Origin: Hericium rajendrae
Taxonomy: Eukaryota > Basidiomycota > Agaricomycetes > Russulales > Hericiaceae
NCBI GenBank assembly: GCA_033439255.1
Contig: CM065888.1
Coordinates: forward strand, 1,736,001-1,800,000
Reading direction: 5' to 3'
Length of the DNA: 64,000 bases
This document shows, in pieces, positions 1 through 64,000 of this stretch (its first letter is position 1; the number at the start of each line of letters is the position of its first letter). Under the pieces are notes generated by a model. That model searched no databases. It was given only the letters and a program-made list of their open reading frames with translations, and had not been told where the DNA came from. A program made the position numbers and the translations under genes.

Positions 1-738
1 GAATACATCAGCTGGAAGGAGTATGTAACAAATCTGTGTACACCGAGGTACAGCAGGTGGCAAGGTCTAGGGCAGAACCTATGGGAAGTTGGGCTGTGTA
101 GTGTACATCGATGCAATGTTATTTGTGAGTGATCGTGTACACAAGTTTCAATGGATGCAAATGAATACGCACGACAACGAGACAGAGGCACATATGATGG
201 ACGACAAAAAGCGTCGATCGAGCTTGTGGTCGTGGAGAGCGTACACCGATTTCCACCATGCTGCATTGGGGTGCATTGATGCCGATAACCCGCTGAAAAT
301 CAGGACTCACTAATGTGCCCGAGTGCGTCACAATGGTCAGGAATGTACATGGATATACATGGAGCATCACGGATGGACAAGCGTGAAGGCCAATGAGCCG
401 CAATTCCCATAGACGTGCATAGATTATCATGGAGGCACACCGATGATCAGAGAAGGACACAGGTGAGAATTGTTGCTCATACGGGCCCAGGGGTCTCAGC
501 GGAAGTCTAAATCTACTTTTGTCCTGTAAACACCATCATAGATCGGCACAGTGATTGCAAGATTGTTGAAATGTTGCTATGTCGGCTAAGTATTTCGGTT
601 GTTGCCGGGCCCGCTTAGCCTGCACAATTGAACGCGGCCACGTCCAAGTCTTTCTCTTCTCTACCATCTGTCAACAAATTCGCGGGCATATCTTCCTAGG
701 GATCCTGACGACCGTATCTCTAGCTATCGGACAGATAC
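1..738. other. Intergenic, no gene recognised
   Basis: Short open frames occur on both strands but none shows family motifs or a convincing exon chain. The last 100 bases presumably hold the promoter and 5' leader of the F-box gene that starts at 739. Confidence 0.6.
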
Positions 739-2892
739 ATGAGTAAAGAACGGAACAAGGACGGCCGCTTTGATAGGTACGTCACTTCGTATTAACACGA
801 ATCCATTGCGCCGCTCACTAAATTCAACTTCAGCATCAGCTATACAGACATTGCAAAGCAGCATCTGGAGCGACTTTCGCACCTCACGGCTTTCAGCGAT
901 GCTGCCGTGGTCGACGAGGCGCAATCCTTCATGGACGCCGAGATGGCCAACTTGCATGACGCGCTGCTCCTGATTCGAGCGCGTCGCAATGCTATCAGCC
1001 GCATCTCGCGTCTTCCGGCCGAGATACTGTCATATATTTTCAGATTCTCGGCGGATATCCAGGATACACCTGACGCAGATGTAGAGTCGGAGTCGTCGGA
1101 TGACGGCGAGGTCGTCTCGGATTCTGACAACGATGTCATGGAGGACTCGGATTATGCCTCCGATGATGAGGAAGAATACTCTGAGCAGTCGTCTTTGTCT
1201 TCGGATTGCGAGAACGAGAGCGGAAGCACCTCGAGAGTGGAACGTGATGTCCTAAGTGAGCGACTGTGCACCCCTCGACCTGTATCTGTGGACAGCTACT
1301 AAGTACCTAGTGCTTTGATAGGAGGTTGGCTATGCATCTTGCATGTCTGTCGCCGTTGGCGTCAAATCGCTCTGGAAGACATAGGTCTGTGGACGAGGAT
1401 CACATACAATACCACCCCGCGCTGGCTTGAGGCAATTCTCGCCCGTGCGCAGACGATGTCCCTCGTCGTGCACCGCGAGCTTTCCGACCATTCGCATAAG
1501 CGCGAGTTGACCCTCATCGGCGAGCACCTTTCGCACATCAAAGATCTGACGCTCATCGGTTCCGCCGACAATCTGGCATTCGCCACGCGCAAGAGGCTGA
1601 ACAACCCCGCCCCGATCTTAGAATCGCTGACGGTCACGGTACTCCCCGGCACGCTCGATGATGAAATTACGGTCATCGCGGCTCTTCCAGCGAACATTTT
1701 CGCCAAGACCGCACCCAAGCTGCATCGCATATGTCTCCACAATTGTCACTTTCATTGGGAATCTCCGCTCCTCACCGATCGCATCATCGACTTCCATCTA
1801 ACGTACTCTGGGCTTCCCAATCGATACGTAGGCCCAAGCCGGCGCAACGAGGCAAATTGGATGACATCCTTTCGTTTTGAGCCGTCGCGAGATCAGCTGC
1901 TCACGTCGCTCAGGAGGATGCCTGCCTTGCGGCATTTGGCTCTTCGGCGCTGTATCTGTGGTCCACCGCGGGATGAAGAGGGCGAGGAGTTACCCGAGGA
2001 CCCCGGAGTGGTAGAGTTCGAATCTTTGGAGTCTCTCGAGCTCAACGGCTGGTTGGTCGGCGTGGTTGAGTATATGACCCACATCCGGATGCCGTCTACC
2101 ACCTCGGTCACACTGTCAGGCCTTGCATTTAGCGATCCTGACGAGCTCGTCACACCCCTGTCGACATACATCAGGATTCTCAGTGCTTCAGGTGACTTCC
2201 CGGCCATGGCTGTCTCATTCGTGGACTCTACCCAGGCAGTAAGAGTTCAGCTTTGGAGGGACTGTGTTACCGACCGCGATACTCCCAATATTCCCAGTCC
2301 CGAGAACCAGCGCCCCGCGCTCTCGATCGAGCTCGGGTGGCCTCGTACATCCAAGGTCAACCCATTCACGCAACTGAGGAGTCTTTGCAAGGCCCTCCCT
2401 CTGGACACCTTGAAAGTGCTCTCCATCCGCTTCATGTACGCCCACACAGCGGACTCAGAGTACGGCTTTCTCGCAAACAGATGGCCGTACCTGTTCAAGC
2501 GCTGCATCGCTGTCGAACATCTGATCGTCAACAGCCAAGCTGCAGAATGGATATCTGCCGAACTGATCATGCATGTCGACACGGATGCCGAGCGTGCGAC
2601 GTGGCATGAGAAGTCCTCGCATGCGTTGTTCGGCAGCTTGAGAGTGCTTTCGATTGATTTTGTCAGGCTGGGGGAAGAGGGGACGCTGACCCAGAGCTTC
2701 TTGGAGAGTTTGCCGCGTAATCTGGCTGTAAGGAGAGATGCTGGGCTTGGGCTGTCCAGATTTCAGGTTGGTCGGTGTCGGAATGTGGAGCAGTGGAGGA
2801 AGATATTGGGTAGAGTGGTGGATGTGGGTGCTCTACCGGAGCAAACCTACTTTTGCGAGGATCCATTTTGGGCTGCATCTCTCAGCTTTTAA
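739..2892 (+). CDS. F-box-like protein (basidiomycete expanded family)
   Basis: Predicted exons are 739-776, 834-1255 and 1322-2892, which join in frame to give about 676 residues. The start is the ATG at 739; both introns (57 and 66 bases) have GT donors and AG acceptors and keep the frame. An F-box-like core LPAEILSYIF follows a short helical N-terminus. It is followed by a long Asp/Glu/Ser-rich acidic stretch, then the HVCRRWR and GLWTRITY block typical of agaricomycete F-box proteins, then an LRR-like C-terminal region. By family knowledge it would be a substrate receptor of an SCF ubiquitin ligase; the substrate cannot be inferred. It is homologous to the minus-strand gene at 19.3-21.2 kb, which lacks the long acidic insert. 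The in-frame stop at 1300 lies inside the second intron, so it is not a truncation. Confidence 0.85.
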
Positions 2893-3134
2893 TATTTACA
2901 TCTATGCAAGAATTTATCTACTACCTAACACTCCTCACAAATTGAAGTTCGAATGAATTTCGGGCGCAAGATATGGGCGCGCTCCATCACGTGACTAGAA
3001 ATATCGACCAGCGCCCGGATCCGAGGCAAGCGCCCACTCGCATCCACTTGGTTCAACACAGTCACCATAGAATTCGCAGTACACTTTCCTAGGAGGTCCT
3101 CCGTATTCACTGGTAACACTTAACAAGACACATT

Positions 3135-5047
3135 ATGTCCCGCAGTGCGAGCTCGAGCTCGCGCCCGGCCAAGCGACGTCGCACACAACAAGTCGTGTCG
3201 TTTGGAGCTCCATCCGACGCCGACTCGCCGACGGCTCAAGTCAACGTGCCGTCGTCCACAGGGCTCTCCATGCGGGACGTGCCCGATGCACAAGTCCCCC
3301 CTCTGACCGTCCTTTGCGCCCGCGTGTTCGCGATACACTTCGCCAGGCTTTCGCGGAACCGCACGTTCTGGGAGCCGCGGAACCCCAAGCAATGGCGCCA
3401 CATCAGCGACTGGCTCAAGGCGCTGCCGGACAGCGTCGTTCCGCGGCTGTTCGCGACGCTGCGGCAGCGGTGTCCTCAGCTCCTGTCGCACGAGCTAGTG
3501 AAAGAAGTACGCGCGCACAGCTCGTATGTGGGTCGGCTCTGATGGGATTGCTGCTAGCATTTCCTGCGCGGCGAGAGCATCATGCTGTCGCCCGATCTGG
3601 GGGGCGAGAAGCCGGTAAATAAATACACGGTCGGCGCTATCGTCGAATGTGCGCCGAATGTGCAGACCCTCGAATTGCTGGGTTTTGACAAGATTTTGGA
3701 CGCCAGTTTCGCGGCTATCGTATCGCGACTGTGGTCATTGCGAGTGTTGAACCTGCGGTGATGCCGTCTCCCGTTTGTTCGACCTCTTTCTCTGATCCAC
3801 TTTGACAGCGGGTGTACGAAGGTGGGCGCGAGAACGGTCGAGGCAGCAAGCCGGCACTGTCCTGAGCTCGTTAGCCTCAACCTCAATTACACATCCGTGC
3901 CGCCCATCGCGCTAGCACCGCTCCTCAACACCCACCGTGCGTCATTAGAAATACTAAAGCTCGCGGGGCTGCCAAATTGGGTACGCTTTCCTTCACTGCT
4001 GTCTGCCGATGATCCTAAAGCCCGCCAAGACGGACGCCGCGTTCGCGAAGCTGCTCAACGCGCTCCCCGATAAGGACACCTTCGAGCTCCCCGCACTCTG
4101 CACTCTCAAGCTGCGCGAGAGCTCGCTCTCCGACGCCTCCGTACATGCGTTCCTCTCCTTCTGTCCGCACCTTGCGCGCCTCGACCTCTCGTTCACGGGC
4201 GTGCGCCACCCGCCAGCCATCATCCCCCCGCTCGAGAAGCTCGCGCTGACGTCGACCGCCATCTCCGCGCACGAGCTCCTGTTGGTTGTCGAGAACCTCC
4301 CGCACTTACGCACGCTCAACGTCGGCGCGCTAGGTGGCGGGCAGGGCAAGGCGGCCGCGATCGGGAACCCGACGGCAATGACGATGAACGACGATTTTTT
4401 GCGCAGTCTCACTGATATTCTGGCGACGAGAGAGCAGCTGCATACGATCAACCTCGTTGGGAACACGAAGCTTGGGCTTGGGAGCAAGCGGGATCGGGCG
4501 CTCGCTGAGTTCGTCAGTCGCGTCGGTCGGCGGTTGAAGGTAGCTGTTGTTGTCGGTTGCAGTGCAGCGATGGCTACTAATCTTTGTATGTGTCTCAGAC
4601 ACTGAATCTCGCGGGGATAACGGCGCTGCAGTCATCTGATCTGGAAGGACTGTCCGGAGATCCATTATCCAACGACCCAGTATCTGAAGAAGATGCGCCC
4701 GTGCTCGAGGATCTGAACCTCAACAACACAAAAGTGGACGACAGCGCTGCCACGTACATCGCGCACTGCGCGTCGCTGAGATCTTTGGAAGTTGCGGGAA
4801 CGAAGATGTCCAGTCAGTCGCGACTTAAGTCGGTGTATGCTGAGGCTGAATGATGGTTCGTGTAGGTGACGGCTTGTTTGCCATCGTGGATGCATGCCCG
4901 CGGCTTGCGAAGCTGGATCTGACGAGTTGTCGGGGTGTTCCTGTGGTGGAGCGTCGGCGGTTCTTCGAGGTGCGTAGCTTGAGAATCGCCGCTGAAGCCG
5001 ATCTCACGTACAATCAGGTTTACGAGAAAGTTCGTGGAGGGGGTTGA
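3135..5047 (+). CDS. Leucine-rich-repeat (RNI-like) protein, function unknown
   Basis: The gene begins at ATG 3135 with a Ser-rich N-terminus carrying a basic PAKRRR patch, a possible nuclear localisation signal. Exons read as 3135-3506, 3558-3757, 3809-3980, 4030-4539 and about 4599-4812, then a further exon from about 4866 to 4969, with the end at 5047 after a 48-base in-frame intron. The protein is a run of leucine-rich repeats of the RNI/AMN1 type, for example VQTLELLGF, LVSLNLNYT, LARLDLSFT, LHTINLVGN, LEDLNLNNT and LAKLDLTSC. Such solenoids bind other proteins; no catalytic domain is visible and no F-box was found. The donor of the fifth intron is GTCAGT. It lies tail to tail with the xyloglucanase gene, with about 170 bases between the stop codons. 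Confidence 0.8.
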
Positions 5048-5214
5048 ACATAGGCTTTGTTGGCGGCGGCGGCCCTGATGCATCACACCAAAATGTGTAA
5101 ACCCAACGTCGGATTTTTTATTCTGTATTTATACAATGCTGCCGTTCTTTCCTTCCAGTCTATCATACGGATCTACGCCGGAATGCATTGCGAATAGTCT
5201 GCAACAGATGGACG

Positions 5215-8200
5215 TCAGTTTGTGAAGTAGACAATCGGATCAAGCGACGCACAGGGGTTGCTGACCGTACAGGTATACCCTTGCGTACACACTGTCGCAC
5301 CCGTCCAGCCTTGGCCTGTGGAGAGAGGTTAAGTCAAGTCACAACAAAGATGTATGTACTGCTTACCGCCACACTGTCCCCATGCTTCCTGCGTCTGGGC
5401 AGGGGCAGCAGACGTTGTGGTGGATGTACCGCGCGACGAGCTTGACGCGGATGACGATGACGCCGGGTGCGACGCCGTGCTGCTGACCGGGGGTGCCGAA
5501 GACGTGGGAGGAGCGGCGCCCGCGGCATCACCATAGAAGATGCCGCGCCCGTTGGTCCCAATATACACCCTGCATAAATCTCAGCATGTGCTAGAGTCGC
5601 CGACATGCGCACTCACCGTCCGTAAATCCTAGGGTCAGCAGTAAGCACATTCGCGCTTGCAGACCCGAACCCGTGCGCCGCGTCGTTGATCTGGACCCAG
5701 CTCGCGCCGGCGTCGTCGCTTCTGAAGTAGCCGACGCCGCCGATGTTGGCAGCCGCGAACAGCGCGGGGTAGCCGCCGCTCTTTGCAGGCGCACCGAGCG
5801 CGATCGCCCATGCCTGGCTCACGCCGGGTACGGCGGTAAATGAGCTTCCCGAGTCCGTGGAGTGAAAGATGCCCTTGTCGGTCGAGACCCAGACGTCACT
5901 GGTCGTGTTCGGGTGCACGACGATCTTAACTGGAGACGTCGAGGCGCCGAGGCTGCCCGCCGCCGCGAAGGTCTGCCCGCCGTCGGTAGAGAGGTAGAAC
6001 TTGGCGCCGGAGGCGCCGTAGAAGATAGAGTTGTTCTTCTTGTCGGAGGCGATGGCGGCATCGGAGGGCAGCGAGGGGACGACGGTGAAGGGGTTAGTGT
6101 ATTGGGAGACTTGGACGCCGTTGCCGCTGGTGCGCCAGAGGACGGTGTCGCCGTCGGCGGAGAGGGCGACTTTGCCTCCGTTTACGTTGTCTGCGGCGCC
6201 GTAGTCCTCCGACCTGTGAGAGTTACGGTTGACGTTGACAACTGAGATTCGAGACGATGAACTTACCAGGTATTGCCTGAGTCCGTCGACAGAGCAACCT
6301 GTTTCCCTTGGGACCTGGATAATCCTTTGTCGGTGCGCGAGATAAGATCAGTAACAAAAGGCATACCCATCACTCGTTGTCCCAATGCGAACAATGTTCG
6401 TCGGCTTGTTGCCAGCAAAGTCGAGGTCGGCAGTCGTTGACCACGAAGGGTTCGTGAACTCCGTTTCCGGCGCCTTGTTCAGGTCGGTGTGCACGAATCC
6501 TGGAGACGTTTGTTAACAAATTAATCTGTCATGTACTGAGACAATTCACCTCCGTCATCGCCCACAGCGGAGATAAGGCTGGGACCAGTGGGAGGCGATA
6601 TCAGACCCTGAACCGACGTCTCCTCGATGCCATCCGCCAAAGACTTCAGAGTGATGTTCCCGACCGTGTCCCACGTCGTAAGATCGTGCCCACCGAGGAT
6701 TGTGGCGCCCGTCCCGTAGAGCCAGTGGTCCGAGTCGAAGGGATCGATGGATAGTCCTTCCATCATCCAGCCGATCTGCAATGTCCCAAGGTCCGTGGTG
6801 GTGCTGTCTGGTCCCAACCACGGCGCGAGGGAATCGTCGTACGCGTACCACTTGTAGATCGTAGGATAGTCTCCCCACGTCCAGAGCTGTTTCCATGTCG
6901 CACCGCCGTCTGTCGAACGGAAGATCTGGCCATCAGGCCACCTTGCATGGGTGTGAGCAGTGCTCCAGACGCTGCCGAGCGAGGAAAACGGACGAACCAG
7001 GAGTTCAGCGCGGCTGCCACGATGGTGCCAGGCTTCTGCAGATCGACGGCAAGACCGCCGAAGCCGAAGTACAGGTCACTTCCCGAGACGGGAGTGATAT
7101 CCGTCCATGTTCCAGACGAGATATTGTATTTGGCGAGGGCGCCATTGGTCCCGTCATACGGACCAGCTCCGTCAGAGTAGGATATGTAGAGCGACTGCTC
7201 CGCGGGCGACAGAACACCTTTGTGAGGGAAGAACGTGGTGTTCTGTCCAGGTACGGCCGTCCCTAAGATATATTTGTAAGAGAGCATCGGAGGAAAAAGA
7301 GAGTGGGGCTCACAGCTCGACCCAGCGTCCTGGGAGACAAAGATGTTATCGGTCGCGTTGCTTACGACTCCGACAAAGATGCGCTGCGTCGCTGTGCCAG
7401 AAGAACCTGACGTCGAATCGAATGTGACCCAGGCAACACCAATCTTGTCATTGTTTAATCCTGATGTATCAGTGGGATCGGGGATATATGTTCCTAAGGA
7501 CCAAATGCATCAGAAGCAGGATGAGTTATGATGATCGAAACAAGTTTCACCGGTATTCGGTAGCCCTTTGACCTGAGTCCAGGTGGCACCATAGTCTGTC
7601 GACTTCCAAAGGCCGTTACCGCTTCGTGCCCCGAAGAACAAGATATTGTTGCTGTGGGGATCGATAGCAAGGCGCTGATACGGGGTGTCAGTCCTCGTCA
7701 GTTCAACTCCAATATCGTGGACTTACTTCTCCTATTCCCCGACCGGGCATATTGCCACCGACTTTGAAAGGCAGCTCGGAAGCCGTCCACGTCGACCCGT
7801 AGTCCTGCGAGGCCAGGATGTGTCCGTTGTTTGGGTCCCATGAGTTGGTGTACATTCCCGTCGCCTGAATAATGCTCAGCCGTCTAGTGACTAGGGAAAT
7901 TGAGATGTGCTCACCAAGTATACCCGCTTGGTATCGACAGGGTCCGTGGCGAGCGCATCGATGCCCCAGTAATCCCAAGTGGTGTCATTGGCGAAGTCGA
8001 CAAGCGGGGTCCAGGTGTCATCAGAGTTCAGCTTGTACGCACCACCGATGTCCGTTCGCGCGTACGCCAGGCCCTTCTCGGACGGGTTGAACACGATGTT
8101 CGGGACGAAGCCGCCGCCGCCGCCGATCTTGACGTTCTTCCACGTGTAGGCCTGCGACGCGACAGCGAGAGCTGCTGGGGCGCCAAATAAGACCAAACCG

Positions 8201-8232
8201 CATAGCGCGGTCCATTTTGAAGTGAGAAGCAT
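5215..8232 (-). CDS. Secreted GH74 xyloglucanase with C-terminal CBM1
   Basis: The start ATG at 8232 opens a signal peptide that ends in AALA, followed by the GH74 beginning (TWKNVKIGGGGGFVPNIVFN and ARTDIGGAY). About nine short introns separate exons that carry the repeated beta-propeller blades: LYGTGATILGG, SAVGDDGG, SWVQINDAAHGFG, and IGTNGRGIFYGD at the domain end. The Asp residues in ARTDIGG and SAVGD sit where the GH74 catalytic acids are known to lie. A Ser/Thr/Ala/Pro linker leads to a CBM1 (WGQCGG, then GQGWTGATVC). The enzyme should cut xyloglucan outside the cell, with the CBM1 anchoring it to cellulose. The CBM1 ends CTVSNPCASLD instead of the usual NPYYSQC, so the fourth cysteine is displaced. 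One intron donor is the less usual GTTCGT near 6998. The family call is firm; endo versus chain-end mode is not decided. Confidence 0.93.
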
Positions 8233-9033
8233 GCTGTACAAACGACCTTGCTGGCGAAGGACGTGTCGGTTCTTATAAGCGCTATGGGAAGCCATTGCGG
8301 ACGATGCAGGCGGTACGGAGATTTCTCCTTCAAGTCCGAGATATTCGCGCGGCCTGCGTTGGCTCACCGAAAAACTTGCGAACCTGGCGACGGATCGGCA
8401 TAGTCCAGAGTCGTGCTGCTCAAGAGCAAAGCTTACCAAACGTGTTGTAGAGATTGCACCGAGATTTCTGGCCGGCGTCCATGAGGAGCGTATGGACAAG
8501 GAACACCAAGCAGGTCCATTGATCGCGCTTTACCAATGAACGTTGCAAAAATGTGCCTTTTGCATGGGACGCAAGGGGCGCAACGGCCTCCGTTCCAGAA
8601 ACAGGATCCAATAGATTCCGCTTCGTCCGTCGAAGAACAAGACAACGAGAACGACACGTCAGCAGTCAAGCCCCGTGCTGTACGTGCTGTCTGCCGGCCT
8701 AAAACTTCGGGGATTTGTCTATCGATGCAATCGCCATCAAGCGCAAAATGAGAATGATTCGGACATGCAGAAGCTACTAACGATGTGAGCCATAAGAGAA
8801 GTCGTACCACATCATCAGCTTTGATGTGCATGTGCCGCTGAACTGCTAATTGCAAGTGTCAGTTGTTCAAGATAGACGGTGAGGCCTTTCCTTTAGCTGT
8901 AAGCACATGCCTGTTTAGCGTACCCTCTAGCTCTCATGAGCATAGAGTGAAGAGAAAGTTGCGAGCGGCAGCGCAGGTCATCGGGCGTTACAATGAACTG
9001 CAATATATATTGATTAGAAATCCAACTAATAAA
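8233..9033. other. Intergenic, promoter side of the xyloglucanase gene
   Basis: This stretch lies upstream of the minus-strand xyloglucanase gene and upstream of the tRNA. I see no gene here; the short open frames lack homology signals. An AT-rich ATATATATTG block sits just before the tRNA at about 9003-9012. Confidence 0.5.
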
Positions 9034-9105
9034 ACACCGATGGTGAAGCGGTTATCATGCTTGCCTTCCAAGCAAGCGGCACGGGTTCGACTCCCGTTCG
9101 GTGTA
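9034..9105 (+). tRNA. tRNA-Gly (anticodon TCC)
   Basis: A complete cloverleaf can be drawn. The 7-bp acceptor stem ACACCGA pairs with TCGGTGT, the anticodon stem CTTGC/GCAAG encloses the loop CTTCCAA with anticodon TCC, and the T arm ACGGG-TTCGACT-CCCGT is perfect. The internal RNA polymerase III promoter is intact: the A box TGGTGAAGCGG and the B box GGTTCGACTCC both match consensus. There is no intron. A T-rich stretch (TTTATTTTTA, about 9120) serves as terminator. Confidence 0.95.
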
Positions 9106-9825
9106 TGCCGTATCTCCTGATTTATTTTTAGTCGTATCGAGTCGCGACCTGTTGCCTCCCGCTAGTCATTGCAGCCAGCAATCATATTGTTCCTCTTATC
9201 ACAAATTACTGATTTGACCGTCATTCATGATTTGTTCTTTCGTGCAATCAAGGTAAGTTAAGTACGATCCTGAGGCACATGCGTGCGGGGACTAACTTGT
9301 GAATCATGGTAAGAAACATGATCTCCTGGAAGAACCTAGATCTCACCTCGGGCACATGTCCTGGACCCTCTCCAGCAGCGAAGAAGGCCACTGGTGTCGA
9401 TGCTACTGCGGAAGTTAAGTCTTGTGATACTTATTCCATGTATGCCGGTGTCTGCAGATAGAACAGGGTGGGGTTGAACCCTCTCCTCCGTCAAAGCGAA
9501 CTCGCTTCTCGATTGGGCATTGGCTTCCCGGTTGGCTAGGAAATGATAAGTATTTATTCAACCTCCCCTCGATACCTCATGTAGGCGACTTTGTCGCCGT
9601 GATACCGCTAGCAACTCCCCCTGCTTTATTGTACACGTTTGCATAGCGGTATCTGGGGTCCGGCCACGGTCCTCGAGGCGTTGCTTGGCCTCGCGTAAGT
9701 GTAACTACGTCTTGACTCGCAACTACGACTCCAAAGAACAAAGGCCATAAATTATCGCAGTGATGGAGGTCTGAGCATCTGCTCTCCCTTTTCTCCGTCA
9801 TTTCTCTTGCTTGCTAGCGAGCGCA
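9106..9825. other. Intergenic between tRNA-Gly and GCN2
   Basis: No coding signal is seen. The T-rich tRNA terminator lies at the left and the GCN2 promoter and leader at the right. Confidence 0.5.
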
Positions 9826-12800
9826 ATGGACATCGCACCTGAATCCAGTCACGAAAGACAGCAACTCGAGATTACTGCACTCAAATCTATCTACGCCGAC
9901 GATTTCCTCGAATGTCCACCACCGAAAGCGTGGAAGGTATGTCTTGCTGGAATGATGCAGTGTGCTGCTTGACAATGTGGGATCAGGGCGCTGCCAAATT
10001 ACAAGAATTTATCATTCGGGTCGCACACCCAGATACAGGACATGCATCCAAAGTCTCCTTCAATCTACACGTTATGTACGTGGCTTTCTCGTCTCAATTT
10101 GACTATGCTGATCGGCGCGCTTAGATTTCCGAAGACCTACCCTGTCCATGCCTATCCGACATTCACCATCCAACAGCCGAAGGGCCTTTCGCCGGAGGAT
10201 GTCACAAAGCTTTCGGCAGCTATCCATAGCGAGGTGAAGGTTCATCATGGCACCGAGATGGTGTTCCAGGTATGTAGCGTAGTATTTGTGACAATCCTGC
10301 CTGGCTCACCAAAAGAATTCATGACCAGATTGTCACCTTTGCGCAAGACTGGCTTGCCGCTCACATCAACCCGCCTCCCGAGGTGCAAGGTTCGCTCGCG
10401 ACGCAAATGATCAAACGCGCCTCGGATGAAGAGCGCGCCCGACAAGCCGAAGCCGCCGCCGCAGAAGCCGCCGAAACCGCACACGCGGCTGCTCTCGCAG
10501 AGGCCTTCGACGCGCAGCTGCGCCTCCACCGCCAGACCCATCCATCCCCGCGCCAGAACCGCGAACGCGCGCTCTCTGACGCTACCGAGGTCCCCGAGTC
10601 CGGCTCGCCCACTGACTCCCCTCCTGACGGTGTCGAGATCGGCGTCGAGCCCGAGCAAGAAGGCGTGCTCGTGCAGCGCTTTGAGAAAGAGGTCCAAGCA
10701 CAAGGCGTGCGCTTCCGCAGCGTTAAGCTCTTCCACGCGCGCGCCGAGTGTCTTGGCACGACGTACATCGCGACGCCGATCGCGCCCTCCCCTCCGCGGC
10801 CCGACATCGAGCTCGAGCTCTACCTCACGACGTTCCCCACGCCGTACTACCAGACTGCGCAAGGCCGCAAGAAGCTGCACCAGCTCACGGGCGAGGCGCA
10901 GCGGCTCGTCGGGCTCGACCACCCCGGCGTCGTGCGCGTCTTTGCGGTGCGCCTGAGTTTGCCGTCCGCGCAGGCAAATACGAGCATTGCGAGCGTTGTG
11001 TTCGGCGGGCGCGCGACTGCGAACGGCCCGGGCGGCGCGCCGCAGTTGGCGATTCTGACGGAACCACGCCCGTCGCTTACGCTGAAGGATGTCTTGGAGG
11101 ATTGCGAGGCATTGCGGGAGGAGCGCGCATACGTGAGTGCGATTTTGTTCCTTGCCTGGCCTAGTGTTCATTGTTCTCGCAGGACTATCTCATGCAGATA
11201 TTGAATGCCCTGCATGCGATTCATTCTCGCGATCTCGTGCATCGTGGCCTCACTGTTGAACACATCGGCCTTGCCCCGCCGGCCCCCTCGAGCAGCTCGC
11301 AAACGAAGGTCGTCAAGCTCTGCAAGCCCACGTATTGGGTCAGGCTCGTGGACCTGCACCGTTCAAATCCATTCGTGGAGGGCGATGCGGCGGCGGGTGT
11401 TGCAGGGGTGGAACTTCCTGACGGATGGTGCGTACATGTCCCTATTTGTGCCAATTTTCATGTCGGCATCCTTCCTCGTGCTGATTTTTTTTTCACCACG
11501 TCAGGGGATCGCGAGACACCATCGACTCGACTCTAATTTATACGCGCAGCCGCGACATTCACTACGTCGGCATTGTGTTCCTCCAGATGGTGCTAGGTCT
11601 CGATATTATGGAACGTTATACGGACGTGTCGGCTGCCGTCCGGGCCTGTGCGTTTTACCCTTCAGCCTTCACCGATATCCATCTGACTGTTCATCCACAG
11701 CAAACCTCCCCACTACCCTTCAGTACCATGTGCTCACCATGCTCATGCCCAAGAAGAACAATGTCTCCTGTCTCTCCCTCATTGCAGACTTGCAGAACGA
11801 CGTCGCGACACAGGGCACGGCGAGGACGCACACGCAGGCGATGTCCATTCCTACACCTGGTAAGCACGATGACCCGCCTATGGTTTCAGAGCTTGACTAT
11901 GCCCCGCGCAGGAGCGCCGCGTACGCCAGCGAAGGATCATTATGGGAGCTCTCCGGAGATGGAGTACTACCGACCGCCTCAACGCGCGCGTCAGGCGAGT
12001 CGTTGGAAGGAGGACTGGGATGAGCTGGAGCTATTGGTACGTCATGCATCGTCGTATGAGTTCTCGCACGCCTGACGGTTCGGGTTACGTTTAGGGCCGC
12101 GGTGCGTTTGGATCGGTCGTCAAGGCTCGGAATAAGGTCGACGGGCGTATATACGCTGGTACGCCTTTATGTCGCCTATCTCCGCATTTTGATCGTTGAT
12201 CTCGCGACCCACAGTCAAGAAAGTGCGTTTGCGGGCCGTGAAGCTCGACACCAAGATCCTCCGCGAGGTGAACGCCCTAAGCCGGCTCTCGCACCGCTAC
12301 ATCGTCCGCTACTTCACGACCTGGTTCGAGCTCGCGGAGCCCTCGTCCGCAGCGACGTCGACCGCCGGCTCGCGCTCCGACAGCGACAGCGACGACACGG
12401 CGTCGGGCGCGACGCCCGCGCCGCGCCGGAAGCGGCACCGCTTCAGCCTCTCGCACAAGCGCTCGAGCGGCGGCGGGTCGTCGAACGACCCGTTCACGAT
12501 CGACCTCGACGATCTGTCTGAGAGCCGCGCGTCGTCGTTTCCGAGTATCCACTTTACGGGGTCGGGGAGCCAGGAGGTGGGCGATAGCGATAATGATCCG
12601 GAGGGCGAGAGCGAGGTCGATCTGGATGGGTTGTTGGGCGGGGCGGCGGGCGCGAATGGGGGCGGGCGGAGAGGGGATGCGGCTATGAGTGTGGTGCCTA
12701 GCACGCCGGTGCCGGAGGCTATGAGGACGCTGTACATTCAGATGGTGCGTCTCTGCTGTGGAGAACATGGAGGTCGATTGACCACATTTCGTATGCAGGA

Positions 12801-15800
12801 GTTTGTCGAGCGGCAGACCTTGAAAGAGGTACGCATTTAGCGACTGGGTGTTGTCGTTTGAATTCACAGTTGCGTCCTCTAGAGAATCGCAGAGGGCTTA
12901 TCGGAGTCAGAGGCCTGGCGCTTGTTCCAACAGATCGTGGAAGCGCTGGTACACATGTCCAGTTTGGGAATCGTAAGTGCCTTTATTCGCATGCCCGTAG
13001 AGACTGTATTGAGTCTTTTGGATACAGCTACATCGTGATATCAAGCTAACGAACATCTTCATTGGTAAGTCTTTTTCTTCTTCTCACATCTTCGCCCGCT
13101 TATTCGACCACCTTTAGATGGCAAAGGCGACTGCAAAGGTACGCTATTTACACAGAATGTGTGCACAACATCTGACGCCGCTCCTATTGCCTAGTCGGCG
13201 ACTTCGGATTGGCTACCTCGAGTTTGGCTGCCGTCGATCCTACAGATGTCTCGCCTCACGCTGTCACGCCGGAAGCGGACTTGACTCTAGGTTCGTTCTT
13301 CGACATACCTCCTACTGATAGCTGCTGATAGTTTATTGGCAGAGGTCGGCACTAAGCTGTACATCGCGCCAGAAGTGCAGTCGCGGAAGAAAGGGCCGCG
13401 GGATCACACCAAAGCAGACATGTACAGTCTTGGCGTAAGCTATTTCGTTGCCCACGTGATCGAGCGTCGAAGGACTGATTTGCGGGCTTCCAGATCGTGT
13501 TTTTCGAGATGAACTACGCATTCTCGACTGGCGCGGAGCGTATCGCTGTGATTGAAGACTTGCGAAAGATCGATGTATTTTTCCCTAGGGACTGGGATCC
13601 GAACCGCACAAGGCAAAGGCAGAGTAGGTATCTTCTGGATTCAGATTGCAGAACACCACTGATATTCGGTATGTAGTTATCACTTGGCTTTTGCAGCATG
13701 ATCCCGCCAAACGACCATCTGCTTTGGAGCTGTCCCAGAGCAACCTGATGCCTCCGCGTATGGAAGACGAGTACTTCAAGGGCGCATTACGGATGATGTG
13801 TAAGTCTAGAATTTTTCTTTTCTATGTTTCTTATGTTGATTACGACTGCGTGAACAGCGAAGCCCGATTCTCCACACCATCAAGCCGTGTTGGCTTCCCT
13901 TTTCAGTCAAACCACCAAAGACCCGCTCCGTGGCCTGCTGTATGACATGGAAGTGGAGGTTCCAGAGCACATATCCTTAAACGGTATTGTGCGCGATACG
14001 CTCGCTGCGATCTTTCGACTGCACGGCGCCGTCGAAATGGAGCCCCCGCTACTCATGCCTGTGGTCGAGACGGAAGAAATCGGTGATCGCGCGGTGTTCC
14101 TTGATCGGCACGGTGAAGTTGTCGTGTTGCCTAACGATGCGCTCTCGCCATTTGCGAGGCTGGCAGCCAGGAGCAACACCAGGCGGATAAAGCGGTTCCA
14201 TATTGGGGACACCTATCGTGCGAAGTGAGTACTTTCTCTATTTGCGACGAACGTGCTTGTTCATTGTAGAACAGTAAAGTAGCGGGACATCCTCGAGTGG
14301 CGAAAGCGGCTGTTTTCGACTTCATCACTGTGGATGTAGTGAATGGCCCCATGATATCCTCGGCCGAAGCGATCATCCTCATGAACGAGTGTCTCAATTC
14401 GTTCCCCAGTCTTGCTCAGCATTATGAGATTCATATCTCGCATTCTAGGAGTAAGTTCGTCGCTATGAGCACCAGGATCTGTGGGCTGACGACTTGCTAG
14501 TCATTGAATTGGCGCTCGAGCGGATTCCGGAGGATCTTCGCCCCTTTGTTATCGAGACTCTTATGCAGCCCAGATCATCTTGGGCTCAGAAACGCCAGAT
14601 GCTACTGAAGAAAGGTCTTCTTAGGAGTCTTGTTGACGAATTGGAGATCGTGGAGTATACTGGTCAGTCCAAATCACTTTGATGGATGACTTCTACTGAA
14701 TCGATTTATGAAGACGAGGATTGCGACGCCCTTGTCACCCGACTGGAAAAGGTTTCCCCTCATTTCTCCAGTGCCATATCCCCCTATGTTGAAGATATCA
14801 AGAAAACGATTCAATTCGCGACCATCGCTGGGGCTACACGCGCTATATTCTTCCATCCGCTCATGATGATGGATCGAAAGGGATTCTTCAAGGACGGTCC
14901 TTGTTTCGAGGTCGTGAGACGAAACAAACGCAACGATGTCCTGGCTGTGGCTGGACGGTGAGGTGTACAGCTTTTTGAGTCTGGCTTTGATCTGACCACT
15001 TTGCAGTTACGACAATATCATCGCTCACTTCACCCCTCCCAAGGTGAAAGCTGAGCCCGTGTGTGCTGTGGGTCTACAGATATCCCTGGAGAAGATTCTC
15101 GTAGCGCTTGCCACGTTTCAAGCCGTTTCTGTGAAGAATCTCTTGAAGGAGCAACGCTCGTTTGGATTCTGGAGTCCAAGGCGCTGCGACGTCTTTGTTG
15201 TGTCCTATCAACATGGCCAACTAAGCGAACGACTGGAAGTCGCTGCGCTTCTATGGCGACACAACATCAGTGCGGACGTCATGTATGAGTCTGGACTGCC
15301 TGATGGCGAGCACGAGAACCACTTCGATCTTTGCAATCGTGAAGGGATTTTGTATGTATTCTGTGATTTGCATGCTCGTCCAATTTAACTTTTCCCTAGA
15401 TTCAGCGTTTGGCCGCGACCAAAGTCTGCACGTCGTGATCAGCCGGCGTTCCGTATCAAGAGTATCTTGAAGGGCACTGAATACGACGGTGAGTTCTTGT
15501 TGACATCTCAAATGATCTTGTAAATAATGGATTCTCCTGCAGTCTCTCGGCAAGAACTAGTCCCTTGGCTCCAACATCAGATCGCTGAGCAGAAGCGCAT
15601 TGATGCGTCTACTTCTGGAGCACCTGCTTTGTCTGATGTTCCACAGATTTCGTCTTCATCCAAAGACGTAGCAGGGAATCCAGACGTCCAATTACTTCTG
15701 CCAGGTGATACCAAGAAGCAGAGAAAGCAGACGAAGCAAATCTTTTTGGACAGAGGTACGAGATCATTTCCATCCAAAGCCATGCATTATATTGAGTCTT

Positions 15801-16100
15801 CTACACTTATTCATTCCAGCGTTCGAGACCGGTGTTCAAATCAAATCTGCATTTGAGTCTGGCATTCCAGTTGTCGCTGTCGATGTTCCCACCGCTACTT
15901 TCGATGCTCTAACAAGGTCCTCATCTTGGGTCACAGAGGATGACGCCTGGAAAACCATCTCTGCCACTTTCCCGACACAGAATGCGGGATATGCATCACA
16001 AGTACGCGATGCTGTCGAGCGCAAGCGCGCAGACGGCCATCGCTTCGTTCTCCTTTTTGCTGTGCGAGAAGAGCGCGTCCACCTTCTTATGCTTTCATGA
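9826..16100 (+). CDS. GCN2: eIF2-alpha kinase GCN2
   Basis: More than twenty short introns interrupt a protein of roughly 1,600 residues with the full GCN2 order. It has an N-terminal RWD domain (RQQLEITALKSIYADDF, then YPVHAYPTFTIQ), which binds GCN1 in the known family; a coiled, Ala-rich linker; and a degenerate kinase domain (LVHRGLTVEHIGL). The true kinase follows, with glycine loop GRGAFGSVVKA, lysine in YAVKKVRL, HRD loop LHRDIKLTNIF, DFG in VGDFGLA and a YIAPEV activation-segment end. The C-terminal HisRS-like region spans about 13.9-15.5 kb, and the tail runs to the stop at 16098-16100. The kinase phosphorylates eIF2-alpha when uncharged tRNA binds the HisRS-like domain, turning on the starvation response. 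The N-lobe carries the usual insert, here rich in Ser and Asp. The start is the first ATG before the RWD. Individual splice sites were not all proven. Confidence 0.92.
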
Positions 16101-16609
16101 AGAACTGGAATGAATTGATTATGAATCGCTTCATGGCGGTCAATATCTAAGTCACTGTATCCATATATCTATACCAAATCGTGTACCGAGCTCGCGCAAT
16201 ATATATGCACATGTCGCTGTTTGATTTTCTTCTGCAGTCCAGAACAGGCATGGTGTTCTGTTTCGCCGTATTGAATCTCGAGTGAGTCGTATGGACATAC
16301 GCCCATGTCCAGACCAACTTGTCTTCGTTGAAGACGTCTTACAGCACCTGATGAAATGGCCCAGTCGACCGCGGCGCGCATATCGCAACGTCACAAAGGT
16401 TGAATACAATCGTTCACACTGGTATTTCCAAGAATCAAAATATGAGTACATGTCGCATGGTGACGAGACTAACGCATGTCCTCCTTCTCCTCAGATTATA
16501 ATCCACAAGATCATATGCCGCGAGGTCTAACAAAATTATGTTAGCGAGAGAGAATTATGGATGGAAATGATCATTCTTGACACATACGATGCGCACAACC
16601 TGTCGTCGT

Positions 16610-17120
16610 TCAATTCCAGTCGCCCTCCCACGGGGTGGTGCTGGTCGTATCCAAACCGAACTCTGACCCCGTGCCATTGAATGTATCGACAAGCGTCAAG
16701 GTTCCATCGTAGAGTTCCAGCTTCGCCGTGGTGGGTGTCAACCACAGCTTGAACGTGCCGCCCTGGACGTGGCTCTTGAGCTCGGTGCCCTGGAATTTAC
16801 CGACGCCCTTCTTATCACAGTCGCCCAACCCTGTGCACACATCGGTCTGGAACACGATGGCGCCGTTGCTCGCGCTGACCACGAGGGATCCTGAAGAAGG
16901 GTCGGAACCGAGGACCTCTTTGGCGCGCTTGACGAATTCGGGGTCGCTGTCCTTCAGGATGTCATCGAAGAAAGCTGTAAAGCGGTTATTAGTGTCTCTC
17001 GCCTGCGACGGAATGTCATGGCGATCGAAAATTTCACCTGCTCCCTTATTAGCGGCTGCGCGAAGGCGTAAGAAAAATCATCCACGCGGAAGAGCGGTCA
17101 AATAACATACGTGGGGCCAT
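16610..17120 (-). CDS. Small protein of a GDW-ending family, function unknown (copy 1)
   Basis: Predicted exons on the minus strand are 17120-17111, 17055-17038 (only 18 bases) and 16974-16610, which join to 130 residues. The N-terminus is MAPPANKGAAFFDDILKD. No signal peptide or membrane segment is seen. The body has the pattern KKGVGKF, then HVQGGTFKLWLTP, LELYDG, LVDTFNGTGSEF, and it ends TTPWEGDWN. The same layout, including an 18-base second exon, is found in the genes at 25.4 and 26.6 kb. The Gly- and Trp-rich beta pattern suggests a small beta-sandwich protein, but I do not recognise the family and assign no function. It is convergent with GCN2, with about 510 bases between the stops. 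Confidence 0.75.
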
Positions 17121-19268
17121 TGTCAAGTCGATTGGAGAATTGGATAGGAAAGTCTGCCATGAGGAAATTGCATTAGAGGGAGATTTCGAGCACGGAAAAG
17201 GCGAAGGGCTCACTTGAGAAAGCGAGAAATGACCAGTGGGTGTCTGGACAGTGACCAGGAAGCCGTGAAATGCAGTTTATATATCAGTACCTCCGTGCCT
17301 GTGAGAATATCGAGTCATTTTGGGACTGAGGTTGGAAGACCATGCGCGGCTTTTCCAGCGGGAATATCAGGATGCGTCCAGTACTGAGTCTGGGCGAAAT
17401 CTGTCCGGCGTCATCGAGCTCAGCCGCAGAAGAACCAGATCAGGTAGGAACGCAGTGTTCGCATACCGGTGCGCTAAAATCTCCTGTGTGCCAAGTTCCC
17501 GTCCGCAGGTGGTCATTCCGTGTGTTTTCCGTGGCTCCCCACGATCTCACATAACGAGTCCAGCTAACTTTTTGCAGCTTCGGCTAGTGTGTGCAATTAA
17601 GTAGCATGATGGTGAGCGTGCTTGCGAGGGCCGGTTACGAGACGAGCAATGACCTACCGGAGCGAGATTTCTGATCGCCAAAGCGACAGAACTACATCTC
17701 ATAAAGGATAGTACCTCTCTCGTGACGATCTTCATGCCCGCCCTTCATGGTGTGTTGGAGAAGATTGCCTACAAGCTGCCTGCGGCAGTTGAGTCGCGCA
17801 TCAAACGATAGTTGAAAGGGACATATGAACTAGTCATTAGGCATTCGGATCTGGGAGATGGCCGTGGTTTAGCAATGACGGCGCGAATGTGGTTCGGAAT
17901 AGGAGCGGAAATTGATCAGTGATAAGGGTTGAGGCATGTCGCCAAGTATGCGGCCGGGAGGCGAGGCTTGAGCGAACACAATTGAAAGAAAGCGGAGCGC
18001 TTGACGATTGGAACGCGGCCGTGCCTGCAGATGAAGTCTTCTTCCATTGCAATGGAAGGCTCGCCCTTACCGCATGCGCAAATACACGGGCGCAACTCAC
18101 GACTCAAGATCGATTCTTCCACTGCACCTGCATGTTTCCGTTGCACGTATGGTCTCCGTGTTGTTTCGGAGTGCTACCCATAGTACGTCAATACATCAAA
18201 TAGCATACCGAAAATGCTTCTCACCTTCGATTCATGAACGTGACAGCTCTTCTCCGGCGATTTTTTATGTCCTGAGCGGTATTCATGGCTTATCGTTCCT
18301 CGGCATAACTTATGGCTAGAATAGAATGATAGCCGTTGTCCAGGAATAGAGCGATGGCAAGAAGCGGACTCTAGAATCGATGACGAACGAGGCGGCATTA
18401 GAGGAGACGCACAGATCGGTGTGGATGGGATGAATATACGGCCTAAGAGCTTGGCAGAAAACATCGGGCCGAGGATAAATCAGCATTCCTGGAGCCTCGA
18501 CGGCAAGAGACGACTGGTTTGGATATTACGATACACTTCTGGGCTCTTACTATAGATCTTCCAGGTCGAGAGAACACACGGTGTTGGACATGCGGAAGTT
18601 GTTTTCGGATTGAACTTTGATATCATCTGGCAGCTGGGAATCTAGGGGTCTAGAGAACGCATTTGAAAACGGCCGATATCATAGAAGGAAAAAAGGGTAC
18701 GTACGACACACGATTCATTTCAGATGTCAGGTTCGATTACAGGAGAGCTGGAACTATGTAATATGTCAGAATCAGGACGATGAGCCATCGTGAAGACGGG
18801 GAGCTTACAGGAGACCAGATAACAAGAGCGGCCGCATGTCCCATCTGACGATTCTGTCTCCGCGTTAGCTTGCCATTCAGCGCGTCTTTGGTACCTCTCT
18901 TGACATTAATCCCATGAGCATGGCCCACCTGACGGCCCGGTGCCCCAGGAACGATTTAGGTGATCAGAGGTGAGGCGTCCAGGGACGTCGAGCAGCGAGA
19001 GAAAGACAGCATTAACATCCAGCCGGCTCCGATATGTGTCACGTCCAAGAGAAAACAGATGATAGTGCTCATTAATATTCACCCTGAAGACGCACGCAGC
19101 AAGTGTGTTCTATACAGAATCGGCTCCTACCCACAGCGAGGCACGAGGACCAGACGTATGCGTTAACGCGACTATTCACTTGAAGACCCGGGCAGTGCCT
19201 ATGTTCGTTCTTTGTGTTAGCCTTGATTCATACCGTCCGACGCAAGACCGCACCCACCTTGAAACATC
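17121..19268. other. Gene-poor stretch of about 2.1 kb
   Basis: I see no supported gene. The open frames on both strands are short, start at arbitrary codons and show no family motif. The left end includes the promoter of the small gene at 17.1 kb. Confidence 0.45.
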
Positions 19269-21210
19269 TCAAAAGTTTTCTAAACCAAGATGCTTACGCG
19301 CGGAGAGCGGGCGAACGCAAACCACATCGACAAAAAACCTCTGCCATAATTCTATGTTGAGTCCCGCGCCAACAGATAGACATTCCACTCCAAGCCCTGC
19401 TTCCTTTCGAGTGGCCAACAGGCGATGCAGCTCTTCCATGGACTTTTCTGTGAGAACGTCTTCTTTTCCGAGGAAGTCTAGGAAAATTTTCAATGCCCCA
19501 AACAATGCTTCTGAGGAACTGGCAGATGTGTCCGTCCCCACGACAGCTGACGGGATAGCAAGAGCCTCAAAAAGGGACTGTGCAACCTGACCGTTGACGA
19601 TCACATCCTTCAAAGCCGTGCATTGGCCGAAGACAAGAGACCAGAAACCCGCGGTCCATGCTTGAGGACAACTCTTTTTTTGTTCTAGTTTCGAATGAAT
19701 GCATAAGGACCGCAGTTCTTGCAGAGAGATGGCGCTGCACGTGAGGCGTAACAATTCCAGAGCACAAGTCCGAGACGATGTAAGCTCTATGGAAAGTGCG
19801 GGGCCTGTATCATGGATGGTAGAGGCATCCTTCCACTCTAGGGTCCTCCACGCCTTTAGTCGCAGGCGATCACGGCCATGGCGAGATGAGACCGAGGCCA
19901 CCAGAACTACAAAGGGATCTAGGCTGCTGAAGAGCTCGTTGTAAGTGGCGAACGGAGGCGAGCTGACCCTGCCTTCGTGGCAGGATAAAGTCACCGTCGC
20001 GGTTGATGGAACTCTGACATGCTTCATAAATTCAGTACACCGGCGTTGGAAACCTTCAAGCTCCAAGGAGCACAGAGAGTTAAATTCACAGGGTTGAAGA
20101 ACCCCGCAATCAGATGTCTGAAGCGGCAAGCAGTGCTTCAGAATCAGACTCTGCAGTGCAGGCATTTTCTGGAGGCAAGCGAAGAGCTCCCGGCATCTTG
20201 GCATCTTGGCATTGTACCTGTCAATCGAATGCAGATCGACCGATATGCACCATTCGGGATCGACAGGGTAGCTTAAGTCGAAGTGAGTGATGAGATCTGT
20301 AAGAAGCGAAGAGGTCGAAGGTAGGTAACAGTTGGAAAGTGAGATACGACGGAGCTGCGGGGCACAATCTGCAAAAATGTTCTCCGGAAGTTCTGCAATG
20401 TCGGTCTGTGTAGAGGAAGCGTGTTCGCCGGATGTGTGACAAGTAGAGAGTATGAGTGATTCCAATATGGGGGCGGGTTGGCTTAATGCACTTCCGATAG
20501 ACGCGAGACTTGGCGGAGGAGCGATTATCAGCAATTCCTTGAGCTGCGATAAGTGGCTTCTAATAAGGGTCCTCTCGCCACGCCTATGCGGCCAGGCAAT
20601 TTGCCGATGTAAAGTGACTGGAGCTGAGCGTGTCCGGGAGAAAATAGCGTCCAGCCAACGCGTGCTGCAAGTGTATGTGATGTTTGTCCAAAGGGTGAGA
20701 TCCTCCAAAGCGACATGGCGCCAGCGCCGGCAAACGTGTGTGAATTGAAGCCATCCGCCGAGTGGGTCATGTTGTGGATCATCAGAGCCTGGGCCTGCGC
20801 TTTCACAATCCTCGTGCTCATCATTCTCGAAGGGATCGGCGTCTGCTGCGCGACAACTGTCTGCCGCCATTCCAAAGATTCGGGAAAGTATCTCGGGTGG
20901 CAGTAGTTGATCCTGGCTCATTGAGTTGCGACGGCCAGCGATTAAGCCGAGGAGCTTTCGTAGAGTGTCCATTTCAGTATCCATGAATTCCGATGCTCGT
21001 TTGATGGACTCGGCGTCGCTAAACGCGGAAACATCTGTGAATCGAGAAAGACGAGACTTCGCTAGATCGAAGTAACCGATAGGAGGAATACTAGAGTAAA
21101 AAGAAGACACGACAATCGAGATTAGAAAAGACAGTTTATGATGCAGCGATTAAGGATTATATTCAGCCGACATACCTTGGCGCAGGTTCTACGTTACTAG
21201 CTGGCGCCAT
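19269..21210 (-). CDS. F-box-like protein, paralogue of the gene at 0.7 kb
   Basis: The start ATG at 21210 lies in a 35-base first exon (21210-21176). After an 85-base intron the second exon runs from 21090 to 19269, giving 618 residues in one long open frame. The F-box-like core is LPPEILSRIFGMA, preceded by the helix FMDTEMDTLRKLLGLIAGRR and followed by GGWLQFTHVCRRWRHVALED and LWTNITY. These match block for block the gene at 739-2892 (MDAEMANLHDALLLIRARR, LPAEILSYIF, ILHVCRRWRQIALED). The rest is LRR-like, consistent with a substrate-binding arm of an SCF ubiquitin ligase. The acidic insert is much shorter than in the paralogue. The first exon was chosen because the long open frame has no ATG of its own near its N-terminus. 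Confidence 0.85.
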
Positions 21211-22226
21211 GTTGCACGGAAATTTAAAACGTAAATCGCCTTGAACTTGAAACAACGAAATTGATAGTCCTTCTGAATTGCGCGCATTCAGATGAAGCTC
21301 GCGATGATACTGACTGCGGTGAGGTGGCAGTCTCAGTGGCAGGCGACTCGGAGGGCAAGCGCCCAGCGAAGCGCTCAGCTTAGCTTACGTCATTCCTTCT
21401 AGCGACCAACTCGACAACCTTCAATTTACCTACAATGGTCTTTGCACACCATGCCACTCAAACTCTGCTATGATGTTCCATCGATTCCTATGTGTGGTGA
21501 GACTCCCGAAACTCGCATACATTGAACAAAAGGGCTGACCTGCCGAAATTTACAGTAGTGTCTAAATAATTCAGGTGCTGCCGTTGGGATGAACTTCAGC
21601 GCGAGCGCTTAGCAGCTCGAATACTAATCCATCAATACATGGTTTGTGATCCACAGTGTGCTCTGTCATCAGCGGATGACCTGCGATAAAATCCGATAAA
21701 ATAAACAATATTCGGGACAAGTACGTGAGGTCAGCAACGACTGGTGCGTTACTAAGATTACTGACCTCCTTTGTCAGTCGTGGCTGCTTTTTACTCTCTT
21801 ACTGTTCTATATTGCTCATATGTGGCTCCGAGGTCGAGCTAGATGCTCTTGCATCCTCATAGCGCCTCGTAGAGATTGTTCTCAGAGATTCTATCCAGTC
21901 CTTGGAAATTTACACCCAAGCGACGCTCGTATGAACCTCTGTACGCTCCATTTTGCGGTGCCAGACGATGCAGAGACTATGCCTATGGCGTCATGCCGGC
22001 GAACGCATATGCTAGAACTTCCTTCAATCATCTCGGCCGAGTCCATTATTCACTACTTACTCTCGCCCGAGGTAATTATTCACTGGTCGACTGCTTCAAT
22101 ATTCACCTGTCTGTGGAATGGGATCGTGCAATACAGTTGCATCAACACGGGTATAAAAAGGCTGGAACGGTACAGACTGACATGATCAATTTCGACACCC
22201 AGTCTTTAACTTGTTTTCGTATTCTA
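21211..22226. other. Divergent intergenic region
   Basis: This region separates the minus-strand F-box gene from the plus-strand dehydrogenase gene and should hold both promoters. A TATAAAAAGG box at about 22153 lies some 75 bases upstream of the dehydrogenase start. No gene is seen. Confidence 0.5.
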
Positions 22227-23634
22227 ATGGCCCCCACTCAGCACAATGCCCTTGTCATCGCAGAGGACGGAAGCTTCGTCGTGCGCCAGATTGCTGTCCC
22301 GAAGGCCGGCCGCGGAGAAATCCTCGTGAAGGTTGTCGCCGCGGCGCAGAATCCCACTGACTGTGAGTTCTGTTTTGGTATGCAGTTTACGAACAGCCAT
22401 CAGAGCTTTTGTAATAGGGAAGAGCGCGTACGGCTTCTACGGCGGGGGCGCGGAAAATGCTGCCGACTGTGAGTGCTGCGTCAATTTTACATCGAGCGGT
22501 GGTGATACGAACTTGTATGATAGTCCCCAGGGCATTCGCCAGTCTCAATGGCAAGGGAAAGCCTCTGGTAGGAACTGTTGTCGGATGTGATTACACGGGC
22601 GTCGTGGAGGAGATTGGCTCGGACGTCCCTGCAGGACTGCGCACCATCGGCGAACGCGTCGCTGGATTCGTACACGGCGGCAAGTACCCTTCTCAGGCAT
22701 CCCGGCTGGAACTCCTGACCTGACGATACTTTCTTGTCATCCAGGGCATTACGCCAATGGCTCTTTCTCCGAATACGTTGTGGCCCCTGCGGAGGTTGTC
22801 ATCCACCTCCCCGACAGCTGGTCGTTCGATGACGCCGCGCAGCTCGGCGTCGCGCCGTTCACCGCCGCGCAGATGCTCTGGGAATCACAGTCGGGCCTGC
22901 CCACGCCCCAGGCACCCTCCTCGACGCCCATTCCCATTCTCATATACGGCGCCTCCTCGTCCGTTGGGCTGTATGTCGTACAGTTTGCCAAGCTGTCCGG
23001 CCTGCGCGTGATCACGACGGCATCGCCCAAGAACTTCGAGCTCGTGAAGTGGTACGGCGCCGATGAGGTGTTCGACTACAACGACCCGGACGTTGGACAG
23101 AAGATCAAGGCTAGCACAGGGGGCAAGCTGACGCATGCAGCGGATTGTATCTCGGAGCCGGAGAAGGGCAGCGCTGAAATTATCTCTGCTGCGCTGAGTG
23201 ATGAGGGAGGCCACATCTCCACCATCTTGCCGTATGACGGCCCCAGGCCGGGTGTCACTACCCATGTGACGCTTGCGTATGATCTGCTGGGAAAGGTAAG
23301 TTTCTTCATATCCCTCGACATGATTTAGCAGTCAGGCATACTGATGGCTTCCGTATCTCAGAGTTACATTTATCCCTGGAAGACTACCATTACAAAGGAG
23401 CAGATCAAGCGCGGGAAGGACTTCGCCAAATTACTCACAGAGATCTTGGCAACCCACAGCATGAAACCTAACCCGCTGCTGGTCATGCCGAAGGGATTGG
23501 CCAGCGTCACGGAGGGGCTTGCGTTCATGTTCCAGGGCAAGGTACGTCTCTCGCTGTTTTGGCTCGTACGATGAATAATCCTTTTGCAGGTCAGCGGGCA
23601 GAAGATTACCTACTGCATCGCCGACACTCCTTGA
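22227..23634 (+). CDS. Zinc-free medium-chain dehydrogenase / enoyl-reductase-like oxidoreductase
   Basis: The ATG at 22227 opens the GroES-like part (NALVIAEDGSFVVRQIAVPK, KVVAAAQNPTD). The next readable block is GTVVGCDYTGVVEEIGSDVP. A Rossmann domain follows with the nucleotide-binding signature YGASSSVGLYVVQFAKLSG, then NFELVKWYGADEVFDYNDP. The later exons read SYIYPWKTTITKEQIKRGKDF and end VSGQKITYCIADTP before the stop at 23632. The protein should reduce a C=C bond or oxidise an alcohol with NADPH; no zinc-ligand cysteine loop is visible. Introns at about 22720, 23296 and 23541 are clear. The structure between 22363 and about 22535 is uncertain: two similar GACTGTGAGT donors occur about 100 bases apart and no single splicing reads perfectly. 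A TATA box is visible upstream. It stands alone, not in an obvious secondary-metabolite cluster. Confidence 0.8.
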
Positions 23635-25417
23635 AAGACTCATTCACCAGCGTGGGGGTTAGCTTGGGCGAATATAAGACGCTATTAAAGGCTGTGCTAT
23701 AGCCTGTATCAGCGACATTTCGTGAATCAGATACACGTGCGAGCAAAATTGATGTACAGCGCAGGAAGGGCTCGGCATTGGTCGACACGACCACGCTGAG
23801 GCTCTCCCCTAAACCAACCATCTGTAAAGTAAGTATCATTCTGAGGCTAAAAAAAGTCGTAATAAATACTCTGTCTAAATCAATCTTATACTTTACGACA
23901 CGAAGTTCATCACATACTGGTTGCACCGCAGTGGTAGCATCAGTAGACATTGATATGCCGAATGCCATCGCCACCTATGAGACAGCGGTACAATGGCGAG
24001 ACGGAATAAGCAGGGATATGCGCAGTCATTCGGCCAGTGAGCCAGTGCTATAGTAACATAATTCATAGGCTCGGTCAGCCCCTCTTAAGACGTAAACGCC
24101 GGAGGGGGGGCGTGGGGTCTTGGTATGAGACTATCAAGTCCAAGACGATGGGCGAGCAGGGCGAGCGCCTAGAGCGCTAAGTTTTATCGCTGGGCGCTTG
24201 CTGCATGGCACGCCACGGCAATTCATCGATTCAGGGCTTCCTTCGAACTTCAACAGGCTTTCAACGGCAATTTCGGTTTTCTTCTTACTTACTCCCTGCG
24301 GCGCCCATAAGACAAGTTATTTCGCGCTGGTGGCTCTTGACTTCAATGCCTTTACACAGAGCAGGGAGTTTCTGAGGAGTGTATACGGCCCAGCAGATAA
24401 GGTAATATCAACGGTGGAAGGTTTTGTTCTCCATTCCCGACTCGGAGCACTGATGCAATTTGGCTTAGATCCAGGCGATAGCCTAAAGATTCGGAAACGA
24501 TGCGGAAGCCTTGGAGGGCACGAGGGTACGTCTTTCCCCTGTGACATGCACCTGCCACTTGGCGCGATCTACCGCCTGCCAAACGAAACGCACCGGAAGG
24601 CGGAGAACCTAAAGCCTCTCAAGCTTTCGCCAAGGACCGTCCGTTCGTTTGATATCGCAATCTCGGGCATCAGAACCACAAATAGTACGTGTACAAGCAT
24701 CTCTGAAATCTCTTTCCGTCTTGATTCCGTGCTACAATCAGGCTTCATAATCGCCATAATCAGTGTGTGTAGTCCAGTACTAAAGAAGATCGCCGCCCAT
24801 TTCTATGTCATATCTAGCTATCTGGGGCTCACAGTAGGACTTCGTCGGGCTATTCCGATGGAGAATGGCGTCGAGGCCTATTTGTTCCCCTTTCGTCATG
24901 CAGTCGTCCATCCCTTCTCGAAGTATCATTGAAAAGACACGACACACACTGCGCATAGAACGTAACAAAGTCGCCAAGAGCTAGTTGCGCCCAATCCATT
25001 GGATCTCTGAGAGATGCACGGAAATCACACGGAATCCCTATGCGCGGTCGGTGGGCAAGGCGTTATTCAACCTGGTACGGCGCTCCCTCTTTGCCTCATC
25101 TAGTCTATTTGCAGCGAAAACCGAGGACACAGGGCACTAAGGCTGTCGGCGATCAAAAGCTCCTGCTGCCAGACTTGGGCGTCTTTGCTGCTTATCTCTT
25201 GTATCCGGTTCTATCTATTGCGGTACCTGGGAGTAAGTTTGACAGATTGGGGGTACAGATATAGTGCAGTCGCTCAGTCGCGTTGTCGCTGTCCAGCAAC
25301 CAACTGGAATTCATTCAAGTGAGCAGGCCAACTCACCACAACCCTGTAACACTCCGGGTTCGATATTTCCCTCATCCCGGATTCCAGCACCGTCTTCCTA
25401 ATCCCACCGATACTATC
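23635..25417. other. Intergenic, one long unproven open frame
   Basis: A 244-codon open frame spans 24198-24932 on the plus strand, but it begins at a TTG. I recognise no motif and it has no clear exon partner, so I do not call a gene. The rest shows nothing. Confidence 0.4.
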
Positions 25418-25944
25418 ATGGCTAGTACGTGTCTTTCGGTTCTTTTCAAGCATATTCGTTCTTACTTGTACATATACAGGCACAAACAAGGGAGCAGGTG
25501 AATCTGGGCTCTGATTCATGGCGTCCTTCAAGTCTTAGTTTCCACCTCGCAGGCTTCTACGACGACCTCTTGAAGGACACTTCACTGGACGCTGACTTCG
25601 TCAAACATGTCAAAGAGGTCCAGAAGACCGCCAAGGCCGCCGGCGACCCCCCGCCCGCAGGAACGCTCCAAGTTCGCGCGATAGGCGGCACGCTCAACTT
25701 CGCCCTGGACTCAGTCGTGGGGCAGGGCGACGGAGTGGACAAGAAGGGCGTTGGCTTCTTCGACGGGAATAAGCTCAAGGATCATGTTCAGGGCGGCACA
25801 TACAAGCTGTGGATGACGCCCTTCAAGGCGAAGCTGGAGCTGTATGATACCGGCGGGAACCTCGTTGACACGTACATTGGGAAGGGGTCAGAATTCGACC
25901 TGGATACGACCCCCACGACGCCGTGGGAGGGTGATTGGCAGTGA
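25418..25944 (+). CDS. Small protein of a GDW-ending family, function unknown (copy 2)
   Basis: Exons are 25418-25424 (7 bases), 25480-25497 (18 bases) and 25553-25944, which join to 138 residues starting MASTNKGAGFYDDLLKD. Copy 1 on the opposite strand aligns along its length: NKGA, then DDxLKD, KKGVGxF, HVQGGTxKLWxTP, KLELYD, LVDTxxGxGSEF and TPWEGDW. Copy 2 has no cysteine pair where copy 1 has CTGLGDCDKKG. The two tiny exons are supported by conservation of their size, phase and NKGA sequence between copies. The protein is probably cytosolic, since there is no signal peptide. Function is unknown. It lies about 700 bases upstream of copy 3 in the same orientation. Confidence 0.75.
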
Positions 25945-26642
25945 TCTGCTCGATTTAAAGAGTGAGTGCCGTCACTTGCACATCCATCGCTTCCTTGCTC
26001 ACTGTTTAAGTGGTTCTGCCAGATGACCCCCTCGATTGTGTGGCCCGATATCGAAGAAGTGAAATGTATCCTATCGTTATGCGATTATGCGAATTATTTG
26101 ACCTCATGAGCAGAGTGATTGCAACAATTTCCCAGCCATGAAGATTTGCTGTGGTCTTGACGGCAAGCACCGATAGTTTGTGGCCGTCAAGACGGCACAT
26201 AACACCCAGACTATCCAGAAGCCGCCCCATGACTAGAATATGGAAGGCGTGGGGAATTGGTTGCGAACGTGAGTTTGGGCAAGATGTGCATATGCTCGGC
26301 AGGTGCTTCTCATTTCTTGCTTCTCAGGCATATTCGAAACTGCGGCAATGGAATGGGTCAGTGCCTCGGAATCACTTTCCGATCCGGCTTTAGGGAAATG
26401 GGTCGTCCTGCTGACAGACATCAATTATTTCCGGCAGGCACGAGAGATAAATCGAGGATGCCCATGGGAGGTATATAAAGTACACTCGCCTAGGGGGTTG
26501 CCTTCAGGTCGCAGATAGTAATCGGTCGCTTCTCCCACTCGTGAGCAGTTTGCCGTTCTCCCTGCCTGACCCTGTTGTAACTCTGACTCTGATATCGTCA
26601 GCACATATTTCAGTACTGTTCGAATATCAAATCGATAACATT

Positions 26643-27169
26643 ATGGCCAGTGCGTATCCTTCAACTCCTGCCATGTCATAAGTACTGCTAACGGTCTTTA
26701 CGCAGCTGCCAGCAGCGACACAGGTAGGCTTCATCGTAGCTTGGCATCCTCACTATCGGATTTCGTGCTCATGCCGTTCCGACGATGCAGCCGAGGGAAA
26801 GGCCGTAGACCAATTCAAATTTACCGTGAACCATGAGACGATCACGTGGACACTTGGCCGACTCGAAGGCAGCGGGACAGGCTCTAGCGGTCAAAGCGGC
26901 AGTGGGAGCTTCCCATGTCCCCTGCCCGAGGTTGGCGCGAGAAGTGGCACATTCACGATAGATCTGACGGACACCGTGACGGAGATAATCCTCTACGCTT
27001 CGTCGGTTCCCGTTTTCAAATACAAAGGCACGGCATCGCCTAGCATCAGAGGCTCATGGAAGGGGACGTGGAAGGTGAGGAGCGCGGTCTCGGAGGTGAG
27101 TATCCGCTGCCTCTTTGATCCCCCATTGAGTACTTATAATTGACGTCACGTCATTCACAGTCTGCCTGA
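26643..27169 (+). CDS. Diverged small protein of the same family (copy 3)
   Basis: Exons 26643-26649 (7 bases), 26706-26723 (18 bases), 26791-27095 and 27161-27169 join to 112 residues. The first two exons have exactly the sizes and phases of copies 1 and 2, and the C-terminal block SIRGSWKGTWKV aligns with TTPWEGDW. The middle is strongly diverged and Gly/Ser-rich. A final nine-base exon encodes only two residues and the stop; without it the frame would run on to a stop near 27141. No function can be assigned. The shared exon plan is the main evidence for homology, so this call is weaker than for copies 1 and 2. Confidence 0.55.
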
Positions 27170-27951
27170 AGTGAAGAAGGAATGGTAATGTTCGTTAGCA
27201 CCATTCCGAAGGCAACGATTGAGATGAGACTGGCTGCTGTGTTTATAACCCAGTTCCCGAATGACCTGTATGTAAGATCGTATGTCGAGGCATCGTGATT
27301 GAATGCCACAAGCGTGTACAACACCTCATCATGGTGTCCACCTGTTTAGATGGTAAATATACCCATCGGAGTAAAGAGGATATCGGCTGTGTATGCGGAC
27401 GTGAGCTCATTTGCCGGACACCTTGTTTTAGATCCATAATGGAATAAACCCAAGAGAAGAGGAGAGATTATACTAATAAGTCCTTGGGTAGAGCATCCGG
27501 GGCGAGAGAAACATACTTCAAATTTCAATTTGGCGGTGGAAACTGACGACAAGCACCAACGGTCTCTGAGGTGGAAAGACCACAGATTGACGAGCGATCG
27601 CTACTTGCTCGAACGCAACTCGAACGCCTGGCCGATTCCTTGCAGCAATCGATTCATCGATTCACTTCCGTCTTCGCGCTCATCAACTTTGTTTTGGAGC
27701 CTTGCTTTCGACCACGGCGCACTCCATCCCTGAAAGGTACGGCGGATATCAGGCTGCTTCCCAGCAACTGGAGTCGCATACGAGTCTGAGAGCACCGCGG
27801 CTTGCTATACACATCTCACAGGACTCTGCCGTTCTCATCTAACTCTCCATAGCATCGGAAACTACTGCATGCCAGTTGAGTTCGCGATGCTTGTACGAGG
27901 CAGCTTCAAAAAAAAAACTACACCAGAAGGGATATTCGCAATGCATAGTAC

Positions 27952-29408
27952 CTAAGCAGATTGGCCTGGCTGCCATGGATCCTCCCATCCCATCCCCGGT
28001 ATCATGTCCATTATTTCAAACAGTATGTCTCCAGAAACCTGGCGACGTAATAGAACTAAGCGTTCTACGGTGCGTGACGCAGAAGGCCTTTCCTGAGGAC
28101 GAACATGAGTCATGTCCTTCAATAGTTCCAGAAAGCCTGGTATACGAGGTATAACGTCCTAGCACGTATGTATGCATGTTAGCATTGTGTCCGCACCAGT
28201 CAGAAAACGATTCCTAGACCACGCACGCGGAACCACCCATAAATAAATCTTCCCAGTTGATATATATCCGCAGCAAACGGACTATATCGGACACGGGACG
28301 TCTCTGGTGCTCTTTGCATCCGTCCTATAGACGACGGATCGACAAACCACTGCGAGGAAGGGACATCAGGTGGGCAGCGAAGCGAAAGCTCGAAGTCTAT
28401 CAATAGGTATCGGACAGGAAAAGTCGAACGGAATTCAGGGGTCGGGTCAACCGGCACGGGGACCTCATTAATCCAAAGAACTGTCTCCGGTATTCGGCCG
28501 TGATGGTTCATCAAGATATTCTCGTGGGAGATATCCTAGAAAGAAATGACTTAGCAATAGGCTTTGATTTGATTGAAGGCAAGGCTCACCAAGTGTGCGA
28601 TGCCATTTTGGTGCAAGAATAGCAGGGCCTTGGTAAGATCTTAGAATACCGGCAGACAGAAGCAGCAACGCTAACTCACACGTAAGGTCTGCTCAGTAAA
28701 CTCGAGGCACTCCCAAGCATTGCGAATAGGCAGTTCGTCGCAGGAGGAGCAGAACGGCATGACGATAAATGTCCAATCCCCTAGCTGAATATATTCAAGG
28801 ATTGGGACTGTTGCATTGAGCGGATTAGATTTGAGAGGCTCCGAATTCAAGAATTTGAGGATGGAAAGCTCTCCTTCGCCCTCGTTAACGTCTTTCGACA
28901 CGACCTTGATGACGACGTCTCTATTGGATCTGAAGAAGCATGTCAGTCTGTTTTCACGCAAGCAGCGTCAAAAGACGTGCTCATCTCGAGCACCGAATGC
29001 GACGGTAGACCACTGAATGAATGGAGTGTTGTTCACGAGCGCAATCAAGAATGTATACGCGCGCGCACCTGTACAAAGGAAGCCCGGAATCCGGCGCTGC
29101 GGTCTCCGAAAAGCTCGAAATTATCGAATGGTACGAGGGAGGGCGACGTGGGCCCGGATGGTTTAGGAGGAATTCCTAGGGTCTTATGTGGTCGATAGAG
29201 CTCATAGCCTCTAACTTTGAATAATGGGCGCAATGTTTCCCATGGACGAAACCAATTGGTATCAGACATGACGTCCAACGCTTTCCATGCCGCGATGGAG
29301 GCAGGCAGCTGTGACTGAAAGACGGCGAGCATCAACAGAGACACAAGAGAACAATCTGAATTTGCTCACCAGTACATCCGCTTCTATGACCCTAGGCTGT
29401 TCGTTCAT
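27952..29408 (-). CDS. Protein-kinase-like protein, tandem copy A
   Basis: The start ATG at 29408 opens a short exon (MNEQPRVIEADVL), followed by exons with SQLPASIAAWKALDVM, then NRDVVIKVVSK, then GIAHLDISHENILMNHHG, and a last exon ending at 27952. The kinase marks are the VIK lysine, the HLD catalytic loop with D and N, an unusual DFE in place of DFG (LLIDFELSLR), and APE in MQRAPETS. A hydrophobic helix with DIYQLGRFIYGWF follows. The residues needed for phosphotransfer are mostly present, so activity is possible although the N-lobe is unusual. It belongs to a basidiomycete kinase-like group I cannot name further; substrate unknown. The last exon (IPGFLELLKDMTHVRPQERP) was placed by alignment to copy B. 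Confidence 0.7.
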
Positions 29409-30000
29409 CGTGAGCGCGGTACGTACACCAGAAGTGGGCCTAGGTCCGTTCGCTCAGCTGCGATAAGACCTAAAGCGTATAGCAATTTCACAATAATACC
29501 AAATAACATAGGCGCCAACATAGTTCGACTGCCGTCAAAACACCATGCTCCACACCATCCTCACATTTCCTGGCAAACCTTCGCGTAACTGTGGAACAAA
29601 CCCAAGAGAAGCAGAGAGATGATACGAAATCCTGACTAGACCATCTGGGGACGAGAGAAACGCGCTTCAGGTATCCTGTCAACCTGGTGGTGGAAGCTGG
29701 CGATAAGGAACAATTGTCTGTGAGGTAGGAAGAGACCGGCGAGCGCTTGCTGCTTGTCTGAATGCCTGGGCGATTCCTTGCGTAGTCGATTCATCGATTC
29801 ACTTCGCGCGCTCACCATGTTTCTGATTTCGACCCGCCACTGCACGGCGCACTCCAGCCCCGAAAGGTACGGCGAACGCCCATTCTCGTTTAATCTCCTG
29901 TAGCATCGGCCAATATTGCCCACCACACGAGTCCCCGACGCTTGTACGACGCACTGCTTCAAAAAGCCTACACGAGAAAGGACATCCGCAATGCACAGCA

Positions 30001-31440
30001 CTACACAGATCGATCTTCCTGATGTGGATCCGGCCAATTATAACCCGATGGCTGCATGTCCATAGTCTGAAACAAAATGTCCCCGGGCACCTGTCTTCGC
30101 AGCGCTATGAAGCGTTCCATAGCGCGCGATGCAGATGGTCTATCCTGCGGACGAACGTTGGTCATGTCCTTCAATAGGTCCAGAAAACCCGGTATATCAG
30201 GCACGGCATCCTATCACACAAATAGGTACGTCAGCATAGTCATGCCGCACAAGCCTTTACATGGGGAGCGAAAGCACGCACATAGAACCATGCGTAGAGC
30301 AGCCTTCCAAGCTGATACACATCCGCAGCGAACGGATTATACCGTATCTCGGACGTCTCTGGCGCCCTCTGCACCCGTCCCACAGACGACGGCGCGATGC
30401 GCCACTGCGAGCGCTGCACACCGTCCGGGCAGCGAAGCGAAAGTTCAAAGTCTATGAACATATACCGGACCGGAAACGTCGAGCGGAACTCATGCGGCGG
30501 ATCCACCAACATGGGCGTATGGTCGATAGATACGATGCGCTGCGGCTGGCGGCCGTGGTGGTTTATGAGTATGTTCTCGTACGAAATGTCCTGCGTGCAG
30601 CGATTTAGTCACTTCCTCGACTTGACGGCAGTACGCACCAAGTGCGCGATGCCGCTGTCGTGCAGAACTGATAGACCCTGCATTGCCGATTTGAATGCCG
30701 TGCACACAGAGAAGAGCAAGTGACGCACGCGCAGAATCTGCTCCGTGAAATCAAGACACTCGTGCGCATTCAGGACCGGCACCTGTGCGCAGGGGTTGCA
30801 GTATGGCATGACGACGAACGACCAGTCCCCCAGCTGGAGCACGCCGAGGACCGGGACTGTCACAGTACCTTCGAAGCGCGCAGAGTTCAAGAACGTTAGG
30901 ATCGAGAGTTCGTTGTCGCCCTCGGCGCCTTTCGAGACCACTTTGATGATGACGTCTCGATTCGATCTGTGGGCGTGTGTCAGTGTCTTTTCACGCGAGC
31001 GGCATCAAAACACGTACGTATCTCGGGCGGGGAACACGACAGGAGAGAGCTGAATTCAAGCGCTCAGAGTACAAACCAAGGCCAGTAGTATCGGCACGCA
31101 CCGACAGAAAGCACGCCTGAAACCCGTCACCACGGTCCCCGAATAGCTCGAAGTTATCAAATGAGAGGGGGGACGGAGATGAAGCGTCATACGGGGTCGG
31201 CGAAATTCCCCTACCCCAAGGAGGCCGGTACAGTTCATAGCCTTCGCTTCGAAACCACGGGCGCAGGACTTCCCAGGGGCGGAACCAGTCCGGGTCGGTC
31301 ATGACGTCCAGCGCTTTCCACGCCGCTATGGAGGCGGGCAGCTGGGACTGAAAGACCACGAGGTTCAGCAGGTCCAGATATGACAATCTGAAACTGCTCA
31401 CCAGTAAGTCCGATTCTACGACACCAGGTTCTTCGTCCAT
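30001..31440 (-). CDS. Protein-kinase-like protein, tandem copy B
   Basis: This is the second unit of the tandem duplication. The start ATG at 31440 gives MDEEPGVVESDLL before an intron; later exons carry SQLPASIAAWKALDVMTD, NRDVIIKVVSK and VLQLGDWSFVVMPYCNPC. The catalytic loop DISYENILINHHG follows GIAHL across an intron, then FIDFELSLRCP (DFE for DFG), APE in VQRAPETSE, and YQLGRLLYAWF. The last exon reads IPGFLDLLKDMTNVRPQDRP and ends at the stop 30001-30003. All exons stay open, so the copy looks functional. It is intergenic to copy A by about 590 bases and lies about 500 bases from the end of the metacaspase gene, all on the minus strand. Function unknown. Confidence 0.7.
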
Positions 31441-31943
31441 CGTGAGCGGGTCACTTACAAGAGAAGAGGGCCCAGGGTCGTTCGCTCAGGGGGGACGAGA
31501 CGCAAGTGTATAGCAATTTCCCAATAATACCAAATAACATAGGCGCCGACATCGTTCGAGCGTCCTCAGAACACCGGGGTAAATGTGTATCGATGCTCTA
31601 CATCAGCCTCACCATTTCCAGCAGGCCGTCGCGTAGCTCAAGCATCGGAATAAGATAGATCTTTGTGAAAACATATAATGAGTTAGTCTCGAATAGAGGT
31701 CTGGTTCGGAGCGCGTACATATACGTGCCAAACACGCCCGTACACCACGAACCCGATGAATCACATCACAAATCTCCGACCCGTGTCCTGTCGAGCGTCG
31801 TGTTAACACAGCGTAGCGATGCCAGGCGTAGGAAGACGTACGATGCGGTGCGAGGCGGACAACTGTGCCTTTTGGTGGTACTGCTTCGTTACGTCCCTGC
31901 ATCCAGTCCATGAGTTCAGAACGTCTGCAGGACGGAAGATTGC

Positions 31944-34320
31944 TTACTTCAGTCCGCGCAATAGATCGCGGTAGGAGATCTTTGGATTCCGTTCTGAAGC
32001 ACGCAAAATGAGTTCCCGACGCAAGAAAATGGCCGCGTGAAAAGCGTACTCAAGACTTTCAAAAACGCCTGCATCACCATCACATATCAGCAACCTCCAC
32101 AGAACTAATTCCAGCAAAACGCACATAGCTCATCGCACCGACCGCCAACCCGCCCTCGCGCGTGTCAACCGTCGTCTGCGAGTCCTTGCACCCGCTCCAG
32201 CAGATCTACACAACGTACATCAGATACGGCGATGGAGGGGAAGGGAGGGGAGGACGGACCACTTCGGCGGGTGTCGCCTTGAGCTTCATGAAGCGGCGCG
32301 AGACGTTGCTGCCGCTGATCCTGCCGTTCGAATGGTACTACACCAACGCATGACGGTTAATGAGATGCGAGTCGTGGAGGGGGTGGGACGTGCCATGTAT
32401 GGGAGATCTGGATGGGATTAATCAGTTCGTGGTAGACTGTTGCAGATGCGCGGGGACGCACCGAGGACGGAGCCGGAGTGGCAGGACTGATGCGTTCTGT
32501 GATCAGTTATTGATCAACATTGTTAGGTGGGATCTTACATCAAAAACAGCCTGATCACGAATAGACTCAGCCAGCATGTATGAATGCGTGAACGGTGTGG
32601 GACTCACCGTCAATCGGCAACCAGGCGGCAAAGGCTTGATCTATGGATGTCGAATCAGCACGTCAGCGGGCTATGAATTATCATGATACGGACGACTGTA
32701 TCGTGTATGATCTTTGACGGCAGTGTCAGTACAATTGAATCAAGGTAGCCACGCGAGACGTACGTCATCGATGATTGTTCCGGCGCGGTTGTAGTCCAGC
32801 GGGAATATCACTGCGCGCCATCAACATCTGCGACCCAGAAACCAACACGCCACGTACTCTCGTCGTATCCGTCGACCTCGTCCCCATCGCGGTCCCTTGT
32901 CTGCCCGCCATGCCCCGAATCTACCCAGCCCCCTTCAGCAAAGCGCAGCAGCGATAAAAGGCGCGCACGCACAGTGCAAGAAAAGCGCGTCGTGCGCGCG
33001 CGCGCCGCGCACGAGCCAGCGCATCGCACCGAGTATGTTCGCCTTGGTCGGCAGATCGTGCGGATCGCGCGCGTCGTCCGTGAGCAGCACGATGCGTCTG
33101 GGATCATAATGGTAATAATCTACACATACCCACACCCATCAGCCGACCCTCCCCTTCCCGCCCAAGTAAAATGGCGCACGCACCGATGAGGAACTTGCGC
33201 ACGCCCTTCGCGTCATTGACACACCCGTGCAGCGCGTTCTTCTGCCCCGTGTAGTTGATCCCGATCTGCGCGCCGTCAGTCGCGTGTAAGAAAAGGGAGG
33301 AAGGGAGGGAGGGACGCACGCAGAGGGCCTTTTTCTTGCCCGTGCACTTTGAGAACATGAACTGCGGGTGCTGGAACGCCTCGAGCCCGCGCCCCCACTC
33401 GAGTCCGCGGATGTTCAGCTCCCGTGCCCTCTCCCTCTCGCGGTCGCGGTCGCGGTTCCGGTCCCTGTCTCTGCTCCGGCTGCGGCTCCTGCTCCGGCTG
33501 CGTCCACGCTCGTGCTCGCGGCGCGGCTCCTCGCGCGCGCGGCGCAGCCTCCTTGCCTGCGGATGCGGCGAGCGCGCACGGCCCTGCATCCCACGCTCGG
33601 GGTGCGCGCGCCCGTCAGGCGGGTCGGCATAGCGGATGCGGACCTGCTGCGCGCCCGGCGCAGGCGGGGGCGTGTGCCCGCGCTCGGACGGGGCTGCGTG
33701 CGCGTTGTTTTTGAGCTTCTTTCGGGAGAAGAAGGGGAGGCACGAGAGGAACGCACGCGAGACGACGATCTGCGGGATGGCGGGGGCCGAGCGGTGGCGC
33801 GAGTGGCGGGGTGCGGGCGCGGGCGTGGGGAGGTGGGAGGAGGAGTGTACGCGGGTGTGGCGATGGTCGTGGTCGTGGTGGTCGTGGGACGGCAGGACGG
33901 GGACGGCGGTGGCGGGCGCGGGGACGAGGTGTTCTTGTTGGGCGTGGTGGTGGCCGTGGCGCGAGCGGGAGTGGCGCGAGGAGTGCGAGTGGGCGGAGGG
34001 GGCTTGGGAGACGAGGTAGGCGCTGTCATGGGGTGCGTGAGCATGTGCGCGTGCCAGAGGGAGCGGGGAGTCGTACGGTCTGGAGTTGCTGCGATTGAGC
34101 GCATATGCTTGGCCGCTGCCACTGCAAAGAAGAGTCACGACAAGGTTCAGTCAAGGACGCGGCGAAGGGCGTACGGGGCAGACACGGGCACGCCATGGAG
34201 CGGGTATGGGCCGGGAGCGTCGCCCGGCGGTGGTATCTGGGGTTGTCTGGCGGCGTATCAGCGTACGTCCACGAAGGCGCGATCCAGCACGCACGGCATG
34301 CCTCCCGGAAATCTGCGCAT
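31944..34320 (-). CDS. Metacaspase (peptidase C14 family), intact copy
   Basis: A chain of short exons gives a complete metacaspase. The predicted start is ATG 34320 in a 23-base exon (MRRFPGGMP), then a Pro/Gly-rich start and a long His-, Ser- and Arg-rich prodomain with RS/RD/RE repeats. The p20 domain reads KKKALCIGINYTGQKNALHG, then YYHYDPRRIVLLTDDA, the catalytic histidine motif HYSGHGGQ, DGDEVDGYDEMIFPLDY, and the catalytic cysteine motif AVFDSCHSGSVLDLPY. The p10 part includes CWSGCKDSQT, EGGLAVGAMSY and a C-terminus near NPKISYRDLLRGLK. It should be a calcium-dependent Lys/Arg-specific cysteine protease linked to stress or cell death. Three consecutive exons are only about 33, 12 and 25 bases, and one intron after DLPYM appears to need a GC donor. 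The end may lie further on if GTAAGC at 31948 is a donor. Confidence 0.85.
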
Positions 34321-34825
34321 GTCGCGTTCAACAGCGCTCGATAGCACGACAGACGGTATATAACTCACGGAACTGAAGACGGGCCCGGGATAACGGGCTC
34401 AGGGAAACTGGGCCCCGTCGGGTATTCAGCGCCCTCCTCGTGATGAGTCGGATCGAACATTTGATGCGTTATCTCGTGAGTCTTGACGGTATATCACTTG
34501 TGTTCCGTTGGCCCTGCATCATCATGGAATTCATAAGACAGCGCGACGAATGGCCAGGCATCGACCACGCACCCATCAGCAAGGGCTGGTAGAATCAGAG
34601 ATGGGCGAGGAGAAGCAGTACAGTGGGAGACAGAGCAGAGAGAAGAATGGAATGGAGACGGAACGAGTGTTGCTAAACGCGATTGTTGCTCTCACTTTGT
34701 ACATTGACCGTTTAGCGCCCTGGGCTACTTTGTTAGACTTAGGCGCCCGGCGCCCATGACGTTATGCCATCACCACGCACGTAAACACGCTGACAGCCCA
34801 TCCTCGGCCGTGTCTGAGCAAGCCG
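32800..34825. repeat. Segmental duplication, left copy (metacaspase 5' half and upstream flank)
   Basis: The sequence from the middle of the metacaspase p20 domain through the prodomain and about 500 bases of upstream flank recurs at about 44870-46815 in the same orientation. The flank includes GGGCCCCGTCGGGTATTCAG near 34410 and again near 46410. Identity stops on the right near TCCTCGGCCGTGTCT (about 34800 and 46799). Confidence 0.9.
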
Positions 34826-35569
34826 AGTGACGTTTATTGGTCCCAATGGGTCCCTGCTCCTCGGTGCCTGGGCGCGCGTTTCCTGACTCTTTGCTTCCGG
34901 TTCTCGTTGCCTTCTCCTGCCCAATGGCATCTCGCGGTTGCGTTCGAACATACCGAGGGCAAAGGTGAGACTCTGTCTTATTTCTACTTTCTACACACAC
35001 GGGCCCCTTGGACGCCACATGTTGTCGCTTGTGAGCTGTTCAGTTCGCGCGTAGCTAGCTCGGTCTGACTGCTTTTTTGTAGGCTTTTTTCTGCCCAAGT
35101 CGACGCGATATCCTCAGTCACCGGCATCAACGATAACCCAAATATTCAGACGCGCTGATTTACCAAGGCGTCGGGGTTTCCACAGCAAATCATATGGCCC
35201 AGAATGCGCACCACGGCATTTCCACGCTGTCTGCAGCATTCTGGCGATACGCGCGGCCGCGAGTGAGTCTCCGGAAATGCGAATTCAATGCAAAGTCGGC
35301 GGAACACGATAAATGCGTTGGGGACGCGAAAACCGCCAACGGCGACTATCAACGCAGCCAGATGAGCACTGAGCATCTGCGGAAGAAACGACACGCGTAA
35401 GCAACGTCACCGCACGCGGAAAAATGGAGCAACTGACCGTGTACGACAGCCCGGGGTCGAACGAACACCGCAGGCGTCGTCGTCGCCATCCTGTCGCCCA
35501 AGTGCACGACTCGCAAGTCGTTCGTGGACGTCCAAAGACCGGGAACTGAGCGCCGCCTTCGCGCCGCCA
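34826..35569. other. Left border of the repeat locus, with an HMG-box-like fragment on the minus strand
   Basis: No complete gene is seen. On the minus strand between about 35385 and 35150 an exon-like frame begins after TTCTTCCGCAG and reads MLSAHLAALIVAVGGF, then RVPNAFIVFRRLCIEF. The PNAFIVFRR part resembles the start of an HMG box, but the later helices do not match convincingly and the frame ends soon after. I treat it as a weak resemblance only. Confidence 0.3.
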
Positions 35570-37062
35570 AACTTGACGATGACGCCCTGAGGGTTACGAG
35601 CAGTGCCGTCGACAAGGCGAATGGCGGACGCAGTACGGAAGGAAAAAGGCCATGACGACGATCTGTCGGAAGAGCACAGGTCAGTAATCTTGCCGCAAGT
35701 ATAGCAATGTTGAAACTCACCAAGCCAGGTCATCAAGCCCGCGAATGATGCGCGGAGTGCCCGGAAAGACCGTCCTTCTGCTGCGTCGTCGAACTTGACG
35801 ATGATGCTCTTGGCGGTCGCGCGAGCCTGACACCGAGGTTGCAACGTCTTCCGGCGAGTTGTCCGACGCGTACACCGCATTCTTGTCCACGCCGCGTAAC
35901 TTGACGATGACGCCCATAGCGTCTCGTGCGGGCGCACTGTCCGGAAGCTTCGAATGCCCCAGCGAAGTTCGACGTGAAGGCGATAGCAGTGATGGACTCG
36001 GCGGGAAACGGTGTCCGTAGCGACTTGCTGCAATCGTAAGGTCAGTCGCTGTCGGTGTTCGAGTGATAAACCACTGACCTCTAGAATGTAGCCACGAGAA
36101 CTCTACATCGCAGAACCGCACGCCAACGACCACGCCGACCCTGCGCTCCACCTCAGTGCCATAACTTGACGATGACGTCCGTGATCGCCATGCTAGTGCG
36201 ATCTCGACGGGCGAAAATTGCTTGTGGACAGTCCGGCGCGAAGACCACACCAGGCAGCCACGTTCTTGCCCGCGCCCCGTAACTTGACGATGACGTCCTC
36301 GATGTGTCGCGCGGGCATGTCCTCGGGACGGCGTCAAGTCAGCGGGGACGTGTCGCAGTGAGACGGGATTCGTCATGGATAGGATTTGCTACTCCAATCA
36401 TGTCAGTAGCTGTGGCGATCGGAAATTGAATTACTGACCTCGAAGATCCTGTCCAGGAGAGCTGGAGTTCGCAGAAACTAGCACAACAAGGCCACACCGA
36501 CTCTGCGCTCTACCGCACGCGCTGTAACTTGACGATGACGCCCGTTGTAGCCACGCAAGCGCGATGTCCACAAGCAGGCAGTCTGAACGAGGGATGCGAA
36601 GCAGCTGCGTCCTATGCTGCGCCATGTTACTTGACGATGACGCCCTTGGCGCATCACACAAGCCTCTCGGGAGGGTGCAGAGTTGGCGGGCGGGATTCAG
36701 ATCCGACGATGCCATCCCGCGCGAGATAACTTGACGATGACGTCCTCGGACATTCCGCGGACACCATATCTCCAAGTTGACAGTACAGAAAATGGGATGT
36801 CCGACTTGAAGGCAGCATCCGTTCTCCACCACGTAACTTGACGATGACGCCTGTGGTGTAGGAGTGTCGGGAGTGCAATAGCGACATGGGGGGATGGCGC
36901 GGGAGCAGCAGAAGCATAGACAGTACCAGCGCGGCGCCTTGCAACAGAGTAAGTGCCTACTCATACTCGAAAACAATGGGACTGACGTGGAGCGCGAAGC
37001 GCGTGTTTCCAGCTCGGGGACACGATCACCGGCGCCCACACGAGGTAACTTGACGATGACGC
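35570..37062 (-). repeat. Array A, left: about ten scattered copies of GTCATCGTCAAGT (minus-strand sense)
   Basis: On the plus strand the word reads ACTTGACGATGAC and starts near 35570, 35792, 35898, 36163, 36281, 36526, 36628, 36728, 36835 and 37047. Spacing is near 100-118 or roughly double that. The bases around each copy are GC-rich and only loosely alike. Read on the minus strand the word encodes VIVKL in one frame (GVIVKLRGVDK, SIIVKFDDAAEG, GVIVKFGGAK), but neighbouring copies fall in different frames. Intron-like blocks with inverted ends lie at about 35673-35722, 36040-36082 and 36398-36440. No known mobile element is recognised. Confidence 0.75.
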
Positions 37063-37084
37063 TTTTGCGTCCAATCGCAGCCAT

Positions 37085-39060
37085 GGATGTCCATTGCGAA
37101 AAGTTGGCTCATCAGCGGAAGTACACTGGCTTCGACAATCCCGTCTTCGAGCACGGTTTGCCGCTCGCCGCGGAGCCGAAATCCCAGGATTCAGGGCCAC
37201 AGAAACCGACCAATCTAGACATCAAGGTGAGCATACTTTCGACTCGGCTACTGAAGCGATAACATACGAATCGTAGCATGCAGAGCACGCGCCGGGCTGC
37301 GCCCGGCGCTCGCCCGTCGATGTCAGCGGAAGCTCGCTGACGTCGACCACGACTATTTCAGCCTTGGGCGTGTGTGTTGCCGCTCGCCGCGGGGGCCTCT
37401 GGGTCGGAATTTCGGGCACAGAAAACCTTGATTTCGGAACACCAGGTGAGCATCGACTTGACTCGGCTAAATCAGTGGTGACTCTCCTATTTTCCAGCAG
37501 CGAAGAGCACGCATTGGGCTGCGCCCAATGCTCGCGCCCGCACTCGCCATGTCAACGGAAGCCCGCCGACCCCTGCTTCGATGCCTTGATGTTTCAGCAC
37601 GTCTCCCGCTCCGCGCGGGCATCGAAAGGTTTCAGAATTGGATGCAAACGGTCTGCGATTTGGAATTACAGTAAGTGTGAAGTCGATACGGCTAATCTCG
37701 CAGTGTATACTCACTTTCTTTGCAGGCATCGCGCGGGGCTGCGCCCCGCACTTGCAGTCAATGTCAGCGGAGGTCCGCTGACATGGTCTTCGTAGACGTT
37801 GCCGTATAGACCAGTAGGCCGCTCGGCGCGGGCCACTGGACCTCGGAAGAAAAGGTGAGTTCTACCGTCACTCGGCTAATCTCATGATGAAATGCTCACC
37901 GTGGATGGTTCGGAACAGCTGGACGCGACGCAAAACGACGCCGGAAAGCACAAGAGATCGGCGGGCTTCGCCCGCCTCCCGCGCCCGCAATGTTGGCATC
38001 AACAGCTCGTCGACGCCAATTTCGATTACATAACCTAGGACCTGTAGGCCGCTCGGCACGGGCCACTGAATCCTGGAATTTATGGCACAAAAAAGAGCTT
38101 TCTGGGAGGACAGGTGAGTCTCGAGGTCTGTCGGCTAACTACGACTGAAAACGACTTACACGCAGATGCAATCGCACCACTGGTGCCTTCAGGGCTCGCG
38201 CAAAGCAAACGCAAGGGATCCGGCGGGCTCCGCCCGCCTCTCGCCAAGCGGAACGTGAGCGTCGGACTGACGCTCACTTCGTAGGCCTTGATCTATGGAC
38301 CCGTAGGCCGCTCGGCGCGGGCCACTGGATCCTGGAATTTTGACGATGAATAGTCGATTTCTGGGTGTCGAGGTGAGACTCAAACTGCCTCAGCTACTCA
38401 CAGCTGAAATTGACTTACGAGCAGACGAAATGGACCTTTAAAATTCGCGCAAAGCATGCGCGGGGATCGGCGGGCTCCGCCCGCCTCCCACCGAGCGGAA
38501 TGTGAGCGTCGACCCGACGCTCACTACGTAGGCTTTCTTCTATTGGTCAGTAGGCCGCTCGGCGCGGGCCTTTGGATCCTGTAATTTTGGTGCCAAAAAG
38601 TCGTTTTCTAGGAGTCCGAGTGAGTGCTCTTTTAGCTGGACTGATTGCAATGGAAAGTGACTTACGGGAACACAGACAGACAGTGCGCGCACTCCCAGAC
38701 CTCATCGCGTACCGTCTGAAGGCGTCCTCGGGATACACCCGACTCCACGTGCGAAACATTTGCAGAACACACGAATCACGTACCAGCGCGGAACGCAATG
38801 CAGCTACGCTTGCTGGGCTCCGCCCAGCAGCACCCAGGCAATCTCGACGCCAACAAGGTCTCCACATCGAAGATCTAGCATATGAGTGGGGTTGCTGCTC
38901 GGCGCGGGCCTCTGGACCTTGAAAAATAGACGAAAGTGGTTTCCTGTGGACACGGGTGAGTATTTAGAGATTTCAGCTAATTACACAGTAAAACGACATA
39001 CCAGGATGCAGAATGTGCGCCGGGAAAGAGTACATCGGGCTGCGCCCAAAATATGCTAAG
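37085..39060 (+). repeat. Array B: eight tandem exon-like units with compensated palindromes
   Basis: Units repeat at about 220-260 bases (one is 343). Each has an intron-like block (GTGAG ... CGGCTAAT-like branch site ... CAG), a GC palindrome with a three-base loop, often a second palindrome, and the block GCTCGGCGCGGGCC followed in most units by a GGATCCTGGAAT-like word. The main palindromes are centred near 37299, 37521, 37741, 37968, 38230, 38477, 38820 and 39041. Their arms differ between units yet stay complementary, for example GCGCCGGGC/GCCCGGCGC, GCATTGGGC/GCCCAATGC and TGCTGGGC/GCCCAGCA. Units two and three read as open exons (HAPGCARRSP, HALGCAQCSR), but others carry stops in that frame. 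Copy eight is decayed. Confidence 0.8.
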
Positions 39061-39564
39061 CGGCGCCTATGCGGGATATCCCCGTCGACTGACTATCGAT
39101 GCTGACGATGAGGACTTGTTCTCTTTTGGCATGCTCACCGCTGCCGTGGGCACTACCTCAGCGTTGACAGGTCTTGTTAGCGCTGACCTCGAAGAGGTGA
39201 CGGAGATTTGTCTTCGAAAACATCTAGTGAGTATTCAGTCAATTCCGTATAACTGTCGAGACGGTACGTACCCAACGAAATCTGAATGCATAGACCACAC
39301 CCCCAGCCAATCCCATGGCAGAAAAGCATGAATGACAAAGATATGTATGTGGTGGCATTTGCTGTCCATGCGCTGCTTCGATGCTCGTGCTCCAGTGGCA
39401 TCACACTGGACTATGATGTGCTTGACATCGTCACAGCTGCTCCGCAGAAATATGCCGTAGGACTGGAAAATAAAAATTCTTTAGTATCTCGTCTACAGGT
39501 GGGCGGGAATGTGAAGACTGATATAATACCAGAGATGTTCATGGCCAAAAGCATTGCCTCTTAA
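39053..39564 (+). CDS. Hypothetical protein segment at the 3' end of array B
   Basis: Two adjoining open exons can be joined: one reading MLSGAYAGYPRRLTID and LTGLVSADLEEVTEICLRKH up to a GTGAGT donor at about 39228, and one reading MNDKDMYVVAFAVHALLRC and LDYDVLDIVTAAPQKYAVG and ending before 39565. The composition looks like real protein with no low complexity. It directly follows the last array B unit, so it may be the 3' end of a tandem-exon gene or the remnant of a gene the array invaded. No family is recognised, the true start is unknown, and the frame join is not proven. Confidence 0.3.
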
Positions 39565-39574
39565 TAAAGGAGAC

Positions 39575-39691
39575 AGGGAGAAGCTCCCTCGGGGGACAAG
39601 CAGAGGGTGGATGTGGAAAAGCGGAAGAACAGCTGCGAGTCCGGGTAACCAGCCTTATACCACCCATGCGGAGGAACAGGTGTTCCTCCGC
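39575..39691. repeat. Two perfect inverted repeats downstream of array B
   Basis: AGGGAG-AAG-CTCCCT lies at 39575-39589. A longer one, GCGGAGGAACA-GG-TGTTCCTCCGC, has perfect 11-base arms at 39668-39691. They extend the palindrome-rich character of array B. A role as transcript terminators is possible but only inferred. Confidence 0.7.
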
Positions 39692-41150
39692 GCTTTCTGC
39701 CGGAGCCCTGATCCCCGGTAAATCACTAGTTACTTACGTGTGTCGCGAGGTCTCCGTGCTCCGATCAGATCCCCATCTTGTTGGGTAATACAAGAGATCC
39801 TCTCCGAGATGCAAAATAGTAAGATTCCCTATGGATCCTCTATTACTTCTTTCTGTCAAGCACAGAGTTGTCGTGGTTGTAGTCTGCAATTAGTACTTCC
39901 AATAAAAGGACTTCATATTTTATTATCTCTGGGGGCAGGAATTCGACGCGGAAAGCCCGAGTTCTCGGCAGAAGTGTGTGATCACATGCAGGCTGCTTCG
40001 CCGTTGTGGTACGCCGCTGTTCAGTATTGTCAAGCTCTCACGAAACACTATATCCTCGACATCCCTTGCTACACTCCAACCTCTACATATGGCTTCGTGC
40101 TATTTTATTTGCATGATATGATCACTGTAGGAGATAGGTCAGTAAATGCTATTTTTGAGATAATATGCTGCCACCGTCGGACATCTTGATCGGTCTTGTA
40201 CCGAAGTAGCGCCAAGCATTCTTCCAATGCTCTCCGTCGTGGGTGTTCTTCTTGCGGGAAAATTACTGATAAGAAATCTCATACTCATTTGTCCCATTCA
40301 AATGTTGACTTGAGTTCTCTATGCAGGGATATATTGTCCATCTTATTTACAGTCTGACTCTGAGGCATCCACCATCTTTGTTCTTCGAGGTCATTTCTCA
40401 GTTGTGGGAAATCATGCCGATGACTTCGGCATAAGACAGCCGCACAAGATCGGCCATCACCAGCAATTTCGGAAAGATTTTATTCCGATATCATGCAGTG
40501 TTTTGCATCCCCGGCTTGAGCGCAGTCAGTCATGCTTGCCCTCGACACTTGCGAAAGGCCAGAAAGTTCACTTGGATGCTATCTATCTACTCTGAGACCT
40601 TTCACAAATTTAAGGCATATGTTTCTCAGTGCAATTGACAATACGTGAGGACGGGGATTCTGAGGTGACAACCGGAAAAAAGCTTATTCGGCCGAAATCT
40701 TGTCAGTAGGTAACAGCCAAGGATTTGTGCTATTTACGGGCACGGAAAATCATGACAGAGTTCATGTTTCAAGGAGAGGATCTTACGTTGCCTCGGAAGA
40801 TCCTGAGGCCTTCCGATGGTTCGTTTTGCTTTTAGTTTTGCAACATCGGTGCCCATCGCGCTCGCATCCCTGACCCACCTTCTGTGAGACAGTATTCCAG
40901 TCCTCCCAAGGTGAGTGCTCAGTGACAGTCTCATGTTCTCACAACTGATGAGTCGTCAACATCACTAGGCATCCTGCGAACACTGCACCGCACATGCTGT
41001 CACTCGAATATTGTAAGTAGATCAAGCTTTTTGATTTCTTCACAGCCACTCACCTTCATTCTATGTAGCTTGCGGAAGTGATGAGGGCGGCAGGGTGCAA
41101 GAAGCCTGCTGTGATCTGTTGCTCTGTGCGGTGGCAGTAGGTCATCCAAG
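39692..41150. other. AT-richer spacer between arrays B and A-right
   Basis: A plus-strand open frame at 39740-40189 contains CQAQSCRGCSLQLVLPIKG and LWYAAVQYCQALTKHYILD but has no recognised family and no clear exon partners. The rest shows no coding signal. Base composition is closer to ordinary intergenic DNA than the flanking arrays. Confidence 0.35.
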
Positions 41151-43103
41151 GGCGTCATCGTCAAGCTAAACAATGTGTGCGGGTGATCTCGTTCTCATTA
41201 CATGTCGCGCCTGCCCCGACGACGAGGCCCAAGGGCGCGTCATCGTCAAGTTCCCCGTGACACTCCTTCGCCTTCATGTTGCCCCGGGTCATGCATGCTA
41301 TGGCGCCAAGGCCTTCGTCGTCTACGTATATTCCGTGTGCTGGGATGGGCGTCATCGTCAAGTATGGGGCGGGCGTGCCGTGGTCGATGAGTACTCCGCG
41401 CAAACTCCACTGTCAATCTACTCACCTGTTCTGCAGACATCTGCACTTCTGCCAGTTGCACCGCATTCTCCCTCCCATACGGCCGTGTCTCGCCGCTACG
41501 AAGGGTGTCATCATCAAGTACGACGCCTGCGCGCCCACCTTCTCTGGATGCACACGTGCCGTATACACACCAGCGCCGAAGTCGTCGCCCTCTACGCGTG
41601 CCCTGCATGTCGGGTCGGGCGTCATCGTCAAGTACGGAGAGGGCGAGGGAAGGGATGTCTGACTGTCGGTGAGTCCTCTCCGCGAGGCATACTGCTGATG
41701 GACTCACCAATTGCACAGGACTGCACTCCCGCCGCGCGTCGCATACAGCCTCCTTTACCATGGATCCCCGCTGGCGCCGCGAGCGCCGAGGGCGTCATCA
41801 TCAAGTTCGACGCCTGCGCGCCCGCCTTCTCTCGACGCACTGGCGCCGAGGTCTTGGAACTCTACGCGTACCCTGCGCGTCGTGACGGGCATCATCATCA
41901 AGTACGGGGCGGGGGGATGGAGACTTTTTTTTATCGGTGAGCTGCTGAGGGCAAATACATTGTCGATGTACTCACCTGTCGCGCAGACTCCACGCCGTCC
42001 CACTCCGTGTCTTCACCATGGATCCCTGCCGGCGTCATCGTCAAGTTAGACGTGGTGCCTGTCGCTGTCTCGTTCTGTCGCGTCTGCCGTGCCATCACCG
42101 CTGCCATCGCGATTGTGCTGTGCGTGCTGGAAAACGTTGCGCTGTGCAGAGATGCGCCTTGGAGAATGAAGTTGAGGATACGCCCGTACCAACGCGCGTG
42201 CGTCTGGAGCCAGTTGGATGTAGGGGGCATCGCAAATGGGTCGGGGAGTGAGCTATGCACGGTGAGTACCCCGTCTTCTGCCTTCCGCGTGCAGAGACTT
42301 GCTCACCATATTTCAGAGCTCTGCGCCACTGCCTTGCCCCTCTTCCCATCTTCACACGAAGCGAAGAAACTATTCAGTACGCGCAGCTGTAGCGACGCAG
42401 TGAATGTGTCCGGAAGCGCATCGGACGACATTGAAACGGCGATTTTGCCGTATCTCTGCCGCAGGACGGGCGAGCGAAAGAGCCCCGAAACGCCTCGTAG
42501 CGGTGTTCCAAAGTGCACGTGGGATGTGTCTAATACCAGCGAGTCCGGGGACTGTCACTTGACGAGCCTCGTTACGCCAAGCCGCCTGTATCGCGAGTCG
42601 AAGCGGGCAGAGCAGCTAGACCGGGATGCGCCAAATCGCCTCGAAACGCCAAAGCGAAGCAGCCATTCGACGCGCCCAGTCACACTGAGACACAAAACAT
42701 GTCCCTCGCGACGTTGGATCGTGCTCGCACAGCTGTACAGCAGGATAAACGGGGCAATGAGCACGAACAAAAATGGCCGCACCTGGAGAAGGCGCGTGGC
42801 GCCCGTGAATGCATGTGCATTGTAGTCGGCGACATTTGGACATGCAGAGGCGGCCACTAGCAAGGGAGGATTCATGCAGATAACGAGCACAGGTGAGTTC
42901 TCATTGTCTTTGCGGATGGCGAGATATTGACCGTTGCCTTCGTCACCCGTTTTCATGCTCTGCTGCTCGTGTGGTCCCCATCGTTGATGGCCATATCACG
43001 ATCCGTTGCACGGAGTCGCGTCCGCGATCGTCGAAGATCGTCAGAGATAACAACGCGACAGCCGACGTCCTGCTCATGGCTCGCGAAGGGCGTCATCGTC
43101 AAG
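41151..43103 (+). repeat. Array A, right: about nine copies of GTCATCGTCAAGT in opposite orientation
   Basis: The word occurs on the plus strand near 41151, 41237, 41348, 41504, 41618, 41791, 41888 and 42031, with an outlier at 43088; some copies read ATCATCATCAAGT. Three copies (41348, 41504, 41618) are in one frame and encode GVIVKYGAG, GVIIKYDA and GVIVKYGEG, but others fall in other frames. Intron-like blocks with a GGTGAG start and a CTCACC near the end recur at about 41386, 41668, 41936 and 42259, so each exon-like block tends to hold two copies. The array is inverted relative to the left one, with the spacer and array B between them. Confidence 0.75.
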
Positions 43104-43862
43104 TATGACGCAAGGGCGCCATGTCTGGTGCGAGTGCAGCAGAGGCGCAGCGCGTCCGCCCTAAGTTGCCTGTGTGATCCCGCGAACTGCGTTGAGGATC
43201 GGCTGCCCGCGAAGACCTTGAGATACGTGCTCTTGGTGCACTGGGATGACATCAACAAAATGACCATGCTGCATGGGAAATGGGGCATGCCGCAGAGAAG
43301 TTGTCGCCGTTCCCCTGAGCTAGAAAGGGCCGTATTGCCGGATTCTTGTTCCGGGGTCGGCGAGTTCGAGCGCGCTCAAACATCTTGCGGCACCGTAGAG
43401 AATGCAGCATGGGTCCCGCGCCATGTCAGCGAGTCGGGAGACATGTCGTTTGGCGCGTTCTGCTGTGCCGAAACGGCTGGATCGCGAGCTGAAGGGGACG
43501 GGGTGCTCGGAGCCGGATGCGCCAGATCACGTCGGAACGCCGAAGCGATTACAGCCTTGGGTGCACTGAGATGCCGTGAGTCGGAGAATGGGGCTCTCGA
43601 TGTGTTGGATTGCGCCCAAGAGGCTGCTTTGCACGATCTCAACTCCGGGGCGGGCGAGCTGGGGACCGCTCAAATGTCTCGCGGCATTGTAATAGAGGTA
43701 GCGGGGGTTGCGCCCCATCACAGCGAGCTGCGCGAGTATTGCTCAGCCCAGCAGGTCACACCGAACCAGCCGTATTACGAGGAGAAGGGCGCGGGTCGCT
43801 CAGATCGGGATGCGCGAGATTACCTCGGATCGCCTCGGAGACGACAGCATCGCGTGCGCTAG
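42430..43862 (+). repeat. Array C: three diverged units of about 300 bases, in a long open frame
   Basis: Three related units begin near 42439, 43329 and 43621. They share words such as TGTCGCG/TCTCGCGGCA, CGGGATGCGC and a CTCCGGGGCGGGCGAG-like block. The translations align loosely: LPYLCRRTGERKSPET, LPDSCSGVGEFERAQT and LHDLNSGAGELGTAQM. A 311-codon open frame spans 42927-43862 and contains the last two units plus one array A word. The first unit lies in another open frame at 42007-42825. No family is recognised. The open frames may reflect high GC rather than selection. Confidence 0.5.
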
Positions 43863-44330
43863 AACACTGCGATTCTGGCAATGTGTTGCTCTGGACGTCG
43901 GTTGCGCCAGAGCTGCTGCATCGCGATGTGAACGGGGGGAGGTCAGCGGGAGTGAGAAAGGCGGCCGCACCTGGGTTCAAAAAAATGTGCTGCGCCTCAA
44001 GACTGCTCGATATCAGTCGTCGCGACTTCTAGATTATGCACATTCAATGCCATATTTAGATAACAGGAGAATGGGGATGTGTCGCGAGGAATGGTGGGCA
44101 TTTCGGTGTCGAGGTGAGAGACGCGTCAATACCAAGTTGACGCGCGACGGCTGACTTCCCTGCTTTTCGTTTCACACGACTAACAACGAAGGCTTTACAG
44201 TTAGCATGGAGTTCCTACACCTGGAGCTGTGTCATATCACAAGGAAAACGGGAAAAGCATTTCATCAATCAAATCTCGTATATTGCAAGTAAGCACATCC
44301 ATTAATTTTGTCCTACAGTCTCGATCGTGC

Positions 44331-44860
44331 TCATTGCAATCGCCCAAGCAGCATCCAGCGATTCATGTCGTTATTGCAAGCAGATCCATGGTGTCGACGC
44401 TCGCCGTCAATGCATTCTTTTTGCTGCCCCCTTCGACGGCGGGTGCTACACCAAATCCTCCTCGCTGGGCGGAAACTTGCGCCTGCGCGTCTGCCTTTGT
44501 TCAGCGCGCACGCGATGCTGCTGGCAGACGTGAGCATGCGCTTGGACACCGCGTCACCGACGATATCCCACACGGCCTTACTCATGCGCTCGTTCAGATG
44601 CACTTCCTTCAGCTGTTGGCGCAGCTCGACGCGCGAAAAGTACGCCGTCTGCGCGCGCTGTCCATCGCCATACCCTTCGCGCATCACATCCAGCAGCACG
44701 CCTGCGCGCCGGCGTCAGCATCCACACCGAGCACACGCGTCACGCACCGAGGAAGACGGACTCGGCGGGCGCGACCTTGCGGTGCACATCCGCGCCGTGG
44801 AAGGCCATGTTGAGGTGTGGGTTCTCCGCGAGCGCGAGCACGCCCTCGACGTGCGCGCCA
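44331..44860 (-). pseudogene. Fragment of an unrecognised gene joined to the truncated metacaspase copy
   Basis: Two exons can be read on the minus strand: GAHVEGVLALAENPHLNMAF with GADVHRKVAPAESVFL (about 44858-44760), then after a GTGCGT...GCGCAG intron GVLLDVMREGYGDGQ and LRQQLKEVHLNERMSKAVWD, which stays open to a stop at 44331. The sequence looks like a normal conserved protein, but I cannot name the family. It abuts the point where the duplicated metacaspase homology ends, and an in-frame stop lies upstream, so no start or promoter of its own is visible. It is probably a fragment left at the duplication breakpoint. Confidence 0.4.
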
Positions 44861-44869
44861 AGTCAACAC

Positions 44870-46323
44870 GCCACTTATTCTTGTTGTACCCATCCACCTC
44901 GTCCCCGTCGCGGTCCCTTGTCTGCCCGCCGTGCCCTCAGCAAAGCGCAGCAGCAGCAATAAAGAGTCACACGCACAGTGCAGAAAAAGCGCGTCGTGCG
45001 CGCGCGCACCGCGCACGAGCCAGCGCATCGCGCCGAGGATATTCGCCTTGGTCGGCAGATCGTGCGGATCGCGCGCGTCATCCGTGAGCAGCACGATGCG
45101 TCTGGGATCATAATGGTAATAGTCTACACCCACACCCACACCCACACGCATCAGCCCACCCACCCTTCCCGCCCGCGGAAACCGGCGCACGCACCGATGA
45201 GGAACTTGCGCACGCCCTTCGCGTCGTTGACGCACCCGTGCAGCGCGTTCTTCTGCCCCGTGTAGTTGATCCCAATCTGCGCGCCGTCAGTCGCGTGTAA
45301 GGAAAGGGAGGGAGGGAGGGAGGGAGGGACGCACGCAGAGTGCCTTTTTCTTGCCCGTGCACTTCGAGAACATGAACTGCGGGTGCTGGAACGCCTCGAG
45401 CCCGCGCCCCCACTCGAGCCCGCGGATGTTCAGCTCCCGTGCCCTCTCCCTCTCGCGGTCGCGGTCGCGGTTCCGGTCCCTGTCTCTGCTCCGGCTGCGG
45501 CTCCTGCTCCTGTTCCGTCCACGCTCGTGCTCGCGGCGCGGCTCCTCGCGCGCGCGACGGAGCCTCCTTGCCTGCGGATGCGGCGAGCGCGCGCGGCCCT
45601 GCATCCCGCGCTCGGGGTGCGCGCGGCCGTCGGGCGGGTCCGCGTAGCGGATGCGGACCTGCTGCGCGCCCGGGGCGGGCGGGGGCGTGTGCCCGCGCTC
45701 GGACGGGGCTGCGAGCGCGTTGGTTTTGAGCTTCTTTCGGGAGAAGAAGGGGAGGCACGAGAGGAACGCACGCGAGACGACGATCTGCGGAATGGCGGGG
45801 GCCGAGCGGTGGCGCGAGTGGCGCGGTGCGGGCGCGGGCGCGGGGAGGTGGGAGGAGGAGTGCACGCGGGCGTGGCGGTGGTCGTGGGAGGACGGCAGGA
45901 CGGGGACGGCGGTGGCGGGCGCGGGGGCGAGGTGTTCTTGCTGGGCGTGATGGTGGCCGTGCCGTGAGCGGGAGTGGCGCGAGGAGTGCGAGTGGGCGGA
46001 GGGGGCTTGGGAGACGAGGTAGGCGCTGTCATGGGGTGCGTGAGCATGGGGGCCTGCCAGAGAGTGCGGGGAGTCGTACGGTCTGGAGTTGCTGCGGTTG
46101 AGCGCGTATGCTTGGCCGCTGCCACTGCAAAAAATAGTCACAACGCGTTTCGATCAACGATGCAGCAAAGAACCTACGGGGCAGACACGGGCACGCCATG
46201 GAGCGGGTATGGGCCGGGAGCGTCGCCCGGCGGTGGTATCTGAGGTTGTCTAGCGGCATGTCAGCGCACGTCCAAGAAGACATGATACAGCACGCACGGC
46301 ATGCCTCCGGGAAATCTGTGCAT
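44870..46323 (-). pseudogene. Truncated metacaspase copy
   Basis: This is the right copy of the segmental duplication. The start (ATG 46323, MHRFPGGMP), prodomain and first p20 exons are intact and close to the 34.3 kb gene, through KNALHGCVNDAKGVRKFLI and YYHYDPRRIVLLTDDA. At the catalytic histidine a short deletion has removed the intron acceptor and the Tyr-Ser part of HYSGHG; only GHGGQ remains near 44940. The next donor is also changed (GAGAGTACGT to AATAAGTGG), and homology ends at about 44870. The catalytic cysteine exons and the whole p10 part are missing. It cannot make an active protease; a truncated transcript could still exist because the upstream flank is duplicated too. Confidence 0.85.
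45125..45329. repeat. Two microsatellites in metacaspase introns
   Basis: A CCCACA-type run lies at about 45125-45150 and a GGGA-type run at about 45306-45329. Both lie in introns of the truncated metacaspase copy and are longer than in the intact copy, where the same positions read as shorter, interrupted runs (near 33127 and 33295). Confidence 0.8.
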
Positions 46324-46950
46324 GTCGCGTTCAACAGCGCTCGAGAACACACAAGGCCGTATATAACTCACGGAACTGAAGACGGGCCCGGGATAACAGG
46401 CTCAGGAAAACTGGGCCCCGTCGGGTATTCAGCGCCCTCTTCGTGATGAGTCGGATCGAACATATGTGTTATCTCGTGAGTCTTGACGGTATATCAGTGT
46501 GTTCAGTGGCCCTGTATCATCATGGAGTTCATAAGACAGCGCGATGAATCGGCAGGCGTGGAACACGCACCCGTCAGCGAGGGCCGGCACAATCAGAGAT
46601 GGGCGAGGAAAAGCAGTACAGGGAGAGATAGAGCAGAGAGAGGGATGGAATGGAGACGGAACGAGTGTTGCTAAACGCGATTGTTGCTCTCACTTTGTAC
46701 ATTGACTGTTTAGCGCCCTTGGCTACTTTGTTTGCCTTAGACGCCGGCGCCCATGACGTTTGCCATCAGCACACACGTAAACACGCTGACAGCCCATCCT
46801 CGGCCGTGTCTTCGTGCTCTTCGAAGTTCGAAGCAGAGTGTTACTATTAGGCCTGGCGCGGTGCCTCCATACGATATCCTTGCGAAACATTATTCCTGTA
46901 CGTGCATTGCTCAAGTGTGGCTCCCCCTCCTCTGACCCTTCGCCTACAGC

Positions 46951-47395
46951 ATGGTCCGAGTCATCGCAGGGTACATCGTCGACGAGCACCGTCTCATCGC
47001 CTTCCTCGAGTCCGTCGGTTGCGGTCCTTTGTATCCCGACGGGATACCAGACTTCTCCGACGTTTATCTTGCCTGGATTAACTGGTACAACGAGCAACCG
47101 AAGGAAGCGCGCGTGCCCAGGCCAAATTGTACGTGTTCTCGTCCTGTTGCACCATGGTACCGACTGACGGAATGTAGGCTTCCTGGAGGGCGACGAGTGG
47201 TTTCTCGCATTCGTGACCAGAAGCAGCCCTGAGCGTCCCGCGCCGGACGTTGCGTTCTCCGAGTCACCCGACGATCGCGAGATACGAGACAGGTTCGTTG
47301 CGCGCACTGGCAATAAACTGAACGCTACCGGTATGCAGTTCATGAATAGGCCTCAGGGTGTTTTTCGTTATCCGTTTGTTGTGGTCGGCGGTTGA
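46951..47395 (+). CDS. Small hypothetical protein, two exons
   Basis: Starting at ATG 46951 the first exon reads MVRVIAGYIVDEHRLIAFLE, then FSDVYLAWINWYNEQPKEA. A GTACGT donor near 47128 and a TAG acceptor near 47174 join it in frame to GDEWFLAFVTRSSPERPAPD, DDREIRDRFVARTGNKLNA and the C-terminus FRYPFVVVGG before the stop at 47393. The product is about 130 residues with no signal peptide, membrane segment or low complexity. I do not recognise it. It lies immediately right of the duplicated block, so its promoter may be partly made of the duplication border. Confidence 0.6.
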
Positions 47396-48514
47396 GGCAG
47401 GTATCTGACATGGTCTTGTTCGAGGATTATATAGACGACGAACACGACATCATGAGCGCATACAGCAGACAGACAGAGAGTCCGAAAGCAGATACAAGAG
47501 AACCGAAACGGGACGAGGACAGATTCGCGTCTCCCGGCGGACAACGCGTACTCTCACGTGTTGATTCCAACAGCTAGTGTCCTCGTCCACTTACAAGTTC
47601 GAAGCTCGCATCTGAAATGCCCTGAGGGCCCAGGGCTGGCTCATACTATCATTGTTTCCGCGAAATTGGGCGGGCCCAAATTGTCTGCAAACTCACCCCG
47701 TCATGTCATCCTTCCTTTTCTTCTGCAAGGACTCGCCGAATCCTGTGGGAAGGCCGACTGAATTTTAACTGCAGGAGACATGTACAGTTGATGAATTCTG
47801 CTCAAGAGCCACGGACTCGGAGGTGTTTGGATTTGAGTTCCGGCGGTACTACTTCCGAATCGATCCACGTCGTTTTCTTCCGTGGCGTGACGTCATCTCC
47901 AGCCAAAGTACGGAGTTCCAAGACTTCAAGCTTCAAGGGCATGGACTGACAATGGCTAGGTAGCAGTTCATTAACTGGTTAGAAGGGGATCCTTTTTCAT
48001 CCATTGAGTCAGGACGTCCGCAACGGACCCTGTTCACTGTGTAGCTGCGCATACGCATGAGTCACGTTCTGCCGACGCCCAGCAGTGCAATGTTGGCGGC
48101 TAACGTCTTCTTGTATCCCTTTTTTGACGAGTCGTTGATTGCCATCCAGTAGTGCTACTGCTGGCCCCTGTAGCTGCCGGCTCCTCTCTCCCGGTGCCGA
48201 GGATTCCCACTATGAGACACACTCACGTTGCGGTTTATTTGCGTGTTGGACCGCCTCCTCATTCGCAACAGCGATACGGCGCTGATGTCCAAACGGCGAC
48301 GAAGAGCATAGCGTGTGCGCCATCAATACTCATAACTGCAACATCGAAGGACATACCGTGAATGAGATGTTGAGAGACAAGAAGCAGTCAAGACTGTGGT
48401 TCAAAGGCCCAACCGTCTGTTATAGTAGGACAGAGGATACTTTTCAATGCGTCGAGTCCTCAATGGATACAAGGCGCTCCGCCATATAAAAATGAGAGAC
48501 AGCGCTGTCCAGCG
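47396..48514. other. Intergenic, no gene recognised
   Basis: About 1.1 kb without supported coding signal on either strand. Short open frames start at arbitrary positions and contain no motifs. Confidence 0.5.
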
Positions 48515-49453
48515 TCACCGCTGTCGGACAAATCCTGCAGCAGGCGCACCGGCCGTCCGTCTGAGCACACCAACGTTCGCTACACGCAACAATCAGCACG
48601 ACCAACACTTTCCCGCAACCGAGGAAGCATACCTGGTCTCCGCTCCCATCCCGCACCCTTTTTGTTCGTGCCCTTCTTCGTGAGAGCACGCGCGAGAAAG
48701 CGGTTGATGCGCGCGGGGGGTGTGGCGGCTCCGGGTGCGAGGCCGTCGATGCGGGGGAGGGCGCGGATGGTGCGCGAGCTGCAGAGCCGTTTCAGTGTTT
48801 GGAGGGTTGGAGTATATGGATACGCACCCGATGACGATGTCCTTGGCTGTTTTGTGCACTCGTTTTCGCCGTTTGGGAGGGGCGGACGGTGGGGTTTTTG
48901 TTGATGGAGAGGTGGGTGGGTTTTTTTTGCGAAGGGCGGCGGCGAAGAGGTGGTCTGGTAGGTATTTGGATTTGGGATCCGGGAGGGCTTCTGCGTGGTC
49001 GTTCTCTGCTTCCTCCTCGGATGCGTCTTCGTTGTCGTCCCGCTCATACTGGCCCGCTATAAGCATCGCCTCATCCTCGGTGTTGAGCTCCGACTCCTCG
49101 CCCGTCGCACCCTCCGACTCTTCCCCATCCTCGTCCTCGTCCTCACCTTCACCCATGTGAAAATCCCCATCCACCTCGCTCCCCCCGCTCTCGCCCTCCG
49201 CATCGCCCATTGCGCGCCGCATCCGCTCCTCCAGCCGCCCATCCTCTTCATCCGCCCGCGCCTTCTCCCTCCCCTTGCCGGCCTGCGCCTTCAGCCTTCG
49301 ATCGCGCGCGCGGTTCTGCGCCCTCGCCTTCTCGCGCTCAGCCGCGCGGAACGCCTCGACGTCGCGCGCCTGCCCGCGGGCGGTGCGCGCGGACTGGGAG
49401 AGCGCGACGGCCTCGGGCGCGTCGGAGTCTGAGTCTGAGTCGGACGGGGACAT
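48515..49453 (-). CDS. Acidic/basic nucleolar-type protein, function unknown
   Basis: The ATG at 49453 opens MSPSDSDSDSD, followed by a basic coiled stretch (FRAAEREKARAQNRARDRR), a long Glu/Asp-rich segment, and a basic block PPKRRKRVHKTAKDIVIG. Two introns lead to SRTIRALPRIDGLAPGA, then ARINRFLARALTKKGTNKKG, GWERRP and a last exon ANVGVLRRTAGAPAAGFVRQ ending at 48515. The last two exons are supported by clean splice sites and frame. The alternating acidic and Lys/Arg-rich layout with a conserved basic C-terminus is typical of ribosome-biogenesis or nucleolar proteins, which is inference only. It is divergent from the PEBP fragment with about 225 bases between the starts. Confidence 0.65.
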
Positions 49454-49678
49454 GGGTCTGTGGCTTGGGATGGCGTTGGACGTTGGGGTACGTCGAAAGC
49501 AGTCGAAGGTGGGGAGCTTGCAGTCGAGCGAGTGCCGCGCCTAGGAAATTGAAGGACCGAGTGTGACGAGATCGTGTGATGCAGCTGTAACGGCGCGGAC
49601 GGCGGGCCGGCAGCTCTCTCCAGGTCTGATATCATCGGACGCGACGATGGCCGCCCTGCGTTCCCTCAAGCCCGCACC

Positions 49679-49855
49679 ATGTCCTCGCTCGATCCTCTCT
49701 CGTCCGTAACGGCCGCACTCAAGCGCGCCGCGCTCATCCCCGACGTCATCCCTGAGACTTTTGAGCCCTCGCTCCTCTTTTCCGTCGTCTACCCTCGTCT
49801 GGGCGCGAGGTCGTCCGGGAATGCGAAATGCCCAGCCCAGAAGAACGTCGCATGA
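49679..49855 (+). pseudogene. 5' fragment of a phosphatidylethanolamine-binding protein (PEBP) gene
   Basis: From ATG 49679 the frame reads MSSLDPLSSVTAALKRAALI and PDVIPETFEPSLLFSVVYP, which matches the conserved start of fungal PEBP-family proteins as I know them. After YP the expected GREV and LGN blocks appear only if small frame changes are allowed, and the frame stops at 49853 after 58 codons. Downstream to about 50300 a few words resemble later PEBP parts (RLRTQWVI near 50010 for the RHWVI motif), but no open frame links them. I read it as a truncated or decaying PEBP gene. An unrecognised intron structure is the alternative. Confidence 0.5.
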
Positions 49856-51463
49856 GCCCATACGCTCACCAAGTGCGAGGGCGTCGCACGCGGGTGTGCC
49901 CATGTCATCTTGCTGTTCCACGCTCCATTCCCGCACGTGCCGCGGCTGCGTGCATGTGCGACGCAGGGCGGGGTCCGGGCGGGAGCTCGTTGGAGTGCCA
50001 GACTGCGCACGCAGTGGGTGATCGTCCGCATCGCGAGGGTCGATCGGCGGCTTTTGTCAGACAGCATACATACATGCATCCAGCCAGACGCGACATGGAC
50101 GCTCGTCCCGTGCCTTCTCGGATTCGGGCGACGTGTCGCGGCACCGAGCACACAGTCCACTCGCCCCACCCCGCCCCGCTGAACTGGACCTGCACCGCCC
50201 CGGCGCCGCTATCGCGAGCATGAACGCGCGACGGGAAACATGCGGTCCAGACGCGTGCGTGTCGGACGGCCAGGCGACCTGGTGTTGGTGGTGGGGGAGG
50301 TGGTGTTGGTGTCGGTGGGCGCGCTGGAGCGGGGTGGTGAGTAGCGCGGGGTGGGAGATGGGAGGTGGGCGCTTTACCGGGTGTTTCGGCGGACGGCTGC
50401 GTGTGACGGTGGGATGACGACGACGGGCATGGGGCAGTTGCAGGTACGCACCAGACGTAGGGCGCAGAGGCAGAAGGACCAGGGGGTGTCTGCGCAGCAG
50501 CCGCACACCTCGGCAGCGCGCTGTAGGTCCTTCCGCCAAAGTCTGCATGAAGCAGCATATCTGCCGCTACGCCCCGTCTGCCAGATGGCGCGCGCAAGCC
50601 GTTCCGCACGTCCTTTGCGCTCGCACGGCGCAAGACGTCTGCGCGTTTGTGTCGACTTTGGATATGCGTGCACCGGAGCGGCACGTGTGAGAACAGTGAA
50701 CAGTGCATGGAAGAGCCGGGCGACGCTACCCTGTCCTGTTTTTGGCACGATGTTCTTCTGTGCAAGGCGGATTAGGTTCTGTGGCGGATGTTGTGGTGTG
50801 CACGCGGTGGGTCGTAGCTCCGGACTCGGGGGGTTGATTGGCTGAGTTTTATTTGGACGATGTACAGGTTTGGCGCGTGTGTCGCAGCAACGCAGACTAT
50901 GACCGTTTCTTTTCTTAACAGGAGACGGCATCCGACGAGGGGCAGAAATATAGGCGACCACCCTCGTGCGCATCCACTCATGGACGGGTCGGCCACGAGC
51001 CCACATGGCACACACACGCCCGTGCCGTGCGGAAATCTTTGGAAATTGTCAAGTGCGACGACCATTGAACCCCGGCGAGCATTAGATGCACGCCGGCGCC
51101 GTTGTTTCCGGCTTGGACGTCCGGCGCTGTTTCTGGCCACGATTACCTGGGGGTAACACCCGGCAAGCTGTCCACTGTCGCAGGAGCCGTCCCGCAGCCT
51201 TGGAACATTGCGGACCGTGTTCAATCTTATGATCATCTGACCTACATTCGTAGCCATTCAATACCATTTTTCTACAATTACTGATCCCAGTTCTGGATGA
51301 TCGATGATTAGATGGGCAGTGGGGTATAAACATTATCATTATTATTGGTATCAGGCTTGAATTCATTTTGTGCCTCCAAAAACTTCGTTCCGCCTCGTCC
51401 AGCATCCATCATGCGACGGATGGCTGATCGCATCTGCCCCGTCACAAAACCCCTACAATACGT
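49856..51463. other. No supported gene; possible PEBP remnant on the left
   Basis: A long minus-strand open frame at 49905-50765 is Pro-, Thr- and Ser-rich with no motif and looks like a product of high GC. The region to 51463 is the 3' side of the PAC1 gene and holds nothing I can name. Confidence 0.45.
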
Positions 51464-53331
51464 CTAGACCATGCCATCGCGCGGAAAACGGTCGGAGACG
51501 CGCGAAACAGCAGGCATGTGGCGTGACGGCAGCCAGACCTTGACCGTCTATCGGCATCGATCCGCTCAGGTTCCGCACCACGGTAAAGACCAGCACGGCG
51601 CACGCACCTTGTCCATCCCGCCGGTCGCGATCACGTTCACCAGGCGCCGCTCGCCGTCGGTATTGTCTCCCGCCGGCGACTCACCGATGGTCTGCCTGCC
51701 CCACGACAGGCACGACACGAACGGCCTGTGCACGTCCTCGAGCGTCTTCGTGCAGCGCCCCGTCTTGAGGTCCCAGACGCGGACCGTCGCGTCGTCGCCG
51801 GCGGAGAGCAGGTACTTCCCCGACGGGTGGAAGAGGAGCGCTTTCACCCAGTTGTCGTGGCCGATCTGTCCTGGGTGAGTATGGTGCGGGGATGGGGCGA
51901 TGCGCTTACGAGTGTGCGGACGCATTGGGCACGCAGGGCGTCCCAGATCTTGATTGTCTTGTCGCGCGATCCGGTGGCCACGAAGAGGAAGGCCTTTGGA
52001 TCTGCACTGCTGGAGAGAGTGCTGGTCGTGGACTGTGGAAGCGGTTAGCAGTGGAAGATAAGGCATGTTTGGTCCGCAGTCACCGATGCACTCAGTTCGC
52101 GGATGGATGGAATGGCGATCGAGGGCGCAAAAACGGCGACCTCCACGATATGCTCGTGGCCCCGCAATTCTGCCTTCATAGTGCCGGTTTCGGCTTCAAC
52201 AATTCTCGCGGTCTGTGGAAGGAAGATTTCAACGATCGGAGACTTTCTACAGAGAGAAGAAACGTACAAAATCATTGGAACATGTCAACAACCAGCGCCT
52301 GTCCGAGCTGGACACAGCACACCGTATCCAGTCGTCATGTGCTTTGATTATTCTGATGCAGTGCCTATAGCGGACGGACATCAGTATCCAGACGCATTAT
52401 CAAACCTACAGTACGGACGCAGATGAGATCGCCCATACGCGAACGGTTCGGTCCCTGCTGGCGCTCACGAGGCGATCGTCGCCGGGCATAAAGCGAACAG
52501 ATGAGATGGTGTGTTCGTGTCCTCGCAGCGTCGTGGAATTCTTGTAGTCGTTTTCCACGTCCCACAATTTGATGAACAAATCATTTGAAGAGGTGGCTGA
52601 TAGAGGAATGAGAACATCTGTGGGCAGACGGACTGGGCCGCTACGCACCAAGATGCTTTCCCTTTGAGTCGTATTGACAATCGGTGACATCCTTCGTGTG
52701 GCCCTTGAGGGTGCGCTCGAGTTCGCCCGTTTCCCAATCCCATATCTTTACGGTCGCATCCGCGCTCGCACTTGCGATGCTCGAGAACGCAGGGTGGAAC
52801 GAGACAGCATTCACGCGGTCTCGGTGGCCGGTCAGCACATGTCGGGCCGGATGTGTGGGCTGCCAATCTTGGTTTTTCCGTTGCGCTCCGCCGGCGACGT
52901 GTCCGACCTGCGAGAGTTCTTCCGTCGCCTGAGCAAGCTGCGATTCCAAGTTGATAATCTGGCAGTATTGCGGGATATATAGATGTCGCGATGAGAGATC
53001 AGAGCTCCTACTTTCTTTTGCATGCGAATGACACTGGTCCATTTCTTCACCAGCAGGCCTCGCGTCCTTGGGTTCGCATTCGGTTCGAAGTCGCTCTACA
53101 CGATGTGAGAAAGGTTCCGAGCGTGATGGCTAGCAGGAAACATGGATGAAAACGCACAAGGTCAGGGGATTCCTCTTTCAACTGCTGACATGTCTTGGGA
53201 AAACCTGCATCGGACAGATATTCCAGGATCGCCTTGTGTCTGAGAGAACAGGTGAATTCACAGGTTCGTGTGGCGAGATCAGTAATGCCTTACAGCTCAT
53301 CCTGTTGACGAGGTGAAAGAGTTACAGACAT
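51464..53331 (-). CDS. PAC1: Nuclear distribution protein PAC1 / LIS1 homologue
   Basis: The start ATG at 53331 gives [13 protein letters not shown], then the LisH motif [20 protein letters not shown]. After another intron come [20 protein letters not shown] and the coiled coil [16 protein letters not shown]. Seven WD40 repeats follow, for example [83 protein letters not shown] and [18 protein letters not shown], and a last exon [10 protein letters not shown] ends at 51464. LIS1 homologues dimerise through LisH and bind the dynein motor with NudE, helping it move nuclei and organelles along microtubules in hyphae. All parts of the family are present, so the gene looks functional. Several introns are 46-60 bases. 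Confidence 0.93.
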
Positions 53332-53593
53332 TGAAAACGAGTGAAAGTTTAAGAAACAAGGATGGCAAGCCGACAACGAAGTCCTGCTGATACTTGAACT
53401 TTAGTAGTAGACTTCGGTACTTATGCGTAGTGGGCCATGTACTGGGCTGCAGTGGGTCTTTAGTACTTTAGTGATCGTTGATGTGGCTGTGCCAATATTT
53501 AGACGCCAACAAGTTGGCTCAGCAGAATGTCACGTAAGTATGTCGCTTCTCTTCCATACGAACCCCCCTCATGAGCATGCCCTGCTAGTTGCC

Positions 53594-54544
53594 ATGTCGG
53601 CACATAACTTCCGCGCTCTCGCCAACCACGATCTACCCTCATGCGAGACCATCGTGGCCATCTGCGAAGAGGCTGGATACGAATGCCGTGGACTCCCCCT
53701 CCGCAACCAGCCTTCTGGACCCATTATCGCCTGGGTCAAGTATGGCTCAAATGTGGCCATGCCCGAGGCCCTCACGCAGGATTGGGCTGCGAGAGCCCTT
53801 GATGCCAACCCAGCAGCCGGCGTGCGGGCCCCTCGGGTCTACGACGCTTTCTTGAGCGCCGACCCCGACCTCCTCATCGGGTATATCGTCATGGAGTACA
53901 TTGACGCTCCAGACTGCGACAAGAAAGACGACCAGCTGGTGGCGAAGGCTGTCCAGGCGCTTATTGACATCCCAGGTCCGAGCCCTACGCCTGGACCCAT
54001 GGGGGGTGGTCGCATTATACACACCTTCTTCGTCGACTGGACGTCTGACATCACGTACGACACAGTCGAAGAGCTGCAGCTGCACATAAATGGCGTAAGT
54101 GAGCACTAAATTTTCATTATTCCTAAATGACTTATGGCCGTGGTAGATTCTTAGATATATGGGTGACAATAGGCAGGTCAACTTGGTGGCCGATGCGCAT
54201 GCTGGTCTACGGCTTTGCCCGTGCGACATCAATCCCGGCAATTTCAAGAAATGTGAAGATGGTACGGTAGTAGCACTGGACTTTCATGCCACGTGCTTCT
54301 TGCCTCCCTCCTTTTTCGCCGTCGCGATGGCGAAGGCAATGCGCATCTTCACTCGGAAGGTGGCTAATCACGTCGACTATCCGAAATCGGACGATCTTGA
54401 CGCGATGTTGTCTGCCTCTTATTTTCTGGTTCCCCACGGAATAAATAACATAGGTCAGCTTGACAACTTTCATTTTACTTAGACTGACTTCATGACTGGA
54501 CAGGAGTGCCTAGGGACCTCCGCCGGCGCAAGGGATTACCCTAA
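53594..54544 (+). CDS. Aminoglycoside-phosphotransferase-fold (APH) kinase-like protein
   Basis: From ATG 53594 the first exon reads MSAHNFRALANHDLPSCETI and EAGYECRGLPLRNQPSGPII with AWVKYGSNVAMPEALTQDWA; an upstream in-frame ATG at 53537 is an alternative start. Hinge-like IVMEYIDAPD follows. After an intron near 54094 comes the catalytic-loop equivalent LCPCDINPGNFKK (an altered HGDxxxxN) and the metal-binding aspartate in VVALDFHATC. A last short exon after the intron near 54452 gives VPRDLRRRKGLP and the stop at 54542. The fold is that of small-molecule kinases; the usual loop histidine is replaced by cysteine or proline. This family is expanded in agaricomycetes without known substrate. 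It is probably cytosolic. Confidence 0.75.
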
Positions 54545-54619
54545 TGCACTGCTTTTTGCTTCTACATCTGCCAATTATGATCATTGTCGGAGGTGCCGGA
54601 GGTGCTGGACGTGCTGTAT

Positions 54620-55770
54620 GTATCACGCAGGATGTCTGTCTCTATGCCAAAAACCCGATCAAAGAAGTCATTCGGAGCACCACTGAGGTAGAAAACGTGC
54701 GCGATCGGCAGCAAGGAGGGCGATGAGCTTCGGACCTGAAGTTTGATCTCCCACGCGGTGTGGTTCTGGAAAACGACTTCTGTGATGTGTTCTATACCAG
54801 GGACGACTGCGACCTCATCGAATTATTTTAATGTGTGGCCGTTTGGCGTACCCTAAGGCCCACGGTCATGTTATGCTCGATGACAGATGAGCTTGAATAT
54901 ACGCACCTCCATCGGGAGCAAAAACAATCGAAAAAATCAAGAGAAGGGTGCATCATGCATGTCGGAATCACACCGTTCTTAGTGTCTATGACATCTCCCA
55001 ATTCGTCTGAGGTATGGTCGGAAAAGTGCTCGAGAACATCAAGCGTGGTGGGCCGCATCTGCATGCGTCGTTGTTTTTGTTACCGTCCAATGAAGGAGAT
55101 GTAGATACGCACGGGCGACCCATCTCCTGAATCAACCACAAGGGAGCGCCGCGATATGGGGCCCGCATCGAGGTAGACAGCCGGCCCACCTCTAGCCCTC
55201 GCTTTTGCCTTCTTGGCCAGACTGGAACATCCGGTGACAGCACAACAGCTCGGATAGCTGGTTGGTACGATATCTAGAGCCATTCGAGCAGCTGGAGGGA
55301 CCGACGCACAGTAGAATGAGATATTTTACTGCGAGTGGGGCGAACAACCTCGGTGGCAGCTTCGGAAGACGCGATGCCTGGTAGATTGTTGTTCAAGAAT
55401 AAAATAAACGGAGAATTCGGAGAGGTAAGGTACACACTTCCTGGGCCAGATCAGAAAGGAGAACTAGTCAAAAGTTAACCCCTTGGGTTCGTCGGCAGAC
55501 CGCCGGTGCATAGCGACGATAGCAGATGCCATGGATCGCTTCCCACTGAGTAAGAAACCCCTTTCAGCATCGAATCCAAACAACGTTCCTTTCCTCAGTG
55601 GACACCAACGTGGATGATACAATGCTGCTCCGCAGGCTGGCATCGGCGCGGTGAACCAAATGGGGAGTCGTGAGCGCATCGTCGTGCATGAGGTTGAGCA
55701 CTCTACGTTTGAATTCCTCTGAGATATGGAGGTCAAATGTGAGTTTCGAAGGATCCTGGAGAATACTCAC
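54620..55770 (-). pseudogene. Decayed HNH-nuclease-like gene, inverted paralogue of the gene at 55.9 kb
   Basis: The frame from 55770 reads EEFKRRVLNLMHDDALTTPH and LVHRADASLRSSI, which aligns with the intact gene (DDVFQHAVVALMQDLQ, LVHRASTALHSIE). Near 55590 one base is missing and the alignment continues in another frame (GTLFGFDAERGFLLSGKRSM). At 55464-55466 a TAG replaces the Trp codon of QDWLSFLVWP, and the following donor GTAAGT has become GGAAGT. Further on, the HNH core is altered (GPISRRS where the intact copy has AAHILRRS), while later blocks still align: TLDVLEHFSDHTSDEL, then GIEHITEVVFQNHTAWEIKL and IAHVFYLSG. Several lesions together make this a pseudogene. Confidence 0.8.
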
Positions 55771-55909
55771 CTAGCATGATCGCGGAGCTCGAAAATCCTT
55801 GTCACAATCACTCCGACATCGATTCGTGGATCTCCGAAACTTGCTCCGAAACGGCCGAGTCCGGTTACCAGTAGTACGGGTCCTGCTTACCGGGAAACTG
55901 GCAAGTCTG

Positions 55910-57232
55910 ATGTCTTCCTCCCCTAGTAGATCCACCTCTAGCCAAGTTGCGCAAGATGATGTGTTCCAGCATGCAGTTGTCGCCCTGATGCAGGACCTTC
56001 AAGCCAGTACACCCAATTTGGTGCACCGTGCCAGTACCGCCCTGCACAGCATCGAGTCGTCATCTTTGTCAGTGTCCGTTGGGGAGAAGACTCTCCCGAT
56101 CTTCAAACTTCTGACCGCAGTGTTAGAAGGCGCATCATACTGCGGTAGTCAGCGATACATTGCATCTGCTATCATTTCTGCGCATCATCAAGCTCCCGAC
56201 AGCCTCACGAACTTAGCCCAAGATTGGCTCTCATTCCTGGTCTGGCCCAGTAAGTACACCTTTGGGCGTCTTTGCCCTTCGTTCTCACTGCCGTTGAAAC
56301 AGTTTATAAAGAATCTCGAAGGCCAGACTACAGAAGCTCTGAGCTCTCCACCCCAACGCTGGAAGAATTTGCCATTATTGCTGAGGGCGTGAGGCCGAAT
56401 GGCATCCACAATTTTCGCTCCACCGTCGGTCCTTTCTTTCAGTTTTAGGATAGACCCTGACTACGGTAATACTTAGCTTCTCGAGCGAGATGGAGACCGC
56501 TGTGTGATCACAGGGTGGTGGGATATGGACGCGAAAGAGGCTGATGATCCCGATAATTTGGCCACTCCCCTGCGAGCGGCCCATATATTGCGTCGCTCCG
56601 TCATGCTCGATGCAGAGGCGAATTTTCCTGTGAGTAGATGCATCTCATGCATTTGGTGGTCACGATAACAAGAATGACCGTACAGCAGGTGCTCCCCGCC
56701 GCACTGGACATACTCAGACATTTTGCCGATCTCCCGGATCATCTCTCAGACAATCTTGCAGAGATTCTAGACAGTCCGGATAATGGGATGATGTTGGCAG
56801 TCCATTTGCATAGCACTTTTGAAAAGATGCTTTGGTGTTTACTCCCGGTCGAGGTACGTGTCTGACATCGTCCCCCATGGAACATACCAAGATTCTCGAA
56901 TCTAGGGTGCCCCAAACAAATACACAATCAAATGGTTTAAACCATCTGGGATACTTCCTGGCACACATCACATCAAAGAAATCACATTTCAGAATCACGC
57001 CAAACGCCAGATCAATCTTCCCGATCCCAAGTTCATTGCTATTCACGCCGCGTTTGCTCATGTCTTACATCTAAGCGGCACAGGCGAAGTTCTGGGCGAT
57101 GTCTACAATCGATTTTTTGACACCAACGACGAAGCGCCGAGCGGAAAGCACGGCTCCTCTGACGAGTTTTCGCTGAGGTTGTCGCTGATGAACATGTTCG
57201 AATCAGGAAAGTCTCCGCAATCTGTCCGCTAG
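55910..57232 (+). CDS. HNH-nuclease-domain protein
   Basis: Starting at ATG 55910 the N-terminal part reads MSSSPSRSTSSQVAQDDVFQ and DLQASTPNLVHRASTALHSI, with an intron at about 56250 (GTAAGT...ACAG) leading to IYKESRRPDYRSSELSTPTL. The next recognisable exon has the HNH core LLERDGDRCVITGWWD and TPLRAAHILRRSVM, then LDILRHFADLPDHLSDNLAE, PDNGMMLAVHLHSTFEKMLW and, after an intron, GAPNKYTIKWFKPSGILPGT. It ends GKSPQSVR with the stop at 57230. The CVITG, AAHI and NGMML...H words match the fungal HNH_2 type domain, where the histidines bind metal and cut DNA. Such proteins are common in agaricomycetes and their role is unknown. The intron between about 56440 and 56480 was not fixed. It lies head to head with its decayed paralogue. 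Confidence 0.75.
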
Positions 57233-57661
57233 CAGGCACACGCCCTTCCACATTGCTTTCCACGTCCTGACCATCCTTTCGCCTTCTGGTAATTCATCGC
57301 ATTGCAGTCATTTGTCTGGATTTGTTCTACTATACATCATCATAATATCAGATAGTCAGTTATCGCCATTCTATAATTTCTCCCATTGTCTGTTATCTTT
57401 TGCAGTCTGTCTTACTACGCATCTCTTGTAGCATGAAATAGCCATCTGGCCTCGGCGCTGTCAACTGGCGCGCGTATGTTTTGATAGTTCCGGCTTCCAT
57501 GAACGTCTCAACAGTTGACTCGAATGAAGGGGACCAGATAGCGTCGCATTCATACAAAGACGGCATATCCGTATATCGAAACTCGCCACATATACGAAGA
57601 ACTCTTATTTCTACAACTCGCTAGAGCCAGCGAGGGCAACGGGCCATCGCGGACCAGATCA
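57233..57661. other. Short convergent intergenic region
   Basis: AT-rich 3' flanks of the HNH gene and of the IST1-TBC gene. No gene is seen. Confidence 0.6.
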
Positions 57662-60600
57662 TCATCGCTGGCTAAACGGCGACACACTATCCTCGCTCTC
57701 ATACGCACTCAACAGGTCGTCGTACGCCTCGTCGTCGCCCTCCTCCGCGGCACTGTCCGCCTGCTCCTTGCGGACCTCCCGCGCCTCGCCCGAGATCTTC
57801 CGCGTCCGGCGCCCGGACGGCGATTTCTGGAGCACCTTCTCCCCGCGGCTGTCCGTCGAGATGGTCCTGCTCCGCGGCGAGACGCCCGCCTGGCGGTCGT
57901 TCGAGGCTTTGCGCTGGCGGCGCGGAGAGCGCGGCGAGCGGGGACGCACGCCATCGCTCGCGTCGGAGCCCTCCTCGAATGTCGCCGCCCGCGGTGTCGT
58001 GGCGGCGTCGGGGTCGTCCGACGTCGAGGGCAGCGTGAGGCTGTTTGAGCTGCCGCTGGGCTGCAGCTCCGTGCTCTGGATCCGCAGGTCCGTCGGCTGG
58101 TTGAGGTGCCGCTTCGAGCGCATGCGCACGGGCTTTGAGCGTGGCTCGGGCACGGGTGACGAGTCTGATGTCTCATCCGTCTGCAGAGCCGGCGGGACAC
58201 GCTTGCGCGACAATTTTCTCGACTGAGAGGGCAGCTCCGCGACCGGGACATCCGACTGGCTGACAACCACGGATCCACGCGGAAACTCGATCCCAGAGAT
58301 CCCGAGCGAGTTGAGGGCAGACGGAGGAGTTCGCGGTGGTGGTGATGACGGGAGGGTGTTGGGTGAATCCGGGATGTCGGATCGGCCCCAGTCATGGCGG
58401 GTAGGGACGTCCGGGACGCTGTGCGCGGACGGTCCAGTACGGCGTGCTGCATGATACGATACTCGCGGCAGCGCCCCGCTATTTCTATCTGATGTCGAGG
58501 ACTGCGACGTCGGCCGCGACTGCGACGTCCGGTATGTAGGTGCCATAGGCGATATGGAGCGTCTATTCAATGGGACAAACCTGCTCTCGCCATAGTCTGA
58601 GTCAATGTCAGACCGAGTGTCCGATCTCCGATGCCGTCCAGACGTCGCAGACGAAAGCGATAGCTGGGAATCTCTGGGTCTAATACGAGGGATGTTCCTC
58701 ATAAGATCCGACGAGTCGCGATGACGAGCACCAGGGGAACTTGTAGCGGAGCCTGTCGGAGAGGGGACATGGCTTCCTGTAATCAGGGTCGATGAACTCA
58801 GCAATAGTGGGCGCGGTCCGCTCTTTGGCTTCGAAGCAACGGGCTGCCGCCCGGCGAGAGAGGCGATCGATTCGCGGATACCTTTTCTAGAGGGGGTGGG
58901 TAACGGACTCGACCGCGGTGCATGCGGTGATGGTATCAGGCTATCTTCGTGAGACTGTGGAAGCCACGAATCTCGCGGACGCTTGAAGAACGCAGGCATT
59001 GGCGGCGGCTCGTAGTCACCGTTGGGTTCGGATGGAGATAGTGATATCCTAGGGCCAGGTGCCGGCGAGCTGTGGGCACTCATTGGCGGACTCGTCACGT
59101 CCGACTTGACACTGCCAGATGAAGCATTTCCAGCTCTGCGACTGTTCCACGCATCCATGGCCATGATCCTCCAATTTGTGCTCACTTTCGCGAGCGCGGC
59201 CGCGGTGTCAGAGTCCTTCAGCTTTTCCGCATAGCTCAGGATTGAGGTCGACGGTCCGGGAGATAGTGCGCCTTTCGCGGTGGTTTCTGCCGTTTCATCT
59301 ATCGAAGACGGAGGGGGAGGCAAATTCGGCAACGGGGACAAGGGCGATAACGGGGACACTGGTGAAGCGGAGATCGGCGAAGGCGGCGCGTCCATTGCGC
59401 TTTGATTCGTGATGCCTCTCCAGACTGCTCCGGCCAAACGAGACGTAATCGTCGATGCTTGCTGCGTCGGCGCTGCGGCGGGCGCCTTCTCGTCGTCACT
59501 AGACTCCTCTTCTGCGGTAGACTCTTCCTCGTCCGAGGATTCGGGAGAGGGAGCTGTATTAGTGAACCCTCGGCCAAGCGTGTCCCGAAGAAGTGATCCC
59601 AGTCCAACGGACGGAGTCGATGGCTTTGGAGGCTGCACTTGCATGATACGCCTTTGCGCGAGCTCACTTGCGATCTGCACGATGCTTTCGATACCGCCAG
59701 CAGCCTGCACGGAGTAATCCTGAAGCAGTGCCATGCCTTCTACAAAAGCATTATCGAGCTGGCTACCGAATGCTGGCGAGACGGGTGAGTTCAGATTGTC
59801 CTCGTTCCAGAGTCCTTGAGGGAAACGTCCGGGCTTGCCGAGGCTAGAGAAAGATGAGTCCGTACAGGAATCTAATTTAAGCGGCGATCACATACCACAG
59901 AATTGGTCTTCGAGCTAAAATCAACATACTTGTGCAGATATCGACGAGGTGATCGAGCTTCGGGCACGAGTCGGGAGTTGTCATCGGGTAGGAGAAGATG
60001 GCATCCCAGGCTGTAAGGACAGCTTGAACAGGCAGAGTATGCGTGAGAATGGGAGCCAGCCATCGGCTACACCCAAGATGGTCAGGCAGAGTTGCACGGA
60101 GGGAGGAAACTACGCACTAAGAATAATGCGGTAGCGCGGGATCAAGGCCCTTGGCACTCTGTTGAGAAGTGAGCGACGGCGGCTTTTTCATATAGACAGC
60201 TACTGACCATGTCTTCGAAGAGGTCAGGATCGGCCCATTGCAGCCGTTGACTCAGAGCTCTCATCCATTTGGTGCTGCCCTGATCGTCTTCGAGTTCGGC
60301 AAACTCACTGACTACGGCCTCGAAGACCCAGAAGGTATCCGCTTCCACATGCGCTAGATCTAGCGGTTCTACCTCTTGATTAAGGACGGAATACAAGGGT
60401 ATCAGAATGGATGCCAGATGGGGGGATTTGTGGGCTGGATTCAGACGCGAATGAATGTACAATATGCGAGTCAACGCCGAAGCATGAAGAGGATGTGCGC
60501 CCCCGGTGTGCAGAGTCTGCAGTTTCGGTAGTTTACCATTCTTCTCCTGGAACTCCGGCATCGATGACCCCACGTCGTCTTCGAGGCGAATTTCAGGGAT

Positions 60601-62035
60601 GTCTGGCGGTGGGTGTTCGGCGCCACGCGACCGAATGGCAAGCAGGCGTGAATCCAGAACGGATGCGAATTCAATTTTGATTTCATCGGGGGCAGAATCA
60701 TCAAAGGGACACAAGGGCGCTGGCTCAGGTTCCTCCTCCAATCCAGCGAAGAGTTTGGGGGGTATTCGAAAGAGATCTTTGACAGCATCCTCAAGGGATG
60801 CATCAAGTGGCGAAAGGGGGTCTGTTGGAGGGTCTAGATTGGAAAATGGTTCCAGCAAACGGCGTACAAGGTCCTTTCGAACGACGTCAACGAAGAAAAA
60901 GTATACGAGCGAAGAGTAACCAACATAATATGTCTTCCTGCGCTCATGAGCATCCGTTTCCCATGACATCTTCGATGGTGGCAGTGTGCCGAGCAGAAGT
61001 CTAGTCCTGTGTTAGGCAGTGCAATCCGTTTCGTGGCAAGCGTGCGTACCTCCATGTGCGTGGTCGAAGCCAGCTGGGCGTATCAGGAATGCCTGAAATA
61101 TTCTGTTAATTCTCTCTTCTCAAATCTCATGAATGAACGCACCGTGAGCACAGACTTTGCGTAAATGTGGCATATCAACAGGCGTACCATTAGATCCATC
61201 AAGGATTTCGGATATGATATTTAGACTGTTAGAGGATCAGTGCTAATCAGTAGGAACTGGTAAGTAGACCGACATGTCATCCGGAAGCAATTCGGGCCTC
61301 CATCTATAACCGTAAGTCTTCGCGACATCAGCGAGATAGCGATTCATTTCAGCAACAGAGGCAGGGGGCATAGACAAGGCTCGGACGATCTGATAACAGT
61401 TGAGAAAGAGTTTTCAGCGCAGAATATGGATTCAAACCTGGGGGGAAACATATCCATCACGGTTTGTGATGGATGAATGAACGAATGCAGGTCCAAAGCG
61501 ATGCGCCACAACATCACGGACACCGTAAAGGTCTCATGTCTAGAATAAGACGCATTGCAAAGGGTACTGAGCTGAAAAAATACCTTTGAACTCGTCCCGC
61601 TGCGCTGCATACACAATGGTGGCCGCGGCCTCAACGACGGCGGGGCTTGGAAATTCACTGCTCGTCTCACTAGAGTTAGACCAGGTAACAAAATGAGATA
61701 CCAATGCATCACACCTTTCCAGGTCATTAAACCGCTCGAGCAACACTCCAATCTGCATCTCTAGCATCTCGGACAAATGACCCATGACGTCGTCGTGAAT
61801 GAGCTTTTGGGCCTTGGCACGGGCGATTCCGATGTTCCCCTGCTGGAGCAGTGTCGTGATGTCTCTTCCAGTGACTTGTGCTTGAGCATCCTTCCTGTCC
61901 CTGGCGTATCCCAGCCGTTGAGCCGCAACTCTGAGTTGGACCTGCATTGGAAGAGCGCGGGTGAGAAATTGGCTGCCGCGTCTTAAAGTGCATTGAACGA
62001 ACCTTGACGTTTGCTGCGTCCCAGTCTGTCGGCAT
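57662..62035 (-). CDS. IST1 domain joined to TBC (Rab-GAP) domain and Ser/Pro-rich tail; fusion or two adjacent genes
   Basis: The start ATG at 62035 gives MPTDWDAANVK, then the IST1 fold: QLRVAAQRLGYARDRKDAQ, TTLLQQGNIGIARAKAQKLI, SPAVVEAAATIVYAAQRDEF, NRDGYVSP and MNRYLADVAKTYGYRW. IST1 proteins regulate ESCRT-III and Vps4. Without an in-frame stop, if GTCGGT after LLPDD is a donor, the frame continues into NGTPVDMPHLRKVCAHGIPD, then SWLRPRTWRLLLGTLPP, ALTRILYIHSRLNP, EADTFWVFEAVVSEF, WLAPILTHTLPV and WDAIFSYPM, which form a TBC domain, the GTPase-activating domain for Rabs. A tail of about 600 residues is rich in Ser, Pro and Arg. If the donor is not used, IST1 stops at a TAG near 61254 and a TBC protein could start at the Met of DMPHLRK. 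About ten introns are present. Confidence 0.75.
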
Positions 62036-63370
62036 GTTGTCCGTACAGTCAAGTCAATGGATATGGACAACGTCGGCGGTCTCGAGGTATGTGCATGAGG
62101 GTTGGAACGAAGGCTATGAAGAGGCTTCTGGCAATTATTCAATTGGCTTTCCACGGCGAGCCCTTGCCGGCGTGACTTGGACCCCCGCCACTGCCAGCAC
62201 CTGGCAACCACCGCCAAACCACCGCTACAGCCGTTTACAAATCGATAGGCCTTCCCGAGGATGTAAGATATAGAGATCATGTTTGAGTCGGCGAAGGTCG
62301 GAAACTGCTTACGACCGTGCCAGATCATGCTCCGCCCCTCCTGCCGTGCTGCCGTTGCCACCGGTTGGCCGCCAGGTGCGAGCTAGAACCAAGCTCCACC
62401 TGTATATTGAAGGTCCGACGGAAGCTGCAATATCTATCAACTTCTGCCGAAAAGGGCCTATGGATTTGTAAACGGCTGTAATACTGTAGCTACTTGTATG
62501 GTACTAACGGAGGGGCATAGCGTGACAGACGCAATGTCCTACCAACTTGAACCAGCAACGGAATGCCTGTGACGTGTGACTTCCGGACAATTAGCAACGG
62601 CAGCACAGTACAGCAATGGCGACACGGTACTGCAATGGCACGTATTTCTGGGATTATATGCTACGGCTCAAGTGACCTACATCATCTGTTGAGATGTGGA
62701 AGTACTAGGTCAGCACTTTGTGGAAATTGAGTCAATGACACAATTCTCCGCCAAGACTGAGGACAAAGTCGGTCACTCAATTTAGAAATCAGTCGGGTGA
62801 TAGTGGTCCGGATGAAGGTGACAACAATGAAGCGAAACATGGAGCATGATGATAAGCAAACTCACGGGAGGCAGCCAGACAAACAGATTCTTGGATTTTA
62901 GACGGTATCATAGACATTTTTTGAACAACCCGGACGATCGCAACGGGCCCTGTGTTAGCCGTGACATTTTCAGGATAAGCAACGCAACAGGCCCTGTGTG
63001 ACGCGTGACCGTTGGTACCATACAAATGGTTACAGTACTTACCAACGCGGTGCAGCACGCAACGTTACGTTCGACGTTCAACAGTCAAGTTGATGGGGAG
63101 TAAATGTCTGATCATTCGTGTTGTACCATGACTGACATGCTGCGCAGGAGAAGTTTATTGTTTCCCAGTCTCCCACGGGCAGAGTCGATCTCTGATCATC
63201 TCAAAATGCATCCACTTAGACTGGTGACCACTGACCAGTCTCTAGCAAACAACGAGCGGGGGGAGATTGTAGCGCATCCACTACCGTTAGAAGAGCGTTC
63301 ACGTCTCTAGCTCACAATCGTAAGATCGACATAACCAGAGCAAATACTTATGCTAACATAGCACTCCCGG
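62036..63370. other. Intergenic, about 1.3 kb
   Basis: This holds the promoter of the IST1-TBC gene and the 3' flank of the dehydrogenase gene. No coding exon is supported. Short imperfect repeats such as CAACGG/GCAACG words with GTGACxxGTGAC occur at 62520-63070. Confidence 0.45.
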
Positions 63371-64000
63371 CTAATCGAACAGCTTCCCTCCGTCTAATAT
63401 CACAGTTTGTCCTGAGCGCTGTTCAGCTTATGGAAACATCAGCACACTCGAAATCAAGCTTACCTGTCAGAAATTGTGACTGGGGCGATGCCACATAGGA
63501 AACAAAATGGGCGATGTCGTCCGGGTATCCAGTACGCGCACCAGGAAGGTCGAGGATCTGTCATGCCATGTCTATCAACTATCAAACTGATTGTTGACGC
63601 GCAGTGGGCGTACGAGTTTCAGCTGTTCAGCACCGTTGACACCGCCTTGATTGACTGGCGAACGAAGGTCAGTTCCTGAAAGCGAGATACGTGCGCAGAC
63701 CTACTCATTGGAGTCTCTATGACACCCGGAGCATAGGCGTTGACAGCGATATTGTGCTCAGCTAGCTCTAGAGCTAATAGAAGCGCCGCAAGGATCAGTC
63801 ATGAAACCCGGCAGGTAGACGTCATACTCACCAGCGCATTGGGTCAATCCCCTGACCGCGAATTTCGACGCACAGTACGCGCTCAGATTCTTGAATCCTA
63901 TGCTCCGTCCTCAACTGATTGTGAACGGATATAGTATTTCAATATGCACCTTTCTTCCCGCAGAACGACGATGCACCTGCAGAGACCATGGTCGATTAAA
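63371..64000 (-). CDS. Short-chain dehydrogenase/reductase, 5' part outside the window
   Basis: Minus-strand exons read FKNLSAYCASKFAVRGLTQC, then after a GTGAGT...TTAG intron LELAEHNIAVNAYAPGVIET with PM, then DIAHFVSYVASPQSQFLTG and a last exon QTVILDGGKLFD with the stop at 63371. These are the C-terminal landmarks of classical SDR enzymes: the YxxxK catalytic pair in YCASK, the N-A-Y-A-P-G block after it, and the substrate-side end VILDGG. The N-terminal nucleotide-binding TGxxxGxG motif lies beyond base 64000. The enzyme should oxidise or reduce a small alcohol or ketone with NAD(P). One exon between about 63500 and 63660 was placed only roughly. Confidence 0.8.

Follow-up and report, generated by a model that had tools for sequence, protein, structure and literature searches.

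Matched arm changes in tandem palindromes of a dispersed nuclear element of Hericium rajendrae, with G.U and A.C mismatches on an equal footing

RNA structure is conventionally proven by compensatory change at positions that pair. In the A-repeat of XIST, a tandem-repeat long noncoding RNA, a G+C-rich hairpin module is repeated several times in succession. A folded RNA tolerates G.U pairs and rejects A.C pairs, whereas a palindrome kept on both strands of the DNA treats the two alike. Hairpins also occur in mobile DNA: Helitrons are recognised by a 5′ TC, a 3′ CTRR and a hairpin near the 3′ end. Finally, template switching makes and keeps hairpins, changing both arms in one step and rebuilding perfect stems, as set out in the available text of PMC8794818.

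We analysed a window of 64,000 nucleotides from Hericium rajendrae (the whole stretch C11:1736001-1800000, within a 46.8-Mb assembly of 19 contigs). The array considered here lies at about 1.77 Mb on a contig of 2.27 Mb, i.e. on a nuclear contig, and the original prediction was right to set it apart by location from the double-hairpin elements of fungal mitochondria. Between 37085 and 39060 we counted 10 separate palindromes (arms ≥ 7 bases, loops of 3–5 bases), while in 300 dinucleotide shuffles of this segment the mean was 0.39 and the maximum 3, and 30 other 1976-bp tiles of the window held 0–2 each. The cores of the first hairpin (hairpin 1) are positioned at 37294, 37516, 37736, 37963, 38225, 38472, 38815 and 39037, giving successive spacings of 222, 220, 227, 262, 247, 343 and 222.

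On the window, a covariance model recovered seven clear units at E ≤ 7e-12 and two worn end units at E of about 0.05, all on the + strand. These are a worn unit at the 5′ end of the array (37078–37184, E 0.047), unit 1, as its three-hairpin core (37287–37406, E 2e-17), unit 2 (37509–37630, 3e-13), unit 3 (37729–37843, 6e-26), unit 4 (37956–38073, 2e-21), unit 5 (38218–38332, 1e-28), unit 6 (38465–38579, 3e-25), unit 7 (38808–38919, 7e-12) and a worn unit at the 3′ end (39030–39158, E 0.048). Eight units of about 220–260 bases had been predicted; the array itself and most of the spacings agree with this, while the count and two of the spacings (262 and 343) do not.

The anatomy of a unit was read from an alignment of 56 units, which come from the window and 17 other genomic stretches. 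Each unit carries three short-loop hairpins, followed by the 5′ splice-site consensus CAG/GTRAGT and a branch-like CTAAT. The commonest form of hairpin 1 is NNNGGGC-TNC-GCCCNNN with 7 pairs, and its loops in the window are TGC, TTC and TCC, as had been described. Hairpin 2 has a stem of about 6–14 pairs, the sequence of which varies between units. The inner part of hairpin 3 is GGC-GCGG-GCC, switching to GCC-GCGG-GGC; around it some of the units have an outer stem, CCAGT/ACTGG, which with 63% of its cells paired is the weakest of the helices. Downstream of hairpin 3, CAG/GTRAGT, CTCGGCTAAT and ACTYAC follow at nearly fixed distances. Among the individual palindromes reported earlier, those at 38255–38277 and 38502–38524 are as described, the latter being readable also as 10 bp with a 3-base loop, while the one at 37761–37784 has arms of 10 and a loop of 4 instead of perfect arms of 11.

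Outside the helices, identity between units is 40–72% (five of the seven clear window units compared). The units are neither the homogenised, near-identical copies of an ordinary satellite nor near-identical copies that differ by decay, the case which the original prediction had named as adverse to itself.

Next, we counted pairing within the arms. The search pattern gave 103 hits (101 distinct), of which five were dropped before counting (one cut off, one from the stretch L028 and three in the window outside the array); 96 units remained, a few of which look like false hits. The 56 units of the alignment are a visual selection from these, made for regular spacing and a distinct hairpin 1, and this selection raises their paired fraction. 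Pairs 5 and 6 of hairpin 1 are not fixed by the search pattern, and they were counted over all 96 units. Pair 5 is formed in 92 units against a shuffled-partner mean of 57.4 (maximum 65), and pair 6 in 91 units against a mean of 41.9 (maximum 56). Pair 8 is formed in 29 of the 96 units (shuffle mean 26.3), the arms usually ending at pair 7. On a tree of 112 columns we counted at least seven changes from one Watson–Crick pair to another at each of pairs 5 and 6, numbers that are approximate and possibly inflated since units may recombine; other, non-Watson–Crick cells at these two pairs amounted to one and zero of 56, respectively. For the complete 27-pair structure in the 56 units, the paired cells, the double-changed cells and the covariation score all exceeded every one of 500 shuffles, and also every slid version of the structure. 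The proposed covariation of both arms was thus borne out, and the compensatory change at conserved base pairs that is expected of a structured RNA is present. The orientation of the hairpin-1 loop is constant, reading TNC in 86 of the 96 units.

We then compared the mismatches within the arms, using a scoring that favours neither G.U nor A.C and including hairpin 2 for those 70 of the 96 units in which its arm was good. We observed 1301 Watson–Crick pairs, 26 G.U, 38 A.C and 71 others; in all helices of the 56-unit alignment there were 68 G.U and 76 A.C. The excess of G.U over A.C that a structured RNA of the + strand would display was found in neither count. As a control from the same genome, we used the acceptor and T stems of 21 tRNA genes, 20 of them distinct, made up of 20 of the 58 genomic tRNA matches and the one in the window. 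These stems gave 215 Watson–Crick pairs, 20 G.U, 1 A.C and 4 others; the genes score highly under a model with its own preference for G.U over A.C. The array arms (26 G.U, 38 A.C) differed from the tRNA stems (20 and 1) with a Fisher p of 7e-6. In most copies, therefore, the pairing of the arms is not maintained as pairing in a plus-strand RNA. Because G.U does not exceed A.C in the arms, unlike in the tRNA stems, the pairing is probably kept on the DNA, by template-switch renewal or by selection for a cruciform and not by selection for a folded transcript. In hairpin 2 alone, A.C leads G.U by 27 to 13, so a minus-strand RNA is less firmly excluded than a plus-strand RNA. Selection on, or renewal of, a hairpin or cruciform had been suggested for this array; the covariation agrees with this and the strand symmetry favours the DNA form, while selection and renewal are not separated by these counts. 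The DNA part of that interpretation is supported and its RNA alternative is weakened.

The modules also contain splice-like signals. GTRAG was found 3′ of hairpin 3 in 79 of the 96 units (shuffle mean 10.9), at a distance of 49 bases in 43 of the 79 and of 50 bases in 15. The bases before GTRAGT are C in 49, A in 38 and G in 59 of 74 cases, and no such bases stand on the mirror side. As CAG precedes GTRAGT on the + side only, we placed the 5′ splice-site reading on the + strand and rejected minus-strand introns. Intron-like stretches of the form GTGAG ... YAG, putatively spliced, lie between the units on the + strand at 37446–37497, 37855–37918, 38114–38165, 38373–38424, 38620–38675 and 38956–39004. 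The 3′ side is weaker: 17 units out of 65 lack any YAG at up to 24 bases from the branch-like ACTYAC. We also considered GTRAGT and ACTYAC as an extra stem and rejected it, since its variable position (G-U 27, G-C 23, A-U 7, A-C 6 and two others; n = 65) lacks covariation; the two motifs were therefore read as splice signals.

Upstream, a promoter-like block and a first exon-like stretch (GACGTTTATTGGTCC ... TTCGAACATACCGAGGGCAAAG) occupy 34828–34964 on the + strand, where the homology to other copies begins, and an intron-like stretch, GTGAGA ... CTGAC ... TTTTTTGTAG, predicted to be spliced, follows at 34965–35082 on the same strand. Upstream of the array and in its orientation, a 20-mer from exon 1 (at most one edit) was recovered from the window, from both C4 copies and from L033, L023 and L026, and L031 has a less good match. 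No 5′ block could be recognised in L015–L021, L024, L025, L027, L028, L032 and four joined C8 stretches, the block thus being documented for part of the copies. Taken as sequence signals, these features suggest additional transcription and splicing of the + strand, but arm pairing does not resemble a feature under selection in such a transcript.

The array is part of something larger, with similar DNA in other regions of the genome. Its first description was incomplete in this respect: a longer recurring stretch without coding signal (from about 34828), the third hairpin, the splice-like motifs of the + strand and the copies elsewhere in the genome all lie beyond it. When a 552-bp stretch of the array was searched against the 46.8-Mb genome, 64 matches were obtained; grouped by hand, with matches less than 50 kb apart joined, they fall into 21 regions on 11 contigs. 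A 16-mer of hairpin 3 (at most one mismatch) occurs 153 times, against 8 for its reversed control, and the 5′ end of the element is matched 11 times, at 9 places. In the window and in the C4 and C9 copies the homology begins abruptly at GACGTTTATTGG, and the sequence beyond this boundary is unrelated among the three contexts: a metacaspase-like piece in the window, a squalene epoxidase on C4 and a sub-cut-off DUF1275 match on C9. The neighbours at further loci include AA9, a DEAD helicase and a PAH repeat protein. Counting these six and a glycosyltransferase 8 as the named neighbours, six of the seven stand head-to-head with the array, the glycosyltransferase 8 at L021 being the exception.

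At C1:4.93–4.99M, C4:0.52M, C4:3.15–3.19M and C8:2.54M, the element and a neighbouring gene (squalene epoxidase in the C4 series) are repeated together head-to-tail at intervals of 12.3–13.0 kb. At C4:3.15–3.19M, C8:0.84M, C8:2.35M and C11:0.90M, arrays on the + strand are succeeded, after about 4 kb, by hairpin-3 motifs in the opposite (−) orientation, and a transcript spanning both opposed arrays could form a long double-stranded RNA.

In the window the element is flanked exactly by a direct repeat of about 1.97 kb, 90% identical between its left (32843–34815) and right (44864–46811) copies, both on the − strand; the left copy stops a dozen bases before the 5′ block. Both copies hold the first exons only of a metacaspase-like gene, which matches Pfam Peptidase_C14 at E 0.15, below the cut-off. 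A partnership of the element with metacaspases was rejected, since the eight PF00656 matches of the genome lie elsewhere and other copies stand beside other genes. Farther upstream, 27440–31575 is a diverged tandem duplication of about 2 kb, 68–71% identical.

Two clusters of a further motif lie within the element, namely ten copies of ACTTGACGATGACG (at most two mismatches) at 35569–37061 on the + strand and seven at 41153–43104 on the opposite (−) strand. The 16-mer ACTTGACGATGACGYC, which contains TGACG twice, occurs exactly 270 times genome-wide against 0 for its reversed control; it clusters in both orientations at these elements and also elsewhere, with three copies in L035, which matches no other compared locus. 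Stems around ACTTGACGATGACG were rejected (mean longest stem 3.57 versus 3.69 in mispaired flanks, 124 sites), as was a coding repeat: the motif reads GVIVK in some frames of one strand, the frame shifting between copies and no codon signal being present. At 42357–44173 on the + strand lies another set of diverged repeats, which includes a GGCGATATCGCC-like palindrome and has a repeat length of about 292 bp in the C4 copy.

Comparison of the window with the C4 copies showed no three-base codon periodicity in ten aligned pieces, and 30 of 189 gaps were multiples of three. No Pfam domain reached the cut-off in the ten stretches tested between 33 and 45 kb, and Rfam gave no match over the array, either at the gathering cut-off or at E up to 10. 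The exact 21-mer of hairpin 3 had 0 occurrences in a viral and 0 in a prokaryote collection, which says little for a eukaryotic sequence. A search of open-licence papers found no description of such an element, and the available text of two papers on fungal long noncoding RNAs describes no hairpin or tandem-repeat element of this kind.

How might these observations be explained otherwise? Chance palindromes, or the plain decay of a homogeneous satellite, can practically be dismissed: a G+C-rich sequence makes short palindromes somewhat likelier, but this is contradicted by the excess over the shuffles (10 versus a mean of 0.39) and by the covariation across 96 units. It is highly improbable that the units are exons, or decayed remains, of a repeat-rich protein gene whose palindromes arose through codon choice. 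The region does have open stretches of 150–320 codons; however, successive units read the hairpin in different frames, the comparison with the C4 copies lacks both three-base periodicity and a surplus of gaps in threes, and none of the ten stretches gave a Pfam match above the cut-off. A spliced, modular family of long noncoding RNAs, in which selection for the folded transcript keeps the hairpins and each module serves as a binding platform as in other tandem-repeat noncoding RNAs, appears unlikely to us, although much is consistent with it: the covariation beyond all shuffled and slid versions, the promoter-like block with its first-intron signals, the nearly fixed distance of CAG/GTRAGT and the constant loop orientation of hairpin 1. 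Against it stand the lack of a G.U surplus where the tRNA stems have one, the units without a nearby YAG and the absence of an Rfam match over the array.

The element might also be a non-autonomous mobile element, either Helitron-like or a large terminal-repeat transposon, that carries or abuts pieces of genes and whose palindromes and ACTTGACGATGACG motifs are sites for a recombinase or replication protein. Its dispersal over 21 regions, the sharp 5′ boundary with unrelated sequence beyond it in three contexts, the opposite orientation of the ACTTGACGATGACG clusters on the two sides, the head-to-tail series, the truncated metacaspase-like pieces that flank it in the window and the 67 Helitron_like_N matches in the genome would all fit. 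We nevertheless consider it rather improbable, as the left end GACGTTTATTGG lacks the initial TC of Helitrons, no right end is common with C4, the 5′ block is on one side only where found, the inverted motif clusters come with no terminal inverted repeat, the ten stretches tested around the array contain no transposase or Rep domain, and the ACTTGACGATGACG motif is present in the unrelated L035 too. Twelve of the 67 Helitron_like_N matches lie in open frames of about 2000 codons, and apparently intact Helitrons are abundant in this genome; a link between these matches and the hairpin-array family was looked for and not established. A mobile origin is compatible with pairing kept at the DNA level as well as with selection on RNA.

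Our preferred, still tentative reading (probability about 0.45) is that the element is one copy of a dispersed, diverged, long non-coding family, about 10 kb here and nuclear, the arms of which are kept complementary by some mechanism at the level of the DNA hairpin. What we observed directly are the modules, their family, the covariation, the strand-symmetric arm mismatches and, in the comparison with the C4 copies, an absence of coding signal. A copy with a recognised 5′ end would open with the promoter-like block and contain a tandem array of modules of about 220–260 bp, each module comprising three short-loop palindromes and then an intron-like stretch. The likeliest process would be template switching at the replication fork, by which one arm may be copied onto the other so that both sides change in one step. 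Mismatched intermediates at pairs 5 and 6 of hairpin 1 are almost absent, in a comparison within one genome where the number and direction of steps are not visible. The same explanation could take the form of selection for a cruciform recognised by a protein, for which the conserved cores of hairpins 1 and 3 speak. The constant loop orientation and the arms stopping at pair 7 likewise suggest that the core of hairpin 1 is also recognised by something.

Several points weigh against keeping the arms paired on the DNA. Pure mutational renewal would be expected to invert loops sometimes and to let stem length drift, and neither pattern is seen in hairpin 1. The CAG/GTRAGT on one strand points to RNA. 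Many copies may also be dead and decaying, and decay too would level G.U and A.C. In its boldest form, which we regard as doubtful, our reading would describe a nuclear gene-like element of repeated, spliced modules, made of DNA palindromes that rewrite their own arms, the RNA-like covariation being made and kept on DNA.

The family combines many matched changes with a lack of the G.U asymmetry seen in tRNA stems of the same genome. If the pairing is indeed kept on the DNA, the family would be a natural setting in which to test how palindromes of a nuclear genome are renewed by template switching, and a check of G.U against A.C for strand symmetry would be advisable before covariation is taken as RNA function. 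If spliced palindromes that rewrite themselves are the correct description, they would form a new class of eukaryotic noncoding element, and covariation alone would be no proof of RNA structure. If a folding transcript exists instead, it would belong to an undescribed family of spliced, modular noncoding RNAs.

In comparison with known systems, the dispersal, the lack of coding signal, the gene pieces alongside, the head-to-tail copies and the motifs clustered near the sides resemble non-autonomous Helitrons and DNA transposons with subterminal repeats; unlike in these, no TC/CTRR ends, terminal inverted repeat or common right end were found. Like the A-repeat of XIST, the array has consecutive copies of a G+C-rich hairpin module, but it has splice-like units, many dispersed copies and no G.U surplus, and it is known as DNA sequence. 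Matched arm changes, perfect stems and short loops are shared with the template-switch (quasi-palindrome) mutations in RNA genes, as far as the available text of PMC8794818 describes them; there the strongest sign is loop inversion, of which none was seen in hairpin 1, and the modules here are tandem, noncoding and devoid of the RNA-like G.U asymmetry. With the double-hairpin and palindromic repeats of fungal mitochondria, compared by the available descriptions, the array shares short, G+C-rich palindromes in multiple copies, but it differs from them in being nuclear, with its palindromes fixed in tandem modules of 220–260 bp that bear splice-like motifs and lie inside long elements.
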